64,000 bases of DNA from Corallococcus sp. EGB (lineage in GTDB: Bacteria > Myxococcota > Myxococcia > Myxococcales > Myxococcaceae), in the NCBI RefSeq assembly GCF_019968905.1, contig NZ_CP079946.1, positions 8,219,356 to 8,283,355 of the forward strand, read 5' to 3'. The position numbers and the translations under genes were made by a program. The notes beneath the pieces were generated by a model that saw only the letters and a list, made by a program, of their open reading frames with translations, did no database searches and was not told where the DNA came from. Positions within the stretch are counted from its first letter, which is position 1; each line of letters opens with the position of its first letter. This document shows, piece by piece, positions 1 through 64,000 of this stretch.

Positions 1-558
1 CTGGTGTACCGCGCCGACGAGCGTGACGTGACGCTGCTGGAGCGGATGCTGGAGGCGGTGGTGGAGGACCGGCGCGCGCTGAGCGTGGCGCTGGACGCGC
101 TGCTTCAGCCCCGGGAGCGGATGCGGCCCGTGCCCCTGCTCGCGGTGCAGGGCCTGGTGACGGGGCTCCTGACGAAGGACCCGCGCCTGGCGACGCTGCG
201 CGTGCGTTGCGCGGTGGTGGCCCTCGCGCCGCCGGCCTTCGCGAGCCACCTGGATACGATGGGCCGGGAGGGCTGGCTCCACGCGGATGCGCTGATGGCG
301 GCACAGGTGGCGGTGTCCAGCCTGAATGTGGGGACGATGGACGACGTCGGCCGGCGTCTGGCGCGGAGCCCCAGTCCGGAGGCCCGGCGCGTGGCCCTGC
401 ACTGCCTGGTGCGCGACGCAGGAGAGGGGCGCGGGTGGACGGAAGAGCGGCTGGCGATGCTCGCTGCGTTCCAGCGCGATGTCTCGCCGCTGGTGGCCGG
501 GGCCGCGCAGTTCGTGTTCCCGCCGCGCGAAATGGTGAAGGCCCCTGAGGGGGCGTAG
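1..558 (+). CDS. Hypothetical protein, helical repeat-like, 5' end outside window
   Basis: The reading frame is open from the first base and stops at 556-558, so the start probably lies upstream; a GTG at position 4 is the first in-frame start visible. The visible 184 residues are helix-rich, alternating hydrophobic and charged segments with many Ala, Leu and Arg, in the style of HEAT-like or other alpha-solenoid repeats. No catalytic motif is recognised. The gene converges on the glycosyltransferase gene at 658-1740, with a palindromic repeat between the two 3' ends. Function unknown. Confidence 0.6.
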   Translation: MVYRADERDVTLLERMLEAVVEDRRALSVALDALLQPRERMRPVPLLAVQGLVTGLLTKDPRLATLRVRCAVVALAPPAFASHLDTMGREGWLHADALMAAQVAVSSLNVGTMDDVGRRLARSPSPEARRVALHCLVRDAGEGRGWTEERLAMLAAFQRDVSPLVAGAAQFVFPPREMVKAPEGA

Positions 559-579
559 GCCCGGGGCGCGATGCTCCAA

Positions 580-604
580 AACCTGTCCGACTGTCGGACA
601 GGTT
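580..604. repeat. Palindromic intergenic repeat, single copy
   Basis: Two 10-nt arms, CCTGTCCGAC and GTCGGACAGG, flank a central T at 582-602, and the symmetry extends two more bases on each side (AA...TT). A further T follows on the right. The same palindrome occurs three times at 63148-63310, and the 30 or so bases to its right (cggtgcg...gccgacaggg) are also similar to the third of those copies. It lies in the 99-bp gap between two convergent genes, so it could act as a bidirectional terminator or be a REP-like element. Confidence 0.85.
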
Positions 605-657
605 TGTGCGGTGCGCTGCCGACAGGGGGGCCCGTCCGTCTTGCCGGCCCCTGAGGC

Positions 658-1740
658 TCAGTTCAGCGAGCGCACCGGGGCCAGCCACGCGACTCCACGC
701 TCCGCCTCGCTCACGTACTGCTCCAACAGCTTTGCGCGGTGGGCCACGGTGTGTTCGGCCAGGACCCTCGCTCGGGCGCGCATGCCCAGCTGGCGCCGTT
801 CCGCTTCCGGCATCGCGAGCAGGTAGCGCAGCACGTCCCTCTCCGTGCGGGCGACCATCACCTCCTCGCCCAGCGAGAAGATGTCCTCCAGGCCCGGCCA
901 CGTGTCGCAGATGAGCGCCGCGCCCCAGGCCGCGGCCTCGAAGAGGCCCGCGCCCGGCGTGTGCTCCGCCCGGGAGAGGGCCAGCGTGAAGCGCTGCGCC
1001 CCCAGGAAGCCCGTGTGCTCCTGGAGCGACGGCGGCGCCTGCCTCTCCACGTTGGCGGGCCACGCGTCATCCACCGCCGACAGCGTCCCCGCGAGGACGA
1101 AGCGGCCCTCGGGCCAGCCTCGCGCGGCGCCCAGCAACCATTGCTTCAGCAGGCTCCGCCGCTCCGGCGACAACGGCCCCAGGTGCCCCAGGTCCCAACG
1201 CGTCCTCCCGCTTCCGGGCGCGACGTGCTCCACGTCCACTCCCGGCAGGAAGACGCGCACCCGGGGCACGCCCCACTCGCGCTCGATCCGACGGGGCACC
1301 GGGCCTCCACTGGAGGCGAGATAGAGCCGGTAGCCCGCGAGCAGGTCCGGCGTCAGACAGCCCGGGTCCTCGCGCAGGGCATGCCGCGCCAGCGTCCGAG
1401 GCGTGTCCCGGTCCCAGAAGACGGTGAGCCCACCCGCCGCGCTCGTGGCCCAGCGACTCACGTCCGCGACCTGCGGCACCTCCGCGTCCACCATCACCAG
1501 GTCCGCACGGCGCACCCGTGAATGGAACCGCGCGTGGAGGTCCGTGAGGTCCTGGTACGGCGCGACGTCGGAGCGCTTGAGGTCAGTCCCCTCCTCGATG
1601 CAGGCCCCGGGCGCCGCGCGCTCCAGGAGCAGGACCGTGTGGCCGCGCCGCCGGAGCGCCTGCGCGAGCTGACGTGGGGCGTTGCCTTCGCGGGCCTCGG
1701 GGGTGGGCCGACACGTGGGGCCCAGCAAGACGATGTCCAT
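658..1740 (-). CDS. Glycosyltransferase, group 1 / CgeB-like
   Basis: The 360-residue protein begins MDIVLLGPTCRP, a first beta strand typical of GT-B glycosyltransferases. The open frame continues upstream to 2052, but that part is low-complexity Arg/Gly sequence, so the ATG at 1738-1740 was chosen. The C-terminal half has the donor-binding region of the CgeB/Glyco_trans_1_2 type: 'HTPGAGLFEAAAWGAALICD' and then a Pro-Gly-Leu-Glu-Asp segment, matching the EAxAxGxxLI pattern. The protein has no signal peptide and is expected in the cytoplasm, transferring sugar from a nucleotide donor; the acceptor is unknown. There is no glycan cluster around it. Confidence 0.75.
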   Translation of the reverse strand: MDIVLLGPTCRPTPEAREGNAPRQLAQALRRRGHTVLLLERAAPGACIEEGTDLKRSDVAPYQDLTDLHARFHSRVRRADLVMVDAEVPQVADVSRWATSAAGGLTVFWDRDTPRTLARHALREDPGCLTPDLLAGYRLYLASSGGPVPRRIEREWGVPRVRVFLPGVDVEHVAPGSGRTRWDLGHLGPLSPERRSLLKQWLLGAARGWPEGRFVLAGTLSAVDDAWPANVERQAPPSLQEHTGFLGAQRFTLALSRAEHTPGAGLFEAAAWGAALICDTWPGLEDIFSLGEEVMVARTERDVLRYLLAMPEAERRQLGMRARARVLAEHTVAHRAKLLEQYVSEAERGVAWLAPVRSLN

Positions 1741-1958
1741 CCACGCGGGCCTCCTCACGCCCCCCGCCCGGCGGAGGGAGGATGCTCCGCGCGCGGCACG
1801 CCCCAGGGCTATCGCTTCCGCTCGGGGGCGGACAAGCCAGCAGCCCCCGTGCCGCGTGAACTCCTCAACGGCTCGGCCCGCGTCCAGCCCGCCCGTGCCA
1901 CGAGGACGTCCGCGAGTGGACCGTGCCCCCGTCCCTTCATCCGGGGGCCGCATCGCGA

Positions 1959-2522
1959 CTACTTCGTCGCGGGCGCGGCCTGGGTGGGCGGCGTGGTGCC
2001 CGCCGGAGCCGCGGTGGGCTTCGCCTCTGCGCCGCCCTTGCGCAGAGGGCACGCGGCGATGGCGCCCGTGGGGTCGATGGCGTCCTTGCCCTCGCTCACC
2101 TTGAGCACCTTGCGGTCCTCGCCCACGACGAACGTGTAGCGCTTGGACACCGTCACCACCGGCATCTTCACGTCGTACGCGCCCACGACCTTGCCGTCCG
2201 GGTCCGGGATGAACGCGAAGGGCGCCTTCAGCTCCGTCTTGAAGCGCGTCAGCGTCTCCGCGTCGTCCGTGGAGAAGGCCAGCACCTGGCCCTGCGCCTG
2301 CTCGACGTCCTTGTAGCGCTCACGGTACGCGGTCAGCTCCTTCGTGCAGCCGCCGGTGAACGCCTTGGGGAAGAAGGCCACGATGACGGGCCCCTTCTTC
2401 ACCATCTCCGACAGCGTGTAGGTCGTCCCCGCGGTGTCCTTCACCGTGAAGTCCGGGGCGGTGTCGCCCACCTGGGGAATCGCTGCGCTGAGCCATCCGA
2501 CGACGAGCAGGGAGTTGAGCAT
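1959..2522 (-). CDS. Exported peroxiredoxin, AhpC-TSA/BCP-like
   Basis: The 187-residue protein starts with a short hydrophobic signal-like segment ([17 protein letters not shown]), followed by the thioredoxin-fold entry GDTAPDF. The peroxidatic site is [14 protein letters not shown], with Pro52, Thr56 and Cys59. PrxQ/BCP proteins often have a second Cys five residues later; here that position is not Cys, and the only other obvious Cys lies near residue 158, so the resolving thiol is unclear. The tail is Ala/Pro/Thr-rich. It probably reduces peroxides in the periplasm or at the membrane. The next gene on this strand, the amidohydrolase, ends 54 bp upstream. Confidence 0.8.
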
Positions 2523-2576
2523 GCCCGGGACTTAACGGGCCCCTGTCACCGCGACAAGCCCCGCTCCCCCCGGACG

Positions 2577-3860
2577 CTATGACGAGGACATGCGGGCCCA
2601 CACGGCGGCGGCGGCTTCGCGCGACTGCTCGGCCACCACGGTGGGGTTCACCGACAGGGGCCGGCGCGCCCACACGCGCCACACGCCGTCCACCATCACC
2701 GCCTCCACGTGGCGGCTGCCCAGCCCGTGCACCATGTGCCACGCCAGCGTCTCCGCGGTGAGCGGCGTGGGCGACAGGTAGTCCAACACCAGCAGGTCCG
2801 CGAGCGCGCCCTCGCGCATGGGGCCGATGGCCGCCTCGAACACCTGCGACGCCAGCCGGTGGCCGTTGGCCAGATAGCGCAGCACGTCGATGGGCTGCCC
2901 CGCCTCGCGCGAGCGCAGGTACGCGGCCTGCGCCTCCGCGAACAGGTCCGGCGACGTGCCGTCGGTGCCCAGCGACGCGCGCGCCCCGAACTTCAGCGCG
3001 GGCGCGTAGCCCACCTCCTGGCCCTGGTTGGAGCGCGGCGTGTGCAACAGCCACGTGCCCGTGGCCAGCACCTGCGCCAGGTCCGCCCACGCCAGGTGGC
3101 CCGCGTGCGCCGCCATCGCGCGGGGCGACAGGAGGTTGCCGTTGAGCAGCCGCGTCACCGGCGGGTTGCCGTGGCGCTCGGTGGACAGCCGCTCGTCCAG
3201 CGGATCCTCCGCGAGCGGGAAGTGCAGCCCGGTGCCGGTCGTGTTGAGCGCCTCGCCCAGGCCCTGGAGCGCGTCGTCGCCCAGGGTGAAGCAGGGGCCC
3301 GCGCCCACCTGTCCGCGGAAGCGGCCCCGGGCCTTGCGCGCGAAGCTGACCGTCTCCTCCAGGCCCTCCTCGCGGCCCACCGCGCCCATGCGGTCCGTCA
3401 CCGCGTAGGACAGCACGCCGCGCACGCCCACTTCATGGAGGCCGCGCGCCGAGCGCAGCAGCGAACCCGTCACCGCCTTGGGCGAGGCGTGCAGGTCGAA
3501 CAGGGTCGTGGTGCCGCACTGGATGGACTCCAGGCCGCCCGCGGTGGCGGCCACCTGCACGGCGTCCAGGTCCAGCGCGTTCTCGAAGGGCCAGCGCACC
3601 TGCTCCAGCAGGGCCTGGTAGGACGTGGGCGTCGGACGGTTGAGGCCGCGCGACAGCACGGTCGACAACCGGTGGTGGGCGTTGACGAGCCCCGGGAAGA
3701 CGAGCTTGCCGGACAGCGCGACCACCTCGTCGTCGGGGCCGGGCGTGAGGTCCTCGCCTCGCGCCACGATGCGCTCCCCTTCGATGCGAAGGTCCACCCG
3801 CTCGACCGACGCGGGCTCCAGTTCGACGACGAAACCACCCTTGAGGACGGTGCCCAACAT
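2577..3860 (-). CDS. SsnA-like amidohydrolase with missing metal ligands
   Basis: The 427-residue protein has the full amidohydrolase layout: a small N-terminal beta domain, the barrel entry PGLVNAHHRLSTVLSRGLNR, a middle GTTTLFDLHASP segment, LHFPLAEDPLDE, HTPRSNQGQEVGY, LGTDGTSPD, and the closing beta domain (ALADLLVLDYL...). The order and spacing resemble SsnA, the putative chlorohydrolase/aminohydrolase linked to selenate metabolism genes in enterics. The active site is altered. In family members the HxH motif gives two metal ligands, but here it reads HHR, and the later HxHAAED motif reads HFPLAED. The GTDG aspartate and a His in 'AAHAGHL' remain. Catalysis is therefore doubtful. Start ATG at 3858-3860. 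Confidence 0.75.
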   Translation of the reverse strand: MLGTVLKGGFVVELEPASVERVDLRIEGERIVARGEDLTPGPDDEVVALSGKLVFPGLVNAHHRLSTVLSRGLNRPTPTSYQALLEQVRWPFENALDLDAVQVAATAGGLESIQCGTTTLFDLHASPKAVTGSLLRSARGLHEVGVRGVLSYAVTDRMGAVGREEGLEETVSFARKARGRFRGQVGAGPCFTLGDDALQGLGEALNTTGTGLHFPLAEDPLDERLSTERHGNPPVTRLLNGNLLSPRAMAAHAGHLAWADLAQVLATGTWLLHTPRSNQGQEVGYAPALKFGARASLGTDGTSPDLFAEAQAAYLRSREAGQPIDVLRYLANGHRLASQVFEAAIGPMREGALADLLVLDYLSPTPLTAETLAWHMVHGLGSRHVEAVMVDGVWRVWARRPLSVNPTVVAEQSREAAAAVWARMSSS

Positions 3861-4132
3861 CCCTCCCAGTATCCGCGTCGGTGCGCGCGGCTCGTGAAGG
3901 CGGCCCCCTCCCCTTAGGGGTCACGCGTGAGGCCGGGCAGGTTAGCACTCCCGGGCGGTCCGCCGTCATCGGGTCCACACATCCCGGCACCCACACCCGT
4001 CGTCCCGGCCCTTTCAACACGGGGGGCATGCCTGGGGCGGCCGGGGCACCCACGGCGGAGCGGTGACAGGCAGGCAGGCAGCCCGTCAGGACGTTGGGCG
4101 CCGGGGGCGCGGGCTCGTAGACTGCCGGCACC

Positions 4133-6364
4133 TTGGTGTCGGAATCCAGCATCTCCTGGGCAGGCCACTACCGCTTGAGCGCGCGCATCGCGACGGGCGG
4201 CATGGCGGAGGTGTATCTGGCGCGCGCCATCGGTCCGGACGGGCAGCGCGGCCCGGCCGTGGCGGTGAAGCGGCTGATGCCACACCTGGTCGCGGACCGG
4301 CGCATCGTGCAGATGTTCCTCAACGAGGCGCGCATCACCGCGCAGGTGCGCCACCCGAACGTGGTGTCCATCCTGGAGCTGGGCATGGAGGGCGCGGAGC
4401 CCTTCATCGCCATGGAGCTGTTGGAGGGCCGCTCATTCGCGGAGGTGCGGCAGGAGGCCGCCGAGCGCGGCCAGCGCGTCCCCCTGGGCATCACCCTGCG
4501 CGTGCTGGTGGACGCGTGCCGCGGGCTGGATGCCGCGCACCGCGCCGTGGATGAAGCGGGGCGGCCGCTGCGAATCGTCCACCGCGACTTCACGCCGGAC
4601 AACATCCACGTCGGGGCGAACGGCGCGGTGAAGGTCATCGACTTCGGCATCGCGAAGGCGGACGCGCTGGGGGCGGGGACGGAGCCGGGGACGCTGAAGG
4701 GGAAGTTCTTCTACATGTCGCCGGAGATGATCGCCGGCCGCAACGTGGACCACCGCGCGGACCTGTTCGCCGCGGGGGTGATGCTCTACGAACAACTGTG
4801 CGGCCGGCGGCCCTTCACCGGCATGTCCACCGACGAGGTGCTCACGCGCATCTCCGAAGGCAGGCCGAAGCCGCCCACGGCGTTCGACCCGTCGGTGCCG
4901 CAGGCGCTGGAGGCGGTGTGCCTCAAGGCGCTCGCGAAGGAGCCCGCGGCGCGCTTCGACAGCCTGCAGACGTTCATCGCGGCCATCGAGATGCTGGGCG
5001 GGCCCGCGGAGGTCGCCGCGCCGGCGCAGGTGGCCGCGTACCTGGACACCCTGTTCCCGCCGGACCGCGACCCCAAGCGGCTGGCGCTGCGCAACGCGAG
5101 GCTCGCGGATCCGTCGAACTCGGGCTCGGCGGGCGCGCCGGGCGTGGACGTGCTCCCGCCGTTCGGGGTGCAGGGCGTTCCCCCGTGGCCCGTGCCTCCG
5201 CCGGCCGCCGCTCCAGCCGTCTCCCGGCCCCGTCCGCCCCCGGGCAGCCACACCGTGTCGATTCGCGGCTCGACCCGGCCCGTGACGGCGGAAGTCCCCG
5301 TCACGGCCTCGAGCCCCGCCGCGCAGGGCCTGGCCTCCACCGGACTCCAGGCCGCGGCGGCCCAGGACGCGGGGCGCGGCGAGGCTCCGGCAAGCGCTCG
5401 CGCCCCGGCGTCGCGGGGCGCTCCCAGGTCGCGGCGGGCCCTGGCCATCGTCGCGGGCGTGCTCGCGCTGGGCGGACTGGGCGCGGGGGCCGCGTGGCAC
5501 CTGCGGCGCCCGGACGTGCCGCCCCCCGCGAGGCTCGCCGCCGCGGAGGCCGCCACGACGAAGGAGGCGAAGGTGTCCGCGCTGGACGGGCTGGGCAAGG
5601 ACGTGCGCGCCACGGCGGCGGAGCTGGCTCGCGCGAGCACGCTGCTGCTCGATTCGGGCGCCCACTCGCAGGCCCTGGCGCTGGCGGAGTCCTACGCCGC
5701 GCGCTTCCCGAAGGAGGCGGAGGCGCACCTGCTGGCCGCGCGCGCCGCCACCGAGCTGCGCATGGGCAAGCGCGCCGAACGCGCCATCGACGAGGCCACC
5801 GCCCTGGCGCCCAACGACGTCCGCGCGCCCCTGGCCCTGGCCGACCTGCGGGCCCGCCAGGGCGACGTGCCGGGCGCGCTGACCGCGCTCGCGAAGGCCT
5901 ACGCGCAGGCGCCGGCTTCCGCGGATGTCACCCCCCGCTACGGACAGCTCCTGTCCCAGGGGGGCCGGCTGGATGAAGCCGCCGCCGTGCTGTCCGCCTG
6001 GACGCGCCAGCACGACGACGCCGGGTCGCTGGCGGAGCTGGGCTTCGTGCGCTTCCGCCAGGAGAAGCTGGACGACGCCGTCGCCCTGCTCAAGCGCGCG
6101 CAGAGAAAGGCCCCCCACCTCGCGGTGGCCCACTCCTATCTGGGCGCCGTCCTCTTCCGGCAGGGCGACCTGCGCGGCGCCGAGCGCGAATACCGCGAGG
6201 CCGAGCGTCTGGCTCCGGACGATCCCCGCGCCCTCACCGCGCGTTGCCAACTGCACGTCCACGAAGGCAACGCCGCCGGGGTGGCCGAGGTGAAACGTAC
6301 GCTGGCGGAAAGGTTCCCGGACCGGGCACCGGCGCTCGCGGCGGAGTGCGGCGGGGGGAACTAG
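4133..6364 (+). CDS. Ser/Thr protein kinase with TPR extracellular/C-terminal region
   Basis: The 743-residue protein has an N-terminal kinase domain (about residues 12-275). It carries the glycine loop ATGGMAEVYLA, the catalytic Lys in VAVKRL (K46), HRDFTPDN (H150-D152, N157) and DFG at 170-172, so it looks active. A Pro/Ala-rich linker leads to one hydrophobic transmembrane stretch near residues 435-455 (LAIVAGVLALGGLGAG), followed by tetratricopeptide-type helices to the end. This is the bacterial Pkn2 layout: cytoplasmic kinase, single membrane pass and sensor or scaffold outside. Both TTG 4133 and GTG 4136 could start it. The esterase gene begins 8 bp after the stop, suggesting co-transcription. 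Confidence 0.9.
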   Translation: MVSESSISWAGHYRLSARIATGGMAEVYLARAIGPDGQRGPAVAVKRLMPHLVADRRIVQMFLNEARITAQVRHPNVVSILELGMEGAEPFIAMELLEGRSFAEVRQEAAERGQRVPLGITLRVLVDACRGLDAAHRAVDEAGRPLRIVHRDFTPDNIHVGANGAVKVIDFGIAKADALGAGTEPGTLKGKFFYMSPEMIAGRNVDHRADLFAAGVMLYEQLCGRRPFTGMSTDEVLTRISEGRPKPPTAFDPSVPQALEAVCLKALAKEPAARFDSLQTFIAAIEMLGGPAEVAAPAQVAAYLDTLFPPDRDPKRLALRNARLADPSNSGSAGAPGVDVLPPFGVQGVPPWPVPPPAAAPAVSRPRPPPGSHTVSIRGSTRPVTAEVPVTASSPAAQGLASTGLQAAAAQDAGRGEAPASARAPASRGAPRSRRALAIVAGVLALGGLGAGAAWHLRRPDVPPPARLAAAEAATTKEAKVSALDGLGKDVRATAAELARASTLLLDSGAHSQALALAESYAARFPKEAEAHLLAARAATELRMGKRAERAIDEATALAPNDVRAPLALADLRARQGDVPGALTALAKAYAQAPASADVTPRYGQLLSQGGRLDEAAAVLSAWTRQHDDAGSLAELGFVRFRQEKLDDAVALLKRAQRKAPHLAVAHSYLGAVLFRQGDLRGAEREYREAERLAPDDPRALTARCQLHVHEGNAAGVAEVKRTLAERFPDRAPALAAECGGGN

Positions 6365-6372
6365 GTTTCCCC

Positions 6373-7389
6373 ATGCACCTTCGCCTCCTCGCCCTCGCCG
6401 CGTCCAGCCTGCTGCTGACCGCCACCGCGTGCGGCTCCAGCTCCTCGCCCGACGACCCGCCTGACTCCGGACCGGAGCTTCCGGGCACGGGCTCCGGGGA
6501 CGTGGCCCCCGCGGACCGCACGGCCTGCTCGGGTCTCACCGTGACGCCGGGCACCTACGACTGGACCGTCGAGCACGGCGGCCACACCCGCGCCTTCCGC
6601 GTCCACGTGCCCACCGGCTACGACGCCACGAAGCCCACGCCCGTCGTCCTCAGCTTCCACGGCTTCGGCTCCAATGAAGTGGAGCAGGAGCAGCTGACCG
6701 GCTTCTCCGCGCTGGCGGACGCGGAGGGCTTCATCGCGGTGTACCCGCGCGGCCTCAACCTCCCGGAAATCTATGGCCGCGGCGACGCGGACTCGCGCGG
6801 GTGGAACGGCGAGGCGTGCTGTGGCCCGGCGCAGATCGCCAACGTGGACGACGTGGGCTTCGTGGACGCGCTGCTCGCGAACCTGGACACCCGCGTGTGC
6901 ACCGACCCGCGCCGCGTCTTCGCCAACGGCTTCTCCAATGGCGGGTTCTTCTCCTACGAGCTGGCCTGCAAGCGCGCCCAGCGCATCGCCGCCATCGCGC
7001 CCGTGTCGGGCATGGACGGCGTGACGGACTGCCACCCGTCGCGGCCCGTCCCGGTGCTCCACTTCCACGGCAGCGCCGACCCGACCATCTATTACGACGG
7101 CGGAGCGAACGTCCCGGGCGGCAAGCCCTACCCGTCCGCGCCGGAGTCCGTGCGCCGCTTCGCGGAGCTCAACGGCTGCACCGGCCCGCAGCAGCAGACG
7201 TACCAGCAGGGCAACAGCACCTGCGTGGCGTCTACGGGCTGCCAGCCGGCGAGCGCCACCGCGAGCCTGTGCACCATCACCGGCGGCAAGCATGCGTGGC
7301 CCGGCCAGCCGCTCTACAATGACGGCACGACGGACCTGGACGCGACCCTCCAGATGTGGCGCTTCTTCCAGGCGCGTCCCCGCCCCTGA
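6373..7389 (+). CDS. Exported lipoprotein esterase, PHB depolymerase/feruloyl esterase family
   Basis: The 338-residue protein starts MHLRLLALAASSLLLTATAC, a lipoprotein signal with Cys20 as the likely lipidated residue, so the ATG at 6373 is preferred to earlier in-frame starts. The mature part has the alpha/beta-hydrolase fold of the Esterase_phd/LpqC group: an oxyanion-type LSFHGFGSN, the nucleophile in ANGFSNGGFF (Ser188), an Asp in HFHGSADPTIYY (about 236) and the catalytic His in GGKHAWPG (about 307). It probably hydrolyses polyester or aryl ester bonds outside the cell, fitting a degradative predator. It lies directly downstream of a Ser/Thr kinase gene and upstream of a ChbG-type deacetylase. 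Confidence 0.85.
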   Translation: MHLRLLALAASSLLLTATACGSSSSPDDPPDSGPELPGTGSGDVAPADRTACSGLTVTPGTYDWTVEHGGHTRAFRVHVPTGYDATKPTPVVLSFHGFGSNEVEQEQLTGFSALADAEGFIAVYPRGLNLPEIYGRGDADSRGWNGEACCGPAQIANVDDVGFVDALLANLDTRVCTDPRRVFANGFSNGGFFSYELACKRAQRIAAIAPVSGMDGVTDCHPSRPVPVLHFHGSADPTIYYDGGANVPGGKPYPSAPESVRRFAELNGCTGPQQQTYQQGNSTCVASTGCQPASATASLCTITGGKHAWPGQPLYNDGTTDLDATLQMWRFFQARPRP

Positions 7390-7404
7390 AGGAGGCACGC
7401 CACG
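7389..7404 (+). promoter_or_regulatory. Strong ribosome binding site in front of an ACG codon
   Basis: AAGGAGG occupies 7389-7395, overlapping the last base of the esterase stop codon, and is followed six bases later by ACG at 7402-7404. No ATG, GTG or TTG lies in frame between here and GTG 7516. The spacing is ideal for initiation at 7402, which makes ACG the best supported start codon for the next gene. Confidence 0.6.
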
Positions 7405-8163
7405 CCGCGCCGGGCCCTCATCATCAACGCCGATGACCTGGGCTACGACCCCGGCGTCACCCGGGGCCTCCTCCAGGCCCTGCGCGAGGGCGTCGTCTCC
7501 TCCGCCACCCTGCTGGTGAACGCGCCGGACTCCGAGGCCGCCGCGCGGCAGGCCCGGGGACTCGCCATCGGGTTGCACCTGAACCTGGACCGCGGCGCCC
7601 CCGTGGCCCCCGGCTTCCCGCGCGAGTGGCGCACCGGGGACGGAGGCCTCGACGGCTCACGCGTGGGCGAGCTCCCCCCGGACGTGGTGGAGGCGGAGGC
7701 GCTCGCGCAGCTGGAGCGGCTGGAGCGGCTCCTGGGCCAGGCCGCCACGCACCTGGACGTGCACAAGCACCTGCACCGGCATCCGCGGGTCCTGGAGGGC
7801 GTGGCGCGCGTCGCGAGGCGCGCGGGCCTTCCGGTGCGCTCCATCCACGAGGCCATGCGAAGCGCGCTGAGGGCCCGGGGCGTGGCCACGAACGACCACT
7901 TCGTGGGCGAGTCCGGCGAGGCGGCGTACTGGACACCGGAGCGCTTCAGCGAGGCCCTCGCGTCACTGCCCGCCGAAGGCGTCACCGAGTGGATGTGTCA
8001 CCCGGGGCACCTGCCCGAGCTCGTCACCACCCGCTACGCCGCACAGCGCGAGGTGGAGCGCGCCACGTTCGTGGACGCCCGCGCACGCGAGGCACTGGAG
8101 CAGGCCGGAGTGCGCCCCACGGACTTCCGCGTCCTCCACGCGGACGGACTCATGCGGGCGTGA
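7402..8163 (+). CDS. ChbG/HpnK (YdjC-like) carbohydrate deacetylase, apparent ACG start
   Basis: From the ACG at 7402 the protein is 253 residues and begins PRRALIINADDLGYDPGV. This matches the family opening, in which the two Asp of NADD bind metal and lie around residue 10-12. Further metal and active-site motifs follow: GLHLNLD, THLDVHKHLHRHP and EWMCHPGH. Family members remove acetyl groups from N-acetylated sugars such as chitooligosaccharides, or act in hopanoid head-group synthesis. Starting at the first conventional codon, GTG 7516, would delete the NADD motif. The gene follows the esterase by 12 bp and its 3' end overlaps the convergent kinase gene by 14 bp. Confidence 0.8.
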   Translation, partial: TPRRALIINADDLGYDPGVTRGLLQALREGVVSSATLLVNAPDSEAAARQARGLAIGLHLNLDRGAPVAPGFPREWRTGDGGLDGSRVGELPPDVVEAEALAQLERLERLLGQAATHLDVHKHLHRHPRVLEGVARVARRAGLPVRSIHEAMRSALRARGVATNDHFVGESGEAAYWTPERFSEALASLPAEGVTEWMCHPGHLPELVTTRYAAQREVERATFVDARAREALEQAGVRPTDFRVLHADGLMRA

Positions 8164-10054
8164 CGAGCGGGAGCTCCGGCTCCACCGGCGCCGGCGTGCG
8201 GAGCAGCTCGCGCGTCAGCACGTTGCGCACGCCCGCGAGCAGCTCCTCCGCGCGGTACGGCCGGCGGCACAGCGCGGCGTTCTCCTGCGCCCACCACGGC
8301 CGCTCATCCCCCGCCAGCAGGATGGGCACCGGCCGCGCGCGGGGCAGCGTGGCGAACGTCTCCAGGAAGCTGCCCACCGGGGACTGCGTGGCGCTCGTGG
8401 ACAGGACGATGAGGTCCACCGGCAGGTGCGTCGCCTTGCGCAGGGCCTCCGCGCCGCTCTGCACGGTGAACACCTCGAAGCCCTCCGCCCGCAGGGTGCG
8501 CTCCGCCGCGGCCTCCTGGTGCGCGTCCTCGTCCAGCACCAGCACGCGCCGGGGCAGCCTGCGCACCTCGTGCGCGGGCATGCGCGGCAGGTCCAGCATG
8601 AACGTGGAGCCCTCGCCCTCGCGGCTGCGCAGCGCCAGCGCGCCGCCGTGCATCTTCACGATGGAGTGGCTGATGAACAGCCCCAGCCCCAGCCCGCCGA
8701 AGTTCCGGTGCGACACATTGCGCGCCCGGTAGAAGCGCTGGAACACCAGCGCCTGGTCCGCGCCCGGAATCCCGATGCCGTGGTCCTGCACCTGGATGCG
8801 CGCCGTCTCCGCCGTGCGCCCCACCCGCACCGCGATGGGCGCCCCCGCCGGGCTGTACTTGTGCGCGTTCTCCAGCAGGTTCACCAGCACCTGCTCCAGC
8901 CGGTCCCTGTCGCCCAGCACCCAGACGCCGTCGTGCGGCACGTCCACCGTGAAGGGGCGCTCGAAGGCATGGCGGAAGTGGTCCACCACCTCCGCCACCA
9001 GCTGGCCCACCTCCAGCGGCGACGAGTCCAGCGCCAGCCGCCCCAGCTCCAGGCGGCTCGCGTCCAGCAGGTCCTCCACCAGCCCCGCGAGCCGGTCCAC
9101 CTGCCGCTTGGACTTGAGCACGCTCGCGAGCGCCACCGGCTGACCCGCGGCGATGCGGCGCTCCATGGCGTACAGGCCCAGCTTCAGCGGCGTGAGCGGC
9201 GTCTTCAGCTCGTGCGACGCGATGGACATGAACTCCTCGCGCACGCGCAGGGCGGCCTGGGCCTCGCGCAGCAGGCGCGCGTTCTCCACCGCCACCGCCA
9301 GCTGGCTGGCCGCCGCGCTCCACATCTCCAGCTCGCGCACGGAGAACGAGGCACCCTGTTCCTTGTAGATGAGCAGGAGCCCCACCGTGCGGCGCGGCGC
9401 GCACAGCGGCACCGCCGCGAACACCGGGCCCACCGCGTCGCCGTAGCCGCGCTGGATGCCCAGCTGCGGCTGGCGCAGGGCCAGGGCCTGCCGGTAGGGG
9501 TCTTCCGACGGGTCGAACGCGTCCTGGGGCGCGTCCAGGCCCTCCAGGTCCGACACCGCCATGCGCTTGAGCGTCGCGTCGTCCTCTTCGTAGAGGAACA
9601 CCTCCGCGCGGCGGACCTGGGCGCACCGCACCAGGGCCACCACCGCGGCCGAGCAGACGCGGTCCACCTCCAGCGACTCCCCCACCGCGCGGGCAATCTC
9701 CCGCACGGCCTGTGAAAACGCGCCCTCGTCGTCCACGCCGGACGGCTCCACCACCAGCCACGCCCCGGCCTGCCCGTCCGTGTGGGTGGGCTTCACCTGC
9801 ACGCGCACCTGCCGGAGCGCGCGGGTGATGACATGGCCGGAGTGCGCCCGCTGCTCGCGGATGGCGCGCTCCAGGGCGTCCAGGCTGCGGCCGGGCTCCA
9901 GGGCCTCCAGCAGGGGGCGGCCCGGAGCGAGCGCCACGCCCGTCTTGGCCGCGAAGCCCTCCTCGCACCACTGGACGCGCAGGTCGGCCCCCACGCGCAG
10001 GAGCGCTTGGGGCAGGCACGAGAGGACATCCTCGACGTCGTTGGGTGGCAGCAT
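8150..10054 (-). CDS. Hybrid sensor histidine kinase with degenerate receiver
   Basis: The 634-residue soluble protein starts MLPPNDVEDVLSCLPQ. The order is a PAS-like region (about 10-105), a GAF domain (about 115-265), a HisKA with SIASHELKTP (His281), a HATPase with NLLENAHKYS, DHGIGIP and GGLGLGLF, and a C-terminal receiver fold (about 503-612). The kinase core looks intact. The receiver keeps an acidic cluster (DED) but has Ser552 where the phosphoacceptor Asp should be (DLIVLSTSA) and Arg598 in place of the conserved Lys (CRRPY). It probably cannot accept phosphate and may serve as a binding or regulatory module. No partner response regulator is adjacent. Confidence 0.85.
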   Translation of the reverse strand: MLPPNDVEDVLSCLPQALLRVGADLRVQWCEEGFAAKTGVALAPGRPLLEALEPGRSLDALERAIREQRAHSGHVITRALRQVRVQVKPTHTDGQAGAWLVVEPSGVDDEGAFSQAVREIARAVGESLEVDRVCSAAVVALVRCAQVRRAEVFLYEEDDATLKRMAVSDLEGLDAPQDAFDPSEDPYRQALALRQPQLGIQRGYGDAVGPVFAAVPLCAPRRTVGLLLIYKEQGASFSVRELEMWSAAASQLAVAVENARLLREAQAALRVREEFMSIASHELKTPLTPLKLGLYAMERRIAAGQPVALASVLKSKRQVDRLAGLVEDLLDASRLELGRLALDSSPLEVGQLVAEVVDHFRHAFERPFTVDVPHDGVWVLGDRDRLEQVLVNLLENAHKYSPAGAPIAVRVGRTAETARIQVQDHGIGIPGADQALVFQRFYRARNVSHRNFGGLGLGLFISHSIVKMHGGALALRSREGEGSTFMLDLPRMPAHEVRRLPRRVLVLDEDAHQEAAAERTLRAEGFEVFTVQSGAEALRKATHLPVDLIVLSTSATQSPVGSFLETFATLPRARPVPILLAGDERPWWAQENAALCRRPYRAEELLAGVRNVLTRELLRTPAPVEPELPLVTPA

Positions 10055-10226
10055 GTGAGGGGCGGGACGCGCTCGAAACAGGGGTCGCCGGAGGGAGATA
10101 GGAATCCCCGGGCATGATCGCCAACCACCCCAGGACGTTCTCCTGTCCCGGAGGGTCGCGGCACGTTGGGCCCCGAACAGAGCCGGCGCAGGGCAGCCAG
10201 GGAGGCGACGTCGTGGAGGGCGGTGA

Positions 10227-10243
10227 CACACGCCGAACGTGTG
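10227..10243. repeat. Short inverted repeat upstream of queF
   Basis: CACACG at 10227-10232 and CGTGTG at 10238-10243 form a perfect 6-bp inverted repeat around CCGAA, 15 bp before the queF start. It could be a repressor site or a small hairpin in the leader. It does not look like a preQ1 riboswitch. Confidence 0.35.
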
Positions 10244-10257
10244 CTACACGACAGCGC

Positions 10258-10623
10258 ATGCCCTCTCAGCCGTCCAAGGAAATCCAGACCTTCCCCAACC
10301 CCGCCGCCGATCGCGACTATGAAATCGCCTTCGACGTGCCGGAGTTCACCTGCCTGTGCCCGCTGACGGGCCAGCCGGACTTCGCGCGCTTCACCATCAA
10401 GTACGTGCCGGATCAGCTGTGTGTGGAGCTCAAGAGCCTGAAGCTCTACATGTGGTCCTACCGCAACGAGGGCGCCTTCCACGAGAAGGTGACCAACACC
10501 ATCGCGGACGACATCATCAAGGCCATCCAGCCGCGCAAGCTCACGGTGGTGGGCGACTTCTTCGTGCGCGGCGGTATCGGGACCATCGTCACCGTGACGC
10601 ACGACAAGAAGCAGCAGGCCTGA
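10258..10623 (+). CDS. queF: NADPH-dependent 7-cyano-7-deazaguanine (preQ0) reductase QueF
   Basis: The 121-residue protein is of the short, unimodular QueF type. It has the catalytic Cys in [14 protein letters not shown] (Cys34) with the following Asp41, and the QueF signature [16 protein letters not shown]. QueF reduces the nitrile of preQ0 to the amine of preQ1 using NADPH, in the cytoplasm, as a step to queuosine in tRNA. ATG 10258 was chosen because upstream in-frame codons are not QueF-like. A QueA-like gene lies 5 kb away on the other strand, so the pathway is not an operon here. The gene converges on the kinase gene ending at 10634. Confidence 0.95.
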
Positions 10624-10633
10624 GGCCCAGCGC

Positions 10634-11767
10634 TCAGCGGGTGAGCTTCTCCAGGAGCGGCACCCACTGGGCCTGGGACAGGTAGAGGCCGGTGCCCGCC
10701 GCCGCGATGCCGGCGGCGAGCGAGGCCAGCACCCACTTGAGCTTGCGCGGGGCGCGCGCGGGCTTCTTCGTGGCGAAGACGTCCAGCACGCCCAGCTCCT
10801 GCTGGGTGAGGTGCGCCAGCGCTTCGGTCTCGGTGAGCTTCTCGCGGTAGCGCAGGAAGGCCACGAGCAGCGCGGGATGGGACACGCGCACCTCGTGGGC
10901 GAGGAACAGGTCCAGCTCGCGGCGCATGGCCGCGGCGTCCGGGAAGCGGGCCTCCGGCCGCACCGACAGCGCGCGCTTCACGATGCGCGCGAGCGGCGGC
11001 GGCACATGCGGGGCCACCTTCTGGAGCGGCGTGAACTTGCCGTCGCGGATGCGGGCGAAGACCTCGCCCGCGGTCTTGCCCACGAAGGGGCGGACGCCGG
11101 AGAGGGCCTCGTAGAGGAGCACGCCGAGCGAGAAGATGTCGGTTCTCGCGTCGATGGGCGCGCCGGTCACCTGCTCCGGGGACATGTACGACGGCGTCCC
11201 CACGGCCATGCCCTGCTGGGTGAGGGCTTCGAGGCTGACATCCTTGGCGATGCCGAAGTCCATCAGCTTCACCTCACCGGACTTGGTGAGCATGACGTTC
11301 GCGGGCTTCAGGTCGCGGTGGATGATGCGGCGGAAGTGCGCGTGGTCGAGCGCGCTGGCGATGCGCGCGCCGATGACGGCGGCGACGTCCGGTGGCAGCG
11401 GGCCGTCCTTGATGAGGGAGTGGAGGGTGGGGCCGTCCACGAACTCCATGACCATGAAGAGGCTGTCGTTCTTCTCCACCAGGTCATAGAGCGTGACGAT
11501 GTTCTGGTGGCGGAACGCGGCGAGCGCGAGCGCCTCACGCCGGAAGCGGGACAGGGCCTCCTGGTCGCGCTGGCCCTCGGGGAGCAGCTCCTTGATGGCG
11601 ACCTCGCGCTGGAGCAGCTCGTGGAGGCCGCGATACACCAGCGCCATGCCACCCCGGCCCAGCTCACCGAGCACGCGGCAGGCGCCAATCTTGCGATGAC
11701 GGATCCTCTCACTCTTCTCGGCGGCGGCGACGGTCACGGGCACGAAGGGTAGCGATTCACGCCCCAT
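10634..11767 (-). CDS. Ser/Thr protein kinase with C-terminal membrane anchor
   Basis: The 377-residue protein starts MGRESLPFVPVTV at ATG 11765-11767; the upstream open frame is Arg-rich and unlike a kinase. It contains the glycine loop LGRGGMALVYRG, the catalytic Lys in VAIKELL (K59), HRDLKPAN (150-157), DFG (170-172) and TPSYMSPEQ, so it should be active. A C-terminal hydrophobic stretch (WVLASLAAGIAAAGTGLYL) ends the protein, which suggests a tail-anchored cytoplasmic kinase without a large external sensor. Its neighbours are queF, convergent, and a divergent coiled-coil gene. Confidence 0.9.
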   Translation of the reverse strand: MGRESLPFVPVTVAAAEKSERIRHRKIGACRVLGELGRGGMALVYRGLHELLQREVAIKELLPEGQRDQEALSRFRREALALAAFRHQNIVTLYDLVEKNDSLFMVMEFVDGPTLHSLIKDGPLPPDVAAVIGARIASALDHAHFRRIIHRDLKPANVMLTKSGEVKLMDFGIAKDVSLEALTQQGMAVGTPSYMSPEQVTGAPIDARTDIFSLGVLLYEALSGVRPFVGKTAGEVFARIRDGKFTPLQKVAPHVPPPLARIVKRALSVRPEARFPDAAAMRRELDLFLAHEVRVSHPALLVAFLRYREKLTETEALAHLTQQELGVLDVFATKKPARAPRKLKWVLASLAAGIAAAGTGLYLSQAQWVPLLEKLTR

Positions 11768-12000
11768 GCGTCGATGGGCCCTCCATCGCCGGGCGGATTC
11801 GCACAGGTGCGATGGAAAGACGCGGTGTCGCTGTCTCACGCCAGGTCGCCTACCTGGGGTGGCGGGACTGGCTGGAGGGAGACATGGGGCCGCGACGCGG
11901 GTCGCAGGGAAGGACTGCCTCACGGAGCGCTCCGCCTCCCGCCCCCCTCTGATGCACCGCCCCGCGCGCGTTCCCATGCTTCTGCCATCAGGAGGAAGCC

Positions 12001-12588
12001 ATGACGGAACAGGACGCATACATCCAGAAGCTGGAGGCCGAGCAGCGCGAGGCGACCGCTCGCTTCCGTGAAATCGAGGCCCAGGCGGATCTGGCCGACA
12101 ACGAGGAGGCGCTCGACACCCTCACCGGCGTCCGCGAGTTCAACGGCGACGTCAACCGCGAGCTTCAGGCGATCCGCCGCGCGGACCAGCGCGACTGGGA
12201 CCGGCTCAAGGACGGCGCGGAGAAGGCCCGCCGCCGCTTCCGTGAGCAGTTGGATCGCGCCGACGCCCACTTCGCGCGGCTGCGCGAGGGTTACCGCCGC
12301 CAGCGAGAGGCCGAGCTGGACGAGCTGGGCGCGCAGATGGACCGCTGGGTCGCCTCCCACCAGCAGAGCATGGCCGAGAGCGCGCTCCTCACGCGCGAGG
12401 AGCTGGACTTCATGACCCGCGGCCTGGGGAACGCCAGGGAGATGCTCCAGAACCTGCGTCACGCGCGAGGTCAGGTCTGGAAGACGGCCCGCGAGCAGTA
12501 CGAGGCCAACTGGCGCGAGCTCCAGGAGCGCTCCCGCCGCATCCGCGCCGAGGGTTCCGTTGAAGCCCAGGGGACCTCCCCCTCGTGA
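12001..12588 (+). CDS. Coiled-coil hypothetical protein
   Basis: The 195-residue protein is almost entirely charged helix, rich in Glu, Arg, Ala and Gln with heptad-like spacing of Leu, Ala and Phe, as expected of a long coiled coil. It has no signal peptide, no membrane segment and no Cys. The start is supported by an AGGAGG ribosome site seven or so bases upstream of ATG 12001. Function is unknown; it might be structural or bind nucleic acid or partners. A 233-bp gap separates it from the divergent Ser/Thr kinase gene. Confidence 0.7.
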   Translation: MTEQDAYIQKLEAEQREATARFREIEAQADLADNEEALDTLTGVREFNGDVNRELQAIRRADQRDWDRLKDGAEKARRRFREQLDRADAHFARLREGYRRQREAELDELGAQMDRWVASHQQSMAESALLTREELDFMTRGLGNAREMLQNLRHARGQVWKTAREQYEANWRELQERSRRIRAEGSVEAQGTSPS

Positions 12589-12707
12589 AACCCCATCTTC
12601 ACCAACGCCACACGGCTGTCACACGGCTACGCTAGGAACGCCCCCACCTGGAGGAGCATGGCCCGGAAGGACCGCGCCCCTCCCAGGCGTTTTCAGCACG
12701 CGAGCCC

Positions 12708-14228
12708 ATGGCCCTTCCCGCACGTCCCACCCCGCCCCCCGTCCTCGCCGCCATCGATGTGGGCACCAACGCCGTGCGCCTGGAGCTGGCCCGCCCGGAC
12801 GCCGAGGGCTCGCTCGAAACCCTCCACCAGGAGCGGGACCCCATCCGCCCCGGCGAGGGGGTCTTCACCACCGGCGAGATGCCCCCGGGGACCGCTGACA
12901 GGCTGCTGTCCACGCTGCGCCGCTACGCCGCCCTCTGCCGCCGCCACAAGGCCCAGGTGCGCGCCGTCGCCACCAGCGCCCTGCGGGAGGCCCGCAACCG
13001 CGCGGACATCGTGCGCCGCGTGCACGAGGAGGCCGGCCTGGAGCTGGAGGTCGTCAGCGGCAAGGAGGAGGCGCGCCTCATCTGCCTGGGCGTGCTGCAC
13101 CGCAAGCCCGCCAACGCCCGCTCGCTCCTCGTGGACATCGGCGGGGGCAGCACGGAGGTCGCCATCGCCACCGGTGAGAAGCCCGACGAGCTCTGGAGCC
13201 TCGCCCTGGGCTCCGTGCGGCTCACCGAGGTCTTCGACACCTCGCGCGCCGTGACTCCCAAGCAGCTGCGGCTGATGCGGAGCTTCGTGGAGGAGACCCT
13301 CCACAAGACGCTCCCGGAGAAGCTCCCTGCCCTGCCCCGCGTGGCGCTGGGCTCGTCCGGCACCATTGGCGCGGTGGTGGGCTTCGCCGCCGCGGACAAC
13401 GGAGGCAACGCCACCGTGCGCCAGCTCACCCAGACCGTGGAGGCCCTGGCGAAGATGCCGCCGGAGCGCCGGCGCAAGCGCTTCGACCCGCGCCGCGCGG
13501 ACATCATCGTCTCTGGCGCCGTCATCCTGGAGGGCGTCGCGCGCCACCTGGGCGTGGAGTCCGTCAGCGTCGTCAACCGCGGCCTGCGCGACGGCGTGCT
13601 GGTGGACCTGCTCTACCGCCAGGACGAATCGCGCGAGGACCACAGCCTGGCGGACGCGGCCCTCGTCATGGGCCAGCGCTTCCGCTTCGACGAGAAGCAC
13701 GCCCGTCAGGTGGCCCGCCTGTCCCTGGCCCTCTTCGACGGGCTGGCCGCGCTGCACCAGCTGCCCCTGTCCGTGCGCCAGCACCTGGAGGTCGCCGCGC
13801 TGCTCCACGACATCGGCACGGCGGTCAGCTACGAGCGCCACCACCGCCACACGTACTACCTCATCCACAACGCGGACATCCCGGGCCTGGCGGACCACGA
13901 GCGGGAGATCATCGCGCGCGTCGCCCGCTACCACCGGCGCTCGCTGCCGGAGCTGGCCCACTCCGGCATGGCCGGGCTCACCCCGTCCGAAGCCCGGCGC
14001 GTGCGCAAGCTGGCCACGCTCTTGCGCCTGGCGAACGCGCTGGACCACAGCCACCACCAGCCCATCCGCGACTTCAAGGTGACGGACGGCCGCGAGGCGG
14101 TGACGCTGCACCTGCACGCCCGCCAGCCGCTCGACCTGGAGCTGTGGAACGCCGAGCGGGAGGTCGCCGCCTTCCGCAAGGTGTTCGGCAAGCGGCTCGC
14201 CTTCCAGATCCACACCACCGGGCGCTAG
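12708..14228 (+). CDS. Exopolyphosphatase/guanosine pentaphosphatase (Ppx/GppA) with HD domain
   Basis: The 506-residue protein has the actin-like ASKHA fold of Ppx/GppA: AAIDVGTNAVRLEL near the start, ATSALREARNR, and the phosphate-binding LVDIGGGSTEVAI and GSSGTIGAVV segments. A C-terminal HD-type helical domain follows with ALLHDIGTAV near residue 365 and His-rich YERHHRHTYYLIHN. The full-length two-part layout matches E. coli Ppx and GppA. It likely removes terminal phosphates from polyphosphate and/or converts pppGpp to ppGpp, linking phosphate storage and the stringent response that triggers myxobacterial development. No ppk gene is nearby. Confidence 0.9.
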   Translation: MALPARPTPPPVLAAIDVGTNAVRLELARPDAEGSLETLHQERDPIRPGEGVFTTGEMPPGTADRLLSTLRRYAALCRRHKAQVRAVATSALREARNRADIVRRVHEEAGLELEVVSGKEEARLICLGVLHRKPANARSLLVDIGGGSTEVAIATGEKPDELWSLALGSVRLTEVFDTSRAVTPKQLRLMRSFVEETLHKTLPEKLPALPRVALGSSGTIGAVVGFAAADNGGNATVRQLTQTVEALAKMPPERRRKRFDPRRADIIVSGAVILEGVARHLGVESVSVVNRGLRDGVLVDLLYRQDESREDHSLADAALVMGQRFRFDEKHARQVARLSLALFDGLAALHQLPLSVRQHLEVAALLHDIGTAVSYERHHRHTYYLIHNADIPGLADHEREIIARVARYHRRSLPELAHSGMAGLTPSEARRVRKLATLLRLANALDHSHHQPIRDFKVTDGREAVTLHLHARQPLDLELWNAEREVAAFRKVFGKRLAFQIHTTGR

Positions 14229-14394
14229 GGCCCCAGGTCTCCCCGCCCGCTCCCCGGAGGAGGGAGCGCGACGCCGGTCCTGCCCGGCTCCGCGGCCATG
14301 CCCAGAGTGCAGACGAACAGGTCCCGCGCGCCCTCGAGCGCGGTGGGCCTCCACGTCTTTTTCGGGCGCCCGGCGGGGGGCCAAGGAGCGGAAC

Positions 14395-15618
14395 ATGAAG
14401 GCAGTCGTTTTCCACGGCATTGGGGACATCCGGCTGGACGACGTCGCGGAGCCGAAGCTGAAGGAGCCCACGGACGCCATCATCCGGCTGACCGCCAGCG
14501 CCATCTGCGGCACGGACCTGCACATGATCCGCGGCACGATGGCGGGCATGAAGCCCGGCACCATCCTCGGCCATGAGGGCGTGGGCGTCATCGAGGAGCT
14601 GGGCGAGGACGTGCGCAACTTCAACGTGGGCGACCGCGTGGTCATCTGCTCCACCATCGCGTGCGGCAACTGCTCGTACTGCCGCGCGGGCTACTACTCG
14701 CAATGCAACGACGCGAACCCCAACGGCCCCGCCGCGGGCACCGCCTTCTTCGGCGGTCCGGAGATGACGGGCCCGTTCGACGGCATGCAGGCGGAGAAGG
14801 CGCGCATCCCGTTCGCGGCGGTCACCATGGTGAAGGTGCCGGAGGGCGTCACCGACGACCAGGCCATCCTCGTCTCGGACATCTTCCCCACGGGCTACTT
14901 CGGGGCGGAGATGGCGGAGATCAAGCCGGGGGACACCGTGGCGGTGTTCGGCTGCGGCCCGGTGGGCCTGTTCGCCATCGTGAGCGCGAAGCTGCTGGGC
15001 GCGGGGCGCGTCTTCGCCATCGACAGCCACGAGGACCGGCTGGCGCTCGCGCGGGCGCAGGGCGCGGAGGTCATCAACTTCGAGGAGGAGGATCCGGTGG
15101 AGACGCTCAAGCGCTTCACCGGCGGCATCGGCGTGGACCGGATCATCGACGCGGTGGGCGTGGACGCGCAGCACGCGCACCACGGCCCGGCCGCCAGGAA
15201 GGCCAAGGCGGACAAGCCCGAGTTCAAGCGCGAGGTGGAGCAGGTCGCGCCCAAGCAGAAGCCGGACGGCGGCAACTGGGTGCCCGGCGACGGGCCGTCG
15301 CAGGTCGCGCAGTGGGCGGTGCAGGCGCTGGCCAAGGCGGGCACGCTGTCCATCATCGGCGTGTATCCGCAGACGATGAACGCGTTCCCCCTTGGCGAGG
15401 CGATGAACAAGAACCTCACCCTGCGCATGGGCAACTGCAACCACCGCAAGTACATCCCGAAGCTGCTGGAGCTGGTGCGCTCCGGCGCGGTGGACCCCAC
15501 GGCCATCCTGAGCCACGTGAAGTCCATGGCCTCCGCCATCGACGCGTACCGCAACTTCGACCTGCGCAAGCCGGGCTGGGTGAAGGTGGAGCTGGAGCCG
15601 GGCGCCATGATCCAGTGA
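14395..15618 (+). CDS. Zinc-dependent alcohol dehydrogenase, formaldehyde dehydrogenase-like
   Basis: The 407-residue medium-chain dehydrogenase has catalytic zinc motifs in ASAICGTDLHMIRG and LGHEGVGVIEE, a structural zinc site with four Cys (CGNCSYCRAGYYSQC), and a Rossmann fold GCGPVGLFAI for NAD(P). The long insertion around residues 255-300 (GGxxVDRIIDAVGVDA then a Lys-rich segment) is of the type seen in glutathione-independent formaldehyde dehydrogenase-like enzymes. An AAGGAG ribosome site precedes ATG 14395. It probably oxidises an alcohol or aldehyde; the substrate cannot be told from sequence. It converges tightly on the QueA-like gene, with a 6-bp gap. Confidence 0.85.
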   Translation: MKAVVFHGIGDIRLDDVAEPKLKEPTDAIIRLTASAICGTDLHMIRGTMAGMKPGTILGHEGVGVIEELGEDVRNFNVGDRVVICSTIACGNCSYCRAGYYSQCNDANPNGPAAGTAFFGGPEMTGPFDGMQAEKARIPFAAVTMVKVPEGVTDDQAILVSDIFPTGYFGAEMAEIKPGDTVAVFGCGPVGLFAIVSAKLLGAGRVFAIDSHEDRLALARAQGAEVINFEEEDPVETLKRFTGGIGVDRIIDAVGVDAQHAHHGPAARKAKADKPEFKREVEQVAPKQKPDGGNWVPGDGPSQVAQWAVQALAKAGTLSIIGVYPQTMNAFPLGEAMNKNLTLRMGNCNHRKYIPKLLELVRSGAVDPTAILSHVKSMASAIDAYRNFDLRKPGWVKVELEPGAMIQ

Positions 15619-15624
15619 CGCGCG

Positions 15625-16647
15625 TCACGCGTCCAGGATGAGGCACGTGTCGCCGAACTCGTGCCCCAGGTAACCCGCGCCTTCCGCGTACGCCGAGGCC
15701 CGGTGCAGCAGCGGAAGCGGCGCGAAGGCTTGAAGCAGCGCATGGTGGCTGCTCCCCGGTTCATGCATGCCGGTGAGCAGCCCGTGCACCACCCGGGGCA
15801 CGTAGCCCGGCCCGAGCAGCAGGTCCGTCACGTCCTCGCCCGCCACCAGCGCCCCGTGTTGGGTCGCGCGTCCTTCCAGCGCGCGCACCACGGTGGTGCC
15901 CACCGCCACCACGCGTCCGCCCTTCGCCCGCGTCTCCTCCACCAGGGCCACGGTGCGCTCGGGAATGTCCGAGCGTTCGGGCCGGGGCAGCGCCGCATCC
16001 AGCGCCGCGTCGCCCGTGGAGGAGAGTCCCGCCGCGTGCGTGAGGGAGGCCCAGCGCACGCCGCGCGCCTTCAGCCGCAGCAGCACGGACGCGGTGAGGG
16101 GCAGGCCCGCCGACGGCATCTCCGCGGCCCACGGCCGTGAGGCGTAGAGCGTCTGCACGTGCCACAGCGCCAGCGGACCCGCCGTGTGCGCGTACTGCAC
16201 CGGGCGGCCCGCCGTGTAGAGCGCCTGCCAGAGCGCCGCGCCGCGCCGGTCGAAGGCCACGCGCAGGAGCCGGGGAGACGGAGGCAGCACCTCCACCACC
16301 CGCGCGATGAGTCCGCCGAGGTCCAGGCGCGCGCCCACGGGGAGTTCGGGCGGTGGGGGCCGGTCCTCGGTGCGCCGGCGCCAGTCGCCCGCGCCGAAGA
16401 GGACGGCGGTCCAGGTGTCGTCGGGTTCGCGGGAGAGCAACCGCAGCTCGATGGCGGCGCCGGTCCCGGTGCGGCCCATGAGCGAGCCGGGCAGCGTGGC
16501 CGCGTCGTTCATGACGAGCAGGTCTCCTTCACGCAGGAGGTCCGGCAGCTCCGAGGCGACGGTGTCGGTGAGGCGCTCGCGGCGGGGCTGCACGTGCAGG
16601 AGCCGCGCGGAGTCGGGGTGTTCCCGAGGCCAGCGGGCGGCGTTCAT
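15625..16647 (-). CDS. QueA-like S-adenosylmethionine:tRNA ribosyltransferase-isomerase, divergent
   Basis: The 340-residue protein follows the QueA plan: LREGDLLVMNDAATLPGSLMG at the N-terminus, AEMPSAGLPLTASVLLRLKARG in the middle, AVGTTVVRALEG, and the closing GYLGHEFGDTCLIL. QueA transfers and isomerises the ribosyl group of SAM onto preQ1-tRNA to make epoxyqueuosine. Several positions differ from typical QueA (for example PSAGLP where PTAGLHF is usual), so it may be a second, divergent paralogue. Its ATG at 16645-16647 overlaps the TGA of the SDR gene (ATGA), so the two are translationally coupled. Confidence 0.7.
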   Translation of the reverse strand: MNAARWPREHPDSARLLHVQPRRERLTDTVASELPDLLREGDLLVMNDAATLPGSLMGRTGTGAAIELRLLSREPDDTWTAVLFGAGDWRRRTEDRPPPPELPVGARLDLGGLIARVVEVLPPSPRLLRVAFDRRGAALWQALYTAGRPVQYAHTAGPLALWHVQTLYASRPWAAEMPSAGLPLTASVLLRLKARGVRWASLTHAAGLSSTGDAALDAALPRPERSDIPERTVALVEETRAKGGRVVAVGTTVVRALEGRATQHGALVAGEDVTDLLLGPGYVPRVVHGLLTGMHEPGSSHHALLQAFAPLPLLHRASAYAEGAGYLGHEFGDTCLILDA

Positions 16648-17366
16648 GCGGCCTCCCACTTCGCGGCCTCGAAGCGCTGGCCGGACGCGGTGTCGCGGGC
16701 CTCCACGAGCGCGAGGATGCGCGCGGCCACGTCCTCCGGCTTCGCGAGCGTCGAGGGGTCGGCATCCGGGAGCGCGTCGCGGTGCATGCGCGTGTCCATG
16801 TCGCCGGGGTCCACGGTGAGCAGGCGCACGCCGCTGCCCTCGAACTCCGACGCCCAGATGCGCGTCAGGTGTTCCAGCGCGGCCTTCGACACGCTGTAGG
16901 CGCCCCAGCGCGGATAGGCGGACACGGCGGCGTCGGAGGTGATGTTGAGGATGAGCCCGCGTCCCCGGACGACCATGCCGCCGGCCACGGCCTTCGTCAG
17001 GCGGAAGGGCCCCAGCAGGTTGACCTCCAGCACCTGCGACACGTCCTCGCACGCGGTGTCCAACAGGAGCGGCAGGGGCGTGGGGCCGAGGGTGCTCGCG
17101 TTGTTGATCAGCACATCCAGGGGGCCCACGAGCGCGGTGGCCGCGCCGACCAGCGGATGGATGGCCTGCTTGTCACCCACGTCGAAGGCGAGTCCGTGCA
17201 CCGCGAGCCCCTGGGCCTTCAAGGGCGCGACGGCGGCATCCAGGGCCTGGGGGTCGCGCGCCACGCCCACCACCCGGGCGCCCCGCCGGGCGAAGGCTTC
17301 CATCAAGGCCCGGCCGAGTCCCCGGCTCGCACCCGTCACCAGCACAGCTTGGTTCCGCATGTCCAT
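16644..17366 (-). CDS. Short-chain dehydrogenase/reductase (SDR)
   Basis: The 240-residue protein is a classical SDR: TGASRGLGRA for cofactor binding near the N-terminus, VLINNAS, the catalytic Ser in LNITSDAAVS, and YSVSK with the Tyr-x3-Lys pair. It ends with a PGDMDTRM segment. ATG 17364-17366 has an AAGGAG site upstream. It reduces or oxidises an unknown carbonyl or alcohol with NAD(P). It is divergent from the XRE-cupin regulator gene across 84 bp that contain nested inverted repeats, so control by that regulator is likely. It is coupled to the QueA-like gene downstream. Confidence 0.85.
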   Translation of the reverse strand: MDMRNQAVLVTGASRGLGRALMEAFARRGARVVGVARDPQALDAAVAPLKAQGLAVHGLAFDVGDKQAIHPLVGAATALVGPLDVLINNASTLGPTPLPLLLDTACEDVSQVLEVNLLGPFRLTKAVAGGMVVRGRGLILNITSDAAVSAYPRWGAYSVSKAALEHLTRIWASEFEGSGVRLLTVDPGDMDTRMHRDALPDADPSTLAKPEDVAARILALVEARDTASGQRFEAAKWEAA

Positions 17367-17413
17367 GGCTTGCTCCTTCTTGCACCAGGGATAGCGGACG
17401 GGTTCCGACAGGA

Positions 17414-17446
17414 TGGCATGGGCGCCAATGCGTTGGCAGAATGCCA
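17414..17446. promoter_or_regulatory. Nested inverted repeats in a divergent promoter
   Basis: TGGCAT (17414-17419) and ATGCCA (17441-17446) form an outer inverted repeat, and GCCAA (17424-17428) with TTGGC (17433-17437) an inner one around TGCG. They sit just upstream of the XRE-cupin start at 17451 and within the promoter region of the divergent SDR gene. This is a plausible operator for the XRE regulator, allowing autoregulation and control of the SDR/QueA-like pair. Confidence 0.5.
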
Positions 17447-17450
17447 CTGT

Positions 17451-18008
17451 ATGAGCGACGAGGATCTTCCGGGCAGGCTGGCGCGCAACCTGCGGACTCT
17501 CAGGGAGACGCGAGGGGCCACGCAGGTGCAGCTCGCGAAGCTGGCGGGCGTGCCCCGGGCCACCTGGGCGCATCTGGAGTCCGGCGCGGCGAACCCGACG
17601 CTGTCGGTGCTGCACCGGGTGGCGGGGGCGCTACAGGTGTCCCTGGAGGAGCTATTGGCCCGGCCGAAGGCGAGCGCCCGGCACTACCGGCGCGACGTTC
17701 TGCCTGCGCGCCAGCGAGGCGCGGCTCTCCTGCGCAAGCTCCTGCCGGATCCGCTGCCGGGCATGGAGTTCGACCGGATGGAGCTGCCGCCCCGAGCACG
17801 CATCACCGGCGTGCCCCACACGCCGGGCACCCGTGAGTACCTGGCCTGTGAGTCCGGCACGCTCGCGCTGGTGGCCAGTGGCGAGCGCTTCTTGCTGGAA
17901 GCCGGAGACGTCGTCGTCTTCCGGGGGGACCAGAAGCACTCCTATGAGAACCCCGGCACGCGCACGGCGGTGGGCTACTCCGTCGTGCTGCTGGCGCCGT
18001 CGCTCTGA
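17451..18008 (+). CDS. XRE-family transcriptional regulator with cupin sensor domain
   Basis: The 185-residue protein has an N-terminal helix-turn-helix (about residues 8-65; TQVQLAKLAGVPRATWAHLES...NPTLSVLHRVAGAL) and a C-terminal cupin barrel (about 100-180; ending DVVVFRGDQKHSYENPGTRTAVGYSVVL). This is the common HTH-cupin architecture of small-molecule responsive repressors such as PuuR/SutR-like proteins. It starts at ATG 17451, immediately after a pair of nested inverted repeats, and faces the SDR gene. It probably senses a small metabolite through the cupin and controls the SDR/QueA-like operon. Confidence 0.85.
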   Translation: MSDEDLPGRLARNLRTLRETRGATQVQLAKLAGVPRATWAHLESGAANPTLSVLHRVAGALQVSLEELLARPKASARHYRRDVLPARQRGAALLRKLLPDPLPGMEFDRMELPPRARITGVPHTPGTREYLACESGTLALVASGERFLLEAGDVVVFRGDQKHSYENPGTRTAVGYSVVLLAPSL

Positions 18009-18230
18009 TGCCCGCTCTCATGGGATGCAGTCATGCGCTTTCGTGCCTGCACCGCGCTTCTCGTTGATGGGGGCTGAGGTGCATTCGCCCAGAACCGCAC
18101 TTGAGGTCACCGTCTATTCACCTGTCCTCACAGGCGGCGACAACCGCCGGTAGAGGTCGTCCATGCCATGGAGCAGGCGCTTCCAGGTGTGCGCCGGGAA
18201 CCTGAAGTTCACGGAAGGCTGAGCGCTCCG

Positions 18231-18977
18231 CTACGCCCCACCGCCCTGCCACGTCAGCATCCCCATCACGCCCACATCCCGCGTCCCACCGGCGTGGAAC
18301 CTCCAGGGCAGCGCCACACCGAACTCCAGGGACTTCGCCGGACGCGCCAGCAGCCCCGGGGACACGAGCACCGTGGAGGTACCGTCCTCCTCCCTCCAGC
18401 CAGCCTCCACCACGGGCCGCAGCGGCCCCAGTGCCAGCACCGCTCCAGCCGCGAAGTCCGGATGCAGCGCGCTTCCCAGTCCGCGCACCCCGGGCAGCGC
18501 CTCCGCCTTCAGCTGGAGGTTGAAGCCCACCGGGCCCACGTCCTGATACGCCAGCAGGAGCGGCGCGAAGCCCGGACGGAAGCGGTCGTCCGTGAGGTCC
18601 CGCGTGGCCTCCAGGTCCATGCCCAGGCTCAGCGTGAAGCCCCGCCGTCTGTCATTGACCAGCGCCAGGCCAATGCCCGCCTCCGCCGTGTCCAGCCCGC
18701 GCGGATCCTCCGGCGTCGTCAGCGCCACCTTCGCTTCCAATTGCACGCGCTCACTCAGGCCGTACTCGGCGCGCACGGGCAGCTCGAAGCGTGTCTCATC
18801 ATCCTGCCGCGTCCACTCCAGCCCGGTCCCCAGCTCCACCTGGCCCCGCTGCTGCGGTGGCGCTCCGTCTCCCAGGAAGAACTCCTGCACCCGCCCCTGC
18901 ACCCCTTCCGCCGCCACCGCTGGCACCGACAAGAGGCCCAGAAGTCCCACCGTGACGAGCTGCCGTCCGTTCGCCAT
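18231..18977 (-). CDS. Secreted or outer-membrane hypothetical protein
   Basis: The 248-residue protein begins MANGRQLVTVGLLGLLSVPAVAAEG, a clear Sec signal with an AxA cleavage site, so ATG 18975-18977 is preferred to upstream in-frame starts. The mature part is made of alternating short beta strands (VELGTGLEWTR, FELPVRAEYGLS, VQLEAKVALTT, GIGLALVNDR, FTLSLGMDLEA and others), as in outer-membrane beta-barrels of the MetA-pathway/transporter type. It has no Cys in the mature part. It is probably a small barrel of 10-12 strands; the substrate is unknown. Between it and the XRE-cupin gene lie 222 bp in which no gene was recognised. Confidence 0.7.
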   Translation of the reverse strand: MANGRQLVTVGLLGLLSVPAVAAEGVQGRVQEFFLGDGAPPQQRGQVELGTGLEWTRQDDETRFELPVRAEYGLSERVQLEAKVALTTPEDPRGLDTAEAGIGLALVNDRRRGFTLSLGMDLEATRDLTDDRFRPGFAPLLLAYQDVGPVGFNLQLKAEALPGVRGLGSALHPDFAAGAVLALGPLRPVVEAGWREEDGTSTVLVSPGLLARPAKSLEFGVALPWRFHAGGTRDVGVMGMLTWQGGGA

Positions 18978-19138
18978 GCCAGCAGGGTGAACACGGCCCT
19001 GATGCACCGGGGCCTCCCTTCCGTCCCTCCTACCGCCCGGCTGCCTGCTCCCTCCGCTCCCCCCAGCTCTTGCGTGGAGACTTGCGTCACCGCGCGTGAA
19101 GGTGGCAAAGCCTTCGGCCCACGCCCCGGACACCGACC

Positions 19139-20665
19139 ATGCTCTTCAAGCCCACCCTCCCCTTCACCGGACACACCGCGGCCCTGCTGGCCCTGGGCAT
19201 CATCGCCTGTGGCGGCAAGGACGTGCGCCCCGATGACGATGCGAACCCCCACCCCGTCAACGACCCGTGCGTGGAGAGCACCACCGCCGACCCCGCCAGC
19301 GGGACGTGCGCGCCGCTGCGCCTTCAGTGCGCCCGGGATTTGAGCGGCTTCAAGACGGACCGCTACGTCTGGCGCGACCGCGACTGCCACGTGCGGTCCG
19401 TGTCGCTCGTGCGCAACGACGCGGCGGACCCCGCGGGGTGGAACGGCGGCTATATCCGCCGCTACACCTACGAGGTCGCGGGCACGGAACGCATCTGCGA
19501 CGGCCAGAACCCGGAGGTCCCCGGCTGGGGCATGGTGACCAGCCACCTGAAGGAAGGCCAGACGTGGGGCGCCTGGACGCAGGACGTGCGTGGCACCGGC
19601 CGCGTCGTCTTCAAGGGCGCGCACCACGCGCTGCATGAGTTGAAGTGGCCCCTGTCGCTGGACGGCCACGTGGTGCAGGTGACCGTGCAGTACCTGTTCG
19701 CCACCGGGCGGGACCACCCGCTGTATGCCATCACCCACGACGCGTCCGGCTTCCCCGCGAACCAGATTGAAGCCGACGTGCGCTCGCCCTACGGCGACCT
19801 GGGCTTCGACGGCAACGCCAACACGGACATCGCCGGCCTGGGCTGGGGCGACCGCTACCGCTTCGTCACCCTGTCCTCCCCCGTGACGATGAACACCGGC
19901 TGGGACTACCGCGAACCCAACGTCGTCCCCTTCACGCGCATGTGGACCGCCGCGCCGGACGCGGAGATGGGCGCGGTGCAGACCCAGACGTGGGAGCAGA
20001 AGCCCGCGGGCGGCTACTGGCTTTATCCCGAGTGGGGCACGCGTCACGCCAACGGCCCCATGCCCGTGGACTACAACTGGTCCTACCAGCTCAACCAGTA
20101 CGAGCTGCCCTCCGTCACCAACTCCCACCGGCTCGCGTGGGGCAGCAACTTCGGCGCGGTGGGCCTGTCGCAGTACCCGCGCCTGGGCGACGATGGCGTG
20201 ATGCTCTCCGGCCATCCCTACCAGAGCTACTCCGTCTTCATGGTGCTGGGCACGCACACGGCCAGCCCCGTGCTGTCGCTCGTGTCGGAGGTGGAGGCCT
20301 GGCAGGGCGTGAAGCTCACCGCCTCCGAAGGCACCGTGCGCACGCGGGGGCCCGGGGGCGTGGGTCGCTCGGACTCCGTCGCGTATGACGTCGCCGGCTA
20401 CAACCCCGTGTACGCCACGTGGGAGGCGGAGGCCGCCTCGAACCGCGTGACGCTGACGTTCGACACCGCGGGGCGCTCGCTCGCGCACCCCATGCTGGTG
20501 GTGCACGGCTACACCGCCGCCGCCGCGCCGAAGACGGTCCTGCTGGAGGGCCAGCCGCTGGGCGCGGACACGGACTACTTCGCGTCGGTCGACACTGAGG
20601 GCAAGGCGCTCTGGCTCACCCTCCAGCGCGACCTGAAGGGCACCGCCACCCTGAAGGTGGAGTAG
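19139..20665 (+). CDS. Large lipoprotein of unknown function
   Basis: The 508-residue protein starts with a lipoprotein signal (LLALGIIACGGKD, lipidated Cys near residue 24). The mature sequence is rich in Trp, Tyr and Gly with many beta-type segments (YVWRDRDCHVRSVSLV, NGGYIRRYTYEV, TGWDYREPNVVPFTRMW, GGYWLYPEWGTRHANGP), suggesting a carbohydrate-binding or beta-sandwich surface protein. No catalytic motif is recognised. It is divergent from the beta-barrel gene at 18231-18977 (161-bp gap). Function unknown; surface location is the firm part. Confidence 0.65.
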   Translation: MLFKPTLPFTGHTAALLALGIIACGGKDVRPDDDANPHPVNDPCVESTTADPASGTCAPLRLQCARDLSGFKTDRYVWRDRDCHVRSVSLVRNDAADPAGWNGGYIRRYTYEVAGTERICDGQNPEVPGWGMVTSHLKEGQTWGAWTQDVRGTGRVVFKGAHHALHELKWPLSLDGHVVQVTVQYLFATGRDHPLYAITHDASGFPANQIEADVRSPYGDLGFDGNANTDIAGLGWGDRYRFVTLSSPVTMNTGWDYREPNVVPFTRMWTAAPDAEMGAVQTQTWEQKPAGGYWLYPEWGTRHANGPMPVDYNWSYQLNQYELPSVTNSHRLAWGSNFGAVGLSQYPRLGDDGVMLSGHPYQSYSVFMVLGTHTASPVLSLVSEVEAWQGVKLTASEGTVRTRGPGGVGRSDSVAYDVAGYNPVYATWEAEAASNRVTLTFDTAGRSLAHPMLVVHGYTAAAAPKTVLLEGQPLGADTDYFASVDTEGKALWLTLQRDLKGTATLKVE

Positions 20666-20726
20666 CCGCGCTCGCGACGGAGCGGCCCGGGTGCGAACCC
20701 GGGGCCGTCCGCTTCACGCCGGAGCG

Positions 20727-21431
20727 TCAGTCCGCGTTGCCGCTGCCGCCGTAGCCCTGCGGGGCCTGCGAGCGCAGCCGCTGCCACTCGGCGCGGGCGT
20801 TCTGCTCCACGCGCTTCTGCTCATCCAGGCGGCGGCGGGAGTCCTCCACGTCGCGCTTGGCCTCCGCGAGGGCGGACATGAAGTTCGCCTCGGACATGTC
20901 CTTGGCGCGCACGTCGCCGCTCTTCTCCAGCGCCCGGTACTGGGCCAGGTTGAGCTCCGCGTCCGCCACCTTCAGCTCCGCGGCGCGCAGGTCCTTCTCC
21001 GCCTTGGCCGTCTCCGTCTTGCGGTCGTGCCAGGCGACCTCGGCGTCCGCCGCGGCGCGTCCCGCCTCGGCGCCCTGGAGCTTGGACTTCGCCTGCGCGA
21101 TGGGCGACTGCTGCCCGGTGGCCTCGGCGGCCTTCACCGCGGCCTTCTCCGCCTCCATGCGGCTCTTGGCGGCGTCACCGTTGCGGCGGGCCACCTCCGC
21201 GGCGCGCTCGGCGTCACGCACCGCCACCTCGGCGCGCGTCACGTTGTCCGAGGCCTTGGTGCGGGCGAGCTGCGCCTCGCGCACGTCGCCCAGCTGGTCC
21301 TCGGGGACGCGCGCCATCATCGCGTCGTCCACGCGCGCCGCCTTCGAGCTGCTGCACCCGGCGAGGAACGTCATGGACGCCCCCAACGCCAGTCCCACCA
21401 TCCAATGACGCTTCGTCCTGTTCTGGAACAT
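20727..21431 (-). CDS. Coiled-coil lipoprotein
   Basis: The 234-residue protein has the signal MVGLALGASMTFLAGCSSS, with a perfect lipobox LAGC, followed by an uninterrupted Ala/Glu/Lys/Arg-rich helical region of about 180 residues with heptad character (residues 40-220) and a short Gly/Gln-rich tail (PQGYGGSGNAD). This is the layout of periplasmic, membrane-anchored coiled coils such as Lpp-, DUF4398- or TolC-adaptor-like proteins. It probably spans or spaces the periplasm. Its start is divergent from the lipoprotein at 21690 with 258 bp between. Confidence 0.75.
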   Translation of the reverse strand: MFQNRTKRHWMVGLALGASMTFLAGCSSSKAARVDDAMMARVPEDQLGDVREAQLARTKASDNVTRAEVAVRDAERAAEVARRNGDAAKSRMEAEKAAVKAAEATGQQSPIAQAKSKLQGAEAGRAAADAEVAWHDRKTETAKAEKDLRAAELKVADAELNLAQYRALEKSGDVRAKDMSEANFMSALAEAKRDVEDSRRRLDEQKRVEQNARAEWQRLRSQAPQGYGGSGNAD

Positions 21432-21689
21432 GTCTCGCTCCCCCGTCCAAGAAGATGACTGGGAAAGAACGTAGACACGCTCCCGTCACGCGACAGGTGC
21501 CACGGACGCCACCGTTCCCCCTGGAATCCGCGCGGGCCCGGGCAGGCCGTGGAGCAGGCAGGCTCCGGTGCTTTTCCGCCGCGGGTCATTGCCTTCCACG
21601 ACTTCCGACACGGGGGCATGTCCCAGGCCCGACGGGCCGCGTGTCTCAAGGTCGCGCGGAAGGGACGCGCCACCAGGGAGAGGGACCTC

Positions 21690-22271
21690 ATGAAGCGGAT
21701 GGGATGGAGTTTCGTGCTGGGAACGGGCTGCGCGCTGCTGTTCGCGGCCTGCGGGTCCGGGCCCGAGGACTTGGGCGACCCCGGGAGTACGGAGTCCGTG
21801 AAGATGAGCATCTCGCTCGCGGGGGACGCGTGCGGTGTCGTCACGGCCTCCGCGACCGCGAGCGCGCCGGACCTCCCGCCGCCGTCCCCCCAGTCCCTGT
21901 ACGTGGGCGACGGCTACATCGAGGGCTACCTGCCCAACATCCCCGTCGGGCGCCGGCGCGTCGTGGAGGTGAGGGCCTACAACCGGACGGGGCTGGAGGT
22001 GTACGCCGGCGCCACGGCCGTGGACGTGTATCAGGGCTCCGTGGCGTACGCGCAGCTCTACCTGAAGCGCAACGCGCAGAACTGCCCGGGCGGCAGGACG
22101 GGCGACATCTACATCATCGGCACGCTGGAGGGCTCGAACCCGGGCCCGGACGCGGGCTACGACGCGGGGCCGGGGCCGGGCTGGGACGCGGGCTACGACG
22201 CGGGTCCGGGTCCGGGCTGGGACGCGGGTCCGGGTCCGATCCATGATGGGGGCGTGTACGACGCAGGCTAG
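21690..22271 (+). CDS. Lipoprotein with Gly/Pro/Asp repeat tail
   Basis: The 193-residue protein has the signal MGWSFVLGTGCALLFAACGSG (lipobox FAAC). The body resembles a small beta-sandwich (YIEGYLPNIPVGRRRVVEVRAYN, GLEVYAGATAVDVYQGSVAYAQLYLKR), as in many myxobacterial carboxypeptidase-regulatory-like lipoproteins. The last 45 residues are a low-complexity repeat built on PGPxWDAGYDAG. ATG 21690 was chosen; ATG 21705 is possible. It probably coats the cell surface or binds a partner. The next lipoprotein starts 14 bp after its stop, suggesting an operon of two. Confidence 0.75.
   Translation: MKRMGWSFVLGTGCALLFAACGSGPEDLGDPGSTESVKMSISLAGDACGVVTASATASAPDLPPPSPQSLYVGDGYIEGYLPNIPVGRRRVVEVRAYNRTGLEVYAGATAVDVYQGSVAYAQLYLKRNAQNCPGGRTGDIYIIGTLEGSNPGPDAGYDAGPGPGWDAGYDAGPGPGWDAGPGPIHDGGVYDAG
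22138..22240 (+). repeat. Short tandem repeat inside a lipoprotein gene
   Basis: The DNA carries imperfect tandem units of gggccgggctgggacgcggg and gggctacgacgcgg type, giving the protein repeat PGPGWDAGYDAG. Such slippage-prone units could vary in number between strains. Confidence 0.7.
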
Positions 22272-22285
22272 AGCGGGAGCCACCC

Positions 22286-22861
22286 ATGGGAAGCGCAGCG
22301 CGGTCCATTGCCATCTTCGTCGTGCTGGGCCTCCTGATGGGCTGCGCCACGGCGTCCTCGATGAACACGGATCTGGAGAAGGGGCCGCTGGGTTCGAGGA
22401 CGCAGATGACGACGCCCCTCAACGCCACCACCGGGCCGCGCATCGAGCTGCCGTTGGAGTCCGCGGGCCAGAAGCCCTCCACGTTCGCGACCTACATCCG
22501 GATCCACGGGAGGGGAAAGACCCGGCGCATCGTCATGGATCGACGCGGCCAGACGTCCTGCATGCCCGGCAAGGACGCCGCGCCCGGCGAGTGTCCGGAG
22601 ATCAGCGCCGAGGGCCTCGGCGACACCCTCATCCAACGGATGATGCAGCGGGGCCTCCATCCGACCCAGCCGGGGATTGGCCCCGGCGCGGATCTGAGCA
22701 AGGACCTCAACTACGACCTGCTCAACTACAGCGTGTTCCTCTTCGACTGGAAGGAGGTGGACGCAGCCATCGCCGTCGTGGACGAGGTGCTCCTCGAATA
22801 TGACGTCGCCCACTCCTTGGGCATCACCGTGACGGGCATTGATGTGGGCGAGACGCTCTAG
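22286..22861 (+). CDS. Conserved hypothetical lipoprotein
   Basis: The 191-residue protein begins MGSAARSIAIFVVLGLLMGCATASS, a lipoprotein signal with lipobox LMGC (lipid on Cys20). The mature part contains a basic segment (YIRIHGRGKTRRIVMDRRGQ) and two Cys at about 93 and 104, then acidic and hydrophobic residues to the end. No family is recognised. The previous lipoprotein gene ends 14 bp upstream and its own 3' end nearly abuts the convergent oxygenase gene (3-bp gap), so it is probably the second gene of a two-lipoprotein operon. Confidence 0.7.
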   Translation: MGSAARSIAIFVVLGLLMGCATASSMNTDLEKGPLGSRTQMTTPLNATTGPRIELPLESAGQKPSTFATYIRIHGRGKTRRIVMDRRGQTSCMPGKDAAPGECPEISAEGLGDTLIQRMMQRGLHPTQPGIGPGADLSKDLNYDLLNYSVFLFDWKEVDAAIAVVDEVLLEYDVAHSLGITVTGIDVGETL

Positions 22862-22864
22862 CCA

Positions 22865-23467
22865 TTACGTGCCCGGGCCGTAGAACCAGGCGGTGAGGGC
22901 CAGGCGGGGGGCGTGGACGGGCATCACCTCATGCTCCAGCCGCTCGCTCAGGAACACCACCAGGCGGTCCAGCACCGGCGCCACGTCCACCGGGGCGCCG
23001 GTATCCTCCGGAAAGAGGCGCAGCACGCCGCCGTGCTCCGGCTTCCAATCCGCGTTCGCGTACCAGACGGCGGTGAGGCGGCGGTTGGACCGGCCCGGAA
23101 ACGCATCGCGATGGCGGGTGTAGTGCGCGCCGCCGCCGGGATAACAGGCGAGCTGCACGTCGAAGCGGCCCAGCCCCAGGTATGAGCCCGTGGACACGGC
23201 CTCTCCCAATGCCTGGAAGCGGTGCCACAGGGCTTCGAGCTCGGGGGCCGCGCCGGGCAATACCCACTCGATGTGGTCGCCACGTACGGACCTATCAAGC
23301 GCGTGGTCCGCGCCGCGCCGGATGCCTGCGGGCTTCAGCATTCCGGCCTCCACTCGCGCGAGCGCCGCGGCCCTTGCCGCCAGCGCCCGCGCCTCACCAA
23401 GGAAGGCGTCCCGCACGAAGTATCCCTGGGAACCCAGGGCCTCCGCCTCCACGTCCGTCAGCTCCAT
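22865..23467 (-). CDS. 2-oxoglutarate/Fe(II)-dependent oxygenase, prolyl 4-hydroxylase-like
   Basis: The 200-residue protein has the double-stranded beta-helix core of the P4H/EGL-9 group. The iron ligands are visible: His119 and Asp121 in HYTRHRDAF and the distal His179 in LEHEVMP, with Arg188 (APRLALTAWFYG) placed to bind 2-oxoglutarate. Preceding LTAVWYANADWKPEHGGVLRLF is the typical strand pair of this family. It would hydroxylate a protein or small molecule using O2 and 2-oxoglutarate. The partner is unknown. It is divergent from the DUF4230 gene (95 bp). Confidence 0.85.
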   Translation of the reverse strand: MELTDVEAEALGSQGYFVRDAFLGEARALAARAAALARVEAGMLKPAGIRRGADHALDRSVRGDHIEWVLPGAAPELEALWHRFQALGEAVSTGSYLGLGRFDVQLACYPGGGAHYTRHRDAFPGRSNRRLTAVWYANADWKPEHGGVLRLFPEDTGAPVDVAPVLDRLVVFLSERLEHEVMPVHAPRLALTAWFYGPGT

Positions 23468-23562
23468 CCTGCGCTACTCCTTCGCGAGTCCCTGTCCGGA
23501 AGCCCGCGTCCGCACGCTGCCCCAGAACGCCCCCGGTGCGGAAGCGGGTAGACTTCCCGCCC

Positions 23563-24180
23563 ATGGCGAAGAACGTCTCGCGAGCCCTGTCCCTCCTCGC
23601 CGCGCTGGCGCTCGGCGCCCTGGCAGCCTGGGGGCTGCTGCGTCCCACGGCTCCCCGGCTGCCGGACACGGCGGCGGTGGTGGAACAGATGCGCGAGGTG
23701 GCCCGGCTGGAGACGCTGGACGTGTCCCTCTACAAGAAGGTCACGTTCACGCCGGAGCCGCAGGCCACGGACGCGCTGTGGAAGGACGTGCTGCTCTGGG
23801 CCAGCTACACGCTCCAGAACCCGCACGGCCGCGCCATCGTGTTCGCGGACGCGCACCTGGGCTTCGACTTCCAGCGCTTCGACGCCAGCCACCTGCACGC
23901 CGTGGGCACGCGCGTGGACGTGCTCCTGCCGCCGCTGCAAGTCACGGTGGCGCTGCGGCCCGGGGAGACGGAGGTCATCGACTCCAACCTGGACAGCGCG
24001 CAGACGGCGCAGTTGCTGGAAAAGGCGCGCCTGGCCTTTGAAAAAGAGGTGCGGCAGGACCGGCGCCTCCAGGAGAAGGCGCGTCAGTCCGCGGAACGCT
24101 CGCTGCGAGGCCTGCTGCTCACGCTGGGCTTCCGCGAGGTGCGGTTCGTGGAGACCTTGCCGGTGGGGAGCGCGGGATGA
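23563..24180 (+). CDS. DUF4230-domain membrane-anchored protein
   Basis: The 205-residue protein has one N-terminal membrane segment ([20 protein letters not shown]) and then a DUF4230-type region: an opening [24 protein letters not shown], a central beta-rich [19 protein letters not shown]...[12 protein letters not shown] and a C-terminal charged helix. DUF4230 proteins are thought to be periplasmic or exported; their function is unknown. ATG 23563 gives the signal-anchor immediately. Its stop overlaps the start of the macro-domain gene (ATGA, 24177-24180), so the two are translated together. Confidence 0.75.
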
Positions 24181-24686
24181 CGGAACGGTTGGAGTTGATC
24201 CAGGGAGACATCACGCGCGTCGCGGCGGACGCGATCGTGAACGCGGCGAACTCCGGCCTGTCGGGTGGCGGCGGCGTGGACGGTGCCATCCACCGCGCGG
24301 CGGGGCCGGAGCTGCTCGCGGCGTGCCGCACGCTGGGCCGCTGTCCCACCGGAGAGGCGCGCATCACGCGGGGCTACCGGCTGCCCGCGGCCCACGTCAT
24401 CCACGCGGTGGGCCCCTCATGGTGGGGCGGGGACCGCGGCGAGGACGAACTGCTGGCCTCGTGCTACCGGAGCACGTTCGCGTTGATGGAGCAGCACGGG
24501 CTGCGCACGGTGGCGTTCCCCGCAATCTCCACGGGCGCCTACGGCTTCCCCATTGAACGGGCCGCGCCCATCGCGCTGCGTGAAATCCGCGCGGCCCTGG
24601 CGCGGCGGCCGGAGCTGGAGCGCGTCACCGTGGTCCTCTTCAGCGAGCAGGACTTGAAGGTGTATCAGCGGGCGCTGGGCGCGTAG
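24177..24686 (+). CDS. Macro-domain protein, O-acetyl-ADP-ribose deacetylase-like
   Basis: The 169-residue protein consists of one macro domain of the MacroD/YmdB type: the opening [19 protein letters not shown], the loop [19 protein letters not shown], the conserved VIHAVGP, and the [12 protein letters not shown] segment that wraps the distal ribose. Such proteins hydrolyse O-acetyl-ADP-ribose or remove mono-ADP-ribose from proteins and nucleic acids in the cytoplasm. It is coupled to the DUF4230 gene by an ATGA overlap, though no functional link between the two families is known. It converges on the DUF1444-like gene. Confidence 0.9.
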
Positions 24687-24687
24687 G

Positions 24688-25944
24688 TCACGCAGCCCGC
24701 AGCGCGTCTCCGTCCAGCACGAACAGCCCGGGCACGCCGTCCGGCGCATGTCCCAGCTCAGCGAGCCTCCGCACCGATTCGCCATCCGCGTCCCGGCACA
24801 GGAGCGCCATCTCACGACGCCCCAGGCTCACGCGCAGCGGACCTCCGCCCGTGGCGGCATCCAACCTGCGGCGCTGCGACTTCGTGAGCAGCCGTGCACC
24901 GTCGTGCCCGTCGCCGCCCGCCACCGCCCAGACGCCGGAGAACGCCTCCGCCAGCCGCACCTCCCCCTGGTCGATGACGACGGGCCGCACGTCCGCGGGC
25001 CGCGGCTCCAGGTTGTGCCACGCCGCCGCGTCCACCGCTTCGAGCGTGAGCCCGGCGTCCTTCAGCGCGGAGGCCGGCAGGTAGCGCATGAACTCCGCGT
25101 CCTCCAGCACGTAGAAGACCTCCAGGCCCGCGGGCCCCGGACGGAACAGCGCGCCCTGCGTCCCCGCCACGAAGCCCGAGGGCCGCAGCACCGGGCGCAG
25201 CGCATCCAGGGACACGCCCGCGGCACCCACGCCCGAGGACAAGCCGCCCAGCCGCGAAGCCAGCGCCTCCACGTGCGCGGTGAGCCCCTGCGTGCCCGGG
25301 GCCTCCTGGTACGCGGCATACAGCGAGCCCACGTCCACGCGGCCCACGCCGCCCGAGGCCAGCTTCACCAGCAGGTCCCGGCCCTGGCGCCGGAAGGCGA
25401 TGCCCGCACGCCCCAGCGCGGCGGTGAGCGCGGCGGTGAACTCCGGGCGCAGCACCTGCTCCTCGGGCGCGGGAGGCGGAGGCAGGTCCGCGGCCTCCAG
25501 CTCCGCGCGCAACAGCTTCGCCTCCTCGTCGAAGGGGTCCCGCTCCACGGCCTCGGCCACGTAGGCGCGGGCGCGCGCACCCTCGCCCTGCCGCAGCGCG
25601 AGCACGGCCAGCACCTTGAGGGCCTCCGGGTCGCCGGGGCTCAGGACCAGCGCCTCGCGCAGCTCGGCCTCCGCCTCCCGATGCCGCTCCAGCCCCAGCA
25701 GCGCGCGAGCGAGCCCCAGGCGCACCTGGAGGTCCTTGGGGAAGTCACGCCGCAGCGCCTGCATCAACGGCAGGGCTTCGCGCTCCGCGTTCGCGTTGAC
25801 CAGCGCATGCGCCACGGTGAGGCGCAGCGTAGGTCCGGGAGTCCGCGCGGCCTCCGCACGCAGCGCCTCCAGCTCCGCGCCGCTGAGCACTTCACCCGCC
25901 TCCACCTTGCGGCGCAGGCGCTCCAGTTCCGCCGGGGAAATCAC
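24688..25944 (-). CDS. TPR and DUF1444-like protein
   Basis: The 418-residue protein starts at GTG 25942-25944 with about 150 residues of tetratricopeptide-type helices (GLARALLGLERHREAEAELREALVLSPGDPEALKVLAVLALRQGEG). A globular domain follows that resembles DUF1444 (UPF0354/YtpQ), including FYVLEDAEFMRYLPASAL and a LEAVDAAAWHNLEPRP helix. DUF1444 proteins are cytoplasmic and uncharacterised. The gene lies 46 bp downstream of the LanC-like gene on the same strand, so it may be co-transcribed with the lanthipeptide genes, but nothing in its sequence proves a role there. Confidence 0.7.
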   Translation of the reverse strand: MISPAELERLRRKVEAGEVLSGAELEALRAEAARTPGPTLRLTVAHALVNANAEREALPLMQALRRDFPKDLQVRLGLARALLGLERHREAEAELREALVLSPGDPEALKVLAVLALRQGEGARARAYVAEAVERDPFDEEAKLLRAELEAADLPPPPAPEEQVLRPEFTAALTAALGRAGIAFRRQGRDLLVKLASGGVGRVDVGSLYAAYQEAPGTQGLTAHVEALASRLGGLSSGVGAAGVSLDALRPVLRPSGFVAGTQGALFRPGPAGLEVFYVLEDAEFMRYLPASALKDAGLTLEAVDAAAWHNLEPRPADVRPVVIDQGEVRLAEAFSGVWAVAGGDGHDGARLLTKSQRRRLDAATGGGPLRVSLGRREMALLCRDADGESVRRLAELGHAPDGVPGLFVLDGDALRAA

Positions 25945-25990
25945 GCGCGGACTTTAATGGTCCACGCCCGGAGCGCCCAGCCCCGCGTCC

Positions 25991-27151
25991 TCACTTCGGC
26001 GGGGAGAGGTCGTGGAACCTCCGGGGCCCCTGCCCCACCAATCGATGCAGGAACAGCCCGATGCCCGCCCCGCCCATGCCGTAGTCGTGGCTGATGCGCA
26101 GCAGGTGCCGGCCCGGAAACGCCAGCCCTTCCGGCCGCTCGATGCGGAACAGCAACGTCTGCGTCGCCTTCCTGCGAGCCTGCTCCAGATAGCGGGGCTC
26201 CCCCGTCACCCGATACAGGTCGAGCAGCGTCTCACCCATGGAAGCCAGCCCCTCGAACAGGTGGGGCGCCGCGGCGAAGAACACATTGCAGCCCTTCGCC
26301 GCCCGGTGCGCGGCGTCCAGATAGCGCTCCTCCTGAAGCACCTCGAAGAAGCGGATCAGCGCGGAGGCAATGCCGCCTCCGCCCTGGAGCCAGTAGGGCC
26401 GGTGGCCTCCGTCATCCGTAGCCGTACCCCAGACCCAGGCGCCCTCCCGCTCCTTCGCGTGCGCCAGGTCGAAGTCCATCGCCCGCCGCGCCGCCTCCAG
26501 GTAGCGCGCCTCGTTCGTGACGCGCCAGAGCGACAACAGGAAGAAGCCCACGCCGCTCGCGCCGTATGCGAAGCCCAGCTTGATGGCGGGCTGGCCTGCC
26601 TCGCGCCAATAGAGCGCTCCCGCCGGAGAGCGCTCCGCGGACTTCAGCAGGTGCTCCGCCGCCAGACAGGCCCACCCCAGCGCCTTCTCCTCCCGCGTGC
26701 GCAGATGGAACGCCAGCGCGGTCAGGCCCCAGCCCGCGGCGCCGTTGAACAGGTCCGCCGCCGCGAAGGCCAACGGCGACGCGGGCACATGCTCCAGGAG
26801 CGCCCAGGCCCGCTCGGGCAGGCCCAGCTCCAGGAAGGTCCACGCGACGCCCGCCATGCCTGAATAGAGCCCCGGCGGATACACGTCCGCGGTCACGGGC
26901 TGCGCGAGCAGCCACTCGCGCACGGCCGTGGGCACCTCGCCCAGCGCATCGTGCAGGAACAGCGCCGTGCCGCAGGCGCCGTACGCCACGTTCAGCGGGT
27001 TCGTCTGGAACGCGTGCGGGTCGCACGGGAAGAGCCGGTCCGTCCGCTGCACGTCCATGGACGCCACCACGTGCCGCGCGAGCCCGCGCACGGTCTCCCG
27101 CAGCAGCCCGGCCTCCGGCACGAGCGGCGTCACAGGTTCGAGGGAGTCCAT
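25991..27151 (-). CDS. LanC-like cyclase protein lacking zinc ligands (class III type)
   Basis: The 386-residue protein has the seven-fold LanC toroid; seven Gly-rich turns are visible (YGACG, YSGMAG, FNGAAG, YGASG, QGGGG, EGLASMG, YGMGGAG). Zn-dependent LanC enzymes carry His in HG, Cys in WC and a CHG motif. Here those positions are Tyr196 (FAYGASG), Leu255 (YWLQGG) and Phe299-Glu300 (LFEGL). Loss of all three ligands is the hallmark of class III LanKC cyclase domains. ATG 27149-27151 has AGGAGG upstream and overlaps the lyase-kinase gene by 22 bp. It presumably forms lanthionine or labionin rings in the peptide encoded at 28716-28817. Confidence 0.85.
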   Translation of the reverse strand: MDSLEPVTPLVPEAGLLRETVRGLARHVVASMDVQRTDRLFPCDPHAFQTNPLNVAYGACGTALFLHDALGEVPTAVREWLLAQPVTADVYPPGLYSGMAGVAWTFLELGLPERAWALLEHVPASPLAFAAADLFNGAAGWGLTALAFHLRTREEKALGWACLAAEHLLKSAERSPAGALYWREAGQPAIKLGFAYGASGVGFFLLSLWRVTNEARYLEAARRAMDFDLAHAKEREGAWVWGTATDDGGHRPYWLQGGGGIASALIRFFEVLQEERYLDAAHRAAKGCNVFFAAAPHLFEGLASMGETLLDLYRVTGEPRYLEQARRKATQTLLFRIERPEGLAFPGRHLLRISHDYGMGGAGIGLFLHRLVGQGPRRFHDLSPPK

Positions 27152-28617
27152 GCCTCCGCCTCCTGTCGCGCGGCGTCCACGCGTCCGTCCAGCAATGCCT
27201 GGATGATGCTCCGCACCTGCACGGGCAGGCCCGCGTCCACGAACGCGTCGAGCATCCGGAAGACCGGGTGCTTCGGATCCAGCTCCAGCAGGTTCTGCGT
27301 GGGGCAGACGAGGTTGTAGAGCAGCATGCCGCACGCGTAGAAATCGTCGAACGGCTCCAGCATGGGCACCTGTCTGCGCGCCGGCGCGCGGAAGCCCGGG
27401 TTGAACCACTGCACGGAGAACACCGACGGCTTGCCGTGTTCCTGCGCGGCCTCGAAGTCGATGAGCTTGAGCGCGCCCGTGGTCCGGTCCAGCAGGACGT
27501 TGCCCGGCGAGATGTCCCCCACCAGCAGGCCCCGCGCGTGGATGGACACCACCGCGTCCAGCAGGCGCAGCGCCACGTTCCGCCACGCCACGCAGCACCG
27601 GACGACGTGCCGGGGGTCGTCCATGCGGGTGAGCAGGATGAAGTCCTCGCTCACGCGGACGTGGGCCAGGGGCTCGCCCTCCTCGAAGGACGTGACGAGG
27701 AACGTGTGCTCCCACTCCTGGAACCGCTCGATGAGCAGGGGGACGCACGGCAGGCCCTGGAGGCGCTGGAGGTTGTCGTGCTCCCACTGGAGCGCGGTGA
27801 CGGCGTCCACCGTCCGCCCCTCGCCCAGCCAGGTCTCCGTATGCGGCCGCGCCTCCTTGAGGCAGACGGTGCGCCCCGTGCGCTGATCAACCGCCTTGTA
27901 GATGCCGCCGGAGTTCGTGAACGCCAGCGCCTCCAGCACCTGGTAGCGCCCGTTCAGGAGCCCGGAGTCATCCCCTTCGGGTTCGGGTTCGTCCGGCAGC
28001 GGATCCTTCACCCACTCCGGAAGCTGGAAGTACGGCGTGCGGACGTCCAGGACGGCCGCCCCATCCGGCCGGTGGATGAGCAGCGACCGCGTCCCGTCCA
28101 CCTTCAGCCGCGTCATCCGCACGAAGCCGCCGTAGCGGTAGTAGACCACCTTGCTGTCCCGGAACCGCTTGTCGGACAGGATGTACGGCCCCTCCAGCTC
28201 GCGCGTCGCCTGATGCAGCGCTTCGCCCAGCGACAGGAACGTGGCCTCGTCCGGGGGATAGAGCGTGACGAACTTCCCCGAGCCGCCCCGCGCGTACCGC
28301 TTCGAGTTCAGGAAGCGCAGCAGCACGGGGTCCGCGACGAACTTGAACGTCACGCCCGCGCGGAAGCACTCCCGCGCCACCCGGCGCAAGACCTCCGGCG
28401 CCTGCGCCGCGGTGGAGGAGACGTGGATCTTGAAGCCCTGCGGCTGGAGCGCCACGCGCTCCGGGTGGGCCTGGAACCAGACATCGAACCGGGAGAGCTT
28501 CCAGTCCTCCGGCAGGAGCGGCGCGAGCACGTCTGGATAGACGGAGCGGGCGGGAAGACGGCCCAGCGGCTCGAAGTAATCCGGGTCGATGAAGGTGAAG
28601 GAAGCGAACTCCTCCAT
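27130..28617 (-). CDS. Class III lanthionine synthetase, lyase and kinase domains only (LanKC-N)
   Basis: The 495-residue protein matches the first two-thirds of LanKC. Residues 1-215 form the phospho-Ser/Thr lyase-type domain, with GFKIHVSST, VTFKFVADPVLLRFLNSKRY, GGSGKFVTLYPPD and GPYILSDKR. Residues 223-495 form a kinase: Lys254 in VCLKEARP, the catalytic GDISPGNVLL (Asp368, Asn373) and LIDFEAA (Asp387). Together they should phosphorylate Ser/Thr in a precursor and eliminate phosphate to dehydroalanine/dehydrobutyrine. The LanC domain that normally follows is absent but is encoded by the next gene, overlapping by 22 bp. The peptide gene lies 98 bp upstream. Confidence 0.88.
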   Translation of the reverse strand: MEEFASFTFIDPDYFEPLGRLPARSVYPDVLAPLLPEDWKLSRFDVWFQAHPERVALQPQGFKIHVSSTAAQAPEVLRRVARECFRAGVTFKFVADPVLLRFLNSKRYARGGSGKFVTLYPPDEATFLSLGEALHQATRELEGPYILSDKRFRDSKVVYYRYGGFVRMTRLKVDGTRSLLIHRPDGAAVLDVRTPYFQLPEWVKDPLPDEPEPEGDDSGLLNGRYQVLEALAFTNSGGIYKAVDQRTGRTVCLKEARPHTETWLGEGRTVDAVTALQWEHDNLQRLQGLPCVPLLIERFQEWEHTFLVTSFEEGEPLAHVRVSEDFILLTRMDDPRHVVRCCVAWRNVALRLLDAVVSIHARGLLVGDISPGNVLLDRTTGALKLIDFEAAQEHGKPSVFSVQWFNPGFRAPARRQVPMLEPFDDFYACGMLLYNLVCPTQNLLELDPKHPVFRMLDAFVDAGLPVQVRSIIQALLDGRVDAARQEAEAWTPSNL

Positions 28618-28627
28618 GCGAGGCTCC

Positions 28628-28713
28628 AGGTCGTGACAGGTGGAGAACCGCGGCCACCCGCCCGGCGGAATCCAGGCGGGTGACCTGCTCCCTCCAGGGG
28701 AGCGTCACGACCT
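28628..28713. repeat. Inverted repeat between precursor and synthetase genes
   Basis: AGGTCGTGAC at 28628-28637 is the exact reverse complement of GTCACGACCT at 28704-28713, spanning almost the whole gap between the peptide gene and the synthetase gene. In RNA it could form a long-range stem that lowers read-through or synthetase translation relative to the peptide, a common arrangement in lanthipeptide operons. Confidence 0.45.
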
Positions 28714-28715
28714 CT

Positions 28716-28817
28716 TCAGCGCGCGCAGGTGAGGCTGCACTGGAGGCTGCTCGTGCTGTCCCGCAGACACTCGTTCTCCTTCGCCGCGAGCTGCTGAAGC
28801 GCGAGGACCTTCTTCAT
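28716..28817 (-). CDS. Class III lanthipeptide precursor peptide (33 aa)
   Basis: The ATG at 28815-28817, with an AGGAG site seven bases upstream, opens a 33-residue peptide ending at TGA 28716-28718. The leader MKKVLALQQL carries the class III recognition motif, with Leu and Gln at positions 7-8 after hydrophobic V4 and L5, as in the ILELQ leaders of labyrinthopeptin and SapB precursors. The C-terminal part has Ser21, Thr22, Ser23, Ser24, Cys27, Ser28, Thr30 and Cys31. Ser21-x2-Ser24-x2-Cys27 is the labionin motif; Ser28/Thr30 and Cys31 could form a second ring or remain open. It is followed directly by the lyase-kinase and LanC-like genes. Product unknown. Confidence 0.85.
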   Translation of the reverse strand: MKKVLALQQLAAKENECLRDSTSSLQCSLTCAR

Positions 28818-28874
28818 GGCTGACTCCTGGTTGAGGGGGATGAGGGTTTGCTTCGCCTTGAAAAGGCAATGCAG

Positions 28875-28903
28875 ACCCTAGGCCCTGAGAAACCGGGAAT
28901 CAA
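28875..28903 (-). promoter_or_regulatory. Candidate promoter of the lanthipeptide operon
   Basis: On the minus strand TTGATT (28898-28903) and TAGGGT (28875-28880) are separated by 17 bp, a sigma-70-like arrangement about 60 bp before the peptide start. The surrounding 180 bp are visibly less GC-rich than the rest of the window. The -10 match is weak (3 of 6). Confidence 0.4.
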
Positions 28904-28999
28904 TCACACACACAGACAGTATCAGCCCCTACGGGATATCCACGACAGGAATTGAGAAACAGAACGGAAAAATGGAAACACGCCGGAGCGGCAGGCCTC

Positions 29000-31048
29000 T
29001 CAATGCGTCGCGTCGTGAGTTTCCACCGGTTCGGAGGAGGGCTCCTCCTCGCTCCGGTTCTGGGAGAGGAAGTCGTCCAGCGCGCCCACGTCGATGGGCT
29101 TGCGGAACACGGCGTCCACCTGCGCGAGGCTCGCGCGGTTCTGTCCCCGCACGTCCATGCCGGTGACGATGGCCAGCAGCGCCTGGGGCGTGTGCCGCCG
29201 CAGCTCGCGCGCCAGCTCCCAGCCCGTCATCTCCGGCATCACCGCGTCCAGCAGCGCGGCGTCGTACGGATTCCGCTCCCACATGTGCAGGGCCACCTCC
29301 GGGCTGTGCGCCACCTGCACGTCGTAGCCCTCCTCGCCCAGCACCTCGGCCATCATCCGCGCGTTGTCCAGGTCGTCGTCCACCACCAGCACGCGGCGCG
29401 CTCGCATGGGAATGTGCGGCGGAGGCCCTGGCATCCGCGAGGGCTGCGGCTCGGAGGGCAGGGGCATGCCCGCCGTGCCTTCGCCGAAGCGCGGCAGCCG
29501 CACGATGAAGCTCGCCCCCGAGCCGTCGCGCCGGTTCTCCACCGTCAGCTCTCCGCCCCAGCGCTGCACCTGCGTGCGCGCCACGGCCAGGAACAGCGAG
29601 AACTGCGGCGCGCCCGGATCCCTGCGCAGCGGGTCGAACAGGCCCACCAGTTCGTCCTGCGCGTAGGGACGCCCGCCGTCCTCCAGGCGCATCTCCAGCC
29701 AGTCCTCGCCCCTGGGACGGGTGCGGACCACCAGCGTGCCGCCGCCCTCCATCCGGTCGCGCGCGGACAGGAGCAGGTTGACGATGAGCTCGCGGAAGAA
29801 GCCCGCGTCCACCTTCACGCCCCACGGGAAGCCCAGGTCCAGCTCCGCGTGCACCGGGTGCTCGCGCTGCTCCAGCTCGCCCCGGGCCAGCTCCAGCGCC
29901 TCGCGCACCGTCTGGTCCACCGGCACGTTGGCCAGGCGCTCCTCGGTGCGCTGCACGCTGAACTCCTGCAGCCGCGCCACCAGCTCGCCAATCTGGCGCA
30001 CCGTCTTGTCCAGCGCCTCCACGTGCTCGGGCTTGTATTCGCGCTGCAGGAGCGTGATGCGCAGCCGCAGCACGTTGAGGAAGTTGTTGAGCGCGTGCGC
30101 GGCGCCGCTCGCCAGCTGTCCCAGGGCCTGCTGGCGGGTGCGCCGCAACAGCTGTCCCTGGAGCCTGCGCACCTCGTCGTGCGCGTTCTCCAGGGCCTTG
30201 GTCTTCACGGCCGCCTCCGTGCGGTCGCTGAAGGTCTGGATGACGCCGGCCAGGACGTTGTCCTCCTCCCACACCGGCGTGGCGCTCATCTCCAGCGTGG
30301 CGTCCCCGCCGCCGGGGCGCTCCAGCTGCATCATCACGCCGCGCACCGGAGCCTTCTCGCGCAGCGCGCGCAGGAAGGGCATGTCCTGCACCTTGAAGGG
30401 CTCTCCCGTGGGATGCCGCGCGTTGACCTGCATGAGCACGGGCCCCAACGAGCTGGCGGCGCGCGCGCCCACCACCGCGCGCATGGGCACGCCCATCAGG
30501 CGGCTCACCGGCGGCGAGGCGAAGGACACCATCCCGTCCGTCTCCGCCAGGAGGATGCCCACCTCCACGTGGTTGAGCACCGACTCCATCACCGCCGCCT
30601 CGCGGAAGCGCACCTCCTCCGTCTTGAGCACGCGCGCGTAGGAGGCCTGCGCGGACGCGTCCGCTTCCCAGACGAGCTCCGACACCAGCTCCGCCACGTC
30701 CGCGTCGATGGCGCCCCCGTTGCGGCGCGCGTAGACGTAGAGCAGCACCTCCTGGAGCGACTTGAACTCGCGGGTCAGGTCCTCCGGTTCGAAGTTCTGG
30801 TCGTACCGGAAGGCCCCGTGGGAGCGCACCACCTCCGGCCACAGCCGCACGGCGTCCTCGCCCCGGTCCTCGAGCAGCCGGGCAAGCTCATCCAGCAGAT
30901 GGCGCAGCGGCGCGCGCAGGTCCCGGCCGGGGACCTCCACGTCGTACGTCTCCGCGCGCAGGCGCTTGGACCACAGGCGCGTGATGCGCTCGCCCTCGTC
31001 CGAGAGCAGCCCCGACAGCGCGGTGATGGCGTCATGAGAGGAAGGCAC
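29000..31048 (-). CDS. Sensor-type hybrid histidine kinase with degenerate ATPase domain
   Basis: The 682-residue protein (GTG 31046-31048) has an N-terminal helical sensor-like domain (1-150), a PAS domain (about 155-275), a HisKA-type region with ASGAAHALNN (His318), an ATPase-like region (about 380-520) and a C-terminal receiver (552-660). The receiver is intact: VLVVDDD, Asp601 in ALLDAVMPEM, Thr629 and Lys650 in FRKP. The ATPase region has lost key residues: the second N-box Asn is Ser428, the G1 motif reads EDGGRPY and the G2 region (QFSLFLAVA) has no GxGLGL. It may therefore be phosphorylated by another kinase. No clear SD was seen, so the start is uncertain. Confidence 0.75.
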   Translation of the reverse strand: MPSSHDAITALSGLLSDEGERITRLWSKRLRAETYDVEVPGRDLRAPLRHLLDELARLLEDRGEDAVRLWPEVVRSHGAFRYDQNFEPEDLTREFKSLQEVLLYVYARRNGGAIDADVAELVSELVWEADASAQASYARVLKTEEVRFREAAVMESVLNHVEVGILLAETDGMVSFASPPVSRLMGVPMRAVVGARAASSLGPVLMQVNARHPTGEPFKVQDMPFLRALREKAPVRGVMMQLERPGGGDATLEMSATPVWEEDNVLAGVIQTFSDRTEAAVKTKALENAHDEVRRLQGQLLRRTRQQALGQLASGAAHALNNFLNVLRLRITLLQREYKPEHVEALDKTVRQIGELVARLQEFSVQRTEERLANVPVDQTVREALELARGELEQREHPVHAELDLGFPWGVKVDAGFFRELIVNLLLSARDRMEGGGTLVVRTRPRGEDWLEMRLEDGGRPYAQDELVGLFDPLRRDPGAPQFSLFLAVARTQVQRWGGELTVENRRDGSGASFIVRLPRFGEGTAGMPLPSEPQPSRMPGPPPHIPMRARRVLVVDDDLDNARMMAEVLGEEGYDVQVAHSPEVALHMWERNPYDAALLDAVMPEMTGWELARELRRHTPQALLAIVTGMDVRGQNRASLAQVDAVFRKPIDVGALDDFLSQNRSEEEPSSEPVETHDATH

Positions 31049-31223
31049 GCTCAAGGGCGCACGATGCGCACGCTCCCGCCTCCGGGCCACCCGCCCCACG
31101 TCTCCTCCCGGCGCGGCAATGTCAGACACTCCACAGGGGGTGCGCCCGTCACGGGTCACGAGCGCCTGTCCGCCCGGACGCCCTGGCCATCGCGAGCGGC
31201 CGTCCCCACCTTTGCTGTCACGG

Positions 31224-32003
31224 ATGAGCGTCAAGGAGCACAGGAAGAACGACCTGGAGCAGCCCGAGGTCTCCCAGCAGGCCATGGCGCAGCTCTACCG
31301 TGGCGAGCTGAGCCGCTCGGACACGTGGCGGACGCGGCTGGACACCACCACGAACTGGGCGCTCACCACGACGGCGGCGGTCATCTCCTTTGGCTTCGCG
31401 TCACCGGAAGGCTCGCACGTCACGTTCCTGGTGGGCATCTGGATGGTGGTGTCCTTCCTGCTCATCGAGGCGCGGCGCTACCGCTACTACGACCTGTGGA
31501 ACCGCCGCGTGCGTCTCTTGGAGGATGGCTGGTGGGCGCCCATGCTGCGGCGCGAGCCGGTGGATCCGGACGCGCTGCGCGAGCTGGCGGTGGAGATGTC
31601 CCGGCCGCAAATCCAGCTGTCGCTGGTGTCCGCCATCGCGACGCGGCTCAACCGCGCCTATGGACCCATCCTCATCGTCTTGCTGGTGACCTGGTTCTTC
31701 AAGGTCTACAGCCACCCGAGACCGCCGCGAGACTTCTCGGACTTCGTGGACCGGGCGCACGTGGCCTGGATACCGGGGCCGGTGGTGATGTTCGCGCTGC
31801 TGTTCCTCACCGTGGGGGCGGCGTATCTCTTCACCGCGTCCTTCTTCATCCGGGCGCCGCTGGGCGAGCTGCGCACCCGGCCGCGAGGGCGCCGGGCCGC
31901 GCTCTGGGAATCCTTCTACCGGCCCTACGCCATCCAGCGCCGCAAGCGCCCGCGACCCACGACGGGCGGGCGCCCCAGCGCGCCGCACCCGTTCGACCAC
32001 TGA
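31224..32003 (+). CDS. DUF2270 integral membrane protein
   Basis: The 259-residue protein matches DUF2270: LYRGELSRSDTWRTRLDTTTNWAL near the N-terminus, then IEARRYRYYDLWNRRVRLLEDG, with about four transmembrane segments (ALTTTAAVISFGFAS, FLVGIWMVVSFLLI, YGPILIVLLVTWFF, GPVVMFALLFLTVGAAYLF). The C-terminus is basic. Its function is unknown; it is a widely conserved inner-membrane family. ATG 31224 was chosen as the start because the conserved region begins right after it. It is divergent from the hybrid kinase gene. Confidence 0.85.
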   Translation: MSVKEHRKNDLEQPEVSQQAMAQLYRGELSRSDTWRTRLDTTTNWALTTTAAVISFGFASPEGSHVTFLVGIWMVVSFLLIEARRYRYYDLWNRRVRLLEDGWWAPMLRREPVDPDALRELAVEMSRPQIQLSLVSAIATRLNRAYGPILIVLLVTWFFKVYSHPRPPRDFSDFVDRAHVAWIPGPVVMFALLFLTVGAAYLFTASFFIRAPLGELRTRPRGRRAALWESFYRPYAIQRRKRPRPTTGGRPSAPHPFDH

Positions 32004-32223
32004 GCCGGCCCCCGGGCCGCCGCCGCGAGCGCCTGGAGCAACGACAGACGCCGCGAGCCCGCGGCGGATACATGTTTGACACACACACGCGGGGTCCCCC
32101 ACGGCCCCCCTGCCGGGCGGCCAGACGGTCCACCACCCCGGCTGATGGGGGCCATGCCCCGGGGTGAATCCCGGCCGCTTTCGCCCTTCCGGCCCTCCCG
32201 GATTTGTGGTGTGAACCGCCCCC

Positions 32224-33231
32224 ATGGCGAACACGCGCACTGTGACGGTCATCAATGGCGATGGCATCGGCCCCGAGGTTACGGCGGCCACCATCCGCGT
32301 CCTCGAAGCCCTCAAGGTCCCCCTGGAGTTCGAGTTCAAGGACGCGGGCACGGAGGTCGTGGCCAAGTTCAACACCAACCTCCCGGACGAGACGGTGGAG
32401 GCGGTGCTGCGCAGCGGCGTGGCGCTCAAGGGCCCCACGGGCACCGTGGTGGGCCGCGGCCTGCCGTCCGCGAACGTGGGCCTGCGCAAGCGGCTGGACC
32501 TGTACTCGTCCCTGCGCCCGGTGAAGAGCGTCCCCAACGTCAAGACGCGCTACGAGAACGTCGACCTGGTCGTCGTCCGTGAGAACACCGAGGACCTCTA
32601 CGCGGGCCTGGAGCACATCGTGGTGCCGGGCGTCGTGGAGGCCATCAAGGTCATCACGGAGAAGGCCTCCACGCGCATCGCGCGCTTCGCCTTCGAGTAC
32701 GCCAAGAAGAACGGCCGCAAGAAGGTGTCCGCCATCCACAAGGCGAACATCATGAAGCTGTCGGACGGCCTCTTCCTGGACTGCTGCCGCAAGGTGAGCC
32801 GCGAGTACCCGGAGATCACCTTCGATGACGTCATCATCGACAACCTCTGCATGCAGCTGGTGAAGGACCCGACCCGCTTCGACGTGATGGTGCTGGAGAA
32901 CCTCTACGGCGACATCGTCAGCGACCTGTGCGCGGGCCTGGTGGGCGGCCTGGGCATGGTGCCGGGCGCCAACATCGGCGAGCGCACCGCCGTCTTCGAG
33001 GCCGTGCACGGCACCGCCCCGGACATCGCGGGCAAGGGCATCGCGAACCCCACCGCCCTGATGATGTCCGCGGTGATGATGCTGGAGTGGCTGGACCTGA
33101 AGGAGGCGGCCCAGCGCATGGGCAACGCCATCCAGAAGGTCTACGGCGGCGAGTCCAAGGTCCGCACCGGCGACCTGGGCGGCAGCGCCACCACCGCCGA
33201 GTTCACCAACGCCATCATCGCCGCGCTGTAG
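32224..33231 (+). CDS. icd: Isocitrate/isopropylmalate dehydrogenase family, NAD-dependent isocitrate dehydrogenase-like
   Basis: The 335-residue beta-decarboxylating dehydrogenase begins [13 protein letters not shown] and has the substrate motifs [32 protein letters not shown], the catalytic Tyr/Lys neighbourhood [28 protein letters not shown] with metal-binding Asp, and the cofactor loop [13 protein letters not shown]. The Ser/Asn pattern around SANVGLRK and the length fit the NAD-type isocitrate dehydrogenase of bacteria and mitochondria better than IPMDH, but homoisocitrate dehydrogenase cannot be excluded. The enzyme would convert isocitrate to 2-oxoglutarate in the TCA cycle. A strong terminator follows its stop codon. 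Confidence 0.85.
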
Positions 33232-33253
33232 TCCCACGCGCCGCGCGTCAGAG

Positions 33254-33292
33254 GGGGAGCGGGCCTCGCGCCCTGCTCCCCTTCTCTTTTTT
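33254..33292 (+). terminator. Rho-independent terminator after icd
   Basis: GGGGAGC-GGGC (33254-33264) pairs with GCCC-T-GCTCCCC (33270-33281), an 11-bp stem with one bulged base and a CTCGC loop, followed by TTCTCTTTTTT. The T-tract runs into the stop codon of the convergent SUI1 gene, so the hairpin may serve both directions. Confidence 0.85.
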
Positions 33293-33681
33293 CAGCCGAC
33301 GACGACCTTGCGCACGCCCCGCGCCTCCAGCAGCGCGGGAAGCCGCTCACGCTGGTCGCCCTGCAACACCAGCGCGTCGTCCTCCACCACGCCGCCGCAG
33401 CCCAGGCCGCCCTTGAGCGCCTTGAGCCAGGTGTCCAGCTGCGCGGCGGGCAGCCCCAGCTGCTCCACCACCGTCACCTCCTTGCCGCCCCGGCCCTTGC
33501 GCTCCATGCGCACCACGGCGCGCGCGGGCCCCTTGGCCTCCGGCTTCCGCGCCGACTGCTCCTGGGGCGCGGGCGGAGGCGGCCCCGCGGGCAGCGCGTC
33601 CCGCTGCGCGGACAGGGCGGCGAAGGGGTTGTTGAAGGGCCCCGGCGGCGGGGCCTCGTCCTTCTTGTCGCGCTTGCCCAT
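33292..33681 (-). CDS. SUI1/eIF1-like translation factor (YciH family)
   Basis: The 129-residue protein has a charged, Pro-rich N-terminal half (MGKRDKKDEAPPPGPFNNPF) and a C-terminal SUI1 domain: VVRMERKGRGGKEVTVVEQLGL, LKALKGGLGCGGVVEDDALVLQGDQRERLPALLEARGV. This basic-loop and GGLGCGG pattern is characteristic of bacterial eIF1 homologues such as YciH, which act at the ribosome P-site region in start selection. It is the last gene of a cupin-VKOR-SUI1 operon (11-bp gap after VKOR). Confidence 0.85.
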   Translation of the reverse strand: MGKRDKKDEAPPPGPFNNPFAALSAQRDALPAGPPPPAPQEQSARKPEAKGPARAVVRMERKGRGGKEVTVVEQLGLPAAQLDTWLKALKGGLGCGGVVEDDALVLQGDQRERLPALLEARGVRKVVVG

Positions 33682-33692
33682 GAGGTGTCCCC

Positions 33693-35099
33693 TTACGGGT
33701 GGGCGTGGCCCTCGTGCCCCCCGGCGGCGCCGCGCGAGCGCGCGGGCGGCAGGGCGCTGAAGGCGGGGGCGTCCGGATTGCCGCTCGCCAGCACCAGCGA
33801 GTAGATGAGCGCCGCGGACGGGGGGACCTCGCGGCCGTTCACCAGCACCAGCGGCGTGCCCTGGATGTTGTAGCGCATGGCGTACTCCACATCCTGGCGC
33901 AGCTTCCCGATGGTCTCCGGCGCCGTCATGCACGCCTCCAACTGGGGGCGCGCCACGGAGCCGGAGCTGGCGAGCTCCATCACCTTGTCGGTGTCCAGGA
34001 AGGCCTGCGCGGCGAAGAGCTTCTCGCGCAGCTCCCAGAAGTCCTTCGCGCCCTCCAGGCACACGGTGGCCCGGGCCGCGGCGCAGCGCACGCTGAGGGC
34101 GTCCGGCCCGCCGCGGTTGGGGATGGCCGGGTTGCACTGGCCATCCAGCGGGAACTGCCGCGCCTCCACGGACAGCATGCCTTGGGGGGCGTACTGCTTG
34201 ATGTAGGCCAGCTCCTCCACCAGCGCCTTGCAGTGGGGGCACTTGCTGTCGGTCCACTCCAGCACCTTCACCGGCGCGTCCGCGGGGCCGTAGAGCGCGC
34301 GCGGCGGATAGGCGGCGAGCTTCGGCGTGGCGGCCCGGTACATGGCCAGCGCGTCCGCCAGGAACTGGCGCTGGTCCTGCGGCAGGCTGGCGATGAACGC
34401 GTCCAGCGTGGCCGGCGGCGCGGGCTGCGCCGGCGCGGGGGTGTTGGGGGTGTCCATCGCCTTCGCCCGGGCGGCGGCCCCCTGGATGAGGACGTCACCG
34501 GGCTTCGACGCGTGCGGCGTGGCCCGGCCGGGCATCTGCATGGCCACGAAGGCGACGGCGGAGATGCCCACGGTCCACTTCAGGGTGTCGCCCCACTCGC
34601 CCGCCTGGGGCAGGAAGGGCCCGGGCAGGCCGCGCCAGGCCACGCCCGTGAAGGCGAGCACCAGCGCGTAGGTGCCCATGCAGGTGGGGCACACCACGCC
34701 CAGCCGGGCGCTGACCGTGGCGAAGACGATGATGGAGACGACGCCCGCGATGGCCAAGAGCCGCAGGCCGTTGCCGGCCGGGCGCACGGAGCGGCCCGCC
34801 TTCGCCCAGGCGAGATACAGCGCGGCGAGCCCCACGGCGGCGAGCCCCCACACCAGGCCCAGGCCCGCGATGGGGATGCCCAGCGTGTCGTGCACGGCGC
34901 TGGCGAAGTCCGAGTTCCAGACGGTGGCGCAGTTGACGGTCTCGCTGATGCTGCACGCGGTGGTGCCGCCGGCGCGCACCGTGAGCAGCTCCAGCCATTG
35001 GTAGACGGCGAGCCCGCTGGTGACGAGCCCCAGCACCAGCAGCGCGAGTGCGCCGCGGGTGGGGACGGGGGCGGCCGGGGTCGGGGCCTTCTTGCTCAT
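33693..35099 (-). CDS. VKOR-DsbA fusion disulfide-bond forming protein
   Basis: The 468-residue protein has an N-terminal vitamin K epoxide reductase domain with about five transmembrane segments, the loop cysteines Cys49 and Cys57 (ACSISETVNC) and the active-site Cys137-Pro-Thr-Cys140. A periplasmic thioredoxin/DsbA-like domain follows with the redox motif CPHC near residue 288 and a cis-Pro segment IQGTPLVLVNG. Such fusions oxidise secreted proteins, passing electrons through VKOR to quinone. The last residues are His/Gly-rich. It overlaps the cupin gene (ATGA) and is followed by the SUI1 gene. The operon position suggests housekeeping for the many Cys-containing exported proteins in this organism. 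Confidence 0.9.
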   Translation of the reverse strand: MSKKAPTPAAPVPTRGALALLVLGLVTSGLAVYQWLELLTVRAGGTTACSISETVNCATVWNSDFASAVHDTLGIPIAGLGLVWGLAAVGLAALYLAWAKAGRSVRPAGNGLRLLAIAGVVSIIVFATVSARLGVVCPTCMGTYALVLAFTGVAWRGLPGPFLPQAGEWGDTLKWTVGISAVAFVAMQMPGRATPHASKPGDVLIQGAAARAKAMDTPNTPAPAQPAPPATLDAFIASLPQDQRQFLADALAMYRAATPKLAAYPPRALYGPADAPVKVLEWTDSKCPHCKALVEELAYIKQYAPQGMLSVEARQFPLDGQCNPAIPNRGGPDALSVRCAAARATVCLEGAKDFWELREKLFAAQAFLDTDKVMELASSGSVARPQLEACMTAPETIGKLRQDVEYAMRYNIQGTPLVLVNGREVPPSAALIYSLVLASGNPDAPAFSALPPARSRGAAGGHEGHAHP

Positions 35100-35422
35100 G
35101 CGTGCTCCGGAGGCGGGGTCATGAAGACGAGGAGGCGGGCGTTGTCCGGGCCGTCGTTGACGACGCCGTGCTCGATGCCCGCGGGGGCGAAGAGGGTGGA
35201 ACCGGGGCCATGCGCCGCTTCCTCGTCGCCGATGCGGAAGCAGCAGCTTCCCTCCAGCACGAGGTACACCTTGTCGGACGTGGCGTGCCGGTGGGGCTTC
35301 TGCGCCTGGCCCGGGGCCAGGCAGTAGACGTCGAGGAAGAAGCGACCGGACTGGAAGACGGGGTGCTTCTGGAGCTTCTCCGTTGAGAAGCCCTGGAAGG
35401 CCGCAAGCTGCTTCACATCCAT
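35096..35422 (-). CDS. Single-domain cupin protein
   Basis: The 108-residue protein is one small cupin barrel: QKPHRHATSDKVYLVLEGSCCFRIGDEE, then PGSTLFAPAGIEHGVVNDG, which hold the two metal-binding motifs (H-x-H...; E-x-H). It has no HTH or signal peptide. It may be an isomerase, dioxygenase or metabolite-binding protein; the substrate is unknown. It is the first gene of an operon with VKOR-DsbA (ATGA overlap at 35096-35099) and SUI1, and is divergent from ygfZ with a 38-bp gap. Confidence 0.85.
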   Translation of the reverse strand: MDVKQLAAFQGFSTEKLQKHPVFQSGRFFLDVYCLAPGQAQKPHRHATSDKVYLVLEGSCCFRIGDEEAAHGPGSTLFAPAGIEHGVVNDGPDNARLLVFMTPPPEHA

Positions 35423-35460
35423 CGTGGCATCCGCTCCTGCGCCTCTATATAGCGACGGGC

Positions 35461-36537
35461 ATGGAACCGCTGACGCTGCATTTTGTTCACGAGCGGGTGG
35501 GTGCCCGCTTCATTCCGGTGGGTGGCCGCGAAGTGGTGGCCGGGTATGGAGACGTGGGCGCGGAGTATGGCGCGGCCCGCGACGCCGTGGCACTGCACGA
35601 TGCGTCCTACCGCGAAATCCTCCGGATAACGGGGGAGGATCGCGCCTCCTTCCTCCACGGCATGGTGACCCAGGAGGTGAAGAACCTCCCGGTGGGCTCG
35701 GCCGCCTACGCCGCCTTCATCACGGTGAAGGGCGCCATGGTGGGAGATGCGCGCATCCTCAAGCGGGAGGATGACCTGCTCCTGGACCTGGAGCCCGGCC
35801 TGGGCGCCAAGGTGCGGGAGTTCCTGGACAAATACCTCATCTCCGAGGACGCGGAGCTGCACGACGGCACCCCGGACCAGGGCTGGCTGAAGCTGCTCGG
35901 CCCCCGGACGGCCCAGGCGCTGGCCGCCGCCCTGGGCGGCCCCTTCGAGCCGCTGGCGCCCCTGGCCAGCCGCAAGGCCACCCTCGCCGGGCAGGAGGTG
36001 TGGCTGTTGGGGACCGCGCTGCCGGGCGGGCTGTCCGGCGTGGACGTGCTGGTGCCGCGCGCGGGGCTGGAGGCGGTGTGGGCGGCGCTGGTCGCGGCCG
36101 GCGGGGCGCACGGGCTGAAGCCGCTGGGGTTCGAGGCGCTGGAGCGGGTGCGGGTGGAGGCGGGGGTGCCGCGCTACGGGCAGGACATGGTGGACACCAC
36201 CATCCCGCTGGAGGCGAACCTCACGAACGCCATCTCCTACAACAAGGGTTGCTACATCGGGCAGGAGGTCATCGCCCGGGCCACCTTCCGCGGGCACATG
36301 AACCGGAAGCTGGCGGGGCTCCTGCTGGGTGAGAAGGACGTGGCGCCCGGCACGGAGCTGCGCAAGGGGGAGAAGAAGGTGGGCTGGGTGACCAGCGTGG
36401 TGACGTCCCCGGTGAAGGGCCAGCGGGTGGCCCTGGGCTACGTGCACCGCGACTCGCTGGAGCCGGGCACGGAGCTGACCCTGGGCGACGGCATGGGCTC
36501 GGTCACGGTGGCCGCCCTGCCCTTCACGGCCTCGTAA
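35461..36537 (+). CDS. ygfZ: Folate-binding YgfZ/GcvT-like protein
   Basis: The 358-residue protein has the GcvT/YgfZ fold with the diagnostic NKGCYIGQEVIARATFRG motif near residue 262, including the conserved Cys. YgfZ is a tetrahydrofolate-dependent factor that assists maintenance of Fe-S clusters in enzymes such as MiaB. The N-terminus (HDASYREILRITGEDRASFLHGMVTQEV) matches the family. It is divergent from the cupin gene and its 3' end overlaps the convergent sigma-factor gene by 14 bp. Confidence 0.9.
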   Translation: MEPLTLHFVHERVGARFIPVGGREVVAGYGDVGAEYGAARDAVALHDASYREILRITGEDRASFLHGMVTQEVKNLPVGSAAYAAFITVKGAMVGDARILKREDDLLLDLEPGLGAKVREFLDKYLISEDAELHDGTPDQGWLKLLGPRTAQALAAALGGPFEPLAPLASRKATLAGQEVWLLGTALPGGLSGVDVLVPRAGLEAVWAALVAAGGAHGLKPLGFEALERVRVEAGVPRYGQDMVDTTIPLEANLTNAISYNKGCYIGQEVIARATFRGHMNRKLAGLLLGEKDVAPGTELRKGEKKVGWVTSVVTSPVKGQRVALGYVHRDSLEPGTELTLGDGMGSVTVAALPFTAS

Positions 36538-37348
36538 CGGCTGACGGCAGCGCGCGTGACAGCGCCTGGCGCACCGCCGCGCGCACGGGGGCGGGAACCT
36601 TGTCCCCCGGGATGCGCCGGCACAGGGACACCGTGCGCTTGAGCGAGTCGCACGCGTCGGTACAGCGAGGGCAGCGCGACAGGTGGTCCTCCAGACGCAC
36701 GCAGGTGGCCTGGTCCACCTCCTGCGCGGCGAACCCGGAGAGCTCCTGTGCCAGCTCCGGGCAGCCGGAGGGCTGCCCCCGGGCGCCCTCTCCCATCAGC
36801 GTGGAGAGGTGTTCGCGCAGCTGGAGCCGCGCGCGGTGCAGCCGGCTCTTGAGCGCCCGCACCTCGATGCCCACCACCTTCGCCGCCTCCTCCGCGGGGA
36901 GGCCCTCCACGTCCCGGAGGATGAGCACCTCCCGGTGGGCCTCCGGCAGCGCGAGGATGGCCGCCTGCAACACCTCTCCCATCCGCCGCGCGTGGGAGGC
37001 CATGTCCGGGGTGGCCTCCTCCGCGGCGACGTGGGTGGCCGCGGGAGCGTCGAGGGGCTGGAACTCCTCGGGCGCTCCGACGCGCCTGCGGCGCAGGCGG
37101 AAGCAGTGCGTGCGGGCCACCTGATACAGCCACGTGGACAGCGCCGCGTCGCCCCGGAACGCGTGGAGGCCCTGGAAGGCCGCGAGCAGCGTCTCCTGGA
37201 GCACCTCCTTGGCGTCCTCCTCCGAGCCGCACATGCGCAGGCCAAAGCGGTACACCTGCTTCTCGTGGCGGGCGAGGACTTCATCCAGCGCCTTGTCGTC
37301 GCCAGCGCGCGCGGCCTCCATCAGCTGCTCATCGGTTCGCGTCGACAT
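36524..37348 (-). CDS. ECF sigma factor with C-terminal zinc-finger (anti-sigma-like) extension
   Basis: The 274-residue protein starts at ATG 37346-37348 (a GTG lies one codon upstream), preceded by GGAGGAG. It has sigma region 2 (VYRFGLRMCGSEEDAKEVLQETLLAAFQGL... TWLYQVARTHC) and region 4 (LPEAHREVLILRDVEGLPAEEAAKVVGIEVRALKSRLHRAR). The last 80 residues contain a ZAS-like zinc motif, ELAQELSGF...EDHLSRCPRCTDAC, normally found in anti-sigma factors. A sigma factor carrying its own zinc module may sense redox or metal directly, as in ECF groups with C-terminal extensions. It is upstream of the sulfur-transport gene pair by 30 bp. Confidence 0.85.
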   Translation of the reverse strand: MSTRTDEQLMEAARAGDDKALDEVLARHEKQVYRFGLRMCGSEEDAKEVLQETLLAAFQGLHAFRGDAALSTWLYQVARTHCFRLRRRRVGAPEEFQPLDAPAATHVAAEEATPDMASHARRMGEVLQAAILALPEAHREVLILRDVEGLPAEEAAKVVGIEVRALKSRLHRARLQLREHLSTLMGEGARGQPSGCPELAQELSGFAAQEVDQATCVRLEDHLSRCPRCTDACDSLKRTVSLCRRIPGDKVPAPVRAAVRQALSRALPSAVTRP

Positions 37349-37376
37349 CACCTGATCTCCTCCTGCACGGGCCCCG

Positions 37377-37847
37377 TCACATCCGGGACGAGGCCTGCCC
37401 GGTCGTCAGGATGCCTCCCGGGCCATCCTCCTTGCGCGGCGCTCGCAGCACCCGGGCAAGGTACATGCCGGCGAACATCGCTGGCACGAAGACGAGCAAC
37501 CGTGTCGCGCCGGTGGCGAGCGACGTGAGCGCGGGGCCGGGGCAGTAGCCGCCGAGCCCCCAGCCCACGCCGAAGAGCGCCGCGCCCACGAGGAGCTGTC
37601 GGTCCACCCTCCTGGCGGCGAGGGCGGGGAACTTCGCGGCGAGGAGCGGCCGCTCGCGCTGGTGGATGAGGGGCCGCAGCGCCGCGTGCACGGCGATGGC
37701 GCCGCCCATCACGAACGCGAGCCGGTAATCCCAGTCACCGGCGAGGTCGAGGAAGCCGAGGACGTTGGCCGGGTCCGTCATGCCGCCGAGGCCCAGGCCG
37801 AGGGCGAAGAGCAGGCCGCTGAGAAACGCACTGAGGTTCGAGCGCAT
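37377..37847 (-). CDS. YeeE/YedE-type sulfur transport membrane protein (half 2)
   Basis: The 156-residue protein has four hydrophobic segments and the family repeats [22 protein letters not shown] and [19 protein letters not shown]; the Cys in GGYCPGP is the conserved permeation-path residue. YeeE/YedE proteins carry thiosulfate or related sulfane sulfur across the inner membrane; two half-size proteins make one transporter in many bacteria. It follows the other half-size gene by 12 bp on the same strand and precedes, on this strand, the ECF sigma gene. Confidence 0.85.
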
Positions 37848-37859
37848 GGGGGGCTTTCC

Positions 37860-38285
37860 CTAGAGGACGTGGCGGGCCAGGAAGACGGTGAGGACGCCGG
37901 TGGCCATGAAGGTGAGCGTGGCCGCGATGGAGCGGGCCGAGCCCCGGCTGATGCCACAGACGCCATGCCCGCTGGTGCAGCCATTGCCCAGCCGCGAGCC
38001 GAGCCCCACCAGCAGTCCGGCCCCCACCAGCAGCAAGGCGCCGCCCGCCCGCAAGGGCTCGGGAGCGGGGAAGGAGCCAGGGCGCAGCCACGCCAGCAGC
38101 AGGCCGCCGGTGAGCAGTCCTGCGAAAAAGAGCACGCGCCAGGAGATGTCGCCGCGCACGGGCGCCAGCAGCGAGCCCACGATGCCGCTGATGCCGGCCA
38201 CCCGGCCATTGGCCAAGAGGAGCAAGGAGGCGCTCAGGCCGATGAGCGCCCCACCCAGGAGGGGAGGGAGGAAGGAGGAGATCAT
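37860..38285 (-). CDS. YeeE/YedE-type sulfur transport membrane protein (half 1)
   Basis: The 141-residue protein has the matching half of the YeeE/YedE fold: [32 protein letters not shown] and [23 protein letters not shown]. The Cys-containing [11 protein letters not shown] is the family motif for sulfur-compound passage. Together with the gene 12 bp downstream it would form a complete carrier. Its start faces the MBL-fold gene at 38385 across about 100 bp, so the sulfur cluster is arranged divergently. Confidence 0.85.
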
Positions 38286-38384
38286 GTCTTGTGAGAGCCA
38301 GATTGGAGGATGGGGGATTCCGCCAGGGGAAGGTCTTGAATCCTTTTGCGCCGCCCCCGGCTCTCACGGACAGGAGGCACCGAC

Positions 38385-39086
38385 ATGATTTTCCGCCAGC
38401 TTTTCGACCTAGAGTCCTCGACCTATACCTATCTCCTCGGCGACGAGGCCACGCGACAGGCCGTCCTCATCGACCCCGTGCTGGAGCAGGCCGACCGGGA
38501 CCTGCGACTGGTGGGCGAGCTGGGCCTCACCCTCACCCACGTCTTCGATACCCACGTGCACGCGGACCACGTCACCGCGTCCGGCGTGCTGCGCGAGCGC
38601 ACGCAGGCCACGGTGGTGGGGGGCGTGGGAGGTGCCGCTTGCGCCGACGTCCAGGTGCGCCACGGGGACGAGGTCCGCGTCGGGCAGCTCGTCTTCCAGG
38701 TGCTCGCCACCCCGGGCCATACGGATGACAGCGTCAGCTACCTCCTGGCCGACCGCGTCTTCACCGGCGACGCGCTGCTCGTGCGAGGCAACGGCCGCAC
38801 CGACTTCCAGAACGGGAACGCGAGCCAGCTCTACGACAGCCTCACCCGCGTCCTCTTCCGCCTGCCAGACGAGACGCGCGTCTACCCCGCGCACGACTAC
38901 CACGGTCACATGGTGACGAGCATCGGCGAGGAGAAGCGGCACAACCCGCGCGTCGCGGGAAAGAGCCGGGAGGAGTTCGTCGCCATCATGGAGAACCTCC
39001 ACCTGCCCAGGCCCAAGGAGATCGACCTTGCAGTCCCAGCCAACCGCGCCTGTGGGCACACGGCGCCTTCACCGCAGGGGGCTTGA
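38385..39086 (+). CDS. MBL-fold hydrolase, persulfide dioxygenase (ETHE1)-like
   Basis: The 233-residue protein begins MIFRQLFDLESSTYTYLLGD, typical of the persulfide dioxygenase/Blh group. It has metal-binding DTHVHADHVTAS (HxHxDH), TPGHTDDSVSY, VFTGDALLVRGNGRTDFQ and YPAHDYHGH. Such enzymes oxidise glutathione persulfide to sulfite with O2 through one mononuclear iron. AGGAGG precedes the ATG at 38385. It lies upstream of a rhodanese and a TSUP transporter and divergently from two YeeE/YedE genes, a layout of sulfide/persulfide detoxification. Confidence 0.85.
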   Translation: MIFRQLFDLESSTYTYLLGDEATRQAVLIDPVLEQADRDLRLVGELGLTLTHVFDTHVHADHVTASGVLRERTQATVVGGVGGAACADVQVRHGDEVRVGQLVFQVLATPGHTDDSVSYLLADRVFTGDALLVRGNGRTDFQNGNASQLYDSLTRVLFRLPDETRVYPAHDYHGHMVTSIGEEKRHNPRVAGKSREEFVAIMENLHLPRPKEIDLAVPANRACGHTAPSPQGA

Positions 39087-39117
39087 GTCCCCTGCCCTCT
39101 CCCAACGGGAGCAAGCC

Positions 39118-39438
39118 ATGACACCCCACCCCTATCAGGACGTCACGCCCTCACAGCTCGACACGCTCGGCCCCGAGGTGCGGCGCATCGACGTGCGCGA
39201 GCCGGACGAGTTCACAGGTCCCCTGGGCCACCTTCCCGGAGCGGAGCTCGTCCCGCTGGGCACGCTGGAGGCGGCGGCCGCTTCGTGGCCGCGGGAACGG
39301 CCGCTGCTGCTCATCTGCCGCTCGGGTGGCCGCTCCGCGAAGGCGGCGCAGGCGCTCGCCCGCGGCGGCTTCCAACGCCTCTACAACCTGGCGGGCGGGA
39401 TGCTCGCCGTGCGCGAGCCAGGCGCACCCCAGGGATGA
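39118..39438 (+). CDS. Single-domain rhodanese
   Basis: The 106-residue protein is one rhodanese domain: IDVREPDEF at the start, and the active-site loop LLLICRSGGRSAKAA with the catalytic Cys, then GFQRLYNLAGGM. Rhodaneses move sulfane sulfur from thiosulfate or persulfide to thiols. With the persulfide dioxygenase-like gene 31 bp upstream and the TSUP carrier downstream it completes a sulfur-handling operon. ATG 39118 is the supported start. Confidence 0.9.
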   Translation: MTPHPYQDVTPSQLDTLGPEVRRIDVREPDEFTGPLGHLPGAELVPLGTLEAAAASWPRERPLLLICRSGGRSAKAAQALARGGFQRLYNLAGGMLAVREPGAPQG

Positions 39439-39466
39439 AGCGCGCACCGCGCCGGAAACGGACACC

Positions 39467-40456
39467 ATGCCCATCCTCGGCTTCTCGCTCGCGGCGTTGA
39501 TTGGCCTGTCGCTCGGCCTGCTCGGCGGCGGCGGTTCCATCATCACCGTGCCCATCTTCGTGTACGTCCTGGGCTTCGGGGCCAAGGAGTCCATCGCCAT
39601 GGGGCTGGCCGTAGTGGGCGTCACCAGCCTCTTCGGCGCGGCGAGCCACTGGCGCAGGGGCAACGTCCAGCTCCGAGCGGCCCTGGTCTTCGGCGCGGTG
39701 GCCATGGCGGGCACCTACGCGGGAGCACGCCTCGCCGTCTTCGTCTCTGGCGCCTTGCAGCTGCTGCTCTTCGCCACGGTGATGCTCGTGGCCGCCCTCT
39801 TCATGTTCCGCAACGGCCGCAAGGAGGCCGCCCTCGCCGCGCGCAAGGAGTCCGCGCGCGCGCCCGAGCCCCACAAGGCGTCCTTCCCCATCATGGCCCT
39901 GGCGGCCCTCGGCGTGGGCGGGCTCACGGGGCTCGTCGGGGTGGGCGGCGGCTTCCTCATCGTCCCGGCGCTGGTGCTCCTGGCGGGCCTGCCGATGAAG
40001 CAGGCCGTGGGCACGAGCCTGCTCGTCATCGCCCTCAACTCCTTCGTGGGCTTCGCCGGCTACCTCGGCCACGTCGAGGTGCCCTGGCTCTACCTCGGCA
40101 TCTTCACGGCCATCGCCGTGGCGGGCATTCTCCTCGGAACCTGGGCGTCCCACCACGTCTCGCAGGCGGTCCTCAAGCGGGCCTTCTCCGTCTTCCTCGT
40201 CGTGATGGGGGCCTTCATCATGTTCAAGAACCGGGAGGCGTTGGCACGGGGTGGCGGTGAGCCCGCGCCCACCCCGGCCTCCGCGACACCCGAATCACGC
40301 CGTCGCCACGCCGAGCCCAGGTCCACATCGGGAACGACAATGACTCCGCGCCCCTGGATGGCGAAGGTGTCCTCGACCACCAGCAGGCGTCGTGCGCCAG
40401 GGACAGGAGCGACCGGGTCCGGGCTCGCGCTCCCAGCCGCCCTGTCAGGGGACTGA
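39467..40456 (+). CDS. TSUP-family sulfite/sulfate exporter with altered tail
   Basis: The 329-residue protein has two TSUP repeats: [26 protein letters not shown] with the first Gly-rich motif, and [21 protein letters not shown] with the second, plus seven to eight membrane segments. TSUP proteins (TauE/SafE) export sulfite or take up sulfonate. It follows the rhodanese by 28 bp. After MFKNREAL near residue 260 the last 70 residues are Arg/Ser/Thr-rich and unlike TSUP; this region overlaps an antisense remnant (40297-40392). The natural stop may have been lost by a deletion, so the carboxyl tail is likely spurious or novel. Confidence 0.75.
40297..40392 (-). pseudogene. Remnant of a convergent gene inside the TSUP 3' end
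   Basis: The minus strand encodes [16 protein letters not shown] and IVVPDVDLG, a pattern like the beta-barrel of translation-factor domain-2-like small proteins in myxobacteria. The similarity has no start codon in front and no continuation after about residue 32. It overlaps the non-conserved tail of the TSUP gene. This looks like the leftover of a convergent gene fused to the TSUP 3' end. Confidence 0.4.
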
Positions 40457-40523
40457 CAAAGCCTGACGGCCCTCGAACACCCGGCAGACCCACTCGTCCC
40501 AGTCCCGGGCTGCGCTGGAGAGG

Positions 40524-40817
40524 TCATGGGGGATTCGCGTCGCAGTACATGTACTTCGTCCCGGTGGAGCAGCCCATGACGGCGCACTGAGGATCCTTCT
40601 TCGCCTCCTGGTCCTTCTTGATGAGGGCCTGGAGGTCATCCCCGTCCGCGCAGGACAGACACTGCACCTGTGGCTCCACTCCACCGCAGCAGCCGCAACC
40701 ACAGGCGACATACGTGGCGCTGCAATCGCGCGGCGCCTTCGTTCGAGCATCGACCCCGGCGGCCTGACAGCCCCACCCCAGCGCGCCCGCCACGAACAGC
40801 CCCATGAGCATTCGCAT
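40524..40817 (-). CDS. Small exported Cys-rich protein
   Basis: The 97-residue protein (ATG 40815-40817) begins MRMLMGLFVAGALGWGCQAAG, a signal peptide possibly of lipoprotein type, though the Trp in GWGC is unusual for a lipobox. The mature part has at least ten Cys (VACGCGCCGG, QCLSCADG, QCAVMGC, MYCDANPP), which suggests several disulfides or metal binding. The repeated GC-x-CC pattern is not a known family to me. It follows the hppD terminator and probably has its own promoter. Function unknown. Confidence 0.6.
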   Translation of the reverse strand: MRMLMGLFVAGALGWGCQAAGVDARTKAPRDCSATYVACGCGCCGGVEPQVQCLSCADGDDLQALIKKDQEAKKDPQCAVMGCSTGTKYMYCDANPP

Positions 40818-40850
40818 GGCGTGAAGATAGGCCACTCCCGGAATGAAGAA

Positions 40851-40894
40851 ACCCCACCGCCCGCCTCCCGGAAAAGGGGAGCGAGGGGTGGGGT
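40851..40894 (-). terminator. Terminator after the tyrosine degradation operon
   Basis: ACCCCACC (40851-40858) pairs exactly with GGTGGGGT (40887-40894), with an inner CTCCC/GGGAG stem around GGAAAA. On the minus strand it is followed by TTCTTCATT, a T-rich run. It lies 23 bp beyond the hppD stop on the minus strand. Confidence 0.65.
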
Positions 40895-40917
40895 CTTCCA
40901 CCACGAACGCGTGAAAC

Positions 40918-42081
<1,164 letters not shown>

Positions 42082-42119
42082 GTCGCTGACTCCTCGTGAA
42101 TGAAGAAGATGGTTCGTGA

Positions 42120-42779
42120 CTACGCCGGCTGCGCGTCGGGCTGCCGGTCCGGCTGCGCCGCCTGGAAGGCGGGGAGTTCGTTGCACGCCGCCTCGATGCG
42201 CAGCAGCGTGGGATAGGGCTTCACGTCTACACCGAACCGACGCGCTCCGTAGAGCTGCGGAATGAGCAGGACGTCCGCGAACGACACTGCGTCTCCTACA
42301 CAATAACGCCCCGCCGTCGCCTGCACCGCCGCCTCCAGCGCCGTCAGCCCGTGCACGTTCCAGTGCGCCGCCCAGGCCTTCTCGTCCGCCTTCAGCTCGT
42401 TCTTGATGCGCAGCGTCACCGACGTGTTCTGCAGGGGCTGCATCCCGGAGTTCACCATCTGCGCCAGCATGCGGGCCCTGGCGCGGAGGTACGCGTCGGT
42501 GGGCAGGAGGGCGGGCGAGGGCACGCGCTCCTCCAGGTATTCCAGGATGGCCATGGACTCGGACAGCGAGCGCGCCTGCCCGTCTGCCTCCGTCCACTCC
42601 AGCGTGGGCACGCGGGCCATGGGGTTCACCGCGCGGTAGTCCGCGGAGAACTGCTGGCCGCCGTCCTTGAGCAGGTGCACCGCCAGGTACTCGTAGGGGA
42701 GCCCCTTCCAGTTCAGCGCGATGCGCGCGCGCCAGGACGCGGAGGAGCGCCAGTAGCTGTAGAGCCGCAGGTGCTTCAT
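42120..42779 (-). CDS. maiA: Maleylacetoacetate isomerase (zeta-class glutathione transferase)
   Basis: The 219-residue protein has the zeta GST signature YWRSSASWRARIALNWKG, then VNPMARVPTLEW for glutathione binding and a helical C-terminal domain (AVQATAGRYCVGDAVSFADVLLIPQ). It isomerises maleylacetoacetate to fumarylacetoacetate with glutathione. Its ATG overlaps the stop of the upstream hydrolase gene (ATGA at 42776-42779), and hppD begins 38 bp after it. Confidence 0.95.
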   Translation of the reverse strand: MKHLRLYSYWRSSASWRARIALNWKGLPYEYLAVHLLKDGGQQFSADYRAVNPMARVPTLEWTEADGQARSLSESMAILEYLEERVPSPALLPTDAYLRARARMLAQMVNSGMQPLQNTSVTLRIKNELKADEKAWAAHWNVHGLTALEAAVQATAGRYCVGDAVSFADVLLIPQLYGARRFGVDVKPYPTLLRIEAACNELPAFQAAQPDRQPDAQPA

Positions 42780-43756
42780 GGCGCCTTCACCACCGTCTGG
42801 GAGATGCGGCCGAAGAGGCTGTGCCCCTCGCCGTCCAGCATCTCGATTTCGATGGTGTCCCCGTGCTTCATGAAGGGCGTCTTCGGCTTCCCCTCGTCGA
42901 TGGTTTCAATCATCCGGCGCTCGGCGAGGCACGAGATGCCGCGCGAGCGGTCCTCGTTGGACACCGTGCCGCTGCCCAGGATGGTGCCCGCGGTGAAGGT
43001 GCGCGTGCGCGTCAGGTGCTGGATGAGGTCGCGGAAGGAGAAGTGCATCTCCGGGCCCGCGTCCGTGTCCCCCACCAGCTGGCCGTTGAGCGTGCTGCGC
43101 ATGCGCAGGTGCACGCGGCCGTCCCTCCACGCGGGGCCCAGCTCGTCCGGCGTCAGCGCGAAGGGACCGAACGCGGTGGCGGGCTTGCTCTGGAAGAAGC
43201 CGAAGCCCTTGGCCAGCTCCTCCGGGATGAGGTTTCGCAGGGACACGTCGTTGGCGATCATCACCAGCTTGATGTGCTTCTCCGCGTCCTCGGCCCGCGT
43301 GCCCATGGGCGTGTCGCCCAGCACGACGCAGACCTCGCTCTCGAAGTCCAGGCCCCACGCCTCGTCGCGCAGGGGGATGTCCTGCGTGGGCGCGAGGAAG
43401 TCGCCGGAGCCGCCCTGGTACACCAGCGGATCCGTGCGCAGCGTGGCGGGCGGCTCCGCGTTGCGCGCCTTGCGCACCAGCACCACGTGGTTGATGTACG
43501 CGCTGCCGTCCACCCACTCGTAGGCGCGCGGCAGGGGCGCGTGCAGCGCCTTCACGTCCAGCGGGCGGCTCTGCACCGCGCCGGCTTCCAGTTGCTGCGC
43601 CAGCGCGCGCAGCTGCGGCTCCTTCTGGCCCCAGTCATCCAGGGCCGCTTGCAGCGTGAGGGCCACGTTGGTGGCCAGCGCGTAGGCGGAGTTGTCCCGC
43701 TTGACGACGATGAGCCGACCGTCCCGGGTTCCGTCCCTGAGCGTCGCGAGCTTCAA
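42776..43756 (-). CDS. Fumarylacetoacetate hydrolase family protein
   Basis: The 326-residue protein has the FAH fold: DFESEVCVVLGDTPMGT with metal-binding Glu, ANDVSLRNLIP, GFGFFQSKPATAFGPF, and GTILGSGTVSNEDRSRG. It would split fumarylacetoacetate into fumarate and acetoacetate, the last step of tyrosine breakdown. As first gene of the operon it faces a 444-bp region shared with the giant kinase gene, which should hold the operon promoter. Confidence 0.9.
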   Translation of the reverse strand: MKLATLRDGTRDGRLIVVKRDNSAYALATNVALTLQAALDDWGQKEPQLRALAQQLEAGAVQSRPLDVKALHAPLPRAYEWVDGSAYINHVVLVRKARNAEPPATLRTDPLVYQGGSGDFLAPTQDIPLRDEAWGLDFESEVCVVLGDTPMGTRAEDAEKHIKLVMIANDVSLRNLIPEELAKGFGFFQSKPATAFGPFALTPDELGPAWRDGRVHLRMRSTLNGQLVGDTDAGPEMHFSFRDLIQHLTRTRTFTAGTILGSGTVSNEDRSRGISCLAERRMIETIDEGKPKTPFMKHGDTIEIEMLDGEGHSLFGRISQTVVKAP

Positions 43757-44200
43757 TTCCGCGCTCCCTCGGCGGCCTGCGGGGAAGGAAGGGGGAGGCC
43801 GCCTGACCCGACCGGCTTTTCCGCCGGGCCACCAGGCGAGTCAAGCACACGCGTTGAACGCGGCGCGGCATCCTTCCTTCCTCCAGCAACGCTGCTGGCC
43901 GCATGCATTCGCGTGGCTGTCGGATGCAGGACGAAGCGCGGCCTGTTTCACGCACCAGGCGTCGTGGAAAACCGCCAGGCGGCACGGTGGGCCGCCTGCT
44001 CCACGAACGGGCAGGGTGCACCGGGAGGCGGGGCCGGGAAGCAGGCGCGTGCCGACTGTTCAAGCCCCGGGCAGCGCGCGCACGGCGTGGGCTGCTCCCC
44101 CCTGGTAGGGACCCGGGCGGCAACCCAGCTTGAGGAAGAGGGACGTCCGGCCGACCGCGCCGCCGGAGCGGCAGGGTCGGGGGGCTCGCGAGGGCACTGA
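43757..44200. other. Divergent intergenic region, tyrosine operon and giant kinase
   Basis: No gene is recognised in these 444 bp. A 13-nt perfect palindrome, CGCGTT-G-AACGCG, is present at 43850-43862, about 95 bp upstream of the hydrolase start, and could be an operator of the tyrosine operon. No typical promoter hexamers were recognised with confidence. Confidence 0.4.
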
Positions 44201-47200
44201 ATGGCGCAAGGCTTCCAACAGGCCGGCGACCCCCCCAGGGAGCCACACCCGGGCCAGCGGCTGGGCAACCGCTACGAGCTGCGCCAGCGGCTCAAGGCCG
44301 GCCGGGGCATCTCCACCTGGCAGGGGTTGGATCTGCTCACGCGTGAGCGCGTGCTCGTGAAGGTGACGCCGCTGGCCTCGTTCGTCCCCACGGCCCGCCA
44401 CCGGCTGGAGCACGAGGCGGAGGTGCTGTCGCGGCTGCATGGCCCCGCGCTCGTGCCCGTGCGCGCCCTGGGCACCTCCGCCGACCTGCTCTACCTCGTC
44501 ACGCCGTGGGTGGATGGAGAGACACTGGAAGCGCGCCTGCTGCGCGGCCCCCTGTCCCTGCCGGAGGCCATCGTGCTGGGGCAGCGGCTGCTCCAGGCGC
44601 TCGCGGAGGCGCACCGCGAGGGCGTCCTGCACCGCGACGTGAAGCCCTCCAACATCCTGGTGCGCGACCCGCCGATGTCCGCCGCGTGGCTCACCGACTT
44701 CGGCCTGTCGCGCAGCGAGCGGTTGGATCCGTCCCTGCGCGACCTGCCCGTGGGCACCGCGCGCTACCTGGCGCCGGAGCAGGCGGGGCTCATCAACCAG
44801 CCGGTGGAGGCGCCGTCGGACCTGTACGCCGTGGGGCTGGTGCTCTTCGAAGCGCTGTCGGGCCGCCCCGCGCTGGAGGGCGCGACCGTGGGCGAGGTGC
44901 TGCGGCTGCACCTCGACTCACGCCCGCGCTTGAGGGCGGTGGGCGTGGAGGTGCCGCTGGCGATGGAGGAGCTCATCGCCCGCCTGAGCCAGACCGACCC
45001 GCGCGACCGCTACCAGTCCGCGGACGCCGCGCTCGCGGACCTGGACGCGCTGGAGGCCGCGCTGTCCCGCGGTGAGGCGGAGCCCGCGCTCGTCACCGGC
45101 GCGCACGACCACCGGCAGAGCCTCACCGAGCCGTCCTTCGTGGGCCGCCGCGAGGAGCTGGCGACGCTGGAGCGCGAGCTGGAGCGCGTGCGCGAGGACG
45201 GCTCGCGCGCCGTGGTGGTGGAGGGCGAGTCCGGCGCGGGCAAGAGCCGGCTCTTGGAGGAGCTCTCCGCGCGGGCCGCGGGCCAGCGCGCGTGGGTGCT
45301 GCATGGGCAGGCGCAGGACCAGGCCGCGCAGCGCCCCTTCCAGCTCTTCGCGGGAGTGGCGGAGGGCATCGCCGCCGCCGCGCGCGCGAAGCCCGCGCTG
45401 GGTGCGCTGCTGCGCGAGCGGCTCGCGGGCCAGGAGGCCGGCCTGTGCACGGTGCTGCCCACGCTCACGGAGGTGTTCTTCCCCGGCGCGCGGGCGCCGC
45501 AATCCCAGGGGCTGGGGCCGGAGTCCCTGAGCGAGGGCCGCAGCGTCTGGAACCTCACCGCGCTCCTGAACGCGCTGGGCACGCCGGACGCGCCCGCGGT
45601 GGTGGTGCTGGAGGACTGCCAGTGGGCGGACACGCTCACGCTGCGCGCGCTGGAGGCGTGGTCGCAGGGCCGCCACGCCGGGGACGGGAGGCTGCTCCTC
45701 ATCGTGTCCTTCCGCAGCGAGGACATCCACGCGGCCCACGTGCTGCGGCGGCTCGCTCCGGGCGCGCACCTGAAGCTGTCCGCCTTCGGCGCGGCGGAGG
45801 TGGCGCTGCTGGCGGAGTCCATGGCCGGCGTGCTGCCGCCGGAGGCCGTGGAGCAGGTGACGCGGCTGGCGGAGGGCAACCCGTTCATGGCCTCCGCGGT
45901 GCTGCACGGGCTGGTGGAGGATGGCGTCCTCATGCCCGGCCCGGACGGCTGGCGCGTGCAGCCGGAGGCGATGGCGCACGCGCGCTCGTCGCGGCAGGCG
46001 GCCACCTTCCTGGTGCGGCGCCTGCGCCTCTTGCCGCCGGAGTCCCTGCACGTGCTCAGCGTGGGCGCCGTGCTGGGCAAGTCCTTCGACGCGAAGGTGG
46101 TGGCGGCCCTGTCCGGCACGCCGCTGGAGGCCGTCACCACCGCGCTGGAGCCGCCGCGCCGCCGGCACATGCTGTGGACGGAAGGGACGCGCTCCACCTT
46201 CGTGCACGACAAGCTGCGCGAGGTGCTGCTGGACCTGATGTCCCCGGAGGAGCGCCGGGAGCTGCACCGGCTGGCCGCCAGGGCCGCGCAGCAGTCCGCG
46301 CCCACCGACCCCTTCGAGCTGGCCTACCACTTCGACGCGGCGGGCGAGAGCGCCCAGGCCCTGCCCTACGCGCTGGTGGCCGCGGAGCAGGCGCGCCAGC
46401 GCTTCTCGCTGGACTCCGCGGAGGTGAACTACCGCATCGCCGAGCGCGGCGCGGCGGGCGCGGACGCCCACACCCGCTATCGCATCGCGTCCGGGCTGGG
46501 CACCGCGCTGATGATGCGCGGCCGCTACGACGAGGCGCAGCGGCAGCTGGAGGCCGCGCAGGCCCTGGCGCGAGACAGGCTGGAGCAGGGCCGCACGCTG
46601 GGCCACCTGGGCGAGCTCGCCTTCAAGCGCGGCCAGACGGTGCAGGCCAACGCCTACCTGGAGCAGGGCCTGAAGCTGCTGGGCCGCTGGGTGCCGCCCG
46701 GCACGCTGGCCACCGGCGCCAGCGCCGCGTGGGAGATCCTCACGCAGGCCGCGCACACCGTGGCGCCGCGCCTGTGGCTGGGCCGCAAGCCCCTGGCGCG
46801 AGGCGAGGAGGACCTGCTCGCAGTCAACCTCTACAGCCGGCTCGCGTACGGCTACTGGTACCAGCGGGGCCGCGCCGCGGTGCTGTGGGCGCACCTGCGC
46901 GACATGAACCTGGCGGAGCGCTACCCGCCCACGCCGGAGCTGGCGCAGGCGTACTCCGCGCACTCGCCCGCGCTCACCACCCTGCCCTGGTTCCAGCGCG
47001 CGTATGCCTACGCGGAGAAGTCCCTGGCCCTGCGCCAGCAGCTGGGCGACGTGTGGGGCCAGGGCCAGTCGCTGCACTTCTACGGCCTGGCCCTCTACGC
47101 CTCGTCGCGCTTCAAGGACTGCATCGAGAAGTGCCGCGAGGCGGTGCGCCTGCTGGAGCGCACCGGCGACCCGTGGGAGGTGAACAACGCCACCTTCCAG

Positions 47201-49162
47201 ATCGCCATGTCGCTCTACCGGCTGGGCCGCCTGGAGGAGGCCGCGGCGGTGAGCCAGAAGCTGCACGCGGCGGCGCTCGCGCTGGGGGACCGGTACTCGC
47301 TGCGCCTGGGCCTGGAGGCGTGGGCCAAGTCCACCGGGGGCCGCATCCCCGCGGCGCTCCTGGAGACGGAGCTGGCGGCGCCCACCGCCACCGACCCGCA
47401 GTCCTTCGCGGGCGTGCTCCAGGCGGAGGGCCTGCGCCTGCTTCGCGAGAATGAACCGGCGCGCGCCGCGGAGGTGCTGGAGCGCGCCGAGCGCGTGGTG
47501 GAGGACGCGAACCTGCGCCAGGAATACGTGGCCCCCATCACCCCGTGGCTCGCCACCGCGCGCAGGCGCCTGGCCCAGCAGACCAGCCCGCTCGACCCCA
47601 GGCAGCGCGACCGGCGGCTGAAGGAGGCGGACGCCGTGGCGAAGCGCGCCCACGACATCGCGCGCACCTACCGCAACAACCTGCCCCACGCCCTGCGCGA
47701 GCGCGGCCTGATGTGCGCGCTGCGCGGCCGGCCCGCGCGGGCCCGCAAGCACCTGGATGAGTCCCTGCGCGTGGCCCTCCAGCTGGAGATGCGCCAGGAG
47801 CGCGCGCTGACGCTCCAGGCGCGCGGCGAGGTGGGCCGGGTGCAGGGCTGGCCCGGAGCCGCGCGCGACCTGGAGACCGCCGCGCGCGAGCTGGAGGCCA
47901 TGGAGGGCGGCCTGCACGCGGAGGCGGAGCAGGTCCCCGCCGGCGTGGAGACGCTCTCGCTGGTGGACCGCTTCCCGCGCGTGCTGGAGGTGGGGCGGAG
48001 GCTCGCCTCCGCCCTGTCGCGCGAGGCCGTCTTCGAAACGGCGCGCCAGTCCATGCAGGAGCTGCTGCGCGCGGAGCGCTGCGCCGTGGTGGACCCGCGC
48101 GCGGTGGTGCCCGAGGAGGACGCGAGGAGCCAGGGCCTCAGCCGCACCGCGCTCGCACGCGCGCTGGAGACGGGCCGCATCACCGTGCTGGGCCAGGGGC
48201 TGCCCGGCGGCATCAGTGAGAGCATGGAGCTGCTCGGGGTGCGCTCCCTGCTGTGCGCGCCGCTCCAGGTGCGCGGCAACACGGTGGCCTGCGTGGTGGC
48301 CAGCCACCGCAAGGTGGGCGCGCTGTTCGGCGAGGACGAGGAGCGCCTGGCGTCCTTCGTGGCGGTGCTCGCGGGCGCGGCGCTGGAGAACGCGGAGAAC
48401 TTCGAGCGCGTCAACGCCCTCTCCGAGGAGCAGGGCCGCCTCTATCGCGAGGAGCAGGAGGCGGTGCGCCGCCGCGACGACTTCCTCTCCATCGCCGCGC
48501 ACGAACTGAAGACGCCGCTCACGTCGCTGCAGCTGCACATCCAGGGGCTCCAGGCCAAGGCGAAGGGCGCCCCCCTGCCGCCGGAGAAGCTGACCGCGAA
48601 GCTGGAGTCCGCCTACGCGCAGACGCAGCGGCTGGGGAAGCTGGTCAACGACCTGCTGGACATCTCCCGCATCGCGCAGGGCCAGCTGCACATCAAGCGC
48701 GAGGACGTGGACCTGGTGGCGCTGGTGCGCGGCCAGCTGGAGCGCCACCGCGAGGCCCTGGCCCGCGCGGAGTGCGAGGTGCGCCTTGAGGCCAGCAAGC
48801 CCCGGCTGGTGGGCCACTGGGACGCGCTCCGGCTGGAGCAGGTGGTGGGCAACCTTTTGACCAACGCCATGAAGTACGGCGCGGGCAAGCCGGTGGAGGT
48901 GACGCTGGACGGCGACGCGACGCGCGTGCGGCTGGAGGTGCGCGACCACGGCATCGGCATCGCGGAGGAGGACCGGGCGCGCATCTTCGAGCGCTTCGAG
49001 CGCGCCGTCTCCGTGCGCCACTACGGCGGCTTCGGGCTGGGCCTGTGGATCGTCCGCGAAATCGTCCAGGCGCTGGGCGGCAACATCGACGTCGCCAGCG
49101 CCCCGGAGCAGGGCTCCACCTTCACCGTCGCCCTGCCCCGCTCCGGCGCTCCCATGCACTGA
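44201..49162 (+). CDS. Giant Ser/Thr kinase, AAA ATPase, TPR, GAF, histidine kinase fusion
   Basis: The 1653-residue protein has an N-terminal Ser/Thr kinase (about 25-280) with Lys54, HRDVKPSN (144-151) and TDFG (165-168); an AAA-type ATPase with SFVGRREEL and P-loop GESGAGKS near 341; long tetratricopeptide-like helices (about 700-1240); a GAF domain (about 1260-1400); and a histidine kinase with AAHELKTP (His near 1434), NLLTNAMKYG, DHGIGI and YGGFGLGLW. Both kinase cores look complete. It resembles PknK/MalT-like signal proteins and the Ser/Thr-histidine kinase hybrids of cyanobacteria and myxobacteria. No signal peptide; a cytoplasmic relay is likely. Confidence 0.9.
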   Translation: MAQGFQQAGDPPREPHPGQRLGNRYELRQRLKAGRGISTWQGLDLLTRERVLVKVTPLASFVPTARHRLEHEAEVLSRLHGPALVPVRALGTSADLLYLVTPWVDGETLEARLLRGPLSLPEAIVLGQRLLQALAEAHREGVLHRDVKPSNILVRDPPMSAAWLTDFGLSRSERLDPSLRDLPVGTARYLAPEQAGLINQPVEAPSDLYAVGLVLFEALSGRPALEGATVGEVLRLHLDSRPRLRAVGVEVPLAMEELIARLSQTDPRDRYQSADAALADLDALEAALSRGEAEPALVTGAHDHRQSLTEPSFVGRREELATLERELERVREDGSRAVVVEGESGAGKSRLLEELSARAAGQRAWVLHGQAQDQAAQRPFQLFAGVAEGIAAAARAKPALGALLRERLAGQEAGLCTVLPTLTEVFFPGARAPQSQGLGPESLSEGRSVWNLTALLNALGTPDAPAVVVLEDCQWADTLTLRALEAWSQGRHAGDGRLLLIVSFRSEDIHAAHVLRRLAPGAHLKLSAFGAAEVALLAESMAGVLPPEAVEQVTRLAEGNPFMASAVLHGLVEDGVLMPGPDGWRVQPEAMAHARSSRQAATFLVRRLRLLPPESLHVLSVGAVLGKSFDAKVVAALSGTPLEAVTTALEPPRRRHMLWTEGTRSTFVHDKLREVLLDLMSPEERRELHRLAARAAQQSAPTDPFELAYHFDAAGESAQALPYALVAAEQARQRFSLDSAEVNYRIAERGAAGADAHTRYRIASGLGTALMMRGRYDEAQRQLEAAQALARDRLEQGRTLGHLGELAFKRGQTVQANAYLEQGLKLLGRWVPPGTLATGASAAWEILTQAAHTVAPRLWLGRKPLARGEEDLLAVNLYSRLAYGYWYQRGRAAVLWAHLRDMNLAERYPPTPELAQAYSAHSPALTTLPWFQRAYAYAEKSLALRQQLGDVWGQGQSLHFYGLALYASSRFKDCIEKCREAVRLLERTGDPWEVNNATFQIAMSLYRLGRLEEAAAVSQKLHAAALALGDRYSLRLGLEAWAKSTGGRIPAALLETELAAPTATDPQSFAGVLQAEGLRLLRENEPARAAEVLERAERVVEDANLRQEYVAPITPWLATARRRLAQQTSPLDPRQRDRRLKEADAVAKRAHDIARTYRNNLPHALRERGLMCALRGRPARARKHLDESLRVALQLEMRQERALTLQARGEVGRVQGWPGAARDLETAARELEAMEGGLHAEAEQVPAGVETLSLVDRFPRVLEVGRRLASALSREAVFETARQSMQELLRAERCAVVDPRAVVPEEDARSQGLSRTALARALETGRITVLGQGLPGGISESMELLGVRSLLCAPLQVRGNTVACVVASHRKVGALFGEDEERLASFVAVLAGAALENAENFERVNALSEEQGRLYREEQEAVRRRDDFLSIAAHELKTPLTSLQLHIQGLQAKAKGAPLPPEKLTAKLESAYAQTQRLGKLVNDLLDISRIAQGQLHIKREDVDLVALVRGQLERHREALARAECEVRLEASKPRLVGHWDALRLEQVVGNLLTNAMKYGAGKPVEVTLDGDATRVRLEVRDHGIGIAEEDRARIFERFERAVSVRHYGGFGLGLWIVREIVQALGGNIDVASAPEQGSTFTVALPRSGAPMH

Positions 49163-50203
49163 CTACCGGCGCGTGACCTCCAGGTAGATGACGTTGTCCT
49201 GCGAGTCGCGGAACAGCCGCACGCGGTCCACCTGCTCCAGCGGCGTCTCCGCCAGGAGGCGGCGCATGCCGTCCTCGTCCCGGTAGGTGAGCCACCAGTC
49301 CATGAAGGCCTCCATGTAGCCCGTCTCCGGCGGATGCACCGCGAAGTTGGCCACCAGCAGGCGCCCCCCCGGACGCAGCATGTGGAAGAGCAGCGCGGTC
49401 AGCCGGGCGGCCACGGAGTCCGTCAGGTAGTCGTACAGCCCGGCGGAGTACGCGAAGTCCAGGTCGCGGAACGCCACCTTGCCCCCGAGCAGCGAGCGGA
49501 CCGAGCCGCACACCGTCCGCACGACGCCCTCCGGGTGCAGGCGCGAAATCTCCGCCAGGCTCACCGGGTCCTGGTCGAACGCGATGAGTTCCTGGAGCCG
49601 GCGCTCCACCACCGCGCGCGACGACTCGGCCTCCCGCAGGTGCCCGCACGCCACCGACAGCACGCGCCCGTCGGGCCGCCGCTCGGCCGTCTCGTCCATC
49701 TTCCGCGCCAGCAGCTCCCGGCGCTCGCGCACGCTGCGCGCGGAGGGCTGCCCATGCATGTAGCGGTAGATTTCGCGCCCCGCGTGCAGCTCGTCCGCAG
49801 CGTGGTCCATGTAGAGGTAGTCGATGAGGGCCGCGTCGCCCGCGTAGCCGCGCGGCCGCTCGAAGGCGTGCCGGGTGAAGGGACACTGGTGCAGGAAGGG
49901 GCGCAGGGGGTGCTTGCGCGCCAGCTCCAGGCAGAAGCGCTTCCACACCTCCGGGCTCCAGCGCCGCCGCCGCTGGATGAGCCCCCCGTGCAGCGCCGTC
50001 ATGCCGGCGTGCAGCACCTCATCCGGCCCCTCCTGCATCCGGGCGTGCAGGGCGTCCAGCCACTCCCGGGCCTCCAGGAACGCCTCCTCCGAGGGGACCG
50101 CATCCTCCCCGGGCGGATTCACCAGGACGAGGCGGTTGGCTTCGGACGCGACCGGAGAAGCCGCGCCATGGACCGACAGGATGGGCTGGCGCATACGCAT
50201 CAT
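49163..50203 (-). CDS. SAM-dependent methyltransferase, PhcB-like
   Basis: The 346-residue protein (ATG 50201-50203; ATGs at 50200 and 50194 are alternatives) has a class I methyltransferase fold: RVLSVACGHLREAES as the SAM-binding loop, ELIAFDQDPVSL, and FAYSAGLYDYLTDSVAARLTALLFHMLRPGGRLLVANF. The N-terminal HPLRPFLHQCPFTRHAFERPRGYAGD segment is the pattern of proteins annotated as extracellular factor 3-hydroxypalmitic acid methyl ester synthases (PhcB-like). It would methylate a fatty acid or related acid. It converges on the giant kinase gene with no spacer. Confidence 0.75.
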   Translation of the reverse strand: MMRMRQPILSVHGAASPVASEANRLVLVNPPGEDAVPSEEAFLEAREWLDALHARMQEGPDEVLHAGMTALHGGLIQRRRRWSPEVWKRFCLELARKHPLRPFLHQCPFTRHAFERPRGYAGDAALIDYLYMDHAADELHAGREIYRYMHGQPSARSVRERRELLARKMDETAERRPDGRVLSVACGHLREAESSRAVVERRLQELIAFDQDPVSLAEISRLHPEGVVRTVCGSVRSLLGGKVAFRDLDFAYSAGLYDYLTDSVAARLTALLFHMLRPGGRLLVANFAVHPPETGYMEAFMDWWLTYRDEDGMRRLLAETPLEQVDRVRLFRDSQDNVIYLEVTRR

Positions 50204-50481
50204 CCTGACAACCTGGGAGCGGAGGGCATCCACTTCCCGCGCCCGCGCCCTTCGCCAGCTCCCGCTCCAGCCAGCCGGCCGGGCCGCCGCGCACCGCCTG
50301 GCCCATACCGGCCGCACGTGGCGTGACGCAGTGGGTCCCCGTTGCCCGCCTGTCACGGTTCTACCCGCAAGGTCCGACAACCCCTCCCCCGGGCGGAAAG
50401 GATTGCGGGGGTGCGGTATCCGGCGACAGCAAGCGCGGTTAGGATGGCGCGCCTCGCCAGGAAGAGAGCCGCAAGCCGCGC

Positions 50482-50859
50482 ATGAAGATTGAAATCGCCC
50501 ACCTGCCCCACGACATCATCGAGATCATCTACCCGTCGGAAGTGACGCCGAAGGATGTCTCCGAGTACGTCGAGCAACTGAAGAAGGACATCACCGCCCG
50601 CGGGGGCGCGGAGTGGTCCGCGCTGGTGGACCAGTCGAAGCTGCGGAAGATGCCCTCCGAGGTGGTGGGGGAGATGGCGCGGCTGAACGCCTACGCCCAG
50701 CACAACGGCATGAAGCGCTCCGCGCGCGTGGTCAGCGACCCCGGCAGCGGCCTGCAGGCGTGGCGCATGACCAAGGCCGCCGGCCTCACCATCCCGGCCA
50801 AGACCTTCGAGACGCGCTCGGAAGCGCTGTCCTGGCTCGAAGCCCCCGACGCCGACTGA
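50482..50859 (+). CDS. STAS/SpoIIAA-like small protein
   Basis: The 125-residue protein alternates beta strands and helices as in STAS or SpoIIAA-like folds: MKIEIAHLPHDIIEIIYPSEVTPKDVSEYVEQLKKDI, then WSALVDQSKLRKMPSEVVGEMARL and SARVVSDPGSGLQAWRM. The order of strand-helix units fits, but no phosphorylatable Ser/Thr signature is clear. It likely acts as a small cytoplasmic regulator. It is upstream of the exported protease gene by 122 bp and may be independent. Confidence 0.6.
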   Translation: MKIEIAHLPHDIIEIIYPSEVTPKDVSEYVEQLKKDITARGGAEWSALVDQSKLRKMPSEVVGEMARLNAYAQHNGMKRSARVVSDPGSGLQAWRMTKAAGLTIPAKTFETRSEALSWLEAPDAD

Positions 50860-50981
50860 AGCACCCCCGACGTCCCCTCCCCCCGGACCTCCCTTGCGAC
50901 CGCCCGGGTCCGTCCACGTCTTCCAGTGACACCCCCTTTCTTCGCTGTGTCTGTCGCAGTACCCGTCAGGAGTCACCCCGC

Positions 50982-52622
50982 ATGTCCGTGTCCGCCACCA
51001 CCTCCCGGGCGAAGCTGCTCGGTTCCCTGTTCTGTACCCTCACCGCGCTGGCCTGCGGGCCGGCCCCCGAGTCGGGCGCGCCCGGAGAGCAGCCCGCGCT
51101 GACCGAGTCCAGCGCGCCGGTCGTCTACGGCAAGGACGACCGCATGGACGTCTACGCGCACCCGGACGCGACCCTGCGGGACCGGGCCCGGCAGTCCACC
51201 GTGGCGCTGCTGACGCCGGACTTCATGGACACCACGAACCCGAACAACATCATCGTGGACCAGACGCCGCTGTCCGAGTGGGAGGGGCTGTGCAGCGACC
51301 AGCGCTTCTACAACGACCCGGCGCCGGCCTTCTGCTCAGGCACGCTCATCGACGATGACCTGGTGCTCACCGCGGGCCACTGCGTGACGAACGCGGCGGA
51401 GTGCGCGGACACGCGCTTCGTCTTCAAGTTCTACAAGACGGGCGACAACACGGTGGAGACCATCACCAGCCAGGACGTCTTCTCCTGCAAGAGCATCGTG
51501 GTGCGCAAGGAGACGGCGTCCAGCGTGGACTACGCCATCCTGCGGCTGGACCGCCCGGCGACGCCGCGCTTCACCCCCGCCCCGGTGCGCGCGGGCAACA
51601 CCGCGCTGACGGTGGGCCAGAACGTGGCCGTCATCGGCAGCGGCAGCGGCATCCCGTTCAAGATCGACTCGGGCGGCTCCGTGCGCACGGCCAACGCCAG
51701 CGCCAAGGACTACTTCGTCGCCACCACGGACACCTTCGCGGGCAACTCCGGCTCCGGCGTGTACGAGACGGGCACCTACACCGTGGCGGGCATCCTGGTG
51801 CGCGGCGACGAGGACTACGTGCCGCGCGCGGGCGCGAACTGCAACGAGGTCAACGTGTGCAGCGAGACGGGCTGCGGCGGCGAGGAGATCACCTACGTGG
51901 CCAACGCCATCACGGCGTTCTGCGCGGCCAACACCAGCCAGCGGCTGTGCAACACCACGCCGCCCCCGCCGACGAAGTTCGACTTCACCGCGACCAACAC
52001 CGCCAGCGCCACGCGCAACACCGTCAACGGCACGGTGACGCTCGCGGCCGGCCAGAAGCTCACCGTGGGCACCTGCGGCGTCACCGGCGCGGCCCTCACC
52101 AGCGGCGACTCCTACCTGCGCCTGCGCGGCCCGTCCGGCACGGAGGTCGCCTTCAACGACGACGGCTGCGCCACCGGCTACGGCTCGAAGATCACCTTCA
52201 CCGCCACCGTCGCGGGCGCCTATGAGGTCCGCGCCGGCTGCTACCAGAACGGCAGCTGCGCCGGCACGGTGGCCTGGGAGATGGGCCAGGCCAGCGCGGC
52301 CACCCAGGGCTCGTTCAACTTCAACGTGAGCAACACCGCCAACGCCACGACGGGCACGGCGAACGGCTACGTGACGCTCGCGGCCGGCCAGACGCTGTCC
52401 TTCGGCAGCTGCGGCGTGGCGGGCGCGTCCGGCACGGGTGACACGGTGGTGCGCCTGTTCAACGCCGCCGGCCAGCAGGTGACGTTCAACGACGACGCGT
52501 GCGGCTCGCTGTCCCGCGCGGCCTACACCGTGCCGGCGAGCGCGGGCGGCACGTACCAGATCCGCGTGGGCTGCTTCGGCAACGAGGCGTGCAGCGGCAC
52601 GGTGGCCTGGACCATCCAGTAG
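50982..52622 (+). CDS. Exported trypsin-like serine protease lipoprotein
   Basis: The 546-residue protein has a lipoprotein signal with LTALACG (Cys25). The protease domain carries the catalytic triad: His in VLTAGHCVTN (about 133), Asp in SSVDYAILRLD (about 183) and Ser in FAGNSGSGVYE (about 256), with several Cys pairs. After a Thr/Pro linker there are two tandem beta domains of about 100 residues (each with KLTVGTCGV or TLSFGSCGV, DSYLRLRGPSG or DTVVRLFNAAG, FNDDGC or FNDDAC), resembling pre-peptidase C-terminal domains. It is likely a secreted or surface protease for predation. A clear terminator follows. Confidence 0.9.
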   Translation: MSVSATTSRAKLLGSLFCTLTALACGPAPESGAPGEQPALTESSAPVVYGKDDRMDVYAHPDATLRDRARQSTVALLTPDFMDTTNPNNIIVDQTPLSEWEGLCSDQRFYNDPAPAFCSGTLIDDDLVLTAGHCVTNAAECADTRFVFKFYKTGDNTVETITSQDVFSCKSIVVRKETASSVDYAILRLDRPATPRFTPAPVRAGNTALTVGQNVAVIGSGSGIPFKIDSGGSVRTANASAKDYFVATTDTFAGNSGSGVYETGTYTVAGILVRGDEDYVPRAGANCNEVNVCSETGCGGEEITYVANAITAFCAANTSQRLCNTTPPPPTKFDFTATNTASATRNTVNGTVTLAAGQKLTVGTCGVTGAALTSGDSYLRLRGPSGTEVAFNDDGCATGYGSKITFTATVAGAYEVRAGCYQNGSCAGTVAWEMGQASAATQGSFNFNVSNTANATTGTANGYVTLAAGQTLSFGSCGVAGASGTGDTVVRLFNAAGQQVTFNDDACGSLSRAAYTVPASAGGTYQIRVGCFGNEACSGTVAWTIQ

Positions 52623-52645
52623 CCCGCTGCTTCCCTGCCGACCCT

Positions 52646-52694
52646 CCGGGCCCGTCCCTCTCCAGTCTGGGGAGTGGCGGGCCCGGTGTCTTTT
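52646..52694 (+). terminator. Rho-independent terminator after the protease gene
   Basis: CCGGGCCCG (52646-52654) pairs perfectly with CGGGCCCGG (52678-52686), and a second CTCC/GGAG stretch lies inside. TGTCTTTT follows at 52687-52694. Confidence 0.75.
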
Positions 52695-52778
52695 GGCCCC
52701 CAGCTCCACCGTCCTGGAGGCTTCCCTCCCCCACCCAAGGCTTGACACCTTGGGGGGCGGGATCTAACGCAAGGCGCC

Positions 52779-54032
52779 ATGAGCACACCCCGCTTCCCGC
52801 CGTCGCCCCGCCGCCCCGTGAACAACGAGGGCCCGATGCGAGTCCTGCTGCTGGAGAACATCCACGCCTCGGCCCACGAGATGCTGAAGGCGGAGGGCTT
52901 CGAGGTGGAGCGGCTGTCCTCCGCGCTCAAGCCGGAGGAGCTGGCGGAGCGGCTCAAGGGCGTGCACCTCTTGGGCATCCGCAGCAAGACGACGGTGCCG
53001 GAGGAGTCGCTGAAGTACGCGCACGACCTCCTGGCGATTGGCGCCTTCTGCATCGGCACCAACCAGATTGACCTGCTCGCCTCCAGCGTGCACGGCGTGC
53101 CGGTGTTCAACGCGCCGTTCAGCAACACGCGCAGCGTGGCGGAGATGGTGCTGGCGGAGGTGGTGGTGCTGACGCGCCAGCTCTTCGACCGCAGCCGCGA
53201 GGTGCACGCGGGGCAGTGGCGCAAGGTGGCCACGGGCAGCCACGAGGTGCGCGGCAAGACGCTGGGCATCATCGGCTACGGGCACATCGGCTCGCAGCTG
53301 GGCGTGCTGGCGGAGGCGCTCGGCATGCGCGTCCTCTACTTCGACGTGATGACGAAGCTGCCCTTGGGCAACTCGCGGTCGGTGGCCACGCTGAACGCGC
53401 TGCTGGCGGAGTCGGACTTCGTGACGCTGCACGTGCCGGCGCTGGCCTCCACGCACCTGATGATTGGCGCGGAGCAGCTGGCGGCGATGAAGCCGGGCGC
53501 GTGCCTCATCAACGCGAGCCGCGGCACGGTGGTGGACATCCCGGCGCTGGCGCAGGCGCTGCGCTCCAAGCACCTGGGCGGCGCGGCGGTGGACGTGTAC
53601 CCGGAGGAGCCGGAGGGCAACTCGGACGGCTTCGTGACGGAGCTGCAGGGGCTGCCCAACGTGGTGCTCACGCCGCACATCGGCGGCTCCACGGAGGAGG
53701 CGCAGGCGTCCATCGGCAAGGAGGTGTCCACGTCGCTGCTGAAGTTCGTGAAGGGCGGCGCGACGACGGGCGCGGTGAACTTCCCCAACGTGGAGGCGCC
53801 CATCAACCCGGGCACCCACCGCATCATCAACGTTCACCGCAACACGCCGGGCGTGCTGCGTGACATCAACCGCATCGTGTCCGACCTGAACGCCAACATC
53901 CACGCGCAGGTGCTCAGCACGGACGCCAACGTGGGCTACCTGGTGATGGACCTGGACCAGGACGTGTCCCGCCAGGTGTGCGAGGCCATCGCCGGCCTGG
54001 AGACGGACATCAAGACGCGCATCGTGTCCTGA
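52779..54032 (+). CDS. serA: D-3-phosphoglycerate dehydrogenase with C-terminal ACT domain
   Basis: The 417-residue protein has the SerA layout: substrate-binding LLGIRSKTTVPEESL and AIGAFCIGTNQID, NAD-binding LGIIGYGHIGSQLGVLAEALGMR, catalytic NASRGTVVD and TPHIGGSTEEAQASIG, and a C-terminal ACT domain (MEVLSTD... NVGYLVMDLDQDV). It oxidises 3-phosphoglycerate in serine synthesis. A TTGACA at 52742-52747 suggests a nearby promoter, which would favour the internal ATG 52836 (MRVLLLENIH) over ATG 52779, because the first 19 residues are not conserved. Its 3' end faces the D-2-hydroxyglutarate dehydrogenase-type gene. Confidence 0.9.
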   Translation: MSTPRFPPSPRRPVNNEGPMRVLLLENIHASAHEMLKAEGFEVERLSSALKPEELAERLKGVHLLGIRSKTTVPEESLKYAHDLLAIGAFCIGTNQIDLLASSVHGVPVFNAPFSNTRSVAEMVLAEVVVLTRQLFDRSREVHAGQWRKVATGSHEVRGKTLGIIGYGHIGSQLGVLAEALGMRVLYFDVMTKLPLGNSRSVATLNALLAESDFVTLHVPALASTHLMIGAEQLAAMKPGACLINASRGTVVDIPALAQALRSKHLGGAAVDVYPEEPEGNSDGFVTELQGLPNVVLTPHIGGSTEEAQASIGKEVSTSLLKFVKGGATTGAVNFPNVEAPINPGTHRIINVHRNTPGVLRDINRIVSDLNANIHAQVLSTDANVGYLVMDLDQDVSRQVCEAIAGLETDIKTRIVS

Positions 54033-54057
54033 AGCGCCCGCCGGGGACCAGGCGCCC

Positions 54058-55461
<1,404 letters not shown>

Positions 55462-55652
55462 GGGTCCAGGCGTATTGCACCCCCTGGGGCATGACAAGCC
55501 CGACGGTGCGCGGGCGCCCGGCCCCGACGCATGCCGGGCCGGGCTCCGTCGAGGGGCGAACGGCCGCCCCGGTGTGGGAAACGAACCCGGGGGTCCGGCC
55601 CGCACGGGCGCGGGCTTGACGCCGCGCCCCCGTCCCCCTGGAACGGTGAGCC

Positions 55653-56516
55653 CTATGCCTTGAGGAAGGAGAGCAGTGCTTCGTTGATGACGTCCTTGTT
55701 GACGGAGCACATACCGTGGCTGAAGCCCGGGTAGACCTGGAGCTTCGCGCCCTTCACGAGCGTGGCGCTGAGGCGCCCCGCCCCGTCAATGGGGACGATC
55801 TGATCGTCATCGCCGTGCATCACCAGCGTGGGCACGTCGATGCGGGCCAGGTCCGCGCGGAAGTCCGTCTCGGAGAAGGCCTTGACGCAGTCGTATTCGG
55901 CCTTGAGGCTCCCCATCAGGCCCTGGAGGCGGAAGCTCTCGCGCAGGCCCTCCGACACCTTCGCGCCGGGCCGGTTGAAGCCGTAGAACGCCAGGCTCAG
56001 CTCCTTGAAGAAGCTGGAGCGGTCGCCGCGCACGCCCGCGCGGATGTCGTCGAAGACCTTCATGGGCAGGCCGTTGGGGTGCCAGTCCGTCTTGATCATG
56101 ATGGGCGGCACCGCGCCGATGAGCACCGCCTTCGCCACGCGCGCGGTGCCCTGGCGCCCGATGTAGCGCGCCACCTCGCCGCCGCCGGTGGAGTGGCCCA
56201 CGTGGACGGCCTTGCGCAGCCCCAGCGCGGAGGTGAGCTCCGCCAGGTCGTCCGCGTACGTGTCCATGTCGTGGCCCGCCCACGGCTGGGAGGACCGCCC
56301 GTGCCCCCGGCGATCATGCGCGATGGTGCGGTAGCCCCGCTCGGACAGGAACAGCATCTGGTCCTCGAACGCGTCGGACGTGAGCGGCCAGCCGTGCGAG
56401 AAGACGACGGGCTGTCCGTCCCTGGGGCCCCAGTCCTTGAAGTACAGCTGCGTGCCGTCGCGCGTGGTGAGGTAGGTGCCGGAAATCCGGCCTGTCTTCG
56501 TCTCTTCGCTGGTCAT
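55653..56516 (-). CDS. Alpha/beta hydrolase, chloroperoxidase/arylesterase-like
   Basis: The 287-residue protein has the esterase/perhydrolase pattern: [26 protein letters not shown], the nucleophile in [14 protein letters not shown], the acid in [14 protein letters not shown] and the base His in GFSHGM. It has no signal peptide. The family includes non-haem chloroperoxidases, but the real substrate is more likely an ester or lactone. The ATG at 56514-56516 was chosen. It follows the broken siderophore-interacting protein gene on the same strand with 117 bp between. Confidence 0.85.
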
Positions 56517-56633
56517 GTGTCCGCCCTTCGCGGTGGGAAGCTCCACCGGATGCGGACGGTGCGCATCGCAGTCGGGGCCGGGCATTGCCCCCGGGGGTCC
56601 GGTCACTGCTCTCCGGGGCGGCCATCCACGGCC

Positions 56634-57379
56634 TCAGTGACGAGGGCCCTCGTGCCCGGGCCCTCCGTCGCGGTGCCAGTAGGACGCGGCCTTGACCCAT
56701 TCCGCCGGGTGCTGTCGCTCCTCGATGACGCAGGTCCGCAGGTCGCGCACCCACTCCGCTTCGCCCGCGATCCACACGAAGCCATCTCCCGCCGGAGGCG
56801 TGAACGCGGCGAGCGCCTTGCGCAGCAGCGCGCCGTCGCCCGGCCCCGGCTCGCCGCGCACGATCCAGGTCGGCTGCCAGGAGGCCTTCGTGACGAAGGT
56901 CTGCTTCTCGGACTCGTTCGCGACGACGGCCACGGTCATCACGGGCACGCCCCGGGCGCAGCAGCTCCACGCGGCGGCCGAGCGCTCTCGTCTCCCATCA
57001 GCAGATACCAGTCGAAGTCATCGGGCACGAGCTGCGAGCCCTTCGGTCCGCCGATCTCCAGCGTGGCGCCGACCTTCGCGTTTGCGGCCCACTCCGTCGC
57101 GGGACCGGAGCCATGCAGCGCGAAGTCGATGGTCAGCGTCTGGCCGCGGTTGTCATGGGCGCGCGGCGTGAAGTCGCGCATCACCTGGTCGCCCGCCCTC
57201 GGGAAGAACAGCTTGATGTGGTCATCCGGCGACGGGCTGTGGAAGTCCGCGAGGTCCGGCGACGCGAAGTGGATGCGCCGCATGCGGGGCGTCACGGACT
57301 CCACGCCGCGGACCACCAGCTTGCGCCGCCGCAGCTCGTGGCGCACGCGAACGATTTGATGCAGGTCCTGGGGGTTCAT
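56634..57379 (-). pseudogene. Siderophore-interacting protein/ferric reductase, frameshifted
   Basis: The first 130 residues (from ATG 57379) match the FAD-binding domain: RRKLVVRGVESVTPRMRRIHF, DHIKLFFP, RDFTPRAHDNRGQTLTIDFALHG, GGPKGSQLVPDDFDWYLLMGDE. After GDE the frame changes to one encoding LGRRVELLRPG and then to a third encoding VPVMTVAVVANESEKQ and the SIP C-terminal WIAGEAEWVRDLR and YWHRDGGPG. Two small indels around 56955-57000 are needed to join them. The family (YqjH/ViuB-like) releases iron from ferric siderophores with NAD(P)H. The start overlaps the PadR remnant stop (ATGA), so the two were an operon. Confidence 0.75.
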
Positions 57380-57714
57380 GAGCGGAGCCTCTCGATCTTC
57401 TGCGCGGCCTCGTCGTTCAACGCCGCCACGTCGAGCACGACCTTCTTGTCGACGCCGGGCGACAGCGTGTCGAACAGCACGCTCTTCAGGTTCTGCATGG
57501 CGCGCCGGACGGGAGCCGCGTCCGTGCGCTCGCGAATCTCACCGGCCTCTCCGAGCCGTCGCAGCAGCCCTTCCACGCCGTTCACGTTCTCCGCGAGCAG
57601 CGCCTTGCCCTGCTCGGTGATGGCGAAGAGCTTGCGCTGCGTGTCCGTCGTTTCGGGTTCGCGCACCAGCCCCATGTCCTTGAGCAGGGTGAGCGTGGGG
57701 TAGATGTCTGGCTT
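57376..57714 (-). pseudogene. PadR-family regulator (YqjI-like), 5' truncated
   Basis: The frame encodes the end of the PadR winged helix and the C-terminal helices: KPDIYPTLTLLKDMGLVREPETTD, LFAITEQGKALLAENV and VEGLLRRLGEAGEIRE. An in-frame TGA at 57715-57717 precedes it, and the N-terminal recognition helix that PadR proteins carry is missing, as is any start codon before ATG 57675. In E. coli YqjI is a PadR-type repressor beside the ferric reductase YqjH; the pairing here with a siderophore-interacting protein gene matches that arrangement. Confidence 0.75.
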
Positions 57715-57812
57715 TCATGATGTCCCGCGGGGAAGGGGGTTGGAGCCCCAGCGGCAAGGACTCCATTCCCAGGGGCGCAGTGAAAGGCGCACCCTGGTTG
57801 GCGCGGGCCCTT

Positions 57813-59111
57813 TTACCGGGGCCAGTCTCGCAGGAGCCGTTCGGTGGCATCCTGCTGGTCCCACTGCACGCGGCCGGTCAGCGCCAGGTTCCCGTGCTCG
57901 ATGCGGATCCTCCGCCACACCGGAGAGCCCGGCACGTAGCGCGCGTCCGCGCGGGGCCAGGCCACGCCGCCAGTGGCCTCCACCATGCGCATCACGCAGG
58001 CATCGAACTCCGCCTCCGGCAGCCAGCGCAGCGCGTCCAACACCTGGTCGGAGTCGAAACCGCGCAGCGTGGAGGGATGCCCGGTGACGGCCCGCAAGGC
58101 CTGGGAGCCCCGTCCCTCCGGGATGAAGGACAGGCCCTGGGGCCCCAGCACGCAGAACCCCTTCCGCTTGCCGAGCTTCGCGGAAAACACCGCCACGCTG
58201 TCCAGGCGCACGCCCGCTCGGGCCGCACCACGCAAGGGGGGCTGACGGTGCAGCTCGATGAGCATGGCCAGCCCGGGCGCCTCCCAGATGCCGCGCGCGC
58301 GCCACCGGCGGTCGCCGACCACGCACACGTCCCACGCCCGCTCCACCCGGACACCGCCCTCTCCGATGGTTCCCAGCCGCACCTCCTGGAGAGCGCCGAA
58401 GAGCGGCTTCCACAAGAGCCGCTCGCTGGTGAGCCGCGCATGCCCCGAGCGCAGCAGATCCCAGATAGCGGGCGCCATGCTGAGCGCCATGAACAGGCCG
58501 CCTGCCACCTTCTGCGTCCCGGGAGGCGCAAGGAAGAAGGCCATGAACGCCGCGAGCCAGAAGACGCCCAGGCGCCAGCCGTAATGCGGAGGCAGCTCCG
58601 AGCGAAGCTGCCTCGCTTTGTTCCGCCGCTGAGAGCCCTGAGCGAAAGTCTCGTGGACGAGCACCTCCCCCGGCTTCAGCGCCCAACTCGCGGGTTGGCG
58701 CACCAGCGCATCCAGCCGCGTCAGCGCTTCTTCGAGTGACATGTCCTCCGGCGCCACCGTCAGCACGTCCAACCTGCGCCGCGCCAGCCGAGTCAGCCGC
58801 TCTCGACGCGCCAACAACTCCCGGGCTTCCCTCCACACGGGCGTGTCATCCGGCCAGCCTTCCTGCGCCGCACGACGCTGGACGCGCTCCAACGCCTCCT
58901 CCACCGCCTCCGCTTCTGCCACGAGCGCCGGCACCAGCTCCGGACGCCGCATCAGCGCGCGCCGCCACCTCCGGCCGGACAGCACCTTCTCCAGCTCCGC
59001 GTGCGGACGCCGCGCCGCCGCGAGCACCTCCGCGCGGCCCTCCAACTGGCGCTCGATGTCGGCCACCATGAGGCCTGGCAGGGCAGCGCTGGGACGTGAC
59101 CGCTCGGACAT
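57813..59111 (-). CDS. Hypothetical membrane protein with helical N-terminus
   Basis: The protein is about 432 residues (ATG 59109-59111; 59126 is possible). The first 170 residues are charged, helical and Arg/Glu-rich (LEELEKVLSG-type and LLARRERLTRLARRRLD), suggesting a coiled coil. Two hydrophobic spans (LGVFWLAAFMAFFLAP, VAGGLFMALSMAPAIW) form a membrane hairpin, and the rest alternates short beta strands as in PH-like domains (RVERAWDVCVVGDRRWRARG). No family is recognised. It lies in a three-gene run on the minus strand with the proline-rich protein and the DUF4255-like protein. Confidence 0.65.
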   Translation of the reverse strand: MSERSRPSAALPGLMVADIERQLEGRAEVLAAARRPHAELEKVLSGRRWRRALMRRPELVPALVAEAEAVEEALERVQRRAAQEGWPDDTPVWREARELLARRERLTRLARRRLDVLTVAPEDMSLEEALTRLDALVRQPASWALKPGEVLVHETFAQGSQRRNKARQLRSELPPHYGWRLGVFWLAAFMAFFLAPPGTQKVAGGLFMALSMAPAIWDLLRSGHARLTSERLLWKPLFGALQEVRLGTIGEGGVRVERAWDVCVVGDRRWRARGIWEAPGLAMLIELHRQPPLRGAARAGVRLDSVAVFSAKLGKRKGFCVLGPQGLSFIPEGRGSQALRAVTGHPSTLRGFDSDQVLDALRWLPEAEFDACVMRMVEATGGVAWPRADARYVPGSPVWRRIRIEHGNLALTGRVQWDQQDATERLLRDWPR

Positions 59112-59186
59112 TGCGGCGGCCAGCATAGCCCTCCGCGCACCGGGCCGCTGGGCGCGCCGTGGACTGTGTCCGCGCGTGTCCCGCCG

Positions 59187-59918
59187 CTACTCGACCGTCG
59201 GCTCCAGCTCCAATCGCTCACACTGGCGCAGCATCTCCTCCGCGTCGGCGGGCTCGTCGGACGAGGGCTCCTCCGCCTCGGACCAGGGCACGGAGGGCTG
59301 GGTCGGCGTGCCAAAGGACTCCTTCACGAGCGCGATGAGGTCCCGCGCCGGGTCCCTGGGGAGCGACGTCTCCTCCTGCAACGCCACTGGCGCGACGGGC
59401 GGAAGGTCCGGCGCCTCCATCGCGGCGGCCTGGAGCAGCTGCGCGGGCGAGGGCGGCAGGGCCACCACCGCCACGGGCTCCGCGGGCAGCAGATCCTGCG
59501 CGTCGAAGCCGAAGGGCACCTGTGGCACCACGGAGAGGGGCACGGACTCGGACTCCCCATCCGGCACCGCGCCCTCCCTCGGAACACACCGCAGCATGTT
59601 CAAGCGAGGGGTCGTCGTTTCCGCGAGCGTCGTGGGAGGCTCGGCGAGCGGAGGCGCTGGGACCCGAGGCTCCATGGGCTTCCACTGGGGAGGCCACGTG
59701 GGCACCGGCAGCAGCGCCACGGCCGGCTCGCGCAGGGGCAGCGAGCGCACGGTCGCGCCCCTCAGCTCCGCCGCAGCCTTCGCCAGCGCCGCGGCATCCT
59801 CCGCGAGCACCCGCTCCGCCCAGGTCTTCAACCACCGCGCGAACGACAGCACCCAGGCGAAGTGCCGCCTCGCGCGAGGCCGCGTCTCCATGGCCTCGGC
59901 TTGCGGCCCCGCGAGCAT
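59187..59918 (-). CDS. Proline- and glutamate-rich hypothetical protein
   Basis: The 243-residue protein starts at ATG 59916-59918, seven bases after AAGGAGG; a GTG two codons upstream is too close to that site. After a basic helical start (METRPRARRHFAWVLSFARWLKTWAERVLAEDAAALAKAAAELRG) it is Pro/Glu/Val-rich without clear secondary structure, ending acidic (EEPSSDEPADAEEMLRQCERLELEPTVE). It is coupled to the upstream DUF4255-like gene (the stop of one lies within the start region of the other). It could be a chaperone, adaptor or linker protein; function unknown. Confidence 0.6.
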   Translation of the reverse strand: MLAGPQAEAMETRPRARRHFAWVLSFARWLKTWAERVLAEDAAALAKAAAELRGATVRSLPLREPAVALLPVPTWPPQWKPMEPRVPAPPLAEPPTTLAETTTPRLNMLRCVPREGAVPDGESESVPLSVVPQVPFGFDAQDLLPAEPVAVVALPPSPAQLLQAAAMEAPDLPPVAPVALQEETSLPRDPARDLIALVKESFGTPTQPSVPWSEAEEPSSDEPADAEEMLRQCERLELEPTVE

Positions 59919-59920
59919 CG

Positions 59921-60598
59921 TCACGCCTCCTTCACCGGCATCCGGATGATCAACGGCGACGTCCCGGTGGCCAGCGCCTCCGACTCCATCGACACCAGCT
60001 CCCCTTCCGCGCGCACCTCCAGCCGGCCCAGCGACTCGCCCTGCGGCAGGCGGGGAAAGTGGAAGTGCCCCTGCGCATCCGTACGAGTGCTCAACTGAAG
60101 CGCGGGCAGCGCCACCCACGCGCCCCGGATGGGCTCGTCACCCGGCCCCACCACCCGCCCCAGCAGGGGAGCCGGTGGGGACGCTCCGTCCACCAAAGAC
60201 AGACACCGCACCTCCGCCAGGGGTTGCTCCTTGCGCACAGGTACCCGCAGGCGGAACGCGGGGCGCGGCACCGCGCGCAAGCCCGCCCACAGCGCCACCG
60301 GCACCGGGCTCAGGTCCACCTCCAATTCCTTGTCACTCATGGCCGCGAAGAGCAGGTCCCCCAGCAGCCGGTGCGCGCGCTCGGGCGTCTCCGCGCCCAC
60401 CGTCACCAGGTAGCAGACGGTGAACTGCAGCGCGCCCCGCTTCCCCGCCCGGCTCAGGGGCGCGGGCCCCAGCTCCAGGAGGTAAAGACAGACGCCCCGT
60501 TCCAGGGACTCGCGGTCGGGCACGCCCAGGTGCACCGGCGCATCCGTGGCAATGCGTCCCACCCACGCCTTCATGCGCAGATCGACTTCGTCGATCAT
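59921..60598 (-). CDS. DUF4255-like (Pvc16 N-terminal type) protein with regulatory-like tail
   Basis: The 225-residue protein starts MIDEVDLRMKAWVGRIATDA and shows the pattern of DUF4255, found in Pvc16-like proteins of contractile injection systems: VCLYLLELGPAPLSRAGKRGALQFTVCYLVTVGAETPERAHRLLGDLLFAAM. A C-terminal domain of about 70 residues (PIRGAWVALPALQLSTRTDAQGHFHFPRLP) resembles carboxypeptidase-regulatory domains. Pvc16-like proteins cap or assemble tail tubes. No tube, sheath, baseplate or ATPase gene of such a system is in the window, so this may belong to a scattered set or another process. Confidence 0.55.
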   Translation of the reverse strand: MIDEVDLRMKAWVGRIATDAPVHLGVPDRESLERGVCLYLLELGPAPLSRAGKRGALQFTVCYLVTVGAETPERAHRLLGDLLFAAMSDKELEVDLSPVPVALWAGLRAVPRPAFRLRVPVRKEQPLAEVRCLSLVDGASPPAPLLGRVVGPGDEPIRGAWVALPALQLSTRTDAQGHFHFPRLPQGESLGRLEVRAEGELVSMESEALATGTSPLIIRMPVKEA

Positions 60599-60902
60599 CC
60601 TTGGCCCCCCGGTTCCCGGCCCGAATGCCACGCCACCGTCTCTCCTCATTCTACGCTCGCATCACGTGGGCTGGCGGGACATCACCCATGGGATTGAACA
60701 GGACGTCAGTGATTTGACAGGCATTGCACGCATTCCCAGTTCCTGAGGAACCACGCCACATGTCGGGAACCGGGCAGTCCCTCCACGGTGGGTCACGGGC
60801 ATCCCGGAAAGCCCGTACGGGTTCTGCCCGTCCCGCTTCTATTTCCGCGCGCCTTCCGCGAAGAATGGCCACCGGGCCGGCATTCACCGTGGAACTTTCG
60901 TC
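60599..60902. other. Intergenic region upstream of the beta-barrel gene
   Basis: The 304 bp between the DUF4255-like and beta-barrel starts contain no open frame worth reporting. A TTGACA at 60714-60719 has no convincing -10 element 16-18 bp downstream. Nothing else is recognised. Confidence 0.5.
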
Positions 60903-61523
60903 ATGACGATGGACTCTGCTTCCTTGAGACGACGACACCCTTCCCTTCTCTCCTCCGGCATCGCCCTGGGGTGCCTGGCGGTGTTGGGCACCGCCACCCC
61001 GGCGCTCGCCCAGGACGACTCGCCCCGCAAGGTGGGCCTGATGCTGGACGCGGGCGCGCCGCACGGCATCGGCGTGTCCGCCGTGGTGCGCCCCACGAAC
61101 TGGCTGCGGCTGCACGCGGGCCCCACCACGAACACGCTCAGCATCGGCGTGCGCGGCGGGTTGAGCATCCTGCCCATGGACACCTTCATCGCGCCGTCCC
61201 TCAACGCGGAGGCCGGGCACTACTTCGGTTCGGAGTACAGCGAGGTGCTGGACTGGCTGGGCCGTGAACCAAGCTCCACGTCGGAGGCCATCCGCGACGT
61301 CACCTACAACTACGTGACGGGCAGCGTGGGCCTGGAGGTGGGCACGCACAGCCGCTTCAACTTCTTCCTGAACGTGGGCCTGAGCTACGTGGCGCTCACC
61401 GTGCCCAACCCCACGCCGCTGCTCCAGGACGCGTCCGGCGACGCCAGCGTCACGTCCGGCCCCATGCACCTGCGGGCCACCATCCCGTCCGTGAAGCTGG
61501 GCTTCATCGTCTACTTCTTCTGA
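60903..61523 (+). CDS. Outer-membrane beta-barrel hypothetical protein
   Basis: The 206-residue protein has a Sec signal with AxA cleavage (AVLGTATPALAQDD). The mature part is beta-rich with alternating hydrophobic residues (VGLMLDAGAPHGIGVSAVVRP, LRLHAGPTTNTLSIGVRGGLSIL, GSVGLEVGTHSRFNFFLNVGLSYVALTV) and ends in LGFIVYFF, a C-terminal Phe typical of barrel insertion by BAM. It is probably an 8- to 10-stranded barrel. It is followed by a lipoprotein gene after 18 bp, likely an operon. Confidence 0.8.
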   Translation: MTMDSASLRRRHPSLLSSGIALGCLAVLGTATPALAQDDSPRKVGLMLDAGAPHGIGVSAVVRPTNWLRLHAGPTTNTLSIGVRGGLSILPMDTFIAPSLNAEAGHYFGSEYSEVLDWLGREPSSTSEAIRDVTYNYVTGSVGLEVGTHSRFNFFLNVGLSYVALTVPNPTPLLQDASGDASVTSGPMHLRATIPSVKLGFIVYFF

Positions 61524-61541
61524 GCCAGGAGCCTTCCGAAC

Positions 61542-62093
61542 ATGCGAACGAATTCCTTCCGCACCCTCCTGCTCGCTGGCGCCGTGGCCCTGCTGGGCAC
61601 GGGCTGTGATTCGCTCTTCAACATCGAGGTGGAGGCCGAGCGCATCTGCAAGACCGAGAACGACCTCTCCTTCCCCGCCTCCCCGCCCATCGCCGGATCC
61701 GTGGAGCAGTCCTTCACGATTCCGCTGGGTGACTTCGCCAGCGCGCTGCCCGCGGACGCCGACGTGAAGACGGAGCTGCGGCTGAAGCTCTTCGACGCCA
61801 CCGCCAGCACGGACATCAGCGGCATCGAGCGCGCGAGCCTCTCCGTGCGCAAGCCGGGCTCCGCGGAGTACGTGCTGCTGGGCGAGTTCCGGCGCGCCGG
61901 CACCAGTGGCTCCACGAACAAGCTGGTGCTCACCAGCAGCGGCGCGGTGGACGTGCTGGACCTGGCGAAGCAGGAGGAGCTGGAGTTCCTCTTCCAGGCC
62001 ACGGGCGCGCCCCCGACGCAGTCGTGGAGCGCGGACGTCGAGGTCTGCGTGGGCGCCAAGGCGAGCGCCAACTACTTCGGCCTGCTGTTCTGA
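61542..62093 (+). CDS. Hypothetical lipoprotein
   Basis: The 183-residue protein begins LLLAGAVALLGTGCDSLFN (lipobox LGTGC, Cys22). The mature part has two or three strand-rich lobes (DFASALPADADVKTELRLKLFDATAS, RASLSVRKPGSAEYVLLGEF, NKLVLTSSGAVDVLDL) and is acidic. No catalytic residue is evident. It follows the beta-barrel gene in the same operon and might be its partner at the outer membrane, but no known family is recognised. Confidence 0.7.
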   Translation: MRTNSFRTLLLAGAVALLGTGCDSLFNIEVEAERICKTENDLSFPASPPIAGSVEQSFTIPLGDFASALPADADVKTELRLKLFDATASTDISGIERASLSVRKPGSAEYVLLGEFRRAGTSGSTNKLVLTSSGAVDVLDLAKQEELEFLFQATGAPPTQSWSADVEVCVGAKASANYFGLLF

Positions 62094-62164
62094 GGTTGCC
62101 GCCGCCCGCCCCGGTGTCCACTGGGGCGGGCCGGAAGCTGGACGGGGACGCGCGGCGCCCTTAA

Positions 62165-63052
62165 GTGGGGAGGGTGGGACGCAAGCGGGCCGCGGGCGGC
62201 ATCGAGATTCCGGGATGGGCGTGGCTGGTGCCGTGCGCGCTGGTGCCCGTGGTGCTGCTCAACCTGGGCGTGGCCTGGCTGGGCGGGACGCAGGTGTCGC
62301 CCCTGTCCTTCTCCTTCCTCCCGACGAAGGCCCGCGCCCTGGGGGCCTACGTGGCGCACCGGCCCGCGTGCGTCCTGGACGAGCACCCACCGCTGGAGCC
62401 GCTCATCACGGAAGCGGAGCGCCGGCACGGGATTCCGACGGGGCTCTTGCAGGCGCTCATCCAGGTGGAGTCGGAGACGCGGGTGCACCGCATCTCGCCG
62501 GCGGGAGCCATGGGGCCCGGGCAGCTCATGCCGGACACGGCGGAGATGATGCGGGTGGAGGACCCCTTCGACCCGGCGCCGTCCGTCGACGCGAGCGGGC
62601 GCTACCTGGCCGAACAGCTGCGGAGGTTCCGGGACGTGCGGCTCGCGGTGGCCGCGTACAACGCGGGGCCGGGGTCGGTGAACGGGCACGTGCCGCACAA
62701 CGGGGAGACGGAGTTCTACGTGGCCAAGGTGCTCGCGGCCTATGAGCATACGAGGCCGAAGGCGCCAGCCGTGGCGAAGCGCCCGGTCATCCCCGAGGCG
62801 CCGGTCAAGACCGCCGCCACCGTGAAGACTCCTGTCGCGCAGGCCCACGCGAAGGCGCCCGCGATGAAGGCATCCACCACCACGCAGGTGAGCGCGAAGG
62901 CGTCCACCGCGCAGGCCGCGAGGAAGGCCCGTCCGCCCGATGCATCCACGAAGCAGCCATCTGCCCCGAAGGTGACGGCCCCCGTGAAGCCCGCGGCCCG
63001 TCCGGCCATGAGCGCCAAGCCTCCCGCGAGGGTCGCATCGGCGACGCGCTGA
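62165..63052 (+). CDS. Membrane-anchored lytic transglycosylase (SLT-like)
   Basis: The 295-residue protein starts at GTG 62165 (GTG 62174 possible) with one membrane segment (WAWLVPCALVPVVLLNLGVAWL). The SLT domain (about residues 80-200) has the catalytic Glu in QALIQVESETR, then SPAGAMGPGQLMPDTAEMM and AVAAYNAGPGSVN. The remaining 100 residues are Ala/Pro/Lys/Thr-rich and low complexity. Such enzymes cleave peptidoglycan glycan strands to 1,6-anhydro ends during growth or division. It converges on nagB across a 305-bp gap. Confidence 0.85.
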   Translation: MGRVGRKRAAGGIEIPGWAWLVPCALVPVVLLNLGVAWLGGTQVSPLSFSFLPTKARALGAYVAHRPACVLDEHPPLEPLITEAERRHGIPTGLLQALIQVESETRVHRISPAGAMGPGQLMPDTAEMMRVEDPFDPAPSVDASGRYLAEQLRRFRDVRLAVAAYNAGPGSVNGHVPHNGETEFYVAKVLAAYEHTRPKAPAVAKRPVIPEAPVKTAATVKTPVAQAHAKAPAMKASTTTQVSAKASTAQAARKARPPDASTKQPSAPKVTAPVKPAARPAMSAKPPARVASATR

Positions 63053-63147
63053 CGAACCCCGCGCCGGTCCGGACACGCCCGGCCCCGCCGGGACGACTGG
63101 GGCTCCAACCTCCAGGCCGGGCACCGCCTCCGGAGGCAGTGCTCGAG

Positions 63148-63340
63148 AACCTGTCCGACTGTCGGACAGGTTTCCCTCGGCTCCGCCGGACCGGCAGCCC
63201 CGAGCCACGGTCCTCCAAGCCTGTCCGACTGTCGGACAGGTTTCCGCGACCCGGCTTCAGCGGCGGCCCCAGCCATGCCTCTTCGAACCTGTCCGACTGT
63301 CGGACAGGTTTCTTCGGTGCGCCGCCGACAGGGAGGTCCT
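63148..63340. repeat. Three tandem copies of the palindromic intergenic repeat
   Basis: The palindrome built from CCTGTCCGAC and GTCGGACAGG around a T lies at 63150-63170, 63220-63240 and 63288-63308, with a period of 70 and 68 bp. Each is followed by TTTC and a GC-rich flank; the flank of the third (cggtgcg...gccgacaggg) resembles that of the copy at 580-604. The rest of this 305-bp gap (63053-63147 and 63341-63357) holds nothing recognised. Like the first copy, they sit between two convergent genes. Confidence 0.85.
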
Positions 63341-63357
63341 TCGGGATTCTCTCCTTC

Positions 63358-64000
63358 TCATCCGTGGAGACGGACTTCAGGGTCGCGGATCCGGGCTGCC
63401 TCCAGCGTTCGCGCTGGCAGGCCGCTGGCGGCGCCCGTGTCCAGCCACAGCTCCACGTCGCGGTGGAGCTGCAGGAACGAGGCGGGACAGCGGGGCGTCA
63501 GCGGGCCGTGCACCATCGCCGTCACCGCCGCGGCCTTGTTCACGCCGAACGCCAGCACCACCACCTTGCGCGCCTGGAGCACCGCCGCCATGCCCAGCGT
63601 CAGCGCCGCCATGGGCACCTTCGACGGATCATCCCCGAACGCCATCACGTGCGACAGCCGCGTCTCCCGCGACAGGCGCGCGCGGTGGCTCGCCGCCGTC
63701 AGCACCTCGCCGGGCTCATTGAAGGCGATGTGCCCGTTGGGCCCCACGCCCAGCAGCAGCAGGTCCAGCCCTCCGGCCGCCGCGAGCGCCGCGTCATAGC
63801 GCGCGCATTCCGCCTCCGCGTCCGGCGCGCACCCGTCGAAGAAGTGGATCCGCTCCGTTGACAAATTCACATGACGGAACAGGTGCCGGTCCATGTACGC
63901 GCGGAAGCTGCCCGCGTCCTCCGGCGGCAGTCCCAGGAACTCGTCCATGTTGAACGTCGTCACCCGAGACAGGTCCAGCGCCCCCCGGGCCGCCAGCTCC
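63358..64000 (-). CDS. nagB: Glucosamine-6-phosphate deaminase, start outside window
   Basis: The frame is open to the window edge; 214 residues are visible. It has the NagB motifs MDEFLGL, RIHFFDGCAPDA, LDLLLLGVGPNGHIAFNEPG (with catalytic Asp/His region) and SRETRLSHVMAFG. NagB converts glucosamine-6-phosphate to fructose-6-phosphate and ammonia, in the cytoplasm. This links to amino-sugar recycling from peptidoglycan, fitting the convergent lytic transglycosylase. The 3' end faces the palindromic repeat cluster. Confidence 0.9.
   Translation of the reverse strand, partial: ELAARGALDLSRVTTFNMDEFLGLPPEDAGSFRAYMDRHLFRHVNLSTERIHFFDGCAPDAEAECARYDAALAAAGGLDLLLLGVGPNGHIAFNEPGEVLTAASHRARLSRETRLSHVMAFGDDPSKVPMAALTLGMAAVLQARKVVVLAFGVNKAAAVTAMVHGPLTPRCPASFLQLHRDVELWLDTGAASGLPARTLEAARIRDPEVRLHG

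Follow-up and report, generated by a model that had tools for sequence, protein, structure and literature searches.

A 64-kb stretch of the Corallococcus sp. EGB genome (8219356-8283355 of a 9.43-Mb single contig; the window, below) contains three adjacent genes, lanA, lanK and lanC, which are very probably best explained as a class III-type lanthipeptide cassette with a synthetase made as two proteins. Class III synthetases are described as one protein with three interacting domains. As they are normally a single polypeptide, the split is more unusual than the precursor peptide, and the two-protein synthetase is new as a variant. The genes, their homology and conservation, the split, and an empty site in related genomes can all be seen directly in the genomes compared.

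The precursor gene lanA

The gene lanA occupies 28716-28817 of the minus strand, stop codon included, and encodes a 33-residue, class III-type lanthipeptide precursor (MKKVLALQQLAAKENECLRDSTSSLQCSLTCAR) with VLALQ in its leader and STSSLQC and SLTC in its core. The unmodified peptide has a monoisotopic mass of 3637.84 Da, which each dehydration would lower by 18.01. A Shine-Dalgarno-like AGGAG (28824-28828, minus strand) lies 6 nt 5' of the ATG, within an AT-richer stretch (28818-28982, minus strand; GC 0.515 vs 0.716 for the window) that probably holds the leader and promoter region. A preliminary description had proposed an open reading frame of 33 residues with an AGGAG site, a core carrying Ser21-x2-Ser24-x2-Cys27 together with Ser28, Thr30 and Cys31, and a position directly 5' of lyase-kinase and LanC-like genes. 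The sequence bears out each of these points, adds Cys17, Thr22 and Ser23 to the residues named, and places the three genes on one strand in the order lanA, lanK, lanC, with lanK starting 98 bases downstream of lanA.

Scored against curated models, the lanA peptide reaches 17.4 bits with NCBIfam NF038154 (cut-off 22) and 15.6 bits with NF038159 (cut-off 30), and it has no match to the SapB/AmfS family model NF033212 (cut-off 25 bits) at E ≤1. The peptides of its seven close relatives likewise match NCBIfam class III lanthipeptide models with scores that are all under the cut-offs. Two peptides from distant fused loci were scanned, and one of these (L017) scores above the class III precursor cut-offs; a Gemmatimonadota peptide (L048) has no match to these models.

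A class III-type synthetase in two proteins

The lyase-kinase half is encoded by lanK (27130-28617, minus strand; 495 aa), with matches to RamC_N (PF25816, 214.1 bits vs a cut-off of 27) and Pkinase (PF00069, 59.7 bits vs 31.7). The cyclase is encoded by lanC (25991-27151, minus strand; 386 aa; LANC_like, 88.6 bits), which overlaps lanK by 22 nt and has its own Shine-Dalgarno-like AGGAGG (27159-27164, minus strand), which lies 7 nt 5' of the lanC start codon, still within the 3'-terminal part of lanK. A single LanKC polypeptide is not encoded here, as lanK stops at 27130 and lanC starts at 27151 in a different frame. On NF038151, the 833-position class III synthetase profile, LanK covers positions 3-464 (440.2 bits) and LanC positions 484-833 (262.7 bits). 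Neither gene alone reaches the cut-off of 575 bits; jointly they span nearly the entire profile, which counts for a two-protein class III synthetase.

The residues that bear on chemistry agree with this. All eight lyase residues listed for ThurKC (K65, H67, K94, K108, K117, D152, R163 and R191) are identical in LanK at a constant offset. At the zinc-ligand positions, LanC has Q, F and E opposite the S726, F770 and D771 given for ThurKC, and the Cys, Cys, His set is absent from these columns in all 14 aligned cyclases. The leader is of the LxLQ type (VLALQ; L5, L7 and Q8 invariant in 8/8 close loci), and the core contains the SxxSx(2-5)C motif, as the relevant part of PMC11251773 defines it, in S21, S24 and C27 (again invariant in 8/8). 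A class IV system was considered and is ruled against by a cyclase that lacks zinc ligands; the class III profile also outscores that of class IV for both genes. For class V, an APH-type kinase and a HopA1-type lyase are the features given in the pertinent section of PMC10604976. The APH-type kinase model (PF01636) reaches 14.8 bits, under its cut-off of 23.2, and HopA1 (PF17914) is absent from the scanned window proteins. By these features we assign the synthetase to class III, as a split variant expected to function in the class III manner.

Predicted structures were less decisive. The LanC model (pLDDT 83.6) finds its best fold matches in class III CuvL (Z 37.7, rmsd 3.4, 350 residues) and ThurKC (Z 36.3, rmsd 3.2, 353 residues). 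In the same search plant GCR2, LanCL2, MadC and LanCL1 (Z 31.9-33.9) stand above or among the class III enzymes SalKC (33.0) and PneKC (27.5-28.5). LanCL-type folds thus score near CuvL and ThurKC, interleaved with other class III enzymes, so the fold alone cannot set the class of LanC. For LanK the predicted structure is of low quality (mean pLDDT 61.9), and its top structural neighbours, class III synthetases, carry little weight.

Conservation of the precursor beside the synthetase

A search of 96 family genomes for LanK at E ≤1e-60 returned 20 loci in 17 genomes. Eight are close, namely that of the window and seven at 63-72% identity, in 6/96 genomes; the other 12 are distant (33-40% identity to LanK, 11/96 genomes). 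In all eight close loci a short open reading frame adjoins the synthetase on its 5' side, encoding a KK..L.LQ.L leader and a core that is rich in Ser and contains Cys; at L009 this frame starts with GTG, preceded by AGGAGG. The alignment of the eight peptides has M1, K2, L5, L7, Q8, L10, S21, S23, S24, C27, S28 and C31 invariant. The preliminary description had held that its reading would fall if the Leu-Gln leader and the Ser-x2-Ser-x2-Cys core were not conserved beside this synthetase pair in related genomes. Both are in place in all eight loci, one of which, L009, has a fused synthetase gene instead of a pair.

A profile built from the seven relatives, with the window peptide left out, places lanA first among 1051 stop-to-stop segments of the window (E 2.6e-12, the next at 0.84), and a profile from the five more distant peptides alone still finds it at E 9.6e-8 (next best 1.0). 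The profile made from all eight peptides, run on the 96 family genomes, recovers those eight by construction, and the leave-one-out profile is the independent test. A further precursor match in G042 (E 0.0018) is weak and partial, covering positions 21-40 of 43, and was judged to be chance with 501 of the 3060 bases of the locus viewed.

Two groups can be told apart among the eight peptides. Those of the window, L009 and L025 carry a Cys within E-C-x-x-D-S, and their second ring region is short; those of L002 and L010-L013 are without that Cys and have SGCSVGC. The codon differences between the groups are mostly nonsynonymous. Together with the synthetase domains and the missing zinc ligands, the conservation in 8/8 loci supports the identity first suggested for lanA, a class III lanthipeptide precursor, and the peptide is a new member of this precursor type.

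Distribution and history of the split

Of the family's 20 loci, 13 have a fused synthetase gene; the 7 split loci all belong to the close group. They occur in five genomes besides that of the window. The sole fused member of the close group is L009 (G063), 72% identical, which encodes 880 aa beside a precursor very like that of the window; the 12 distant loci, all fused, encode 869-903 aa when measured from where the match begins. The window and L025 have lanK and lanC overlapping out of frame, and a spacer separates the two genes in the other five split close loci. The genome of the window carries a second split system at about 7956196-7959100 (G000:C1; L002, L036), with a LanK 64% identical and a lanA of its own whose core carries a second motif, SGCSVGC.

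Split systems also occur beyond the myxobacteria. In the phylum of a Gemmatimonadetes MAG, a LanK match occurs in at least 8 of 395 genomes (at most the four best candidates per genome, E 1e-60). Among the matches listed are three split loci with three gene orders: lanA-lanA-lanK-lanC with an ATGA overlap (L048/L074), lanK-lanA-ABC transporter-lanC (L085, 4399-9947) and lanA-lanC-lanK (L086). In L079 (G534) a fused-type LanKC has a cyclase part that continues in another frame, which looks like a sequencing error or the decay of a fused gene. In the remaining four genomes of this phylum with a LanK match, the frame stays open over 944-1069 aa. For the phyla of a Flavobacteriales MAG (395 genomes) and of Idiomarina (398 genomes), the matches listed comprise only the fused seed in each case, a weak negative given at most the four best candidates per genome at E 1e-60. 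Tandem pairs of Cys-rich precursors with LQ leaders were seen at L048:1898-2336 (Gemmatimonadetes MAG, split synthetase) and at L049:5418-5829 (Idiomarina xiamenensis, fused synthetase).

In a tree of 30 LanK sequences, all 10 split genes, fused L009 and fused L047 (Flavobacteriales MAG) form a clade of 12 with support of 100/99. A clade restricted to the 7 split myxobacterial genes, with L009 outside it, is disfavoured by the AU test (p 0.019), and one comprising all 10 split genes and nothing else is rejected (p 3.9e-06). On the best tree the fusion state changes three times, and well-supported branches force two or more of these changes. This history could be either one early split followed by re-fusions or several splits, and L009 is possibly a natural re-fusion.

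Weighing of alternatives

It is conceivable that the lanA frame arose by chance and that the enzyme pair has another substrate. The window contains a single ATG frame of 25-60 aa with a hydrophobic-x-hydrophobic-Gln leader and [ST]xx[ST]xxC, and no second precursor with the leader-core motif is present among such frames across the 64 kb. In dinucleotide shuffles of the whole window, 4/150 contain at least one frame with the lanA-type motif, a rate that leaves some room for chance; in shuffles of the intergenic stretch 28618-28999 the figure is 3/5000. Against this, the peptide is conserved in position beside 8/8 close synthetase loci and is recovered at E 2.6e-12 by a profile that excludes it. 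We take this conservation to be far stronger evidence for lanA than the shuffle odds, and a chance frame is highly improbable. A different doubt concerns the split, which could be non-functional, reflecting a frameshift or sequencing error in the fused LanKC of an ordinary or decaying cluster, or could be bridged by ribosomal frameshifting that yields one protein. The existence of fused L009 at 72% identity, the out-of-frame overlap of the genes in L025 and the window, and the frameshifted look of L079 would all fit such a reading. It is nevertheless unlikely, as 7/8 close loci are split, in five genomes beyond that of the window and with spacers in five of those 7, an AGGAGG precedes lanC, and the three Gemmatimonadota split loci have other gene orders, and in one of them lanK is parted from lanC by a lanA and a gene for an ABC transporter.

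The nature of the product is a sub-question of the two-protein class III reading and does not compete with the gene call. The cassette may stand and its product still contain ordinary lanthionines, together with dehydroamino acids that have not reacted, in place of labionin, which we consider about an even chance. A lanthionine could form at S23-x3-C27, at S24-x2-C27 and at S28-x2-C31, labionin and lanthionine are both possible outcomes of SxxSx(2-5)C according to the passage that describes the motif (PMC11251773), and a class III product of Myxococcus fulvus is reported to contain 3 (methyl)lanthionines after 7 dehydrations (PMC9576775). On the other side, the labionin-spaced S21, S24 and C27 are invariant in 8/8 loci. 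The motif thus permits a labionin at S21/S24/C27, with lanthionines from S23-x3-C27 or S24-x2-C27 as possible.

Proposed pathway

We propose a model where lanA is translated from its own start and the N-terminal helix of LanA, containing VLALQ, docks on LanK. LanK would phosphorylate Ser and Thr residues of the core and eliminate the phosphate to give dehydroamino acids. The separate LanC, probably translated by coupling to lanK, would join transiently and may also switch LanK on. It would add Cys27 and Cys31, and perhaps Cys17, to dehydroalanines, so that STSSLQC would acquire a lanthionine or labionin and SLTC a second ring. Enzymes encoded elsewhere would remove the leader and export the product; unclustered proteases serve other class III clusters, as indicated in PMC8960859. 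The chemistry, the docking, the pairing of the proteins and the co-transcription in this model are what we infer from the genes.

A role for LanC beyond cyclization is suggested by the artificial division of ThurKC. Residues 1-486 alone are inactive, and the separate 487-872 fragment restores modification (PMC10604976); a stable complex of the halves was not seen, and its authors call the reason for the joint requirement unclear (PMC10604976). LanK ends at residue 495, near the artificial cut at 486/487. As the ThurKC halves are active only together and the end of LanK lies near the cut, we infer by analogy that LanC is the cyclase and perhaps an activator of LanK in trans. Isolated domains of other enzymes are reported to be active alone (PMC10604976; also, in the part bearing on this, PMC7296275), so LanC need not be an activator. 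Points against the model as a whole are the lack of a protease or exporter gene common to the close loci, a peptide below the NCBIfam cut-offs, and the fused state of L009.

Relation to known systems

The closest characterized counterpart is ThurKC, the andalusicin synthetase of Bacillus thuringiensis (PDB 8sam, 8sao, 8sap), which in the features described for it shares the lyase and kinase domains, the eight lyase residues, the zinc-less cyclase and the LxLQ leader. ThurKC differs in being one 872-residue polypeptide, split only artificially at 486/487 (PMC10604976). CuvL of curvocidin (PDB 8car, 8cav) is the nearest solved fold to the LanC model, but its cyclase is part of one large chain. 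The fused LanKC enzymes of the 12 distant Myxococcaceae loci have the same domains, and several have the VLALQ leader; they differ in being single polypeptides, and several of the cores are of the SLSLLLC type. A lanthipeptide-type enzyme naturally in two polypeptides is likewise described for the class I split LanB of pinensin and in thiopeptides (in passages of PMC7268733 and PMC7296275). However, split LanB is a class I, tRNA-dependent enzyme, divided, according to the same passages, between glutamylation and elimination (PMC7268733, PMC7296275). In the M. fulvus work (FAST-RiPPs, PMC9576775), a myxobacterial cluster described without a protease gene gave a peptide that was modified in E. 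coli.

In classes II-IV, a single protein is stated to carry out both dehydration and cyclization (overview in PMC7268733). PMC11251773 includes a general statement, not specific to class III, that the domains for dehydration and cyclization are sometimes fused and sometimes separate. Among the titles and opening abstracts of the open-access literature we found no report of a class III synthetase that is naturally divided, and a description elsewhere is possible. A large survey, by the rule it gives, called class III/IV only if the LanC protein also matched a kinase model (PMC7268733), and it reports 1392 unclassified LanC proteins left after removal of likely unrelated and near-contig-end ones, some of which lie in RiPP-like clusters (PMC7268733). 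As this rule needs kinase and LanC in one protein, split systems would be expected to land among the unclassified, and more of them may sit unrecognised in databases.

On balance we think it probable that these enzymes of Myxococcota and Gemmatimonadota form a clade of their own, made up of natural two-protein class III synthetases whose free, zinc-less LanC would serve in trans as cyclase and as activating partner of the lyase-kinase, that they have been overlooked by one-protein mining rules, and that the myxobacterial members travel as minimal lanA-lanK-lanC cassettes. The ten natural split genes would be natural counterparts of the artificially split ThurKC. Natural split enzymes and the fused close relative L009, a ready control enzyme, make the question of why both halves are needed directly testable.

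Genomic site of the cassette and neighbouring genes

Other genomes of the genus lack the lanA-lanK-lanC cassette (25957-28982, about 3.03 kb) at this position. The flanking genes, a histidine kinase gene upstream and a TPR gene downstream, are both present in 15/15 other genomes, and for none of the 15 is a match to lanA-lanK-lanC listed at that site. The flanks are at most 113 bases apart in 12/15 and 0.6-2.9 kb apart in 3/15 (G022, G021, G017). The sharpest empty site (L065) has 6 bp between the bases matching window positions 25956 and 28983. As the cassette is absent there in 15/15 genomes, the stretch of about 3.03 kb appears either to have been gained here or to have been lost many times elsewhere. 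Apparently different DNA occupies the same gap at G017:C188:56109-59006, G021:C1144:15104-16544 and G022:C17:147642-148240, and the gap between 25956 and 28983 may be a spot that accepts insertions. Border repeats of 12 bases or more are absent within either 301-base border stretch of the cassette. The longest word common to both borders is 8 bases (CCGGAGCG, at 25968 and 28983), a length equalled in 21/200 shuffles and thus not above chance.

In 20-kb neighbourhoods of the 8 close and 2 fused loci, examined for conserved protease, transporter or regulator genes, no family apart from the synthetase genes recurs in at least three loci. This survey used a crude picker of open reading frames of at least 60 aa, which took antisense frames over lanC in L035 and L038, where lanC was read from the frames. 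L036 and L042 have flanks in common. Near the cassette in the window, at 23182-24686 on the plus strand, a DUF4230 open reading frame shares four bases with the gene for a macro-domain protein (ADP-ribose hydrolase-like).
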